Source: an uncultured Rhodospirillaceae bacterium
GTDB lineage: Bacteria; Pseudomonadota; Alphaproteobacteria; UBA8366; GCA-2717185
Reading direction: 5' to 3'
Length of the DNA: 41,251 nucleotides
Assembly (NCBI GenBank): GCA_913044215.1
Contig: CAJWOT010000008.1
Span: 1-41,251 of the forward strand
Shown here piece by piece: positions 1 to 41,251 of this stretch. Under the pieces are notes generated by a model. The model saw only the letters and a program-made list of their open reading frames with translations. It did no database searches and was not told the origin of the DNA. Made by a program: the position numbers and the translations under genes. Within the stretch, counting starts at the first letter, position 1, and each line of letters starts with the position of its first letter.

Positions 1-929
1 GCCGCGATATAGGTGTCCGTTTCCAGATCGTCGTCCACCGCGCCGGTCAGATCGGCAATACGGGCGATACCGCGGCGATCGCACCATTCTTCCAGATCTT
101 CCAGGATCGAGATCATCGCCGTCGGGTTGCGGAAGGAGGCGTAGCCGACCTGCACCGCGCTGGCGCCCGCCAGCATGTATTCGATCACATCCTCCGCCTT
201 GACGACGCCGCCGCAGCCGATGATCGGGATCGAGACCGCCTTGGCAACGTGATAGACCATCCGCATGATGATCGGCTTGACCGCCGGGCCCGACATGCCG
301 CCGGTCTTGAAGCCGAGCGACGGGCGGAAGCTTTCCGTGTCGATGCGCATCGCCAGGATCGTGTTGGCCACGGTCAGCGCATCGGCGCCGGCCTCTTCCG
401 CGGCGCGGGCGATGCCGACCACGTCGCCCGCATTCGGCGACAGCTTGACGATCACCGGCAGATCCGTCGCGGCTCGGATGGCGCGCACGGTCTCGCCCGT
501 ATGATCCGCATGCAGGGCGAAATTGCCCCCACCGGGATCGCGGGTCGGGCAGGAGATGTTGATCTCCAGCGCGTCCACATCCGGCACGGTGACATCGCGG
601 GCCATCTCGGCGAAATCCTCCACCGTGGTCGAGGTGATGCTGACGACGGTCGGCGGGCTGTACTGGGTGTATTGCGGCAGCAGCTCGTTCAGGAAGTAGT
701 CGAGCCCTTTGCCGGGCAGGCCGATGCAGTTGATCATGCCGCATTCGACTTCGGCGACGCGGGGCGGCGGGTTGCCGTCGCGCAGGTCGCGGCTGACCGT
801 CTTGGTCAGGGTCGCGCCCAGCCGGTTGATGTCGATGACCTGTGCCATCTCGTGCGAAAAGGTGCCCGACGCCGGCATCACCGGGTTGGGCATCTCGAAG
901 CTGCCGAGTTTGACCGAAAGATCTACCAT
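1..929 (-). CDS. pyrD: Dihydroorotate dehydrogenase, class 1B-like (3' end runs off the left edge)
   Basis: Reverse-strand translation from ATG at 929: MVDLSVKLGSFEMPNPVMPASGTF...NCIGLPGKGLDYF...EINISCPTRDPGGGNF...VIVKLSPNAGDV...GGMSGPAVKPI...IIGCGGV. The NISCP motif carries the catalytic Cys. Overlaps the pyrK-like gene. Absent from the ORF track because it is open at the edge. Confidence 0.88.
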   Translation of the reverse strand, partial: MVDLSVKLGSFEMPNPVMPASGTFSHEMAQVIDINRLGATLTKTVSRDLRDGNPPPRVAEVECGMINCIGLPGKGLDYFLNELLPQYTQYSPPTVVSITSTTVEDFAEMARDVTVPDVDALEINISCPTRDPGGGNFALHADHTGETVRAIRAATDLPVIVKLSPNAGDVVGIARAAEEAGADALTVANTILAMRIDTESFRPSLGFKTGGMSGPAVKPIIMRMVYHVAKAVSIPIIGCGGVVKAEDVIEYMLAGASAVQVGYASFRNPTAMISILEDLEEWCDRRGIARIADLTGAVDDDLETDTYIA

Positions 930-1801
930 CCCATCGCCTCCTTGATGTCGAAGACAGGTCCGTCGATGCAGACCCGCTTGAGGGTTTTGACGCCGTCGAT
1001 TTCGAACGTGCGCACGCAGACGTAACAGGGGCCGAGGCCGCAGGCCATGATCTGCTCCATCGCCACCTGGCCCGGAATATCGTGCTTCTCGCCCAGCCGC
1101 TTCATCAGCATGAACAGCCGGTTCGAGCCGCAGGTGTAGAACGCGTCGGCGCGGCCCTGCGCGATGCGGTCCTCGATGATGGCTTCGACATTGGCGATGT
1201 CGCTGCTGCCGTCCGTGTCGGTGACGGTGACGATTTCCGCGCCCGCCTTCTCGAACAGATCGCCGGACATGGCGAGTTCGGGGCTGCGCGCGCTCAGGAT
1301 CACCGTCGCGCCGACACTATTATCCGCGATCATCTGCGAGATCGGCGCCAGGGTCGCGAGACCGACGCCGCGGCCCAGCACGACCACATGTTTCCAGTCC
1401 GGCTGGATCGTGAAGCCGACGCCGAGCGGGCCGACCATGTTGAACTGGTCGCCGGGTTCCAGCATCGCCGTGCCCTTGGTGCCGCGGCCGACGGTTTTGT
1501 ATAGGAATTCCAGCCGCTGGTTCTCCTTGTCGACCAAATAGACGCTTTGTGGCCGGCGCAGCCACAGATCGCCCTCGTCCGGCGACGGGCAAAGCCAATG
1601 GAAGAACTGCCCGGGCTTGGCGGTCAGGGATTTCGGCGAGGCGGTGACGATCAGATGCTTGTATTCGTCGTTGATCCAATCGTTCGACAGCACGGTCGTG
1701 ACGGCTTCCTCGACCGGGGCCTTCGGCGAATGGTCGACGAAATCGGCATCGCCGACGACGCGCGGCTTGGTCGAAAAAACGGTGGTTTGCGGTTCGGTCA
1801 T
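923..1801 (-). CDS. pyrK: Dihydroorotate dehydrogenase electron transfer subunit-like FAD/NAD 2Fe-2S protein
   Basis: ORF 923..1849; likely start is the internal Met at 1801 (MTEPQTTVFSTKPR). FAD/NAD-binding body (WLRRPQSVY, GRGVGLATLAPI) and C-terminal CGLGPCYVC...C (C-x4-C-x2-C...C) 2Fe-2S motif, followed by pyrD. Confidence 0.82.
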   Translation of the reverse strand: MTEPQTTVFSTKPRVVGDADFVDHSPKAPVEEAVTTVLSNDWINDEYKHLIVTASPKSLTAKPGQFFHWLCPSPDEGDLWLRRPQSVYLVDKENQRLEFLYKTVGRGTKGTAMLEPGDQFNMVGPLGVGFTIQPDWKHVVVLGRGVGLATLAPISQMIADNSVGATVILSARSPELAMSGDLFEKAGAEIVTVTDTDGSSDIANVEAIIEDRIAQGRADAFYTCGSNRLFMLMKRLGEKHDIPGQVAMEQIMACGLGPCYVCVRTFEIDGVKTLKRVCIDGPVFDIKEAMGW

Positions 1802-1867
1802 GCGGGGGTCCAGATGCTGGAATCGTTCAGAAAGTGATAATAGTCCCAAAAATGTTACAAATCCAGA

Positions 1868-2752
1868 TCAATCCGTGTGTTTGGCGATTAAACCGCGCAT
1901 AAAGTCCGCCGCCGCGGTCCCTTTCAGCGCCCGGCGCCACATGTCGGCGACGGTCTTCTCGTGCAGGGCCAGCGCTTCGGGTGCCGAGGTGATCATGGCG
2001 ACGCCGACACGGACATTGGGCTGCGCGCCGAGCCTGAAGGGGCTGACGGTCAGCATCTTGCGGTCTGGCTGCCGGAAGATCTGAAAGCCGGTATGGGGCA
2101 GCGTGTCCGGCACGATGCCAATCTGCACGCCGATCGGCTGGTCCGCCATCATGTCGGAGAGATTGCGTGCCTCGGCCATCGCCAGGTTGCGGCGTTCGGC
2201 ACGTTCGGCCTCGCTCAGTTCGAGAGTGCCGACCAGCCCGTTGCGCAGGAATCCATCCATCTCGATCGCCGACAGTAGGTTGACGACGCCCGGGCTGCGG
2301 TTGCGGAAGGTCGCCTTGCGGGCGGCCAGCACCGCCATGATGTCGGCGGCCTGCTGCAGGGCGGCGTCCCGGTCCGGCAAATCCGCCGGGATGTTCTCGC
2401 GCAGGATCGCCGCCAAGATATCGTCGAAGGCATCGGAGGCGAGCAGGTAGGAGATCGGGCCGGCGAGGACGACGATATGTTCTGCCGTCTCCTCGATCTG
2501 GCGGATGCGCTCGAAATAGCTCACCGCCGAGGCGACATATTCGACCCCAACGCCGAGCAGGGTCGGGATCGACACCTCCAGCAGATCGGCGAGCTTCTCC
2601 AAGGTGTCGATCTTGGCCAGCTCGCCCTTTTCGAACCGGTAGAGAGCGGTGCGCGAAATACCGATCCGTTTGGCGACCTCGTCGGCGCTGAGGCCGGAGC
2701 CGAGCCGGAAGGCGCGCAGCCGGTTGCCGATATCGTCGAAGCGGATCGCCAT
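1868..2752 (-). CDS. XRE-family helix-turn-helix transcriptional regulator with a long C-terminal domain
   Basis: N-terminal IGNRLRAFRLGSGLSADEVAKRIGISRTALYRFEKGE is a classic HTH_3; about 220 aa follow with no domain I can name. Confidence 0.8.
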   Translation of the reverse strand: MAIRFDDIGNRLRAFRLGSGLSADEVAKRIGISRTALYRFEKGELAKIDTLEKLADLLEVSIPTLLGVGVEYVASAVSYFERIRQIEETAEHIVVLAGPISYLLASDAFDDILAAILRENIPADLPDRDAALQQAADIMAVLAARKATFRNRSPGVVNLLSAIEMDGFLRNGLVGTLELSEAERAERRNLAMAEARNLSDMMADQPIGVQIGIVPDTLPHTGFQIFRQPDRKMLTVSPFRLGAQPNVRVGVAMITSAPEALALHEKTVADMWRRALKGTAAADFMRGLIAKHTD

Positions 2753-2761
2753 CAGGCGCCG

Positions 2762-5104
2762 TCAGCCGCCATCAATCGCGGCGAGAATCTCGGCCGGGCC
2801 GAGCGGCGATTTGGTGAGCCGCACCTCGAATGGGGACAGCGCGTCCTCGATGGCAGCGATGATCGCGGCCGGGCCCGGGAAGACGCCGCATTCTCCCACG
2901 CCTTTGACGCCGATCGGGTTCAAATGGGTCGGCGATTCGTGGTGGATCACCTCGATGGCCGGCACTTCCGGCGCGGTGATCAGCAGATAGTCGGCCAGAT
3001 TGGTGGTCTGCGGCTGCCCGTACTCGTCGAAGCCCATCCATTCGTACAGCGCGTTGCCGATGCCGTGCGCGGCGGCGCCGATGATTTGACCGTCGACAAT
3101 CTGCGGATGGATGACGGCGCCGCAATCGTGCCCCAGCACGAAATTGCGGATCGCGACATGGCCGGTCTCGGGATCGACTTCCACCTCCACCGCGGCGGAC
3201 CCGTTGGCGTAGGTCAGATCGTCGATGACCACATGTTCGGTCGCTTCCAGCCCGGGCGCGACACCGCCCGGCAAATTGTAGCCGGGCACGCCCGCGACCG
3301 ACCGGGCGACTTCGCCCAGCCCGACCTTCATATCGGCGACGCCGGCGACGCGGATTTCGCGCCCGACGATCTCCAGATCCGCCTCCGACGCCTCCAAAAG
3401 GTGGGCGGCGATGGTCAGGGCCTTCTGGCGGACCGCAATCGCGGCGACATGGGCCGAGGAGCCAGCGGTGACCGCCTGGCGGCTGTTGAAGCCGCCGATG
3501 CCGAGCGCCGCGGCGGCGCTGTCACCCGCGGAAACCTTGACGTTCGACAGGTCGCCGCCGAGCTGCGTGGCAACGATCTGCGCCATCATCGTCTCGGTCG
3601 ATTGGCCCATCGCGGTGGCGCCGGTCGCGACCTGGATCGTGCCGGAGGGGGCGATGCGCACGGTGGCCGATTCGAAGGGGCCGCGCCCCGTGCCTTTGAC
3701 GAAATTCGCCATACCGATGCCGAGATAGCGGCCTTCCGCGCGGGCTGCCTGCTGCCGGGCCGGAAACTCATCCCAGCCGGCGCGGGCCAGCACGTCGGCC
3801 TGGCATTTCGGGTAGTCGCCGCTGTCCAGTATGACCGGGCCGCCGCCGCGGTTCTGCAGCGGCTTGGTCTTCGGCATGTCGGCGCCGGACACCAGGTTGC
3901 GGCGGCGAATTTCCGCCCGGTCGAGGCCGAGCGCCTGCGCCGCCCGGTCGAGCAGCCGCTCCATCACGAACACGCCCTGCGGCTGACCGGCGCCGCGCAC
4001 CGGGGTCACCGGCACCTTGTTGGTGAGCGCCAGCTTGACCGACATCGCATAGGCGGGAATCTCGTAGGGCAGGGTGACGGTGATCGCCGATTCATAGGGC
4101 AGGTTCACGCCGCGTGCGGTGAAGGCGCCGTGATCGTGGATCAGGCTGCCGCGCAGGCCGAGGATTTTGCCCTCGCCGTCGGTTGCGATCTCCGCCTCCC
4201 AGAACTGATCGCGCTCCTGGGTCGTGCCGATGAAATGTTCGCGCCGGTCCTCGATCCATTTGACCGGGCGGCGCAGGATCAGCGCGGCGACGGCCAGGGT
4301 GATGTCCTCTGGGTAGAAGATCAGTTTCGGGCCGAAGCCGCCGCCTAGCTCGGGCGCGACGACGCGGACGCCGGTCTCGTGCCGGCCCAGCATGTCGCAG
4401 AGCAGCTGGCGGGCGGTGTGCGGGGTCTGGGTGGAGCTCCACAGGGTGAGCAAATCTTCCAGCGGGTCGTAGGTGGCGACATTGCCGCGGCACTCGATGG
4501 AATGACCGCCACCGCGATGCTGATGGAAGTTTTCGCGAAACACGTGCGGGGCAGTGGCAAAGGCAGCGTCGGTGTCGCCGAACGCCATGTCGAATTCGGC
4601 CAGCAGATTATGCTCCGCGCCGTCATGCACCGGGGCGGCATCTTCGGCAAGCGCTGCGCGGGCGTCGGCGACCGCGGGTAGCGGGTCGTAATCCACATCG
4701 ACCAGGGCGGCCGCGTCCTCGGCGATGTAGCGGTCATCGGCGACGACGAGGGCGATGGGCTCGCCGACATGGACCGTCTCCGCGCCGGCGAGCGCGATGC
4801 GGTTGCGGTCCTGGCGGTAGCTCGGGCTCGGCAGGCCGACGACCAGCCGGTCGGTCTCCAGGTGCGGCTGCAGATCGTCGAGGGTCAGGACAGCGTGGAC
4901 GCCGGGTATGGCGAGGGCGGTGCTCTTGTCGATCTCCCGGATATGGGCGTGGGCGTGGGCGCTGCGGACGAAGGCCGCTTCGAGCATACCGGGCAGGGCG
5001 ATATCGTCGACGAAGCGCGCCTCACCGCGCAGCAGCCTCTCATCCTCGAGCCGGGGCACGCTCGCCCCGAATACCGCGTCGTTCACCCTACCCTCGCGCA
5101 CCAT
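2762..5104 (-). CDS. Xanthine/CO dehydrogenase family molybdopterin-binding (large) subunit
   Basis: 780 aa; VPRLEDERLLRGEARFVDDIALPGMLEAAFVRSAHAHA, PVRGAGQPQGVFVMERLLD, ELGGGFGPK, GVKGVGECGVFPGPAAI are hallmark CoxL/XdhA motifs. Confidence 0.92.
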   Translation of the reverse strand: MVREGRVNDAVFGASVPRLEDERLLRGEARFVDDIALPGMLEAAFVRSAHAHAHIREIDKSTALAIPGVHAVLTLDDLQPHLETDRLVVGLPSPSYRQDRNRIALAGAETVHVGEPIALVVADDRYIAEDAAALVDVDYDPLPAVADARAALAEDAAPVHDGAEHNLLAEFDMAFGDTDAAFATAPHVFRENFHQHRGGGHSIECRGNVATYDPLEDLLTLWSSTQTPHTARQLLCDMLGRHETGVRVVAPELGGGFGPKLIFYPEDITLAVAALILRRPVKWIEDRREHFIGTTQERDQFWEAEIATDGEGKILGLRGSLIHDHGAFTARGVNLPYESAITVTLPYEIPAYAMSVKLALTNKVPVTPVRGAGQPQGVFVMERLLDRAAQALGLDRAEIRRRNLVSGADMPKTKPLQNRGGGPVILDSGDYPKCQADVLARAGWDEFPARQQAARAEGRYLGIGMANFVKGTGRGPFESATVRIAPSGTIQVATGATAMGQSTETMMAQIVATQLGGDLSNVKVSAGDSAAAALGIGGFNSRQAVTAGSSAHVAAIAVRQKALTIAAHLLEASEADLEIVGREIRVAGVADMKVGLGEVARSVAGVPGYNLPGGVAPGLEATEHVVIDDLTYANGSAAVEVEVDPETGHVAIRNFVLGHDCGAVIHPQIVDGQIIGAAAHGIGNALYEWMGFDEYGQPQTTNLADYLLITAPEVPAIEVIHHESPTHLNPIGVKGVGECGVFPGPAAIIAAIEDALSPFEVRLTKSPLGPAEILAAIDGG

Positions 5105-5221
5105 GCCGCCGCTTCACGGCCGTTCCGGCCATTAGAGGCGCCGGTCGTGCAATAATCAACACAAATCCCAAAAATGGGACAGATGCATCACGAATTTCGA
5201 ATCACCCGACACAACCCCGCC

Positions 5222-6202
5222 TTACATATCGAGGACCGACGGCGTGAACAGTTCCGCTGGGTCGAGCTTGCGGTCGGTCATGCCCTGCTCGAAGGCGTAG
5301 CGGGTCATCGCCTCGATTTCCTTCATGTTGTCGGCCATGCCGTAGCGCCAATAGTCGTCCCCCATCAGCGCCTGCGCCCGCGCGAACTCGTCCACCGGCC
5401 AGGGCAGCATCGTGTAGAGATGCCCGACCTCGCCCAGCCGCTGGTAGCAGATCGCGCGGGCTTCCAGATAGGCGCGGTACACATGCACCGGCAGCCAGGG
5501 ATGCTGCTCGAACAGGCTGCGCCGGATCGCGACCAGATGCATGATCGGGAACATGCCGGTCTTGGCGAAATAGGCTTCCTCGTCGGCGCGGTAGTTCGGG
5601 AACAGCCGGACAACCTTGTCATTGGTCTCCAGGCAGGACGGTGCGCGGGCCGACATCATCGCGTCGAGTTCGCCGCTGTCGAGCATGGCGTTGAGGGTCG
5701 CGTCGCCCGCGATCCGCTGAACTTCGATCGACGGCGGCAGCGCAATGGCGATGCGCGGCTTGCTGATCGGCTCTTCCTGTCCGCCGACCCGCCAGGACAT
5801 GTCGCTCGCCGCGACGCCGTACTCATCCTGCAGGATGCCGCGGATCCACAGGGCCGCCGTCATCGGATATTCCGGCACCCCCATGATCTTGCCCTTGAGA
5901 TCCTCCGGCCGATCGATGCCCTTGTCGGTGCGGATGTAGATCCCGGAATGGCGGAACATCCGCGAGACGAAGGCCGGCACGCCGACATAGGGATTCTCGC
6001 CACGAGCCGTGAGGGTCATGAAGTTCGACATCGACAGTTCGGTGATGTCGAACTCCTGATGGCTGAGCGCGCGAGTAAACGCTTCCTCCGGCGTCATCGG
6101 ATGGGCGATGACCTCGCAGCCATCGATCCGCACGCTGCCGTCGAAAATCGCCCGCGTGCGGTCGTAGGAGACCCCCGCCAGGCTGACCGTGACCTTCGAC
6201 AT
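5222..6202 (-). CDS. 4,5-dihydroxyphthalate decarboxylase-like / periplasmic-binding-fold protein
   Basis: SLAGVSYDRTRAIFDGSVRIDG...FDITELSMSNF...NPYVGVPAFVSRMFRHSGIYIRTDKGIDRPEDLKGKIMGVPEYPMTAALWIRGIL matches the Pht5-like/NMT1 family. No apparent signal peptide. Confidence 0.8.
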   Translation of the reverse strand: MSKVTVSLAGVSYDRTRAIFDGSVRIDGCEVIAHPMTPEEAFTRALSHQEFDITELSMSNFMTLTARGENPYVGVPAFVSRMFRHSGIYIRTDKGIDRPEDLKGKIMGVPEYPMTAALWIRGILQDEYGVAASDMSWRVGGQEEPISKPRIAIALPPSIEVQRIAGDATLNAMLDSGELDAMMSARAPSCLETNDKVVRLFPNYRADEEAYFAKTGMFPIMHLVAIRRSLFEQHPWLPVHVYRAYLEARAICYQRLGEVGHLYTMLPWPVDEFARAQALMGDDYWRYGMADNMKEIEAMTRYAFEQGMTDRKLDPAELFTPSVLDM

Positions 6203-6204
6203 GC

Positions 6205-6816
6205 CTAGGCCGCTTTGCTGCGGTCGATCGCCGCCTTGATCAGTTCCAGCCGGTCGTTGCCGAAATACATGTCGGATCCATTGACGAAGAAGGTCGGCGA
6301 GCCGAAGCCGCCGCGTTCGATGATCTCATCCGTGGTCTCGAACAGTTTGCGTTTGATCGTATCGTCGCCGATCTGCGCGAAGAAATCGTCCGCATCCATG
6401 CCGGCCTTGCCGACGATCTCGCGCAGCACGTCTTCCTGTGAGATGTCCTTGTCGTCGCACCAATAGGCTTCGAACATGGCGCGGGAATAGGGCGAGATGG
6501 TGCCCTGCTCGATGGCCACGAAAGCGCCGCGCAGCGCTTTGACGCTGTTCACCGGAAAGACGCTGGGCTTGATCATGCTGATGCCCTGATAGGCGCTCCA
6601 GTCCGCCATATCCTTCTTATAGTAATTGTCCTTCGGCGGCACCGGATTCTCGCGGCGCTGATAGACGCTGGGATTGACCTTGTTGAACACCCCGCCGACG
6701 AGGAAGGGTTTCCAGACCAAATCCGCACCGTTGTCGGCGCAGAAACTTTCGATCCGATCGTAGGCGAGGAAGGTCCAGGGGCTGGAATAGTCGAAGAAGA
6801 ACTCGATGGTGGCCAT
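6205..6816 (-). CDS. DsbA-family 2-hydroxychromene-2-carboxylate isomerase-like protein
   Basis: MATIEFFFDYSSPWTFLAYDRIE...GVFNKVNP...GSPTFFVNGSDMYFGNDRLELI; start taken at ATG 6816, within ORF 6205..7110. Confidence 0.85.
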   Translation of the reverse strand: MATIEFFFDYSSPWTFLAYDRIESFCADNGADLVWKPFLVGGVFNKVNPSVYQRRENPVPPKDNYYKKDMADWSAYQGISMIKPSVFPVNSVKALRGAFVAIEQGTISPYSRAMFEAYWCDDKDISQEDVLREIVGKAGMDADDFFAQIGDDTIKRKLFETTDEIIERGGFGSPTFFVNGSDMYFGNDRLELIKAAIDRSKAA

Positions 6817-6850
6817 GTCTCTGTTTCCCTGTGAATGTGAGTTGGCGGGA

Positions 6851-7678
6851 TTATAACCGTTGAGCCCACGCGTCCAACTGGGGCAGGACTGCGTCGGATT
6901 GCTCGGACTCCATGCTGAGCACGATGCGTTCGACACCCGCATCCTCGTAAGCGGCCCATTGGTGCGGGTCGTGCGAGACGCCGAAGACAGAAATCGGCAC
7001 GCTGCGCCCGGCTTCCTTTTCCATTTCGCGGAATTCCGGCAGACGGTCGAGAAGATCGTAGTTCGGCCGGTGCGCGTGCGGCAGCCAGCCATCGCCATAG
7101 TCGAGCGCACGCTGCGCCGCCCACGGAATGGCGCCGCCCACGATCACCGGCGGGTGCGGGTTCTGAACCGGTTTCGGCCAGGTCATCATCGGGTCGAAAT
7201 CGACGAATTCGCCATGAAATTCGGGTTTGGTCTCGGTCCAGATGGCGCGCATCGCGGCGACCTGCTCGCGCATCTTCTTGTTGCGTGTTTTGAAGTCGGT
7301 GCCGTGATTCTGCATTTCGTCCGCGTTCCATCCGGACCCGATGCCGAACAGGAACCGCCCGTTCGAAATCTGGTCGATCGAGGCCACCGACTTGGCCGTC
7401 TGGATCGTATCGCGCTGCGGCACCAGACAGATGCCGCTGGCGATCTTCAGCTTGATCGTCACCGCGGCGGCAGCGCCCATGACCACGAACGGGTCCATCA
7501 CGTCGTAATATTTCTTCGGTAGCTCGCCGCCTTTTGGGAAGTCGGATTCGCGCGACAGCGGAATGTGGCTGTGCTCCGGAAACCAGTAGGATTCGAAGCC
7601 CCGTTCCTCCAACGCGACCGCGAGCTCTGCCGGGTGCATGGAATAATCGGTGGCGAACATGGCGATGCCGACATGCAT
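6851..7678 (-). CDS. LLM-class F420/flavin-dependent oxidoreductase
   Basis: 275 aa; MHVGIAMFATDYSMHPAELAVALEERGFESYWFPEHSHIP...FGIGSGWNADEMQNHGTDFKTRNKKMREQ is typical luciferase-like monooxygenase. Confidence 0.9.
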   Translation of the reverse strand: MHVGIAMFATDYSMHPAELAVALEERGFESYWFPEHSHIPLSRESDFPKGGELPKKYYDVMDPFVVMGAAAAVTIKLKIASGICLVPQRDTIQTAKSVASIDQISNGRFLFGIGSGWNADEMQNHGTDFKTRNKKMREQVAAMRAIWTETKPEFHGEFVDFDPMMTWPKPVQNPHPPVIVGGAIPWAAQRALDYGDGWLPHAHRPNYDLLDRLPEFREMEKEAGRSVPISVFGVSHDPHQWAAYEDAGVERIVLSMESEQSDAVLPQLDAWAQRL

Positions 7679-7788
7679 GATGTGTATCTCCCCCTAAATA
7701 ATCGGCGACACTCAAGCGTGTTGTCCGCCGATGCGTCAATCGATAACGTGCCGGCGCACCGAATAAAGTCTGCGAAGGAGACCGCGCC

Positions 7789-8793
7789 GTGATCGTCGAC
7801 GTCCATGCGCATTTCGTTCCCCAGAAGATGCTTGACGCCCTGGCGAGTGGCCGGGCGTCATTCCCGAATGTCGAACTGCTGCATGAGGGCGATACGTTCA
7901 AGCTGGGTTTTGCCGGCGGCCCGCTGACCCGGCCGGTCAATCCGAAACTGCGCGAAACCGAGGGGCGCCACGCCTGGATGACGGAAGTGGGTATCGACTG
8001 CCAGGTGACGGGTGGCTGGCTGGATGCGTTCGGCTATGAACTGCCGCCGGATGAAGGGGCGGCCTGGAGCCGGTTCCTGAACGAACATCTGAAAGAGGCG
8101 ACCGACGACAATAGGTTCCTTGCGCCGCTCGGCAGCGTGCCGCTGCAGGACGGCGCGCTGGCCGCAGAAGTGCTGCGTGAGCTGATCGCGGATGGCCACA
8201 AGGGCGCGATGATCGGGACGCAGCCCTACGGCAGCTCGGGAAATCTCGACGACCTGATGCTGGATCCTTTCTGGGAAGCGGCGTCCGAACTGGAAGCCGT
8301 CCTCTATATCCATCCGATGTTCGGCTGCGGTGATCCGCGGCTGGCGGATTTCGCCATGATCAATGCGGTCGGGCGCGGCCTCGACACGACCACGGCGGTG
8401 GCACGCCTGCTCTTCTCGGGCCACTTCCTGAAATATCCCGGCATGAAGGTGGTGTTGTCCCATGGCGGCGGCGCACTGCCCTTCATGTTGGGACGCCTGA
8501 AGCACAACGCCACCATCCATCCCGGCCAGTTCGCGGATCCCGCGGAAGGGTTCGCGCGGCTGTATCACGATACGGTGTTGCTCGATCCGGATGCGTTGCA
8601 GTTCGTCTGCGGCAAGACGGGCCCGGGACAGCTCATGATGGGGTCCGACTACCCGTTCCCGATCGGCGACATGAAGCCCTGCGACATCGTGCATCAGGCC
8701 GGTTTCAGCGAGATCGACACCAGTGCTATCCTGGGTGAGACGGCGGCGAAGCTGTTTCAACTCGACGGTGGATGCGATGGCGCTCACGGATGA
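7789..8793 (+). CDS. Amidohydrolase 2 family protein (ACMSD-like)
   Basis: GTG start with upstream GAAGGAG; MIVDVHAHFVPQKML...VVLSHGGGALPFMLGRL...MMGSDYPFPIGD. Confidence 0.9.
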   Translation: MIVDVHAHFVPQKMLDALASGRASFPNVELLHEGDTFKLGFAGGPLTRPVNPKLRETEGRHAWMTEVGIDCQVTGGWLDAFGYELPPDEGAAWSRFLNEHLKEATDDNRFLAPLGSVPLQDGALAAEVLRELIADGHKGAMIGTQPYGSSGNLDDLMLDPFWEAASELEAVLYIHPMFGCGDPRLADFAMINAVGRGLDTTTAVARLLFSGHFLKYPGMKVVLSHGGGALPFMLGRLKHNATIHPGQFADPAEGFARLYHDTVLLDPDALQFVCGKTGPGQLMMGSDYPFPIGDMKPCDIVHQAGFSEIDTSAILGETAAKLFQLDGGCDGAHG

Positions 8794-9877
8794 GCAGGTA
8801 ACGGACCCGTTTGGCAACCGCCGGCAGCCGGCGGTCCCTTTCGAACCGGTCGTCGATCCTGCGGGATGGACGGCGGCGGAGATGGCGGCCAGCGAGGAGT
8901 GGCTCTATCAATTCGGTACGGCGGAGATTGCCGAGTTGCAGGCGGCAATCGCCCCCTACGACCGCGACGATATCGATCTGATGTCCTTGGACGCGCCCGA
9001 TTTTCCGTTACCGCGTCTGGCGGCGTCCCTGCGGGATATTCGCCAGGAACTGTTGTACGGGCGGGGCTTTGTCCTGTTTCGCGGACTGCCCGTTGAGGAA
9101 ATGGGCAAGCGCGCCACGGCGGTCGCCTTCTGGGCGGTCAGCCGGCATCTCAGTGACGGCGTTTTTTCGCAGAACAAACGCGGTCACGTGCTGGGTCATG
9201 TGACCGATCTGGGTGAGAGCCGCTCCAATCCCAGCCAACGGGGACCCTATTCGCGGGAGGAAATCCCCTTCCATGTCGACTGTTGCGATATCGTCGGATT
9301 GCTCTGTCTGGAGACCCCGGTTTCCGGCGGTGAAAGTAGCATCGTGAGTTCTGTAACGCTGCATAACGAGATGCTGAAGCGGCGGCCTGATCTGGTGCGT
9401 GTGGCGGCGGCGCCGTACTACCGCGACCGCCGCGACGAGGTCCCGCCGGGGATGGCGCCCTACTACAAGGTTCCGATTTTCAATTATCACCAAGGCTATT
9501 TCAGCGCGAATGTGGAACCGACCTATATCGGTTCGGCGCATCGATTCGAAGCCTGCGGCGAGATGACATCGGAACAAAAGGAAGCCCTGGCGCTGTCACA
9601 AGAGCTGGCGCGGGAGATGCGCTTTGATCAGGGTTTCAGCCGAGGCGATATGCAGTTCGTCAACAACCACGTTATCTTCCACTCGCGGCGCGGCTATGTC
9701 GATCGGCCTGACCCGGACCGTAAGCGGCATCTGCTGCGGATCTGGCTGAAGGTGATGGATGGACGGCCGCTGCCGGACGCCTTTTACGAACGGCACGGCA
9801 CGCGGCACACGGTTGACCGCCCCGGTGGCATCGTCGGGCCGGACACGGTCCTCAACGCACCAATCTACCGCGAGTAG
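8777..9877 (+). CDS. TauD/TfdA-like Fe(II)/2-oxoglutarate dioxygenase family protein
   Basis: Likely start ATG 8777 (MALTDEQVTDP), overlapping the previous gene; GRGFVLFRGLPVEEMG, IPFHVDCCDIVGLLCLETPVSGGESSIVSS (HxD), NNHVIFHSRRGYVD. Confidence 0.88.
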   Translation: MALTDEQVTDPFGNRRQPAVPFEPVVDPAGWTAAEMAASEEWLYQFGTAEIAELQAAIAPYDRDDIDLMSLDAPDFPLPRLAASLRDIRQELLYGRGFVLFRGLPVEEMGKRATAVAFWAVSRHLSDGVFSQNKRGHVLGHVTDLGESRSNPSQRGPYSREEIPFHVDCCDIVGLLCLETPVSGGESSIVSSVTLHNEMLKRRPDLVRVAAAPYYRDRRDEVPPGMAPYYKVPIFNYHQGYFSANVEPTYIGSAHRFEACGEMTSEQKEALALSQELAREMRFDQGFSRGDMQFVNNHVIFHSRRGYVDRPDPDRKRHLLRIWLKVMDGRPLPDAFYERHGTRHTVDRPGGIVGPDTVLNAPIYRE

Positions 9878-9889
9878 ACGGAGACACTC

Positions 9890-11095
9890 ATGAAAATCAC
9901 GGGCTGCGAGACGCTGCATTGCGGTGCGGGCTGGCGCAATTTTTCCTTCCTCAAACTGCAGACCGACGAAGGTCTGACCGGCATCGCGGAGTACAATGAA
10001 AGCTATGGCAGCAAGGGGCTGACCGGCGTTATCGAAGCCTTGGTGTCGTCGATCATCGGGCTCGATCCGCGCGCGCATGAGCAGATCAGCCAACAGCTCT
10101 ACCAAATGACCCGGCAGGCGCCGGGCGGCATCAACCAGCAGGCCATCGCAGCCATCGAGAACGCGATGATGGATATCGCCGGCAAGGCGCTGGATGTGCC
10201 CGTCCATCAGCTATTGGGCGGCGCCGTGCGCGACAAGATGAAGCTCTATTGGTCGCATTGCGGCACCTATCTGATGAACGACAGCGCGTCGGAGGCGATG
10301 GGCCTGGAGCGCATGCGCTCGCTCGACGATGTCGTGGCGTTGGGCCGCCGGGTGCAGGAAAGCGGGTACAAGGCGCTGAAGACCAACATTTTTCTGTGGG
10401 ACCGCAATCCCGGTCTCTACATGCCGGGCTTTGCGCGCGGCGGGGGCGGACCGGAACTTAATGTCGAGAAGAACATCATCGACGGGCTGCGCGAACAGCT
10501 CGAGGCCTTTCGCGAGGGTGCGGGGCCGGATATGGGGATCCATCTCGACCTGAACTTCAACTGCAAGACCGAAGGATACCTTCAGATCACGCGGGCGCTC
10601 GATGATCTGGGCCTGACTTGGTTTGAGATCGACATGTACGACCCCGCGGGTCTGCGGCACATCCGGAACTCGATCCGCACGCCTGTCGCCTCTTGCGAGT
10701 CGCTCTACGGTCTACGCGAGTTCCGGCCCTTCTTCGAGCACCATTCTATGGATGTCGCGATCATCGATCTGCCCTGGAACGGCGCGTGGCAAAGCCTGAA
10801 GATCGCCGCCATGGCGGAGGCGTACGAGATCAACTGTGCGCCCCATAACTTCTATGGGCATCTGTCGACGATCATGAGCGCGCATCTCTGCGCCGCGCTG
10901 CCGAATTTCCGGATCATGGAAATCGATGTGGACGACGTCCCCTGGAAGGACGACATCGTGACCTATGTTCCGGAGATTGAGGATGGATACCTTAAGCTGC
11001 CGCAGGGACCCGGTTGGGGCGTTGAGTTGAACGAAGACGCGATCGCCGAGCATCCACCGATCGGTATTCAGAATTCAGCGGCGGGAAACCGCTAA
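9890..11095 (+). CDS. Mandelate racemase / muconate lactonizing enzyme family (enolase superfamily)
   Basis: 401 aa; MLE N-terminal domain, IAAIENAMMDIAGKALDVPVHQLLGG, metal-ligand segments HLDLNFNCKTEG / WFEIDMYDP / VASCESLYGL. Confidence 0.88.
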   Translation: MKITGCETLHCGAGWRNFSFLKLQTDEGLTGIAEYNESYGSKGLTGVIEALVSSIIGLDPRAHEQISQQLYQMTRQAPGGINQQAIAAIENAMMDIAGKALDVPVHQLLGGAVRDKMKLYWSHCGTYLMNDSASEAMGLERMRSLDDVVALGRRVQESGYKALKTNIFLWDRNPGLYMPGFARGGGGPELNVEKNIIDGLREQLEAFREGAGPDMGIHLDLNFNCKTEGYLQITRALDDLGLTWFEIDMYDPAGLRHIRNSIRTPVASCESLYGLREFRPFFEHHSMDVAIIDLPWNGAWQSLKIAAMAEAYEINCAPHNFYGHLSTIMSAHLCAALPNFRIMEIDVDDVPWKDDIVTYVPEIEDGYLKLPQGPGWGVELNEDAIAEHPPIGIQNSAAGNR

Positions 11096-11434
11096 TTTTG
11101 GCGCCGGCCGGCGCGCACCCACCAGCATTAGAAGGATCGCAAGCGCCTGCACCGTGCCAGCCGTGGCGAAGAAGCTGACAGAGGACACCTCGATGTGCGC
11201 CGCCGACAGGGCATGCACGTATGCGAAGCAGACCGGTGCGAAGGCGCAGGCCGCCTGGGCCCCGGCGACGATCAGCGAGACCACGCGTTGCACCTCGGCT
11301 TTTGGAAATTCCTGCTGCGCGATCAAAGGCGGCATGGAAGTCGCGTTGCCGATACCGAATCCGAACAGAAATACGCCGGTGATCAGGAGTGGAGCACTTG
11401 TTCCGGCGGACAGGATGAGCAGCACGGCGCTGCA
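11075..11434 (-). pseudogene. C-terminal remnant of an MFS transporter (5' part missing)
   Basis: Minus-strand CSAVLLILSAG...LLITGVFLFGFGIGNATSMPPLIAQQEFPKAEVQRVVSLIVAGAQAACAFAPVCFAYVH resembles the last TM helices of an MFS permease; no N-terminal half is present. Confidence 0.7.
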
Positions 11435-11440
11435 TTCCTG

Positions 11441-11677
11441 GCTGCACGCGGGATCGATCTTGCTGGCAAACGCAAATCTTCCCGGCCTGTCTGCCGGCCA
11501 TGCCTCGATTGGAGCGATCGCAGACACCATATCGCCGGCAAGCTGGGCGCCGCGATCTTCAGCCACTATTTCGAGAAGGGAAATGTGCGCCGCCGCAACA
11601 ACACGCGCGCGTTGGAAATTACACCGACCGGTCAGCGCGCCCTGCGCGACATGTTCGGGATCGCGGGACTAGACTAG
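11441..11677 (+). pseudogene. C-terminal remnant of an ArsR-type winged-helix transcriptional regulator (5' part missing)
   Basis: Plus-strand ARGIDLAGKRKSSRPVCRPCLDWSDRRHHIAGKLGAAIFSHYFEKGNVRRRNNTRALEITPTGQRALRDMFG resembles the C-terminus of ArsR regulators (CLDWSERR...LTPAG..AL). The HTH half is absent. Confidence 0.68.
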
Positions 11678-12740
11678 GCGGGAACCTGCTGCGTGATGCA
11701 GTGGACGCCCCCGCCGCCGCCCGCGATGACACTACCGGTTACGCCGACCACCTGGCGGTCGGGAAATATTTCGCGCAGAATCGCCATTGGCGCGTCGTCT
11801 TGACGCGGATCATCCGCCGTCGGCACGATGACCCCGCCATTGCAGATGTACAAATTGATGTGCAGCACGTCGTCCTGCAGCGGCAGTTCGATGATTTCCA
11901 GGGACCGGCCTTTGGCATCCCTCTCGCCGCGCAATCGGCGTTTCGCATCCCGGGTGATCGCGTAATTCTCGTCGTTTCGATCTTCGGTGGTTTGTAACAG
12001 CACCGTACCCGCTGCAACGAAGACGCAGAGTCCATCGACATGACCGTTGGTAATCGGATCCGGTGAAATCCCCTTGCCAAGCCAGATAATTTTCTCGACG
12101 CCAAGCTTCCGTTTGAGCAGCGTTTCCTGCGCCGCCTTGCCGAAGCCCGGATTGCGTGTCGGATGCAGCAGACACTCTTCGGTCATCAGCAGTGTCCCTT
12201 CGCCATCGACCGAAATCGCGCCACCTTCGAGGACGAATTTATTGGATCGATCGGCCAGCCGAACCGATCGGCAAATCGCCATTTCACCTTCGCGTCGTCG
12301 TCGTACGGGGGAAACTTTTCGCCCCACCCGTTGAACGTGAAGCCGCGGATTCGCCGCTCGCCCCGCCCATCGTGCACGAAGATTGGACCGCTGTCCCGGC
12401 TCCGCCCCTCATTGAGCGGCATCTCGACGATATCGATCGCGCGGCTGAGCAAGCGTCCGGCGAGGGTGCGGTCCTGCGGACGGACGGCGATCGAGACGGG
12501 CTCAAATCCCGCAACGGCGTTGGCAACTGCCGCCCATTCCCGTGCGGCATCGGGGTAGTCGCGCGCGGGCCAGTTCTGCGGCGGGGCGAACTGCATCAAG
12601 GTCCACTCGTGCGGTTCCCACTCGGCCGGCATCCAGTGTTCGGACGGTCGTTTATCTTCGCTCATGGCCTGATCCGCGTAGAAGGCGGCACCCATCGTCG
12701 CGGTTACGCCTCTCATGAACTGGCGGCGCGACATTCGCAT
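11674..12740 (-). pseudogene. Agmatine deiminase family protein with Tat signal, interrupted by one frameshift
   Basis: Frame 1 (12740 to about 12240): MRMSRRQFMRGVTATMGAAFYADQ...WEPHEWTLMQFAP...SRDSGPIFVHDG...YDDDAKVKWRFADRFGWPID. Frame 2 continues NKFVLEGGAISVDGEGTLLMTEECLLHPTRNPG...NGHVDGLCVF...GGGGGVHCITQQ. Both halves belong to one protein. Confidence 0.85.
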
Positions 12741-12822
12741 GGTTTTCAACTCTTCGCTTGCGTCAAGAAGCGGCAACACCATAGCTTGCCGCACTGGAAA
12801 AACGAGCAACAACTGTCCCACC

Positions 12823-13965
12823 ATGGCTTCCTACGACAACGCTTTCGATGCCGAAGAGATCGCCGCCGGTATCGCCGAATGGGCTTCGGTCGAGAGTCCG
12901 AGTTTCGACGCGGCCGCGGTCAACCGCATGATGGATCTGGCACAGGAAACCATGACACGTCTCGGCGCGTGGGTGGAACGCGTGCCCGGGGCGGCCGGTT
13001 ATGGCGATGCGGTGCGCGCCCGTTTCACCTGGGGAGAGGGGCCGGGAATTCTCGTCCTGGGCCATCTCGATACGGTGCATCTTGTCGGCACCTTGGTGGA
13101 AACATTGGCGGTACGCCGAGACGGCGACCGGCTTTACGGTCCCGGTGTGCTCGATATGAAAGGCGGCATGTATCTCGCCGTGCATGCCATTGAGAAAATT
13201 ATTGAAGCGCGCGCCCGTCTTTCCCTCCCGGTTACCTTCTTGTTCATCCCGGACGAGGAGATCGGCAGCCCCTCGACCCGCGCCTTGATCGAGGCGGAGG
13301 CACGTGCCCATCGCTACGTGCTGGTGCCCGAGCCGGGCAAGCCGGACAAGTTCGTCACCGGGCGGCACGCCTTCCTGCGTTACAAGCTGCATACGCATGG
13401 CAAGCCGGCGCATGCCGGAGTCGCAAAGGGTATTGGTCGCAGTGCGATCAGTGTGATGGCGCAGTTGATCGGCCAGATCGAGGGATTCAGCAACGTCGAG
13501 CGCGAGGTGACCTATCGGGTCGGCAATGTGCAGGGCGGTAATTTCGTCAATGTGATCCCGACAGAATGCGACGCCGAGGTGCTGTGCGTTGCCCCCACGC
13601 CGGAAGATTTCGAAGTGGTTCAGGCGCGTATGGCATCACTGGTCTCGCCCGATCCGGAAGTGCGGCTGGTGGTCGAGCCTGGCCCGATCCGGCCGCTCTT
13701 CACGATGTATGAGGCGACCCGCGACTTGTTCGAGGTCGCTCAGCGGGTGGCGCGCGAAGTCGGTCTCGACCTCGGCCAGGGACAGTTCGGTGGCGGCAGT
13801 GACGGTAACTTTACCGGCGCGCTCGGCATCCCGACTTTGGATGGGCTGGGCGTTTGCGGCGACGGGGTCCACACCAAGCAGGAACATCTGCTGGTGTCGT
13901 CCCTCGTACCCCGCGCACGTCTCCTCGCCGGCCTGTTTGAGGCGCTGTCGGAACGGAATCGTTAA
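12823..13965 (+). CDS. M20 family metallopeptidase (glutamate carboxypeptidase-like)
   Basis: Start at ATG 12823; VLGHLDTVH, GPGVLDMKGGMYLAVHAI, FLFIPDEEIGSPSTRALIEAEA, GGGSDGNFTGALGIPTLDGLG. Confidence 0.9.
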   Translation: MASYDNAFDAEEIAAGIAEWASVESPSFDAAAVNRMMDLAQETMTRLGAWVERVPGAAGYGDAVRARFTWGEGPGILVLGHLDTVHLVGTLVETLAVRRDGDRLYGPGVLDMKGGMYLAVHAIEKIIEARARLSLPVTFLFIPDEEIGSPSTRALIEAEARAHRYVLVPEPGKPDKFVTGRHAFLRYKLHTHGKPAHAGVAKGIGRSAISVMAQLIGQIEGFSNVEREVTYRVGNVQGGNFVNVIPTECDAEVLCVAPTPEDFEVVQARMASLVSPDPEVRLVVEPGPIRPLFTMYEATRDLFEVAQRVAREVGLDLGQGQFGGGSDGNFTGALGIPTLDGLGVCGDGVHTKQEHLLVSSLVPRARLLAGLFEALSERNR

Positions 13966-15323
13966 CCCAGCACAGCCTTGGTCGATTCGGCGATGGTCTC
14001 GACGATCTGGTCGATGGTCGATTCCTTGCTCACGATCGGTGGTGCCAGGCAATAGACGTCGCCCCGTACGCGGCTGAACAGGCCGCGCTGCATGCCTTCG
14101 GCGTGAATACGCGGGCCGACATTTTCCGACGCGTCGAAGACTTCCTTGGTCGAGCGGTCTTTGACGTATTCGACGCCGACCATCAAGCCGAGGCCCCGGA
14201 TATCGCCGACATTCGGATGGTCGCCCAAGACGTCCTTCAGCCCGTTCAGCAGGCGCTTGCCCTTGGCCGCCGCCATGCCCGGGAAATCTTCCTTGTTGAT
14301 GACGTCGAGCATCGCGTTGGCGATGGCACAACCGACCGGATGGGCGCTATAGGTATAGGCGTGCATGAAGGGCTTGCCGCTTTCATCCATGGTCTTGGCG
14401 ATCTCGTCGCTGACGCCGATACCGCCCAGCGGGAAATAGCCCGAGGTGATCGCCTTGGCGAACTGAATCAGGTCGGGTTTGACGCCCCAATGCTCCAGCC
14501 CGAACATCGTGCCGGTGCGGCCGAAGCCGGTGATGACTTCATCGGAGACCAGCAAGACGTCGTATTTGTCGCAAATCTCGCGGATGCGCGGGAAATAGTC
14601 ATCCTGCGGCACGATCACGCCGCCGGCGCCCTGCACCGGTTCGGCGATAAACATGGCGACTGTGTCGGGACCGGCTTCCAGGATCGCCTTTTCCAATTCG
14701 TTCGCTGCAGCAACACCCTGGCTGACGCCCTCCGGCGCTTCGTAGAAATAGGGATACGGGCCGGGAATATGGATGAAGCCCGGCACGCGTGGCTCGAACA
14801 TGGGCCAGTAGGCGTCGATTCCGGTCGCGCTCATCGCGGCCAGGGTGACGCCGTGATAACCCCAGATGCGCGAGATGACCTTTGTCTTCTCCGGTTTGCC
14901 TTTCAGTTTCCAGTAGTAACGCGCCAGCTTGATGTTGCTGTCGGTCGATTCGCCACCGCCCGAGGTGAAGTAGAAATGATTGATGTTTGAATAAGTGATG
15001 TCGGCCATGCGCTCGGCCAGTTCGATGGCGCGCGGGTTGGAACTGCCCGCATAGCCCGAGGCGTAGCCCATCTCGGCCAGCTGTTTCGCACCGGCATCGG
15101 CCAATTCCTGGCGACCGTTGCCCGCCGTGTTGTTCCATAGGCCGGCGAGACCGTCGATATAACGGTCGCCGTTGGCGTCGACCAGAAACTCGCCTTCGCC
15201 ACCGACCCAGACCTTGCCGCCGGCGTGCGCCGCCTTGTTGTGCAGCGGGTGGATCAGATGCGCCATATCCCGATCGAGCAGGGCGGCTTCGGCATTGTTC
15301 GATGCTTCGGCGGTATTCGACAT
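13962..15323 (-). CDS. Class III (omega) aminotransferase, aspartate aminotransferase family
   Basis: 453 aa; YIDGLAGLWNNTAGNGRQEL, FTSGGGESTDSNIKLARYYW, DEVITGFGRTGTMFG, FAKAITSGYFPLGGIGV (PLP Lys). Confidence 0.95.
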   Translation of the reverse strand: MSNTAEASNNAEAALLDRDMAHLIHPLHNKAAHAGGKVWVGGEGEFLVDANGDRYIDGLAGLWNNTAGNGRQELADAGAKQLAEMGYASGYAGSSNPRAIELAERMADITYSNINHFYFTSGGGESTDSNIKLARYYWKLKGKPEKTKVISRIWGYHGVTLAAMSATGIDAYWPMFEPRVPGFIHIPGPYPYFYEAPEGVSQGVAAANELEKAILEAGPDTVAMFIAEPVQGAGGVIVPQDDYFPRIREICDKYDVLLVSDEVITGFGRTGTMFGLEHWGVKPDLIQFAKAITSGYFPLGGIGVSDEIAKTMDESGKPFMHAYTYSAHPVGCAIANAMLDVINKEDFPGMAAAKGKRLLNGLKDVLGDHPNVGDIRGLGLMVGVEYVKDRSTKEVFDASENVGPRIHAEGMQRGLFSRVRGDVYCLAPPIVSKESTIDQIVETIAESTKAVLG

Positions 15324-15465
15324 GTCAGGTTCCTCATCTAGGCGGACAGCAAAAGCGGAGTGTGCGTGTGCGCGGACGGTTGGATCAAGCGGAATCTGAG
15401 TCCGTTTGGATCGCGTGCGATCGAGGTCTAGGGTGAGTCACTGAACAAACCGAGGAGCAGTGAAG

Positions 15466-15867
15466 ATGTCGAGAAGCGAAGCCTACGAAAAAGGCATGGA
15501 AATCCGTCAACAGCTGATGGGCGATGCCATGGCCAACCAGATGGCGAAGACGGTCTATGACGACCCGATCATGGAGAAGTTCGGCGAATATACCCGCGAG
15601 GCGGTATTCGGTCTGCTGTGGTCGCGCCCGGGCCTCGACATGAAGACGCGAGCACTGATCTGCTGCATCACCGATACGGCGACCGGTCGCTGGCCCGAGC
15701 TGGAAATCCATCTCCAAATGGCGCGTCGCCAGGGCTGGACCGAGGACGAGCTGGCTGAGGCGCTGCTGCACACCGGCGGCTATATCGGTGTCCCGGCCGT
15801 GCGCGAGGCGATGCTGATCGCGAAGGAAGTGTTCGCCAAGATGCGAGACGAGGGCGGGGACGATTAG
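15466..15867 (+). CDS. Carboxymuconolactone decarboxylase (CMD) family protein
   Basis: ATG 15466 preceded by a GAGGAG SD; TREAVFGLLWSRPGLDMKTRALICCITDTATGRWPELEIHLQMARRQGWTEDELAEALLHTGGYIGVPAVREAM. Confidence 0.92.
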   Translation: MSRSEAYEKGMEIRQQLMGDAMANQMAKTVYDDPIMEKFGEYTREAVFGLLWSRPGLDMKTRALICCITDTATGRWPELEIHLQMARRQGWTEDELAEALLHTGGYIGVPAVREAMLIAKEVFAKMRDEGGDD

Positions 15868-15879
15868 AGGCGAGAGCGG

Positions 15880-15948
15880 TCATCCCTCACCCTCCCGCTA
15901 CGCGGGTCCCTCTCTCTCCCCGGGGGAGAGGGCTGGGGTGAGGGGATA
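15880..15948. repeat. Intergenic palindromic repeat (CCCTCACC...GGTGAGGGG type) with internal hairpins
   Basis: ccctcacc at 15884 pairs with ggtgaggg near 15938; internal cccgc-tac-gcggg and ctctcccc-gggggagag arms give a branched fold. Confidence 0.8.
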
Positions 15949-15970
15949 AACGGGCGTATCATTTGTCATC

Positions 15971-16306
15971 ATGATCTACAAAATCTGCACCGAAAGCGAA
16001 TGGGCGGGCGCGGAGACGCAGGGCGCGTTCACCGGCAGTCCGGTCGATCTCGCCGACGGTTTCATCCATTTCTCCACCGCCGAACAGGTCGAGGAGACGG
16101 CGCGGCGCCACTTTGCCGGCCAGACCGATCTGGTGCTGGTCACCGTCGACTCGGATAAGCTCGGAGATGCGCTGAAATGGGAGCCGTCCCGCGGCGGCGC
16201 CCTGTTTCCGCATCTCTACGGCGCGTTACCGACCGACGCAGTGGTTTCGGTGTCACCCTTGCCCTTAGACGAGGGGGGCGGGCACCGGTTTCCAGAAACG
16301 CTCTAA
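15971..16306 (+). CDS. DUF952 domain-containing protein
   Basis: 111 aa; MIYKICTESEWAGAETQGAFTGSPVDLADGFIHFSTAEQVEETARRHFAGQTDLVLVTVD matches the DUF952 pattern. Confidence 0.88.
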   Translation: MIYKICTESEWAGAETQGAFTGSPVDLADGFIHFSTAEQVEETARRHFAGQTDLVLVTVDSDKLGDALKWEPSRGGALFPHLYGALPTDAVVSVSPLPLDEGGGHRFPETL

Positions 16307-16893
16307 CCGCCGACCCACAGGCTCCACACCGCCAGAAGGGGCGTATCGTAGGACCGCATGCCGTGCAGGATGTTGGGCACGTTGTGCACCGTGCCGCCCA
16401 GTCCCGGCTTGCGCCAGGCGCCTTCGTTCTGCCGCCAGGCACCGTCGGACAGGACGGCGTAGATTTCCTCCGGCGGGTGCGTGTGGTCGGGGTAGTGTGT
16501 GTTGGGGGCGACCAGGCTGACGCCGATGCGCACATCGTTGCGCTGCTCGATGCCGTCGACACCGACGACCACCGCATTGGCGTGGTTGGCGCGGAAATGC
16601 TCGTCACCGACCGGTTTTATAATCCAGGTGAGCTGTGGTTCGACGGCGGCGAACGCTGCTCCGAGCTGCACCGTGCGGTCGGGGCCGGCCTTGGCGTTCT
16701 CGAACGCGGCCGGCAGGTGATCGCAGACCGGCAGCCGTTTCGCGGTCGGCGGTTCCTGCCTGCCGTCCTCGGCGGCCAGCGCGTCGAAGATGCGCGTCGC
16801 CGCCGGTTTGGCGGCGTCGGGAAGGTCACCTTCGAAGACGGCTTGCTGCAGCGAGTCGATGAAGTGCTGCAGTGCCGGTGATCGTTTCGTCAT
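16303..16893 (-). CDS. Dimethylsulfoniopropionate-lyase-family cupin protein (DddQ/DddL-like fold)
   Basis: 196 aa from ATG 16893; NANAVVVGVDGIEQRNDVRIGVSLVAPNTHYPDHTHPPEEIYAVLSDGAWRQ...NVPNILHGMRSYDTPLLAVWSLW retains H-x-H-x3-E-x-Y and a downstream His. Confidence 0.75.
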   Translation of the reverse strand: MTKRSPALQHFIDSLQQAVFEGDLPDAAKPAATRIFDALAAEDGRQEPPTAKRLPVCDHLPAAFENAKAGPDRTVQLGAAFAAVEPQLTWIIKPVGDEHFRANHANAVVVGVDGIEQRNDVRIGVSLVAPNTHYPDHTHPPEEIYAVLSDGAWRQNEGAWRKPGLGGTVHNVPNILHGMRSYDTPLLAVWSLWVGG

Positions 16894-17744
16894 GCCGGTC
16901 CAAGCTCCTTGTCGCTGTAAATACCGTTCGGCTTGAGGGGGCTGTTCGCGAAGACGTTCTGGCCGGTCTTGCGTGACGTGTTGCGCCAGGCCGCCAATTC
17001 GTTTTCCCCGAATTCTTCCTGCGGTGACGGATCGATATCGACGCGGCCATAGGTATCGACGCCGCGCACCAGCATGCCGGAATCGCGGTGCGCCCGAACC
17101 TCCACATGGGTTGGCATCATTTCGACCAGCAGGACGATGCGCCGGTTTTCTGCGGTGTTGACACCCGAACTGTGGATGGCCTGTGCGTTGAACAGGCCGA
17201 TTTCGCCGGCCTTCAGCGGCATTTCGACGGCTTGAGATTCGTCGAAACCCTCCGGGATGTATTGGCCTCGGGTCAGGATGCTCTCCGGATTGCCGGTGTC
17301 GATATGGTCCAAGGTGCCGGTCTTGTGCGACCCGGGAATGACCTTGAGGCAGCCATGATCGAGCGTGCAATCGGCCAATGCCAGCGCGCCGATTACGAGG
17401 ATCGGCCGGATCGGGTTGTGCGCGCCGTCCTGATGCCAACCCGCATGGGTCTTGCCGTCCGGCTCCTTGATGCGGAAGGCCATGCTGTAACACAGGATGT
17501 TCGGGCCGATCAGGTCCTCGTAGACGTCGAGGATTCCATCATGCCGCGCGATTTCCTCGACCCAAGGGCAGAGCAGGTGCGATTTGCTCTTCAGCTTCAA
17601 CCGGTCGTCTGGAAACTTCGCCTCGAAGGCTTCCAGACGAGCTCGGAAATAGGCGATTTCGTCCGGCGACAAGGCTGGGACGGGTGACAGGTATCCCTGT
17701 TCGTGAAAATGGTCGATCTGCGTTTGGGTGAGCGCTTTTGGCAT
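16890..17744 (-). CDS. Phytanoyl-CoA dioxygenase (PhyH) family protein
   Basis: ATG 17744; TQTQIDHFHEQGYLSPVPALS...AGWHQDGAHNPIRP (HxD)...HGCLKVIPGSHK...HSSGVNTAENRRIVLLVEMMP. Overlaps both neighbours. Confidence 0.88.
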   Translation of the reverse strand: MPKALTQTQIDHFHEQGYLSPVPALSPDEIAYFRARLEAFEAKFPDDRLKLKSKSHLLCPWVEEIARHDGILDVYEDLIGPNILCYSMAFRIKEPDGKTHAGWHQDGAHNPIRPILVIGALALADCTLDHGCLKVIPGSHKTGTLDHIDTGNPESILTRGQYIPEGFDESQAVEMPLKAGEIGLFNAQAIHSSGVNTAENRRIVLLVEMMPTHVEVRAHRDSGMLVRGVDTYGRVDIDPSPQEEFGENELAAWRNTSRKTGQNVFANSPLKPNGIYSDKELGPA

Positions 17745-18511
17745 CACCGCAGGGCCCCGCCGCCATCGACGGAGAAGACGACGCCGTTGACCCAGCTCGC
17801 CTTGTCTGAGGCGAGGAAGGCGACGACATTGGCGCATTCTTCCGAGGTCCCGACCCGGCCGCCGGGGCCGGTCATCAATTCACGCCAACGGTTTTCGTCG
17901 CCGAACTGTTTCTTTGCATGAACCTTTTGCAGTGTGACCAGCCGCTCGGTCTCGATCGGTCCCGGATGGATACCGACGACACGGACACCATGGTCATAAC
18001 TCTCTCGCCCAAGCGCCCTTGTGAAGCCGGTCAGGCTGGAATTGCCCGCCGCGCCGGCGATGTAGTTGGGGCTCGGGCGCACCGCGGCGTTTCCCAGTAC
18101 GTTGACGATCACGCCGCTGCCACGCTTGCACATGGCGGGATAGATGATGCGGCTGATATTGATGTAGCCGAACACTTTCAGGTCCCAGGCCTCGCGCCAG
18201 GTCGCCTCGTCGATCATCTCGATATCGCCGGCTGGAATGGCGCCGGCATTGTTCACCAGGATATCGACATCCTTGCAGGCCTCGGCGAGCGCAGTCGCCG
18301 TGGCGCTATCGGCTAGGCTGCCGGCATGGACCGTGACCTGCGCACCGTACTTCGCATTGATGTCGTCGCGCGCCGCATTTAAATCGGCTTTGGTGCGCGA
18401 CGCGATGTGCAGCGAGCAGCCTTCCGCCGCGAGGACATGCGCGACGGCGAGACCGATGCCCTTCGAGGCACCGGTGACGAGGGCGGTCTTACCTGCGAGA
18501 CCGAGGTCCAT
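17744..18511 (-). CDS. SDR family oxidoreductase
   Basis: MDLGLAGKTALVTGASKGIGLAVAHVLAAEG (TGxxxGIG), NNAG, catalytic-region YIAGAAGNSSLTGFTRALG, VVFSVDGGGALR. Confidence 0.92.
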   Translation of the reverse strand: MDLGLAGKTALVTGASKGIGLAVAHVLAAEGCSLHIASRTKADLNAARDDINAKYGAQVTVHAGSLADSATATALAEACKDVDILVNNAGAIPAGDIEMIDEATWREAWDLKVFGYINISRIIYPAMCKRGSGVIVNVLGNAAVRPSPNYIAGAAGNSSLTGFTRALGRESYDHGVRVVGIHPGPIETERLVTLQKVHAKKQFGDENRWRELMTGPGGRVGTSEECANVVAFLASDKASWVNGVVFSVDGGGALR

Positions 18512-18526
18512 ACCGGTTCCTTTCGG

Positions 18527-19753
18527 TTAGTCTGCGGTGCCGCTCTGCCGGTTGGGATAGTCGGGCAGGTCGAACTTGAAAATCCGTTTGGCGTTGAGGC
18601 CGAGGATTTTCGCCCGCTGCTCGTCGTTCATGTGGCTCATCGTCCGCTCGATCGCGGCGGCCGAATGCGGCCAGGTGCCCTCATGATGCGGGTAGTCGTT
18701 CGCCCACAGGAAGTTGTTCCACAGATCGTACTTCTCCGCCAACAGCAGGCCGGCTTCGTCTTCCTGGAAGCTGGCCGCGCCGTTCGAGCGGAAATAGTCG
18801 CTCGGCAGTCCCTGCAGCTTCGGCCTGACCCAGAAATGGTGCTTCTTGTAGGCCTCGTCCATTGCGTCGAGCACCCAGGGCACCCAGCCGATGCCGGCCT
18901 CGATCAGCGCGAAATGGATCTTCGGAAAACGCTCCAGCACGCCGGAGGAACAGAGGTTTGCCAACGGTTCGATAGTCGGTGAGAGCGAGTGGGTGACATA
19001 GTTGATCACCGCCCCGCCATTGCCCTTCGACGCGCGCGGATCGCGGCCCGTGGAAACGTGGAAGGTGATCGGCAGGCCCGTTTCCTCGATCAGCGCCCAC
19101 ATCGGGTCGAATACCGGCAAATTGTAGTTGTCGTGTTCGACGTCATGGGCGCCCCAGATCGGCTTGCACGGCAGGGTAAGCCCACGGAAACCCAGCGCGG
19201 CGACCCGCTCGATTTCCTTCATCGCGCCTTCCAGGTCGCCGGTCGCGATCGCGGCCATCGGCGAAACCGTGTTGTTATGGCTGCCGAACTCCTCCCAGGC
19301 CCATTCGTTCCAGACCTTGCACTGCGCCATTGCGAAGACCGGATCGGGCGTCGCCCACATGGCGAGTCCCTTGTTGGGGAACATGATCTCGGCATCGATG
19401 CCGTCATAGCGGTTGTCTTTGAGGCGATCTTCCAGCTTGGCGCCAGCCTTGCCGCGCACGCCGTCCTCGCCAAGCATGCGGAATTCCATCAGGCGCGCCT
19501 TGCGGTGACCTTCGGAGACGCGCCACTGCTTGCCGTCCTCGTCGGTAACGACACGGGGCAGGCGGTCGACATACTTCTTGTCGATGCGTTTCGCCCACAG
19601 ATCGTGCGGCTCGTTGGCGTGCGTGTCGGCGGAGATCATCAGATACTTTTCCGGGTCGTCCCGGTGCGCCGTGCGTATCCAGCCTTCGGGCCCCGGCGTC
19701 TCCGCCCGCCACAGATTTTCTTCGTTGGTTTCGTAGGCAACCTGTTCAGACAT
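18527..19753 (-). CDS. Amidohydrolase 2 family protein
   Basis: MISADTHANEPHDLWAKRI...LPITFHVSTGRDPRA...FALIEAGIGWVPWVLDAMDEAYKKHHFWV...WANDYPHHEGTWPHS; likely start is the internal Met at 19753. Confidence 0.9.
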   Translation of the reverse strand: MSEQVAYETNEENLWRAETPGPEGWIRTAHRDDPEKYLMISADTHANEPHDLWAKRIDKKYVDRLPRVVTDEDGKQWRVSEGHRKARLMEFRMLGEDGVRGKAGAKLEDRLKDNRYDGIDAEIMFPNKGLAMWATPDPVFAMAQCKVWNEWAWEEFGSHNNTVSPMAAIATGDLEGAMKEIERVAALGFRGLTLPCKPIWGAHDVEHDNYNLPVFDPMWALIEETGLPITFHVSTGRDPRASKGNGGAVINYVTHSLSPTIEPLANLCSSGVLERFPKIHFALIEAGIGWVPWVLDAMDEAYKKHHFWVRPKLQGLPSDYFRSNGAASFQEDEAGLLLAEKYDLWNNFLWANDYPHHEGTWPHSAAAIERTMSHMNDEQRAKILGLNAKRIFKFDLPDYPNRQSGTAD

Positions 19754-19768
19754 CTCGTTCTCTCCCAA

Positions 19769-20209
19769 TCAATCCGCAACTTGCCATTGGACCAGCGCGT
19801 AAGGCTGGTCGCCGTCATGCCGCTCTATTACCGCTTTCACTTTGGCGCCGATCGTAACCTCCTGCGCAGGATCGCCCAGCAGATTGCCGATCATGCGCAC
19901 ATTGCCCGCATCGGGCAGTTCGACGAGGACGACAATGTAGGGGCCATGATCCTTCAGCGCGCCATGCACCGGGTGCCAGGGGCGTTCCCAGCTATAGATC
20001 GTGCCTTCGCCTGTGACTTCGGTCCATTCCATGTTGAAGGAGTTGCAGTTGTGGCAGATCCATTCCGGTCCCCATTGCCAGGTTCCGCAATCGGCACAGC
20101 GCTGGACCATGATCTTGCCGTCCAGAAGCGCGTCCCAATAGGGCTTGTCGAGCCCGTCATTCATCGGAACGGGCGCGGGCAGGCCTTCCGGCAGATAGGT
20201 CTCGCTCAT
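19769..20209 (-). CDS. Zn-ribbon / OB-fold DUF35 (acyl-CoA-associated) protein
   Basis: 146 aa; CADCGTWQWGPEWICHNCNSFNMEWTEVTGEGTIYSWERPWHP (two CxxC); start overlaps the thiolase-like stop. Confidence 0.9.
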   Translation of the reverse strand: MSETYLPEGLPAPVPMNDGLDKPYWDALLDGKIMVQRCADCGTWQWGPEWICHNCNSFNMEWTEVTGEGTIYSWERPWHPVHGALKDHGPYIVVLVELPDAGNVRMIGNLLGDPAQEVTIGAKVKAVIERHDGDQPYALVQWQVAD

Positions 20210-21387
20210 AAGGTGGCCTCCGATCCCAGAATATCCGTGCTGACGTGATGGACCATCGGGCCCGCGATGCTGAGCGCGACGTCGGCCCCAGGCACCTGGT
20301 TCGGCGAGTCGCCGCGAATCTGGCGTACCGCTTCGATCTGCAGGCCGAGCCCGTGCATGTAACATTCCGCCAGATTGCCGCCGCTGGTGTTGAGCGGCAT
20401 CTTGCCGCCCGGCGCGGTCAGGTTCTCCAATTGGAAGAACTCGTTGCACTCCTCCGGTTCGCAGAAACCATGCTCGACCACCGCCATCATCACGCCGATA
20501 GTGAAGTTTTCGTAGCTTTGCACCACATCGACATCTTTCGGGCCGACGCCGGCCATCTCATAGAGGCGCGGTGCCAGGCTGGCGAAACTGGAGGATGGGA
20601 AATTGCTGGCGTTCATGACCGGCGCACCGCACCGATGGTCGGATCCTTGCGCCGCCCCCAGGATGTATGCGGGCTTCTGCTTCATATCCTTCGCTTTTTC
20701 GGCCGAGACGATAATGACTGCCGCCGCGCCGTCATTCTCCTGACAGCAGTCGAATAGCCGGCAAGGCTCGGCGATCCAGCGGGAGTCGTCGTATTTCTCT
20801 TCGGACAAGGGTCGGCCGTACATGACGGCGCGAGGGTTGTTCTGCGCATGGGTGTAGGACGCCATGGAGATGGCCCGAAGCACGCTGTGGTCGACCTTGT
20901 TCTCATGCATGAAGCGCATCGCGCGCATCGCATATTTCTGCAAGGGCGACATGACACCATAAGGCGACATGTAGGCCGGGTCGCCGCTCACTGCAGTGAC
21001 GGGCGGGGCCTTGCCGAAGCGTTGGAACTGGCCCTGCGCCAGCCCGCGAAAGGCGACGACGCAATCCGCCAGACCGACGGCGACCGCTGCCGCCGCGTTG
21101 CCGACGGCTGCCGCGACACCGCCGCCGCCGCCACCCCAATTCATGTTGGAATAGCGCAAATCGTTGATGCCGAGGGCCGCGGCAATCCGCGTCGGTTCGT
21201 TGCGGTCGTTGCTGTAAGACGCGAACCCGTCGATTTCCTTAGCGTCGATCCCCGCATCCTCGCAGGCGGCGAGGATTGCCTTGAGAACCAGGACGAATTC
21301 CGGGTCGGGCGATTGCCCATGCTTGTAATAGGTCGTTTCGCCGACCCCGACGATGGCGGTCTTGCCACGTAACGTTCGATCACTCAT
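20206..21387 (-). CDS. Thiolase-like (SCP-x / lipid-transfer type) protein, possibly a retro-aldolase subunit
   Basis: KTAIVGVGETTYYKHGQSPDPEFVLVLKAILAACEDAGIDAKEIDGFASYSND...DVVQSYENFTIGVMMAVVEHGFC...LNTSGGNLAECYMHGLGLQIEAVRQIRG; adjacent DUF35. Confidence 0.88.
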   Translation of the reverse strand: MSDRTLRGKTAIVGVGETTYYKHGQSPDPEFVLVLKAILAACEDAGIDAKEIDGFASYSNDRNEPTRIAAALGINDLRYSNMNWGGGGGGVAAAVGNAAAAVAVGLADCVVAFRGLAQGQFQRFGKAPPVTAVSGDPAYMSPYGVMSPLQKYAMRAMRFMHENKVDHSVLRAISMASYTHAQNNPRAVMYGRPLSEEKYDDSRWIAEPCRLFDCCQENDGAAAVIIVSAEKAKDMKQKPAYILGAAQGSDHRCGAPVMNASNFPSSSFASLAPRLYEMAGVGPKDVDVVQSYENFTIGVMMAVVEHGFCEPEECNEFFQLENLTAPGGKMPLNTSGGNLAECYMHGLGLQIEAVRQIRGDSPNQVPGADVALSIAGPMVHHVSTDILGSEATL

Positions 21388-21431
21388 GCCGTTGGCTGCT
21401 CCCTTCGATTAGCAGCCAAACTAGCAACCGG

Positions 21432-21459
21432 ACCCCTTGCGCCACAAGGCGCGAGGGGT
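21432..21459 (-). terminator. GC-rich hairpin between the PiT gene and the thiolase-like operon
   Basis: accccttgcgcc-acaa-ggcgcgaggggt, 12-bp arms with one mismatch; no good T-tract, so weak as an intrinsic terminator. Confidence 0.4.
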
Positions 21460-21464
21460 GGGGC

Positions 21465-22994
21465 TTAACGGGCAGCGTTGATCGCGAAGAAGATCAACGC
21501 TGCGATAATGGCGGAGGCCGGCACGGTGATCAGCCAGGCCGCGACGATGGTCATCAGGTGGCTACGGCGCACCAGCTTGCGTTTCCTGGCTTTGGCCCAA
21601 CGCCGGATCTCGCGATCGGTGGGGTTTGCAGGGTCACTGGTGGGTTTCGATCCACTGCCTGCGGTAACGTCCACCCGCCGATTGGTGATGGCCTCACGCA
21701 GGAAGCCGACGCCGAACACCGCCCCGACGGCGATATGGGTCGAACTGACCGGCAGGCCCAAGGTCGAGGCGATAATGACCGTTATCGACGCCGACAAGGC
21801 GACACAGAAGGCGCGGACCCGATTCAGTTTGGTGATTTTCTCGCCAACGATCTCGATGATTTTCGGTCCGAATAGCAAAAGCCCGACGGCGATACCGATC
21901 GCACCGATCGCCAGGACCCAGAAGGGCAGCGTGACCTTGGCCGCGACTTCACCTTCCGTGACGGCATTGACGATGGCGGCAAGCGGTCCGACCGCATTGG
22001 CCACATCGTTCGACCCGTGCGCGAAAGAGAGCAGCGCCGCAGCACAGATGAGCGGGATCGTGAACAGCGTACCAACCGACCGGCGTCGGTTTTCCAGCGT
22101 GTCCGCAACCCGTGCGACAGCCGTACGCACAATGAAGTAGGCGATCGCGAACGCAACGACACCGACAATCGTCAGCACCGTGGCATCCGGTTTCCAAATC
22201 CGTTTCAGCCCCTTCATGCAAAGATAGACCGAAAAGGCGGATGCCATGATGGCGACGAGCACGGGCACCCAGCGTTTCGCGGCGGAAATCTTGTCGTCGC
22301 GGTAGAGGATCGCGAATTTGATGAAGGCGAGGAACGCCGCTGCGATAACGCCGCCAAGTACCGGTGAGATGACCCAACTGGCGGCGATCTTCATCATCAC
22401 GAACCAGTCGACCGCCGCGAAACCGGCGGCGGCGATGCCCGCGCCGATGACCCCGCCGACGATGGAATGCGTTGTCGAGACGGGGGCCCCTACATAGGTG
22501 GCCAGATTGACCCACACCGCTGCCGACAACAGCGCCGCCATCATGGCCCAGATGAAGATCGTCTTATCGGCGAAGGAGTCGGGGCTGACGATGCTCTTCG
22601 AGATCGTACTAATGACTTCCCCACCGGCGATCATGGCGCCGGCGGCCTCGAATACCGCGGCGATGCACAAGGCGCCGACCAGGGTGAGCGCTTTCGACCC
22701 GACCGCCGGTCCGACATTGTTGGCGACGTCGTTCGCGCCAATATTCATCGCCATGTAGGCGCCGATCAGGGCCGCGACGGTAACGATCGAATACACCTCG
22801 ACACCGCCGGTTTGAAAGTAGGCGAACACCCAGACGGCCAACAGAAAGAGAAAGCCGAACCCCATATTCAGGTAGCGTTGGCTGACCCGCGAGGACGCTT
22901 TTTCGAGTTGGACAATCCGCTTCAGGTCTTTATCGACCGTCGTTTTCTTGCTACCCCCGCGAGGGCGTTCCGGTGAGCCTTTGAGAATCGACAT
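21465..22994 (-). CDS. PiT-family inorganic phosphate transporter
   Basis: 509 aa polytopic; MNIGANDVANNVGPAVGSKALT and FAHGSNDVANAVGPLAAI duplicated GxNDVAN signatures; LPVSSTHIAVGAVFGVG. Confidence 0.95.
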   Translation of the reverse strand: MSILKGSPERPRGGSKKTTVDKDLKRIVQLEKASSRVSQRYLNMGFGFLFLLAVWVFAYFQTGGVEVYSIVTVAALIGAYMAMNIGANDVANNVGPAVGSKALTLVGALCIAAVFEAAGAMIAGGEVISTISKSIVSPDSFADKTIFIWAMMAALLSAAVWVNLATYVGAPVSTTHSIVGGVIGAGIAAAGFAAVDWFVMMKIAASWVISPVLGGVIAAAFLAFIKFAILYRDDKISAAKRWVPVLVAIMASAFSVYLCMKGLKRIWKPDATVLTIVGVVAFAIAYFIVRTAVARVADTLENRRRSVGTLFTIPLICAAALLSFAHGSNDVANAVGPLAAIVNAVTEGEVAAKVTLPFWVLAIGAIGIAVGLLLFGPKIIEIVGEKITKLNRVRAFCVALSASITVIIASTLGLPVSSTHIAVGAVFGVGFLREAITNRRVDVTAGSGSKPTSDPANPTDREIRRWAKARKRKLVRRSHLMTIVAAWLITVPASAIIAALIFFAINAAR

Positions 22995-23224
22995 CCGCGC
23001 TATTCCCTAACAGTCGCAGTGTTGGCCACTATCCCATCTGCGTAGCGTTCGGCACCGACTTAGTCCACAGGGGACGGCAGAATTCTGCAGCTCGTCCGCT
23101 ATACGTTGAGATAAAAGAGAAATACTCTGAGGTTAACTTCGACATAGCGACCGGTGCTGGTAGTTGAGCCTCGAAACTTGGCGAATCTCCTGGGCTTAAG
23201 GACTTTCTCCGGATTGAATGACGC

Positions 23225-23659
23225 ATGGTTCGATTGGCAGCAATCCAGCAATCGGCGGTCCTTCCCTACCGGTTCCGAAAGGACCGGTTGGAATTGCTGT
23301 TGGTGACGTCGACGGGTACGAAACGGTGGATCCTGCCGAAAGGGCACATCGAGCCCGGCCTGTCGGCTCGGGAATCGGCTGAATTCGAGGCATTGGAAGA
23401 GGCCGGAGTCGTCGGCACGACCGGCCCGCGCAGCATTGGCACCTATCACTATCAAAAACGTCCGGAGAAAGGCGGCGAGCGATGCCGGGTCCGGGTCTTT
23501 GCGATGGCCGTCACCCGTCTACTGAAAAGCTATCCGGAGAAGTCGAAGCGAAAGCGAAAATGGATGACGTGTAAGAAAGCCTTGCAGGAGATTCAGGAAC
23601 CCGAATTGCGCGCCTTGATCGAGCAGTTTGCAAGTTCGGTGACCATACCTTTGAGTTAG
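23225..23659 (+). CDS. NUDIX hydrolase
   Basis: 144 aa; SAVLPYRFRKDRLELLLVTSTGTKRWILPKGHIEPGLSARESAEFEALEEAGVVG...GTYHYQKR; Nudix-box-like segment. Confidence 0.88.
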   Translation: MVRLAAIQQSAVLPYRFRKDRLELLLVTSTGTKRWILPKGHIEPGLSARESAEFEALEEAGVVGTTGPRSIGTYHYQKRPEKGGERCRVRVFAMAVTRLLKSYPEKSKRKRKWMTCKKALQEIQEPELRALIEQFASSVTIPLS

Positions 23660-23668
23660 GTCTGTTTC

Positions 23669-26305
23669 TTAGAATTGCACTCGCGTTGTCGATGCGCCGT
23701 CGACGATCAGGTTCGCACCGCTGATATAGCTTGCTGCCGGGCTGGCGAGGAAGACCACGGCGTTCGCGACTTCCTCCGGCGTACCCAACCTACCAAAGGG
23801 ATTGCGCGACACGGCGGCCTCGTAAGCCTCCGGCGCTTCGCGTTTGCGCACGTCCCAGACACCGCCTTCGAAGAAGATTGCACCGGGTGACACGGTGTTG
23901 GCGCGGATGCCTTTGGCGCCGAGATTTGTGCTCAGCCCGGACAGGTAGTTGATCAATGCCGCTTTTACGCCGCTATAGGCACGGACGCCACCCGACGTGT
24001 TCACTGCCGCAGTGCTGGCGATAGCGGTAATCGACGCGTCATCGGACTTTTCCAGGAACGGCACGGCGGCATCGACGGCCCGAACCGTGCCCAGAATGTC
24101 CACTTCCATGCCGACCCGCCAGGCATCCATGCTCGCCTGGCCGGCCAGCGCACTGGCGTTGGCGACGAGGATATCGAGACCGCCAAACGCGTCCGCCGTC
24201 TCACCGATCCAGTTCTGCAGACCGCTGTCGTCCGTTACATCGACGGCAGCCCCTTGCACGGTTGCGGCAGACCCGGACAGCGCGGCCACGCAGTCCTCTA
24301 CCTGGGCTTTGTCGCGGGCGCAGAAACCGACATGGCAGCCTTCCGCGGCAAGCAGATCGACGATCTTACGCCCGATACCCCGCGTGCCGCCGGTTACGAT
24401 CGCGCGTTTTCCCCCTAACCCCAGGTCCATTCTTGCCTCCCTTTGCTGCTGTTTTTGTCTGCCGTTAAATTGGCCACGCAAACGGCTGACGAGCGTTGTG
24501 ATGACGTGACTGATCAGGCGATCTTCTTCCGCCAGCCAGGACAGCCGATTCTTGAAGACTTCCTGCGGCACGACATAAAGCGTCGTGTCCTGCTTTGCCG
24601 TTGCCGTGGCCATGCGCGGTTCGTCGTCCACCAGGGCCATCTCGCCGAATACCTCTCCCCGGCCGAGCGTCGCGATGATCGTTCGCGCGTCCGCGTCGCC
24701 AACGGCGATATCGACTTCCCCTGACACGATGACGAACGCCTCGTCTCCAGGTTCAGATTCCCGGAAGATGGTCTCGCCTGCTTTGAACGCCCGGCTATTC
24801 TGGTCTTGCTTTGGTTTCTTGCGTTTCGGGGTCGGTTTCAGTGATGCCTTCTGCTCTTGCGACGGCACCTTTCGGTCGAGAAACCCGTCGAGCTTTTTGG
24901 TGATGAGCGCGCTGATCTCCTGACCGAGCTCATCTTCGCCGACGCGGAGGCGCAGATCGTCCACGGTGGCGGCCAACGCCTCGCGGGGGCTGTTCGGCGG
25001 CAAAAGGTCCGACAAGACGGTCAGCGACTCGACGATATCGAGAAGGCGCGTCAGGACCGGCGCCTGATACTTCACGCCGAACTCCGAATGGCTGAGGTCG
25101 AGCAGATAACCGATTTTGACGGCGTTTGTCGGCAACAGATTGAAAATGAATGCGATACCGTCATCCGCCGACAGGTCGCCATTCGCATCGCCCATGACAA
25201 TTCGGGCGCGGCGCGTCACCGCCTCGCAAATCTCCGGCCCGCCATGCAGTCCAGCGTGAGAGAGCAAGTCCTTGACGAGTTTGGGGAATGCCGTCCGGTC
25301 GGACGTTTCGTTCTCGCGCGTTAACGGGTTCGTGCCGGAGGTTTCCTTTGCGACCCGTTCGAGCAAGGTGCGCCGCGTCTCGACCATAGGAAATTTCTGC
25401 ATGGCCGCGTTGAGCCGGACGAGGTGGGTGTCGCGGCGGTGCTTGCCTTCGAAACGGCCGCCGGTGAGATTCGCCATGATACGAAGGGCGGTGGCCAAAT
25501 CCGGCTGTGGGCCAAGTATCTCCATGATCGCGCCCGAGCCGTCCAGGATTTCGGCGCAGAGCTCGTCGAGATAGCTGAGGGCCGTCGCGTCAGGGCGCTT
25601 GTTCATGAGATCGAGGACAAGCGTGAGTTTGCTCTCCCAGTCCCGCGCCTGCCCGAGAAACGCGGCCAGCGTCGCGCAGATATAGAATGGGCGCGCCTCT
25701 TCCGAAAAGGATGTGCCGATTACCCGCAGCGCCGGGGTAAGTCCGTCGCCGTTCGTGATCGACAGAAAACGGTCGGTTTCCCGCATCTCTCGCGTCTCAT
25801 CAAAGAGCTGCGTCGCCAGACGGTAAAGCAAGTCGATGCGCGTTTGCGCTGTCTCGCCCAGCGCCCGTGCTTGCACGGAGCCGACCTTGTGAATGGCCTG
25901 GTCGTAGAGTTTCTCGGTGCGGCGCAGTTCGCGGAAGTGATTGTGATCGTGCAGCACCTCAAGCGCCGTGAGATTGTACTCGTCGAGATATTTCCGCAGG
26001 ACCCGGCCCGCTGTTTTGCGGGCCTCGAAACCGGTCAGGTTTGACAGGGTGACGCAGATTGCGGCGTGGTCGATCGCGGATGCCGTGATAGGTCGATCGG
26101 GACGCGCTGCGCATTCCTGCTGGAAGATGACCTCTTCCTTGCGGTTGCCAGTCTCACGCGTGACCCGCACCGCATCATGCGGACCACCGGACAGCAGAGC
26201 CTGTGCCCGGGACATCGCAACCGTCTGCGCGATATGGATCGAATCGATCGTCCAGCGGCCGCCCGACTCGGTCTGCACCTCGTAACTGATCTCGGGCTGG
26301 TTCAT
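23669..26305 (-). CDS. Continuous ORF fusing a Crp-type cyclic-nucleotide-binding-domain protein to a C-terminal SDR; the SDR could be a separate gene starting at 24430
   Basis: AGETIFRESEPGDEAFVIVSGEVDIAV...GRGEVFGEMALVDDEPRMATATA (cNMP domain), then RQKQQQREAR-MDLGLGGKRAIVTGGTRGIGRKIVDLLAAEG (full 253-aa SDR). No stop between them. Confidence 0.85.
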   Translation of the reverse strand: MNQPEISYEVQTESGGRWTIDSIHIAQTVAMSRAQALLSGGPHDAVRVTRETGNRKEEVIFQQECAARPDRPITASAIDHAAICVTLSNLTGFEARKTAGRVLRKYLDEYNLTALEVLHDHNHFRELRRTEKLYDQAIHKVGSVQARALGETAQTRIDLLYRLATQLFDETREMRETDRFLSITNGDGLTPALRVIGTSFSEEARPFYICATLAAFLGQARDWESKLTLVLDLMNKRPDATALSYLDELCAEILDGSGAIMEILGPQPDLATALRIMANLTGGRFEGKHRRDTHLVRLNAAMQKFPMVETRRTLLERVAKETSGTNPLTRENETSDRTAFPKLVKDLLSHAGLHGGPEICEAVTRRARIVMGDANGDLSADDGIAFIFNLLPTNAVKIGYLLDLSHSEFGVKYQAPVLTRLLDIVESLTVLSDLLPPNSPREALAATVDDLRLRVGEDELGQEISALITKKLDGFLDRKVPSQEQKASLKPTPKRKKPKQDQNSRAFKAGETIFRESEPGDEAFVIVSGEVDIAVGDADARTIIATLGRGEVFGEMALVDDEPRMATATAKQDTTLYVVPQEVFKNRLSWLAEEDRLISHVITTLVSRLRGQFNGRQKQQQREARMDLGLGGKRAIVTGGTRGIGRKIVDLLAAEGCHVGFCARDKAQVEDCVAALSGSAATVQGAAVDVTDDSGLQNWIGETADAFGGLDILVANASALAGQASMDAWRVGMEVDILGTVRAVDAAVPFLEKSDDASITAIASTAAVNTSGGVRAYSGVKAALINYLSGLSTNLGAKGIRANTVSPGAIFFEGGVWDVRKREAPEAYEAAVSRNPFGRLGTPEEVANAVVFLASPAASYISGANLIVDGASTTRVQF

Positions 26306-26428
26306 CGACCCTCTACGTCCAAGCTACAGACACTATAGGTGAATCGCCCCACCTGGGTAAGCCGACCGCATCCATCTTGACGGCGCCGGTGTGATCGGGG
26401 CCAACTGCGGCTTTGCAGGGGGGAGGAC

Positions 26429-27208
26429 ATGGCTGGCGATCCAACGGTACCCGATTTTCGGCTCGACGGGCGCACCGCGCTGGTCAGCGGTGCTGGGCGC
26501 GGCCTCGGTGTCGGAATGGCGCACGGGCTGTCGCGCGCCGGGGCGCATGTCGTCTTGATGAGCCGGACTCGCGCAGAGCTGGACAATGTTGCGGCTGAGA
26601 TCATCGCCGAGGGCGGAACGGCGGACGTGTTGGTCTGCGACGCGACGGACGATGCGGCGGTGCAGGCGGCGATCGGCGGATTGCCCGCGCTCGATATCCT
26701 GGTGAACAACGCCGGAACGAATATCCCGCAACCCTTCGTGAAGGTCGAAGCGGCAGCGCTGGATACCATGCTCAATCTGAATGTCCGCGCCGCCTTCATC
26801 GTCGCCCAGGCGGCGGTCAACCGGATGCTGCGGGACGAAGACCGGAGCGAACGAGGCGGCGCCGTCGTCAATATCTCTTCGCAGCTTGGCCGCGTCGCGC
26901 TGCGTGACCGTAGCGTCTACACCCTGACCAAGCACGCGCTGGAGGGGCTGACAAAATCGATGGCGATCGAGTTGGCGCCGCAGCGCATCCGCGTCAACGC
27001 GGTCGGGCCGACCTGGGTCGAGACGCCGATGACTGGCCCGGCGCTGGCCGATCCCGAATTCCGGGCCGAGATCATTGGCAGTATTCCCATGGGCCATTTG
27101 GCGCAGATCGACGATATCGTCGGTGCGGTCGTCTTTCTGGCCTCGCCCGCCGCGGCGATGATCACGGGCGCGAGCCTGGTCGTCGATGGCGGCTGGACCG
27201 CGCGGTGA
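26429..27208 (+). CDS. SDR family oxidoreductase
   Basis: RTALVSGAGRGLGVGMAHGLSRAGAHVVLMSRT, NNAG, SVYTLTKHALEGLTKSMAIELAPQRIRVNAVGPTWVETPM, GASLVVDGGWTAR. Confidence 0.95.
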   Translation: MAGDPTVPDFRLDGRTALVSGAGRGLGVGMAHGLSRAGAHVVLMSRTRAELDNVAAEIIAEGGTADVLVCDATDDAAVQAAIGGLPALDILVNNAGTNIPQPFVKVEAAALDTMLNLNVRAAFIVAQAAVNRMLRDEDRSERGGAVVNISSQLGRVALRDRSVYTLTKHALEGLTKSMAIELAPQRIRVNAVGPTWVETPMTGPALADPEFRAEIIGSIPMGHLAQIDDIVGAVVFLASPAAAMITGASLVVDGGWTAR

Positions 27209-27215
27209 GGCGAAG

Positions 27216-28079
27216 GTGAAAGCGCCCGACTTCGCCTATATGCGGCCGGATTCGCTCGACGGTGTCTTTGCCGCGCTGGCGCAATATGGCGACGATGCGC
27301 GGATCCTTGCGGGCGGGCAGACCCTGATGGCACTGCAGAATATGCGGTTGGCGGCGGCGGACGTGCTGGTCGATATCAACCGGGTGCCGGACCTGCCCGA
27401 CATCGTTGAGGAACCGGGTCACTTGTTGATCGGCGCGCTGGTTCGCTATGCCGCGCTGGCCGAGTCTCCGCTGGTGCAACAGCATGTGCCGCTGCTGGCC
27501 GATGCGGTCCCCTTTGTCGCCCACGCGGCCATCCGCAACCGCGGCACCGTCGGCGGCAGTCTCGCGCTTGGCGATCCGGCGGCAGAGATACCGGCCTGCA
27601 TGCTGGCGCTGGGCGCGGAGGTGATTCTGTCGAGCGCGGCCGGCACGCGCACGATCCCGATGAGGGAATTCTACCTCGGTCTCTATGAGACCGCGCTCAG
27701 GCCGGATGAAGTGCTGACAGCGGTTCGGGTGCCGAAACGGCGTCCCGGCCAGTTTCACGCGATCGACGAGATCGTCCGGCGGCGCGGCGATTTCGCCCTG
27801 GCCGGTCTTGCGGTCTCGGGCGTGGCGGAGAAAGGTGCAGTTGAGGCCATCTCGCTTGCCCTGTTCGGAGTCGCCGATCGGCCCGTCCTTGCTACCGATG
27901 CAGCGGACCTGCTCATTGGTAAAGCGCTCGATCCGGCGCAGATCGAAACGGCAAAGGATGCAGTCATCGCGTCGCTCGATCCGCCGGACGACCCGATAAC
28001 GCCACCGGCCTATCGTCGCCATATCGGCGGCGTGTTGGTGCAGCGTCTGCTCGGCCAAATTCGGGAGAAGCTGGCGTGA
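27216..28079 (+). CDS. Xanthine/CO dehydrogenase family FAD-binding (medium) subunit
   Basis: ILAGGQTLMALQNMRLAAADVLVDINRVPDL, AAIRNRGTVGGSLALGDPAAEIPACMLALGAEV; GTG 27216 start is a proposal (ORF opens at 27186). Confidence 0.9.
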   Translation: MKAPDFAYMRPDSLDGVFAALAQYGDDARILAGGQTLMALQNMRLAAADVLVDINRVPDLPDIVEEPGHLLIGALVRYAALAESPLVQQHVPLLADAVPFVAHAAIRNRGTVGGSLALGDPAAEIPACMLALGAEVILSSAAGTRTIPMREFYLGLYETALRPDEVLTAVRVPKRRPGQFHAIDEIVRRRGDFALAGLAVSGVAEKGAVEAISLALFGVADRPVLATDAADLLIGKALDPAQIETAKDAVIASLDPPDDPITPPAYRRHIGGVLVQRLLGQIREKLA

Positions 28080-28558
28080 CGCGGGCGGTGAAATCGGTCG
28101 CCATCGCCCTGAAGGTGAATGGCGAAAATGTCAACGAGACGGTGCCGGTGCGCCGCAATCTGGTCGATTTCCTGCGGGCCGACCTTGGCCTGACGGGCAG
28201 CCATGTCGGTTGCGAACATGGGGTTTGCGGCGCCTGTACGATCCTGGTCGATGGCGTGATCGTGCGCGGTTGCCTGATGCTGGCGGCGCAGGCCGATGGC
28301 TGCGAGGTCGAGACGGTCGAAGGGGCGGATGCGACGGGCCGCATTGCCAAACTGCAGGCGGCATTCCACCAACGGAACGCGCTGCAATGCGGTTTTTGCA
28401 CCCCGGCCATGCTGCTCACCGCGGCGGCATTGCTTGAGGCGAACCCGGCGCCGACCCGGGAGGAGATCCGCGACCAACTGTCCGGAAATTTCTGCCGTTG
28501 CACGGGCTATCAGGCGATCATCGACGCGGTGGCGGATGCTGCGGAGGCGGGCGAATGA
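28076..28558 (+). CDS. Xanthine/CO dehydrogenase family 2Fe-2S (small) subunit
   Basis: CEHGVCGACTILVDG and CGFCTPAMLLTAAALL...GNFCRCTGYQAI; overlaps both neighbours. Confidence 0.95.
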   Translation: MTRAVKSVAIALKVNGENVNETVPVRRNLVDFLRADLGLTGSHVGCEHGVCGACTILVDGVIVRGCLMLAAQADGCEVETVEGADATGRIAKLQAAFHQRNALQCGFCTPAMLLTAAALLEANPAPTREEIRDQLSGNFCRCTGYQAIIDAVADAAEAGE

Positions 28559-30906
28559 CGTTCCAGGCCCCCATAGGGTCGTCTCTGCCACGCGACCGCG
28601 CCAAGCGGCTGCTGGCCGGCCGTGGCCGCTACATCGACGACATCGCGCTGCCGCGCATGCTGCATCTGGCCTTCGTACGCTCACCTTACCCGTATGCGCG
28701 GATCGTGGCGATCAATATAGCGCAGGCGGCGGCGATGCCCGGTGTGATTCGCGTCGTCACGGCTGCGGATTTGGAGGGCGTCGTGGAACCCTGGCGCGGC
28801 ACGCACAATCTGTTCCCCGACATGAAGGTGCCCGTGCAGACGGCGCTCGCCACGGACACGGCACGCTGGCAAGGGGAAGCGGTGGTTGCGGTCGCCGCGC
28901 GTAGCCGCGCTGAGGCAGAAGACGCGGCGGAACACATCGTCGTCGAATGGGCGGAGCTTCCGGCGGTTAGCGATGCGGCGGTGGCGCTCGATCCGGCGGC
29001 CCCGGTCATTCACCAGGATTACGATGGCAATCAAGCCTTTACGGCGGCGGTCTCGCAGGGCGATCCCGCGGCGGCCTTCGCCGATGCACCGCACGTCGTC
29101 GAGCGCGAATTTCGGTTCAACCGGCACACGGGCGTTAGCCTTGAAACGCGCGGGCTGGTCGCTGATTACGATCCGACCTCGGACCGCTTGACCGTGCATC
29201 AGTCGCACCAGACGCCACATCAGCAGCAGGACCTCTACGCTCGGCTGTTGAGCATACCGGAGCAGAATGTCCGGGTGATCTGCGATGATGTCGGCGGTGC
29301 TTTTGGGTTGAAGCATCATCTCTATCCGGACGAGCTTGCGGCTTGCGCAATCGCGAAGCTCCTGGGGCGCCCGTTAAAGTATGTCGCCGACCGGTTGGAA
29401 TCCTTCCTTTCCGATATCCATTGCCGTGACCACACGGTCACGGCGCGCATGGCATTCGACGCGGAGGGCCGGATCATTGCGATGGAGCTCGACGATCTGT
29501 TCCATGCGGGAGCCTATTCGCAATACCCGCGCTCCAGCGTAGCGGAAGGAAATCAGATCATCCGGGTCAGCGGTATCCCGTACCGCCATGACCATTATCG
29601 GGCCGAAACGCGAATGGCCTATCTGAACAAGCCCGTCCTCGGCCATATCCGCTCCGTCGGCCATCCGATCGCCTGCGCGGTGACAGAGCAACTCGTCGAT
29701 CTGGGTGCGCGCGCGTTGGGCATTGACCCGGTCACGATGCGCCAATGGAACTATCTGGATGACACGGATTTCCCGCTCACTTCGATGGGCGGCATCGCGT
29801 TGGAAAAACTGTCTTTCCAGGCCTGTCTGGACCGGGCCTTGGAGCGTGTCGATGTTGACGCGTTTCGCGCCGAGCAGAAAACGTTACGTGACGCCGGCGT
29901 CTATCGCGGCATCGGATTCGCGACCTTCGTCGATCTGACCTCGATCGGACCGGAATATTACGGAGAGGGGGGGCAGCATATCAGCGCCCAGGAAACCTGT
30001 TTGCTCCGGCTCGAAGCCTCCGGTGGCATTCGCTGCTACACCGGTGCAACGGATCAGGGACAGGGGATCGATAGCGGTATCCAACAGGTGGTCGCCGGTG
30101 TCGTCGGCGTGCCCGTGAGTGATGTGAAGGTGAACAGCGGCGACAGCGAGCTGTGCCCGGTCGGCGGAGGATCTTGGGGCTCGCGTGGCGCGGCGCTCGG
30201 CGGTGAGGCCGCACTGAGGGCAGGCCGTGAATTGCGCGGCAACATACTTAACATCGCAGGTGTGCTGCTGCAGAAAGCCGCAGACTCGCTCGACATTCGC
30301 GACGGCGAGATCGTCGATGCGGAAAGCGGTGCCGCGCATATGACCTTGGATGAGGTCGCCGCGGTCGGCCACTTCAAACCTTACATGATACCGGACGACG
30401 TCGATGCCGACCTGACGGTCACCGCCCGCTACGCCAGCCGCGGCCGCATGTTCCTGCCGGCCAATGGTCTTCATGTCGCGATCGTTGAGGTCGACACCGA
30501 CACTGGGCTGATTGCGTTTCATCGCTATCTGGTGGTGCATGATTGCGGTCGGCTGCTCAATCCGATGCTCGTCGCCGAACAGGTCCGTGGCGGCGTGGTG
30601 CAGGGAATTGGCGGCGCGCTGTACGAGGAATTCGTCTATGACGGTGCAGGCGCGCTGTGCAACGGAACCATGGCCGACTATTTGGTCCCCATGGCGGTGG
30701 AGATGCCGGATATCGAAGTCGAGCACTTGGAGACACCGACGGGGACGTCGGAATTGGGAGCCAAGGGCGCCGGCGAGGCGGGCACGACCGGCGCGTTTGG
30801 CGCGATCCTGAACGCCGTCAATGATGCGCTGGCGCCGTTCGATGTTACTCTGAGCGAAACACCGCTAACGCCAACGCGTATTTTGCAGGCGTTGGGCAAG
30901 ATATAG
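28555..30906 (+). CDS. Xanthine/CO dehydrogenase family molybdopterin-binding (large) subunit
   Basis: MTFQAPIGSSLPRDRAKRLLAGRGRYIDDIALPRMLHLAFVRSPYPYARI...DDVGGAFGLKHHLYPDE...GAKGAGEAGTTGAFGAILNAVNDAL; ATG 28555 overlaps the small-subunit stop. Confidence 0.93.
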   Translation: MTFQAPIGSSLPRDRAKRLLAGRGRYIDDIALPRMLHLAFVRSPYPYARIVAINIAQAAAMPGVIRVVTAADLEGVVEPWRGTHNLFPDMKVPVQTALATDTARWQGEAVVAVAARSRAEAEDAAEHIVVEWAELPAVSDAAVALDPAAPVIHQDYDGNQAFTAAVSQGDPAAAFADAPHVVEREFRFNRHTGVSLETRGLVADYDPTSDRLTVHQSHQTPHQQQDLYARLLSIPEQNVRVICDDVGGAFGLKHHLYPDELAACAIAKLLGRPLKYVADRLESFLSDIHCRDHTVTARMAFDAEGRIIAMELDDLFHAGAYSQYPRSSVAEGNQIIRVSGIPYRHDHYRAETRMAYLNKPVLGHIRSVGHPIACAVTEQLVDLGARALGIDPVTMRQWNYLDDTDFPLTSMGGIALEKLSFQACLDRALERVDVDAFRAEQKTLRDAGVYRGIGFATFVDLTSIGPEYYGEGGQHISAQETCLLRLEASGGIRCYTGATDQGQGIDSGIQQVVAGVVGVPVSDVKVNSGDSELCPVGGGSWGSRGAALGGEAALRAGRELRGNILNIAGVLLQKAADSLDIRDGEIVDAESGAAHMTLDEVAAVGHFKPYMIPDDVDADLTVTARYASRGRMFLPANGLHVAIVEVDTDTGLIAFHRYLVVHDCGRLLNPMLVAEQVRGGVVQGIGGALYEEFVYDGAGALCNGTMADYLVPMAVEMPDIEVEHLETPTGTSELGAKGAGEAGTTGAFGAILNAVNDALAPFDVTLSETPLTPTRILQALGKI

Positions 30907-30932
30907 GCTGAAAAAGCCGGGGGAGAGACTGA

Positions 30933-31856
30933 ATGAAAATTGCCGTACCCGATCTGATTTCCAATTCCTATTTCCCGGCGGTCGCCGCAGTGGAGCTGGG
31001 CTTCTTCAAAGAAGAAGGCCTCGATATGGAGCTGGTGCATTATTTCCCGGTGAACAAATGCTGCGAACTGATGCGCGACGGCGAATTCGATCTGGTTGCC
31101 GGCTCGGCCCATAGTGCGCTGGCCGCCTATCCGAATTGGGAGGGCGCGAAGCTCATGGCGACCCTGGCGCAGGGCATGTATTGGCTGCTGGTGGTCCGCA
31201 CGGATTTGGACTGCGAACGCGGCGATATCGATGCGGTGAAGGGGCTCTATATCGCGGCTGCGCCCTTCGTCGAGCTGGGCCTGAAGCGGATGCTGGCGGA
31301 AGCCGGGCTCGATTTGGAACGCGACAAGATCAAGGTTGCGCCGGCTCCGGGCGAGATCAAGCCGGGCGTCTCCTTCGGCGTCGCCGCGGCGAATTCGCTT
31401 GCCAAGGGCGATGTCGACGCCTTTTGGGCGAACGGTATGGGGGCGGAAACGGCGGTGCGCGCCGGCGCCGGCAAGGTCCTGGTCGATATCCGCCGGGGCG
31501 ACGAGCCGACGAAAGCGTTCAACTACACCTGTCCGGCCCTGATCGGCAGCGACGCCTTCATCCAACGCGATCCCGAAGCGGCCGCTGCCGCGGTGCGGGC
31601 CATCGTGAAGACGCAGAAGGCGATCAAGGAAGATCTCTCCCTGGTGACGAAGGTCGGCGAGAAACTCTTCCCGGCGGACGATGCCAAGATGATCGCTGAT
31701 GTCGTTGAACGGGATTTGCCCTATTACGATGCGTCGATCTCCGAGGAATTCGTGTTGGGCATGAACGAATTCATGACCGACCTCGGCTGGCTCGACGGCC
31801 CGGTCGCGTATGAGAAGGTTGTGGCGACGCAGTACGCCGACCTGTGGAAGGCCTGA
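30933..31856 (+). CDS. NMT1/SsuA-like substrate-binding-fold protein without an obvious signal peptide
   Basis: MKIAVPDLISNSYFPAVAAVELGFFKEEGLDMELVHYFPVNKCCELMRDGEFDLVAGSAHSALAAYPNWEGAKLMATLAQGMYWLLVV. Confidence 0.82.
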   Translation: MKIAVPDLISNSYFPAVAAVELGFFKEEGLDMELVHYFPVNKCCELMRDGEFDLVAGSAHSALAAYPNWEGAKLMATLAQGMYWLLVVRTDLDCERGDIDAVKGLYIAAAPFVELGLKRMLAEAGLDLERDKIKVAPAPGEIKPGVSFGVAAANSLAKGDVDAFWANGMGAETAVRAGAGKVLVDIRRGDEPTKAFNYTCPALIGSDAFIQRDPEAAAAAVRAIVKTQKAIKEDLSLVTKVGEKLFPADDAKMIADVVERDLPYYDASISEEFVLGMNEFMTDLGWLDGPVAYEKVVATQYADLWKA

Positions 31857-31857
31857 C

Positions 31858-32550
31858 ATGACCCATATGGTGGAATTGACGTTTCTTTCCGACGACATGC
31901 GCTGGACGGAACCGGTAGCGATCAACGACCTGATCATTGGCGGCTGGACAGGCCGGGATAAGGCCAAGCTGGAAGAACATATCGTCGAGCTTGAAGCGCT
32001 CGGTGTTGCGCGACCGGTTTCGACTCCTTGTTTCTACCGGGTCGGCGCCAATTTGCTGACGACGGCGTCGACCATACAGACCGTTGGTACGGGCAGCAGC
32101 GGCGAGGCCGAGTATTTTTTGCTGAAGCGCGATGACGGATTTTGGGTCGGGCTGGGATCTGACCATACCGACCGCGAGGTCGAGGCCTATAACGTTACCG
32201 TCTCCAAGCAATGTTGTCCGAAACCAATCGCGCCCCGACTTTGGCGTCATGACGATGTCCGGACGCATTGGGACGAGTTGATCTTGCGGTCCTTCAGGGT
32301 CGAATCCGGTGAGCGGATCCTCTACCAGGAGGGAACCGTCGCCTCGATGATCGACCCGATCGATCTCGCCGCGCAATATGCCGACGATGTCGCACCGCTC
32401 GAGACAGGCCAGGCGATGTTCGGCGGCACCTTGCCCGTCATCGGCGGCATTCAAAGCGCGCCGCGCTTCGAACTTGAGCTGGAAGACCCGGTGTTGAACC
32501 GTAAGATCACCCACACCTACGACATGGCCAATTTGCCGAACATCGGATAG
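31858..32550 (+). CDS. DUF2848 domain-containing protein
   Basis: MTHMVELTFLSDDMRWTEPVAINDLIIGGWTGRDKAKLEEHIVELEALGVARPVSTPCFYRVGANLLTTASTIQTVGTGSSGEAEYFLL...WVGLGSDHTDREVEAYNVTVSKQCCPKPIAPRLW. Confidence 0.82.
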   Translation: MTHMVELTFLSDDMRWTEPVAINDLIIGGWTGRDKAKLEEHIVELEALGVARPVSTPCFYRVGANLLTTASTIQTVGTGSSGEAEYFLLKRDDGFWVGLGSDHTDREVEAYNVTVSKQCCPKPIAPRLWRHDDVRTHWDELILRSFRVESGERILYQEGTVASMIDPIDLAAQYADDVAPLETGQAMFGGTLPVIGGIQSAPRFELELEDPVLNRKITHTYDMANLPNIG

Positions 32551-32560
32551 GGACCACACG

Positions 32561-32944
32561 ATGCCAAAACCGCATATCGAATTCACCGCGCTGAACATGG
32601 ATGAAGGCTGGGAAGTGCCACCCGGCTATCCCGAGGGCATCAAGCAAAAGGTCCTGACCTCGGACCTGGACGAAACGAACAAGACTGGAAGCCGATCGCG
32701 CCTGTTGCGCTTCGACCCGGGCGCCTTTTCGACGGAGCCGTTCGTGCATGACCATTGGGAAGAGGTCTATCTGGTTCAGGGTACCTTGACCGTAGGCAAT
32801 GACGCGCAAGGCAATGGCGGCGAGCCATTCGCCGCCCCTACCTACGCCTGCCGGCCGCCAGGGGCGTATCACGGGCCGTTCAAATCAGAGGGCGGCTGTA
32901 TGCTCTTCGAACTGCACTATTACGCACCGGTGGACGGCGAGTAG
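32561..32944 (+). CDS. Cupin domain-containing protein
   Basis: 127 aa; FVHDHWEEVYLVQGTLTVGNDAQGNGGEPFAAPTYACRPPGAYHGPFKSEGGCMLFELHYY. Confidence 0.85.
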   Translation: MPKPHIEFTALNMDEGWEVPPGYPEGIKQKVLTSDLDETNKTGSRSRLLRFDPGAFSTEPFVHDHWEEVYLVQGTLTVGNDAQGNGGEPFAAPTYACRPPGAYHGPFKSEGGCMLFELHYYAPVDGE

Positions 32945-32947
32945 ACC

Positions 32948-33442
32948 TTACGAAAGCTGGCGGTACTTCCCGCGGTAGAAAATCAGTGGCGGTTCGTCGC
33001 CGCCATTGACCAGCTCATTGACACGCGCGACGACGATGTAGTGGTCGCCGCATTCATATTGGGCATGTTTCGTACACAGCAGAACGCCGTGATTGGGCTC
33101 GATGATGGGGGCGGCGTTGGACGCTTCGCGGTAGGACACGCCCTTCCATTTGCCCGGTCCGGTTTTTGCGAACTGATTCGACAGTTCCTGTTGGTCTTCG
33201 CGCAGCATGTTCAACGCGAAATGCTCGGTTTCCAGCAGAGTTTCGAATTCCGTCAGTGATTCCGCGATGCAGAAAGAGACCAATGGCGGATCGAGCGACA
33301 CCGAAGAGAAGGAATTCATCGTCACGCCGATCAATCCTTCCGCACCGCCCTTGCAGGTCATGACCATCACGCCGGTGGCAAAGCAGCCGACCGCGTCTCG
33401 AAATGCCCTTGGGTCGAGCGTTGAATTATCGGTGCTGGCCAT
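32948..33442 (-). CDS. Flavin reductase family protein
   Basis: RAFRDAVGCFATGVMVMTCKGGAEGLIGVTMNSFSSVSLDPPLVSFCIAESLTEFETLLETEHFALNMLREDQQELSNQFA. Confidence 0.95.
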   Translation of the reverse strand: MASTDNSTLDPRAFRDAVGCFATGVMVMTCKGGAEGLIGVTMNSFSSVSLDPPLVSFCIAESLTEFETLLETEHFALNMLREDQQELSNQFAKTGPGKWKGVSYREASNAAPIIEPNHGVLLCTKHAQYECGDHYIVVARVNELVNGGDEPPLIFYRGKYRQLS

Positions 33443-33548
33443 GGATTGCCGGAGTCCCTGTCGCTGTTGTTGGCTGCTACTATAGCCATCGGCCCCTCAT
33501 TGCCAAACCCGCCGTACCGGCATCACCCACCCGCAGGAAAGGGAAATC

Positions 33549-35090
33549 ATGGCGATCTCATCAAAGCTCCAATCGAAGGGAGCGCCCTTGAAAGACGACC
33601 GGTTTCCAGGCGGTCTGCGTACCGGCGCGCAGTATCTCGACGCTTTGCGCAATGACGGCCGGCGGGTCTTCGTCGATGGCGAAGAGGTGAGCGATGTCAC
33701 GTCCCATCCTGCGTTCGCCGAGCCGGCCAAGACAATCGCAGGGCTGTTCGATATCGCCAGCGATCCGGCGAATGCCGAGCTGATGACCTACACCTCGCCG
33801 ACCTCGGGCGCGCCGGTCAACCGCATCTGGCAGCTGCCGGACTCGATCGAGGCGCTGACTGAGCGCAGGGCGGCGATCGAGCGGTGGTCGGAAGAGAGCC
33901 TTGGATTCATGGGGCGGACGCCGGACCATGTCGCCGGCTTCTTTGCCGGGTTCGCAGCGGCCCCGCAGGTGCTGGCGCGGGATGGCAATGAGCAATTCGC
34001 CGACAATGCGCTCAGAATCTATGAGTTTCTACGCGACAATGACGTGTACATCACCTACACGATCGTGCCACCGCAGATCGACCGCTCCAAGCCGGCACAT
34101 CAGCAGGAGCCGCCCGACCTGTATTGCGGCGTCGTCAAGGAGCGCGACGACGGCATCGTGATCAAGGGTGCACAGATGCTCGGCACCGGGTCGGTGTTCT
34201 CCGACTATGTCCACCAGAGCACGATCCATCCGATGCGGCCGGGCGACGAGAACCACGCGATCTCGCTGATCGTGCCGTGCAATGCGCCAGGGCTGAAAAT
34301 CCATTCGCGCCGCTCCTACGCCCGCGCGGCGTCAAGCATGTACGACTACCCGCTGGCCACACGCTTCGACGAGACGGATTCACTAGTCGTCTACGACAAC
34401 GTCTTCGTGCCGTGGGAGCATGTGTTCGTTTACAAGAATTTGGGCATTTGCGGTGCGCAATGGTTTGAGACGCCGGCGCATATCCTGGGCAACAATCAGG
34501 CACAGATCCGCTTTGTCACCAAGCTTCGCTTCCTGACCGGGTTGGCCCAGCGCATCACCCAGATGAACGGCATCAACAAGATGCCGCCGGTGCAAGGTCA
34601 GATCGCCGACATCGCGGTGCAGGCGGCCATGTATGAGGGGCTGCTTGATGGCCAGATCGCCAAGGCGCAACCGAACGAGAACGGCGTCTACGTGCCCAAT
34701 CCGCAGACCCACTATGCGGCGATGGTGCTGCAGTCGCGGCTTTACCCGGAAATTCTCGAAGTACTGCGCGAATTGACCGGCGGCGGCATGATCCAGCTGC
34801 CGTCCAACGTGAAGGATTTCGATACGCCCGAGGCGGGCGATGACATCCGCCGCTACGTGCAGTCGCCGGACTGGCCGGCAGAGGAGCGGGTGAAGCTGCT
34901 CAAGCTGGCCTGGGACGCGGTCGGTTCCGAATTCGCCAGCCGCCACGCCCAGTACGAAAAGTTCTACGCCGGCGCGCCCTTCATCGTGAAAAACCGCTTC
35001 ATGTGGAACTACGATTTTGAAACGAGCGAGGCGCTCGTGGACAAGGCGCTCGCCGGATACGACATGAAGGGGCGAGTGGAAGAGGAATGA
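33549..35090 (+). CDS. 4-hydroxyphenylacetate 3-monooxygenase (HpaB)-family oxygenase component
   Basis: RTGAQYLDALRNDGRRVFVDGEEVSDVTSHPAFAEPAKTIAGLFD...DVYITYTIVPPQIDRSKP...IVIKGAQMLGTGSVFSDYV...VYDNVFVPWEHVFVY. Confidence 0.93.
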   Translation: MAISSKLQSKGAPLKDDRFPGGLRTGAQYLDALRNDGRRVFVDGEEVSDVTSHPAFAEPAKTIAGLFDIASDPANAELMTYTSPTSGAPVNRIWQLPDSIEALTERRAAIERWSEESLGFMGRTPDHVAGFFAGFAAAPQVLARDGNEQFADNALRIYEFLRDNDVYITYTIVPPQIDRSKPAHQQEPPDLYCGVVKERDDGIVIKGAQMLGTGSVFSDYVHQSTIHPMRPGDENHAISLIVPCNAPGLKIHSRRSYARAASSMYDYPLATRFDETDSLVVYDNVFVPWEHVFVYKNLGICGAQWFETPAHILGNNQAQIRFVTKLRFLTGLAQRITQMNGINKMPPVQGQIADIAVQAAMYEGLLDGQIAKAQPNENGVYVPNPQTHYAAMVLQSRLYPEILEVLRELTGGGMIQLPSNVKDFDTPEAGDDIRRYVQSPDWPAEERVKLLKLAWDAVGSEFASRHAQYEKFYAGAPFIVKNRFMWNYDFETSEALVDKALAGYDMKGRVEEE

Positions 35091-35103
35091 AGGGGAGGTA
35101 GGA

Positions 35104-36003
35104 ATGAAAGCGGGCTGGGGAATACCGAATAACTGGGGCGGCGACGACCCAAAAGAACTGATCGATATCGCAGTTAAAGCCGAAGCGCTGGGCTTCGGCA
35201 GTGTCTGGGTGCGCGAACATCTGTTCCACGCGTCCTACGTGGCGGACCGGCTGCACGACCGGCCTTATTACGACGCGCTGACGGTCCTGATCGCGATCGG
35301 GCAGGCGACGGAAGCGATCCGGCTGGGCACGTCGGTCCTGGTGCTGCCGTGGCACGACCCGCCCCGGCTCGGCAAGATGATCGCGACCTTGGACCAACTG
35401 TCCGGCGGCCGGGTCGATATGGGCATTGGTGTCGCGATGACCGAGGACGAGTTCGAGAATCTCGGCGTTGATTTCAAGACGCGCGGCAAGCGGACGGATG
35501 ATTTCCTCGGCGCGCTGCAGGCGCTGTGGACGCAGGATATTCCGGACTATGCCGGTGACTTCTATCGCTACAGCGGGCAGCGTTTTTCGCCCAAACCGAA
35601 GCAGCAGCCCTATCCGCCGATCCTGGTGGGCGGCTACAGCAAGGCGGCGTTCCGGCGCATCGCCCGGTTCGGCGACGGTTGGCACACCTTGCGGCAATCG
35701 CCGAAACAAGTCGCGGCGGGCGTGGCGGAAATCGTCCGGCTGACGGAAGACGCTGGCCGCGGCGCGTCCGGACTGCGCCATTCGATCACCCTGCCGCTCG
35801 ACTACTCCGGCAAGAAGGACCCGGACCCGTCGGTCGTGGATCGCACCATCCTGCGCGGCAGCGATGACGACATGGCGGAAACGATCAACGCCTACCGCGA
35901 CGCAGGATTGGACGAGATCATCGTCAGCGTCAATACGGCGGATCTGACGGAGAACACCGAGACGATGACCCGTTTCATGGAAGGGGCCTGGGCGAAGATA
36001 TAG
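35104..36003 (+). CDS. LLM-class flavin-dependent oxidoreductase
   Basis: KAEALGFGSVWVREHLFHASY...GTSVLVLPWHDPPRLGKMIATLDQLSGGRVDMGIGVAMTEDEFENLGVDFKTRGKRTDDFL...PPILVGGYSKAAFRRIARFGDGW. Confidence 0.93.
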   Translation: MKAGWGIPNNWGGDDPKELIDIAVKAEALGFGSVWVREHLFHASYVADRLHDRPYYDALTVLIAIGQATEAIRLGTSVLVLPWHDPPRLGKMIATLDQLSGGRVDMGIGVAMTEDEFENLGVDFKTRGKRTDDFLGALQALWTQDIPDYAGDFYRYSGQRFSPKPKQQPYPPILVGGYSKAAFRRIARFGDGWHTLRQSPKQVAAGVAEIVRLTEDAGRGASGLRHSITLPLDYSGKKDPDPSVVDRTILRGSDDDMAETINAYRDAGLDEIIVSVNTADLTENTETMTRFMEGAWAKI

Positions 36004-36052
36004 AGGAACTTGCCTCGAAAGAAACTATTCGCACCTTTCGCGGCACCCGCAT

Positions 36053-36089
36053 CAGCTGTCATCCCGCACTTGATGCGGGATGACAGCTG
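36053..36089. repeat. Perfect 16-bp inverted repeat (hairpin), intergenic
   Basis: cagctgtcatcccgca-cttga-tgcgggatgacagctg; contains the common intergenic GTCATCCCGC...GCGGGATGAC type core. Confidence 0.85.
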
Positions 36090-36136
36090 CGTTCCGGTTG
36101 ATTTAAGACAGGCCGCTCGCGGTCGCTGGACCGGGT

Positions 36137-36153
36137 CCCGGATCAAGTCCGGG
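36137..36153. repeat. Second short intergenic inverted repeat (cccgga-tcaag-tccggg)
   Basis: 6-bp perfect arms around tcaag; directly follows the 36053 hairpin. Confidence 0.6.
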
Positions 36154-36179
36154 CCGACACAACGTGGGGTTCGTTCCGT

Positions 36180-37481
36180 CTACCCCGGCACCCGGCCCCT
36201 TGGATGGCCGAACCGTTCGGTCAGAACCGCTTCCAGTTCCTTATCACTGGTCGCAACCCAGGCGCCAGGTCTCGTGCAGAAGGCCGCAGCATTACGGGCC
36301 GCGGCCGGTTCCTCGCCCTTTTCCGCCAGCGCTTTCGCCTGACCGATAATCAGCCGGCGGAAATGCACGACGGCGGCGTCCGTCGCCGTCAAATTCTCCC
36401 GCGTACGGTCGGCGATCCAGCCTTGGCTTTGCTGGATCATGATGTCCTGCTCGGCGGTGCCCTTCACGCCAGTGTAGGTTTGGTGTTTCTGGACTTCGCG
36501 GTCGATATCGTAATCGTTCGACCGGTTGCGCATCGGCATATAGTCGGCACCGACTTCAGCGAAGATGCCGTGGCCTTCCTTGATCTTCGCCAGTTCCGCG
36601 TCATGCAAGTCGCGTTCCGGGTTCCAGGCGTAGCAATACATCCAGCAGCCGGTATCGGTGGTCGGCACCAGGGTGAAGCCGTAATAGGTCTCGCCCGGCA
36701 CGGTTGCCGGGCCGGTGCCGTGCGAGGGCAGCATAAACTGGGTCATGCGCCAATAGAGTTCGCCCTCGTCGTCGGTCGCCCGCGCGCCGCCGGCGACGAA
36801 CCCCACATCATGATCCAGCAAATCGAATTTCGGCCGCCCATCGCGGCGCATCCACTCCAGGTGCCGGTTCGGCGAGTTGGCGTCGCGGTTCTCGGTTGTT
36901 TGAAGGCTGGGCGCCGGCATGTGCAGGAACGAGAAATGCGAGGTGTCGAGATCACCTTCCATGATCTGCACCCAGTTGCACTCGATCCTCTGCTTCATGA
37001 CGTAGCGCTTGCTGTCGGAGACCAGCCCGAACTCGAGCTGCGGGATTTCCGGCAGCTCGTCGGTCTGCGGGCCCAGATAGGCCCAAACGAAATCGCCATA
37101 CTCGCGCGTCGGATAGGCCTTAACCCGCATCGTATCGTGCATGCGCACGCCGGGTGGGACGTTGGGAAGGTCTGCGGCCTTGCCTTCACGGTCGAATTTC
37201 CAGCCGTGATAGACGCAGCGCAGACCGCATTCCTCGTTGCGTCCATAATAGAGATCGGCACCGCGGTGCGGACAGTAGCGGTCGATCAGGCCAACCACGC
37301 CGTCGCTGTCGCGGAACGCCACCAATTCCTCGCCAAGCACGGTGACGCGAACCGGTGCCCCATCCGGTTCCGGTAACTCCTCCGTCAATGCGACCGGTTG
37401 CCAGAACCGGCGGAAGTACTGGCCCATCGGCGTGTCGGCGCCGGACAGAGTCAACAGTTCGTTTTCTTCGACAGTCAGCAT
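36180..37481 (-). CDS. Rieske non-heme iron aromatic ring-hydroxylating oxygenase, alpha subunit (phthalate dioxygenase/VanA-like)
   Basis: DRYCPHRGADLYYGRNEECGLRCVYHGWKFD (C-x-H-x16-C-x2-H Rieske) and GDLDTSHFSFLH (D-x2-H-x4-H mononuclear Fe). Confidence 0.95.
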   Translation of the reverse strand: MLTVEENELLTLSGADTPMGQYFRRFWQPVALTEELPEPDGAPVRVTVLGEELVAFRDSDGVVGLIDRYCPHRGADLYYGRNEECGLRCVYHGWKFDREGKAADLPNVPPGVRMHDTMRVKAYPTREYGDFVWAYLGPQTDELPEIPQLEFGLVSDSKRYVMKQRIECNWVQIMEGDLDTSHFSFLHMPAPSLQTTENRDANSPNRHLEWMRRDGRPKFDLLDHDVGFVAGGARATDDEGELYWRMTQFMLPSHGTGPATVPGETYYGFTLVPTTDTGCWMYCYAWNPERDLHDAELAKIKEGHGIFAEVGADYMPMRNRSNDYDIDREVQKHQTYTGVKGTAEQDIMIQQSQGWIADRTRENLTATDAAVVHFRRLIIGQAKALAEKGEEPAAARNAAAFCTRPGAWVATSDKELEAVLTERFGHPRGRVPG

Positions 37482-37516
37482 GGTGTTAATCTTTTATTCC
37501 AGTTCGGTTCACCATA

Positions 37517-37546
37517 GCAAAAGGGCGCGGCCAATGCCGCGCCCTT
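37517..37546 (-). terminator. Probable intrinsic terminator downstream of the small exported protein gene
   Basis: 11-bp perfect stem aagggcgcggc-caat-gccgcgccctt; on the minus strand it is followed by TTTTGCT. It sits between the 37573 stop and the 37481 start. Confidence 0.75.
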
Positions 37547-37572
37547 CCGCAAACTTCATATCGCCATGGGCG

Positions 37573-37980
37573 TTATTTGCACTTGAACGTCATCTTCTTT
37601 TTCTTGCCGTTCAGATAGGCGGTGTAGGACTTCTTCTCGCCTTCGACCTTGACCAGCTTGTAATTCTGCGGCTCACCGACCACGCCGAACTGCAGCGATA
37701 GCGTATCGCCCGATATACTCCATTTGCCCTGCATGGTCGTGGATTTGCCGATATTACGGTCGGCGCTTCCGGATGTGGCGGATGCGTCCTTGAAATAGAA
37801 GTCGGTACCCTTATCCCGACCCTTCTTGCCGGCCTTCCAGTCGCAGGTGATGCTGCCCTTCGCGAAAGCCTTTTTCACCTCGTCCGCCGACATGAACTTT
37901 TTGTCGCCGGCCTGCGCCGTGACACCGCTTGCCAGGAGCGCGACGGATGCGGTGGCGATGAAGGTTTTGATCGATTTCAT
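37573..37980 (-). CDS. Small predicted secreted/periplasmic protein, function unknown
   Basis: 135 aa from ATG 37980; Sec signal MKSIKTFIATASVALLASGVTAQAG then a Lys-rich mature domain with two Cys. Confidence 0.78.
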   Translation of the reverse strand: MKSIKTFIATASVALLASGVTAQAGDKKFMSADEVKKAFAKGSITCDWKAGKKGRDKGTDFYFKDASATSGSADRNIGKSTTMQGKWSISGDTLSLQFGVVGEPQNYKLVKVEGEKKSYTAYLNGKKKKMTFKCK

Positions 37981-38071
37981 GGGGGTCCCCCTGTCGTTTC
38001 GTTCCCTGATTGCCGTGTATTCTGCAAAAACAGACCGACGCCGTCCATAGACGGGTCGAAATGCAGTTCGA

Positions 38072-38908
38072 TCAGTTCGGGTCACCAAGTTGGGCGCAGA
38101 GTTCGTCCATGCGCAGCTCGCCTTCCCGGGTCTGACCGCCAATATCCAAGAAGCGTTGCATATTGCGCCGCGCTTCATCGGTTCGGAGCAGTTGCTCGAA
38201 CAGATACGCCTCTTCGATAAGACCTTCTGTCCAGGGGCGTTCGGCTTGATTGACCGCCAGTTTTGCCTGCCGCACCGCCTGTGGCGAGAAGGACGCGATC
38301 CGCTGCGCGAGCTTGTCGACGAACGGGCCTATTTCGTCCGGCTCGAAGATGCGGTTGAGATATCCCCAGCGTTCGGCCGTCTCCGCATCCAAATCGTCAC
38401 CGCTCAGGATGAGCTCCAGCGCCCGGCCCCGGCCCAGCAATCGGGGCATCCTCTGCGTGCCCGTGCCGCCGGGGATGATACCCAACGGTACCTCCATCTG
38501 GTTCACTTTGGTCTTGCCGCGCACGCCGAAGCGCATGTCGAAGGACGCCGACAGTTCGCTGCCGCCGCCACCGACCCGGCCTTCGATACGGGCGATGATG
38601 ATTTTGTTCATGGTGCGGAAGCGCTCGCACAGCACGTGAAATGGTTTCAGTTGGGCATCGCGTTGCGGCTCGAAGCCGATAGGCCGGTCGAGGATGGCCG
38701 CGACGTCGAAATGGGCGAGGAAGAATTCCGGGTCGGCGCTGCGTATGATGACGACGGTCAAACCTGTATCGGCTTTCAACTGCGACGATAGCGCGTTCAA
38801 CTCGCCCAGCAGTTCCATGGTGATGACATTGGCCGGCGGGTTGTCGATGGTCACGGTCGCGACGCGGCCGCTGGTTTCGACGGTCAGAAATTCGAATTCG
38901 TAGGCCAT
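38072..38908 (-). CDS. Enoyl-CoA hydratase/isomerase family protein
   Basis: FLTVETSGRVATVTIDNPPANVITMELLGELN...GRVGGGGSELSASFDMRFG...LGIIPGGTGTQRMPRLLGRGRALELILSGDDLDAETAERWGYLNRIF; ATG 38908 with AGGAGG SD. Confidence 0.93.
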   Translation of the reverse strand: MAYEFEFLTVETSGRVATVTIDNPPANVITMELLGELNALSSQLKADTGLTVVIIRSADPEFFLAHFDVAAILDRPIGFEPQRDAQLKPFHVLCERFRTMNKIIIARIEGRVGGGGSELSASFDMRFGVRGKTKVNQMEVPLGIIPGGTGTQRMPRLLGRGRALELILSGDDLDAETAERWGYLNRIFEPDEIGPFVDKLAQRIASFSPQAVRQAKLAVNQAERPWTEGLIEEAYLFEQLLRTDEARRNMQRFLDIGGQTREGELRMDELCAQLGDPN

Positions 38909-38927
38909 ACGATCCTCCTGGACAGAT

Positions 38928-39782
38928 TCAAAAAAGTCCTGTCGTCGGTTTGATCTCAATTCCTTCGCCATTCAGTGCAGCGGCGACCGCCTTTCCCATT
39001 GCGTCAGCACCGGGGGTGTCGCTGTGCAGGCAGAAGGTGTCGGCAGCCATTGGGATCATTGTGCCATCTACCGTTTCGACCGTACCGTCGCGCACGACGC
39101 CGAGGACCTGGGCGACCGCTCTCTCGGCACTTTCCAGCGTTGCGCGCGGATGGCTGCGGTCGACGATGCGGCCGTTCGCGCCGTAGCGGCGGTCGACGTA
39201 GCATTCCGCCGTGACCCGCAGACCGGAAGCCTTCACCTGGTCGAGGGTCCCCGATACGGCGGGCGCGATGACGATGACCTCCGGATCGAAGGCGAGGATC
39301 GCTTGAATCATCGCCGCACAGGCCCACTCTTTTTCCGTGACGTCGAAATACAGTGTGCCATGGCATTTGACCGTACGGATGCGCTGGCCGAATTCGCGCA
39401 GCACACCGTCGAGCGCGCCGAATTGGTATAGGAAGACGCTGACCAGTTCTTCCTGGCTCATCTCGATACGATCCTGCCCGAAATTGAAGAGACCGGGATA
39501 GGACGGGTGCGCACCGATCTGGATTTCGTTTTCCAGGAGTGTCGGGATCAGCCGACGCAGCACCAGCGGGTCGCCGGAATGCAGGCCGCAGGCAAGATAG
39601 GCCGAGGTGATGATCGGTAGCAGTACATCGTCGGCCCGATCCATGGTATGGCGCGGGTGAAAGCCAACGCCCGTCTCCGGAATGACGGTTTGCTGCAGAA
39701 CCTCGGTCGGAATGCCGGCGGGTGGCAGCACGAAGCCCTCCGCCAACTCGGTCGACAGGTCGACTGTGACTTTCTTGTTCAT
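38928..39782 (-). CDS. LamB/YcsF (PxpA-like) family protein, divergent
   Basis: VTVDLSTELAEGF...ITSAYLACGLHSGDPLVLRRLIPTLLENEIQIGAHPSYPGLFNFG...RTVKCHGTLYF...ECYVDRRYGANGRIVDRSHPRA...FCLHSDTPGADAMGKAV. Confidence 0.85.
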   Translation of the reverse strand: MNKKVTVDLSTELAEGFVLPPAGIPTEVLQQTVIPETGVGFHPRHTMDRADDVLLPIITSAYLACGLHSGDPLVLRRLIPTLLENEIQIGAHPSYPGLFNFGQDRIEMSQEELVSVFLYQFGALDGVLREFGQRIRTVKCHGTLYFDVTEKEWACAAMIQAILAFDPEVIVIAPAVSGTLDQVKASGLRVTAECYVDRRYGANGRIVDRSHPRATLESAERAVAQVLGVVRDGTVETVDGTMIPMAADTFCLHSDTPGADAMGKAVAAALNGEGIEIKPTTGLF

Positions 39783-39786
39783 GGAA

Positions 39787-40986
39787 TCACTCCGTTCCGT
39801 CTAGGACTGCGCCTTCATTGAGGAGCCGCGCGATTTCGTCTGCATCATAGCCATGCTCCGCGAGGATGGCGCTGGTGTGCTCGCCGAAACGCGGCGGATC
39901 GCGCCGGATCGTGGGCGGCGACTTGCTGAGACTGTAGGGAGGCTTCATCAGGCGGACCCGCCCTTCGGAGGGATGATCCATCTCTTGCCAGAACCCGACA
40001 TCGGCGAGATGGCCGTCCGCGACAACCTCCTCCAGGCTCGAAATCGGCATGCAGGGAACGCCCGCCTCGGCCAGAAGTTTGGTCCATTCCGCGGTGGTGC
40101 GCTCCAGCATCAACTCGCCGATCAGCGCGTTGACCGCATCGATGTTCGCCGTGCGGGATTTTCGGTCTTTCAAGATCGGGTTTTCCCACAGATCTTCGCG
40201 ATCGATCGCTTTCAGGAAGCCGCGCCAGTGCTTGTCGCTGCCGGGCAAGGCGCAGATATGGCCGTCCTTGGTCTTGTAGGGCCAGCGCATGGGTTTGGCG
40301 TGCCGGATCGACCCCGGCGGGCCGATCGGCGGTAAAAAGCTCTCGCCGCAGAGATGCTCCGGAAAGATGAAACTGACCATGCTCTCGAACATGGGCACCT
40401 CGATCTCTTGCCCTTCGCCGGTGGCGAGCTTGTGGTACAGCGCCGCCGACATGGCGTAGGCGGCAAACAGGCCGGTTGTTTTGTCGGCAATCAGGGACGG
40501 TACGTAGCGCGCCTCCTTGCCGCCGAACCCCTCCAGGGCAACGAAGCCGGATGCGCCTTGGATGACATCGTCATAGGCGGCTTGCCCCGCATAGCGGCCC
40601 TCGCGTCCGAAGCCCCAGATGTTGCAATAGATTATGTTCGGGTTGATCTCGCGCACGCGGTCGTAATCGAAGCCGAGCCGCTCGAGCGGTTCTGGCCGCA
40701 TGTTGTGTACAAACAAATCGGTTTCGCGCAGCAAGGCCCGGAACGCTTCCGCACCGCCTTCCGTCTTCAGGTTCAACGCGATAGCTCGTTTGTTGCGGTT
40801 CAGCTGCAGGAAACTGGCCGCCATGCCGGTGTTCTGCGCCGGTCCGCTGCCGCGGGTCAGGTCGCCGTCTGGCGCTTCGACCTTGATCACTTCCGCCCCC
40901 ATGTCGCCCAGCAATTGGCTGGAATAGGGGCCGACGAACACCGTCGTCATGTCCACCACACGGATTCCGTCGAACGGTCCTGGCAT
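39787..40986 (-). CDS. CaiB/BaiF family CoA-transferase
   Basis: FDGIRVVDMTTVFVGPYSSQLLGDMGAEVIKVEAPDGDLTRGSGP...LNRNKRAIALNLKTEGGAEAFRALLRETDLFVHNMRPEPLERLGFDYD...QIEVPMFESMVSF. Confidence 0.96.
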   Translation of the reverse strand: MPGPFDGIRVVDMTTVFVGPYSSQLLGDMGAEVIKVEAPDGDLTRGSGPAQNTGMAASFLQLNRNKRAIALNLKTEGGAEAFRALLRETDLFVHNMRPEPLERLGFDYDRVREINPNIIYCNIWGFGREGRYAGQAAYDDVIQGASGFVALEGFGGKEARYVPSLIADKTTGLFAAYAMSAALYHKLATGEGQEIEVPMFESMVSFIFPEHLCGESFLPPIGPPGSIRHAKPMRWPYKTKDGHICALPGSDKHWRGFLKAIDREDLWENPILKDRKSRTANIDAVNALIGELMLERTTAEWTKLLAEAGVPCMPISSLEEVVADGHLADVGFWQEMDHPSEGRVRLMKPPYSLSKSPPTIRRDPPRFGEHTSAILAEHGYDADEIARLLNEGAVLDGTE

Positions 40987-41011
40987 GCTTTCCGTTTCCT
41001 TTTCTTTTTGT

Positions 41012-41251
41012 TCAGTTTGCCGTCAGCAGGTCGTAAGCGAGTTTCGCCGCGGCGACGTCCATGATCGCGATACCGATGGAATTGTAGATCACTGTGGCCC
41101 CTGCCGGGACCGTCTTGGTCCCCGCGTAGATTTCACCGACTTCTGCGAAGATATCGCATCCCGAGGCGCGGATATCGCCCGCCTGGTCACGCGCCGGGTC
41201 AACCGATTCGACCAACACGCAGTTGGCCATGGCGGCATCGTCCAATTCACA
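41012..41251 (-). CDS. Ornithine cyclodeaminase/mu-crystallin family protein, C-terminal part (5' end beyond right edge)
   Basis: ...VLVESVDPARDQAGDI...FAEVGEIYAGTKTVPAGATVIYNSIGIAIMDVAAAKLAYDLL matches the family C-terminus (IGIAIMDVAAA). Confidence 0.75.
   Translation of the reverse strand, partial: CELDDAAMANCVLVESVDPARDQAGDIRASGCDIFAEVGEIYAGTKTVPAGATVIYNSIGIAIMDVAAAKLAYDLLTAN

Follow-up and report, generated by a model that had tools for sequence, protein, structure and literature searches.

An apparent operon on the minus strand of a 41,251-nucleotide stretch of DNA from an uncultured Rhodospirillaceae bacterium (hereafter the window) probably encodes an oxygenase and a retro-aldolase that act together on a CoA thioester. 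The aldolase is a thiolase-like protein that resembles the steroid side-chain aldolase Ltp2, and its clade, which carries the two catalytic tyrosines of Ltp2, is predicted from sequence to be coupled to an oxygenase and not, like Ltp2, to a hydratase, a pairing that appears to be new. Members of the clade are annotated as acetyl-CoA acetyltransferases or lipid-transfer proteins and their neighbours as amidohydrolases, annotations that hide both of the proposed pathway steps.

The putative CoA-dependent retro-aldolase (393 amino acids; 20206..21387, minus strand) is a thiolase-fold protein with a Thiolase_C_1 match. It was aligned with solved thiolases (7yvy, 6esq and 7pxp) and with the solved aldolases Ltp2 (6ok1) and Sal (9myr). 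The thiolase nucleophile (EAAC-ASG in 7yvy and 6esq, QSAC-SAG in 7pxp) falls on Gly88 (codon 21124..21126, minus strand), within SNMNWGGGGGGVAAAVGNAAAAV (residues 80-102). The thiolase HDxF column reads Tyr292-Glu293-Asn294-Phe295, within DVVQSYENFTIG (residues 287-298), and the histidine of the GHP motif is replaced by Tyr343, within GGNLAECYMHG (residues 336-346). Tyr292 (codon 20512..20514, minus strand) aligns with the catalytic bases Tyr294 of Thermomonospora curvata Ltp2 (TcLtp2) and Tyr302 of Comamonas testosteroni Sal, while Tyr343 (codon 20359..20361, minus strand) aligns with Tyr344, the catalytic acid of TcLtp2. Asn294 (codon 20506..20508, minus strand) occupies the second catalytic Cys/Ala position of SCP2 thiolases, and stands in place of both His296 of Ltp2, which contributes to the oxyanion hole, and Cys304, the catalytic acid of Sal (PMC12329534).

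Conservation at these columns was assessed in 80 named orthologous loci (65-100% identity). Glycine occupies the nucleophile column in all 80, where SCP2-type, BbsB and archaeal thiolases carry the nucleophilic Cys, and Y292, E293, N294, F295 and Y343 are likewise invariant in 80/80, the sole deviating alignment row at these columns being the Ltp2 reference, which is not an orthologue. This invariance is far beyond chance. Cysteines are present elsewhere in the protein (C214, C215 and C342, all invariant among the orthologues), so that the statement in the initial annotation that the protein has no Cys at the nucleophile position is valid for the catalytic positions and not for the whole protein; a relocated catalytic Cys was sought by alignment and found at neither thiolase Cys column. 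Gly88 and Asn294, together with Tyr292 and Tyr343, thus give the protein the two-Tyr set of Ltp2 without a Cys at either thiolase position. The two Tyr-containing motifs singled out in that annotation coincide with the two catalytic tyrosines of Ltp2, and its proposal of a retro-aldolase in place of a thiolase is supported as a prediction.

The Ltp2-ChsH2(DUF35) aldolase tops the solved-structure matches by both sequence (E 1.6e-68) and predicted fold (Foldseek TM about 0.86, for a model of mean pLDDT 82). However, against NF005892/PRK07855, a model of Ltp2-type proteins with a cut-off of 469 bits, the window protein scores 348.6 and three of its orthologues 346-362, versus 690 for TcLtp2, and the His of the Ltp2 YDHF motif is replaced by Asn294 in 80/80 orthologues. 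The distinguishing residues of Sal, an acid Cys in YDCY and a Gln at the column of Ltp2 Tyr344, are likewise replaced, by Asn294 and Tyr343. In a phylogenetic tree, the YENF proteins form one clade (SH-aLRT 100) beside the two-Tyr proteins of Ltp2 type and apart from Sal and the thiolases; this tree was a quick build without bootstrap, and long branches occur at several places outside the YENF clade, which leaves the precise branching around Ltp2 tentative. As judged from sequence, with a score below the curated cut-off and the change from YDHF to YENF, the window protein is a sister to Ltp2 that lies outside the Ltp2 subfamily. Elsewhere, the same genome encodes five further thiolase-like paralogues that lack the nucleophilic Cys and have a Y-D-x-F motif (L002-L006, on contigs C205, C129, C227, C14 and C29); DUF35 adjoins two of these, a PF04909 gene lies within about 1.5 kb of none, and several are similar to 4u4e, an uncharacterised ‘thiolase’ of Sphaerobacter.

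The start codon of the next gene overlaps the aldolase stop codon (ATGA), and the encoded protein (146 amino acids; 19769..20209, minus strand) is, as initially annotated, a Zn-ribbon DUF35 protein, in which a zinc ribbon (Pfam zf-ChsH2) is joined to an OB fold (OB_ChsH2_C), with the ChsH2 domain as its best match. It adjoins the aldolase in 80/80 orthologous loci, and its four zinc-ribbon cysteines, a feature of the Ltp2 partner, are kept in 79-80 of these. Genuine Cys thiolases also have DUF35 partners, including BbsAB, the archaeal acetoacetyl-CoA thiolase and PhlBC (PMC12329534), and the pairing alone is therefore not diagnostic of an aldolase. The DUF35 protein stands alone, with no MaoC domain, and no hydratase was found among the operon genes scanned, in contrast to the MaoC hydratase partner (ChsH1-ChsH2) of Ltp2. 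The earlier comparison with the Ltp2/ChsH2 arrangement of steroid degradation consequently holds for the two tyrosines and the DUF35 partner, but does not carry over to the substrate, given the unfused DUF35, the lack of an operon hydratase and the oxygenase-like neighbour described below.

That neighbour (18527..19753, minus strand; likely start ATG 19753) belongs to PF04909 and is annotated as an ‘amidohydrolase’, but homology, ligand conservation and predicted fold point to a dinuclear-metal monooxygenase of the PtmU3 type. Of the solved structures, PtmU3 matches it best by a wide margin (E 7.8e-62; 36% identity across 346 columns) and ranks first among matches to its predicted fold; weaker matches include gamma-resorcylate decarboxylase. 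All seven metal-ligand positions of PtmU3 are kept, as D48, H50, H237, E290, D358, H361 and E363 (numbered from the TTG-start open reading frame ending at 19768; subtract 5 for the ATG start), and all are invariant in those orthologues that have sequence at these columns. They comprise the D-x-H, H, E, D and H of the family together with the acidic residue of its binuclear members, which corresponds to Glu313 of PtmU3, a ligand reported as conserved in binuclear members only. PtmU3 itself has been described as a diiron beta-hydroxylase of diterpenoid (platensimycin/platencin) biosynthesis that accepts CoA-ligated substrates (PMC7782822), and PF04909 members of its kind have been named amidohydrolase-related dinuclear oxygenases (AROs), within a family that also contains decarboxylases, hydratases and hydrolases (PMC10811679). 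With PtmU3 as the closest relative and all seven ligands kept, the PF04909 protein is likely an oxygenase. The literature examined on PtmU3 and the AROs yielded no link between them and a thiolase-fold aldolase. A second PtmU3-like amidohydrolase, 38% identical to the window copy, is encoded in the same genome (L114; G000:C108:8031-9104), and the Caenibius tardaugens ‘amidohydrolase’ EGO55_16305, about 21-fold induced on cholate and located in a bile-salt side-chain cluster where its role is unexplained (PMC12882949), offers a lead only.

The order on the minus strand is aldolase, DUF35, PF04909 gene and an SDR oxidoreductase gene (17744..18511), the last two following after short gaps, and this close same-strand spacing suggests a single operon. 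Only near relatives (L010-L012) keep the SDR gene next to the module, so it is accessory at most. No dedicated electron donor for the oxygenase was seen in the operon. The wider window holds Mo-dependent dehydrogenases, an HpaB-type hydroxylase, a LigXa-type Rieske oxygenase and a CoA-transferase; with aromatic or xenobiotic-type catabolic genes in these surroundings, a link to a steroid pathway is not supported. Also on the minus strand, a 396-amino-acid protein with a C-terminal DMSP-lyase-like cupin domain (residues 232-388) is encoded at 16303-17493; its full-length relatives (58-60%, in L011 and L012) were recovered solely in near relatives. At 23669-26305 (minus strand), an 878-amino-acid protein combines a cyclic-nucleotide-binding domain (505-586) with a C-terminal SDR domain (633-870), its first ~500 residues having no Pfam match.

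Linkage of the predicted oxygenase to the aldolase-DUF35 pair was examined in neighbourhoods annotated by GC3-weighted ORF calling. Among the 80 loci, which are mutually related rather than independent samples and derive mostly from MAGs of unknown completeness, a PF04909 gene adjoins the pair in 42 (on the downstream side in 21, on the upstream side in the other 21) and is found within several kb in 6 more. The remaining 32 have no oxygenase gene nearby; a close copy is present elsewhere in the genome for 25 of these, while seven of the 32 genomes and G121 (99% complete) showed no recognisable PF04909 partner at high similarity. Beyond aldolase, DUF35 and oxygenase, a search for a wider conserved cluster found no gene common across loci, and several clusters contain CoA ligases or CoA-transferases along with uptake receptors, which supports catabolism of CoA esters.

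To allow for the relatedness of these loci, a second analysis used 191 genomes sampled evenly across the Alphaproteobacteria. The aldolase is present in seven and the oxygenase in eight, with both in six, always adjacent (Fisher p 3e-9, or 6e-8 without the window genome; several of the 191 genomes also underlie named loci, making this a different sampling and not fresh data throughout). In the two oxygenase-only genomes, the oxygenase adjoins an Ltp2-like protein of YDHF type and a DUF35 protein. A phylum search centred on the genome of L045 recovered one PtmU3 homologue beside a YDHF-type two-Tyr aldolase with DUF35 and another beside a YDGF relative; for most of the copies fetched in this search, the vicinity contained no thiolase-like gene. 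Sampling across Pseudomonadota for the oxygenase yielded two genomes only and added nothing.

A different enzyme accompanies the aldolase in Burkholderiales. All five plasmid or megaplasmid loci from this order (in Delftia, Variovorax, Burkholderia plantarii and Cupriavidus) encode aldolase orthologues of 60-65% identity with DUF35, together with CaiB-type CoA-transferases and a Rieske oxygenase, and none has a PF04909 gene. A VanB-type reductase is present in four of the five clusters, and the one Rieske protein examined, from Delftia, has a solved putative phthalate dioxygenase as a close relative. The enzyme has been swapped while the slot still contains an oxygenase, and such an exchange between non-homologous oxygenases argues for an aldolase that depends on a hydroxyl group introduced by an oxygenase. 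Such a sequence of reactions has precedent in ibuprofen degradation, where IpfDE cleaves an oxygenase-made hydroxy-CoA ester (PMC9195938).

We propose that the PtmU3-type oxygenase would use O2 to hydroxylate the beta-carbon of an acyl-CoA, as its homology and conserved ligands suggest, supplying the aldolase with its substrate. By alignment with Ltp2, whose catalytic residues have been tested by others, Tyr292 would take the proton of the beta-hydroxyl group, the C-alpha/C-beta bond would break, and the acyl-CoA enolate, held in an oxyanion hole, would be protonated by Tyr343, yielding a short acyl-CoA (acetyl- or propionyl-CoA) and a ketone or aldehyde. Asn294 may contribute to the oxyanion hole, an assignment that is a guess, since Asn replaces His296 of Ltp2 here and one plasmid homologue reads YDSF. 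By analogy with Ltp2 and Sal, DUF35 would complete the active-site wall and stabilise the aldolase. In steroid pathways the beta-hydroxyacyl-CoA is formed by a dehydrogenase and a hydratase; the oxygenase would take the place of both, a route that would suit beta-carbons beyond the reach of ordinary beta-oxidation.

Several other readings of this operon can be weighed against the oxygenase and retro-aldolase module. The aldolase might be correctly assigned and its PF04909 neighbour be a hydrolase or decarboxylase, acting on the aldolase product or on a parent compound, as the functional mixture within PF04909 (PMC10811679) and the weaker matches to gamma-resorcylate decarboxylase would allow; we consider this unlikely, since PtmU3 is so much the closest relative, the seven ligands include the acidic residue associated with binuclear members, and a Rieske oxygenase replaces the PF04909 protein in the five Burkholderiales loci. 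The oxygenase linkage, recurring in two gene orders, speaks against a plain Ltp2-type steroid side-chain aldolase acting on a hydrated steroid-CoA, beside an incidental amidohydrolase gene. Ltp2 is the closest characterised relative, and both tyrosines and DUF35 are kept, but the score falls short of the NCBIfam cut-off that TcLtp2 exceeds, YDHF has become YENF, DUF35 is not fused to MaoC, the operon has no hydratase gene, and the surroundings suggest aromatic or xenobiotic catabolism rather than that of steroids, all of which makes such an assignment quite improbable.

The aldolase could also run forward, joining an acyl-CoA enolate to a ketone or aldehyde to form a beta-hydroxyacyl-CoA: the reaction can in principle go either way, and the present evidence does not fix its direction. 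We regard this as very improbable, however, because the CoA-activating enzymes, uptake receptors and oxygenases to which the gene is linked point to a degradative role. The slenderest chance is that of a genuine thiolase or acyltransferase working through C214, C215 or C342: these residues are invariant in the orthologues, but TcLtp2, whose aldolase activity is proven, also has C214 and C215, neither of which lies near a thiolase Cys column; C342 corresponds to a Gly beside the GHP His; and the protein carries other residues at the two catalytic Cys columns and at the two His positions.

If the oxygenase and retro-aldolase module is real, it provides a testable function for a clade that extends over Alpha-, Beta- and Gammaproteobacteria, ties uncharacterised PF04909 proteins to acyl-CoA hydroxylation, and widens the upstream enzymes of Ltp2-like aldolases from hydratases to a second kind, oxygenases. 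It suggests a little-studied bacterial breakdown of acids on which ordinary beta-oxidation fails. On a broader view, to which we give about even chances, an oxidative retro-aldol module of this kind may be widespread, with an ARO or Rieske enzyme beta-hydroxylating an acyl-CoA that a dedicated two-Tyr aldolase-DUF35 clade then cleaves, as a general bypass of the dehydrogenase, hydratase and thiolase steps for substrates refractory to normal beta-oxidation.

Among known systems, Ltp2 of T. curvata has in common with the window protein a thiolase fold that has lost the nucleophilic Cys, a base Tyr in Y-x-x-F, an acid Tyr at the GHP-His position and a DUF35 partner with a Cys4 zinc ribbon. The two proteins are nevertheless only 37% identical and differ in subfamily and motif (YENF vs. 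YDHF); the DUF35 of Ltp2 is part of a MaoC-DUF35 hydratase subunit, whereas that of the window is separate, and the partner gene in the window encodes a predicted oxygenase in place of the hydratase of the steroid system. The Sal-Shy aldolase of C. testosteroni likewise combines a Cys-less nucleophile column and a base Tyr with a DUF35 partner, but Sal uses Cys304 as its acid and has Gln for the second Tyr, the zinc finger of Shy is C3H1 (PMC12329534), and Sal, 29% identical to the window protein, occupies a separate branch of the tree. BbsAB, SCP2 thiolases and the archaeal acetoacetyl-CoA thiolase share the fold and, in BbsAB and the archaeal enzyme, the DUF35 partner, yet have a nucleophilic Cys and the HDxF His where the window protein has Gly and Tyr.

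The PF04909 protein has a TIM barrel and the same seven ligand positions in common with PtmU3 and the AROs; at 36% identity to PtmU3, its oxygenase role is predicted from sequence. As in the proposed module, the thiolase-like retro-aldolase IpfD-IpfE of Rhizorhabdus wittichii MPO218 cleaves a hydroxylated CoA ester, releasing propionyl-CoA (PMC9195938), although its pathway uses a Rieske ring dioxygenase; the two systems are compared here in their reaction logic. It is the Burkholderiales loci, with their Rieske oxygenases, that look like the IpfD-IpfE arrangement.
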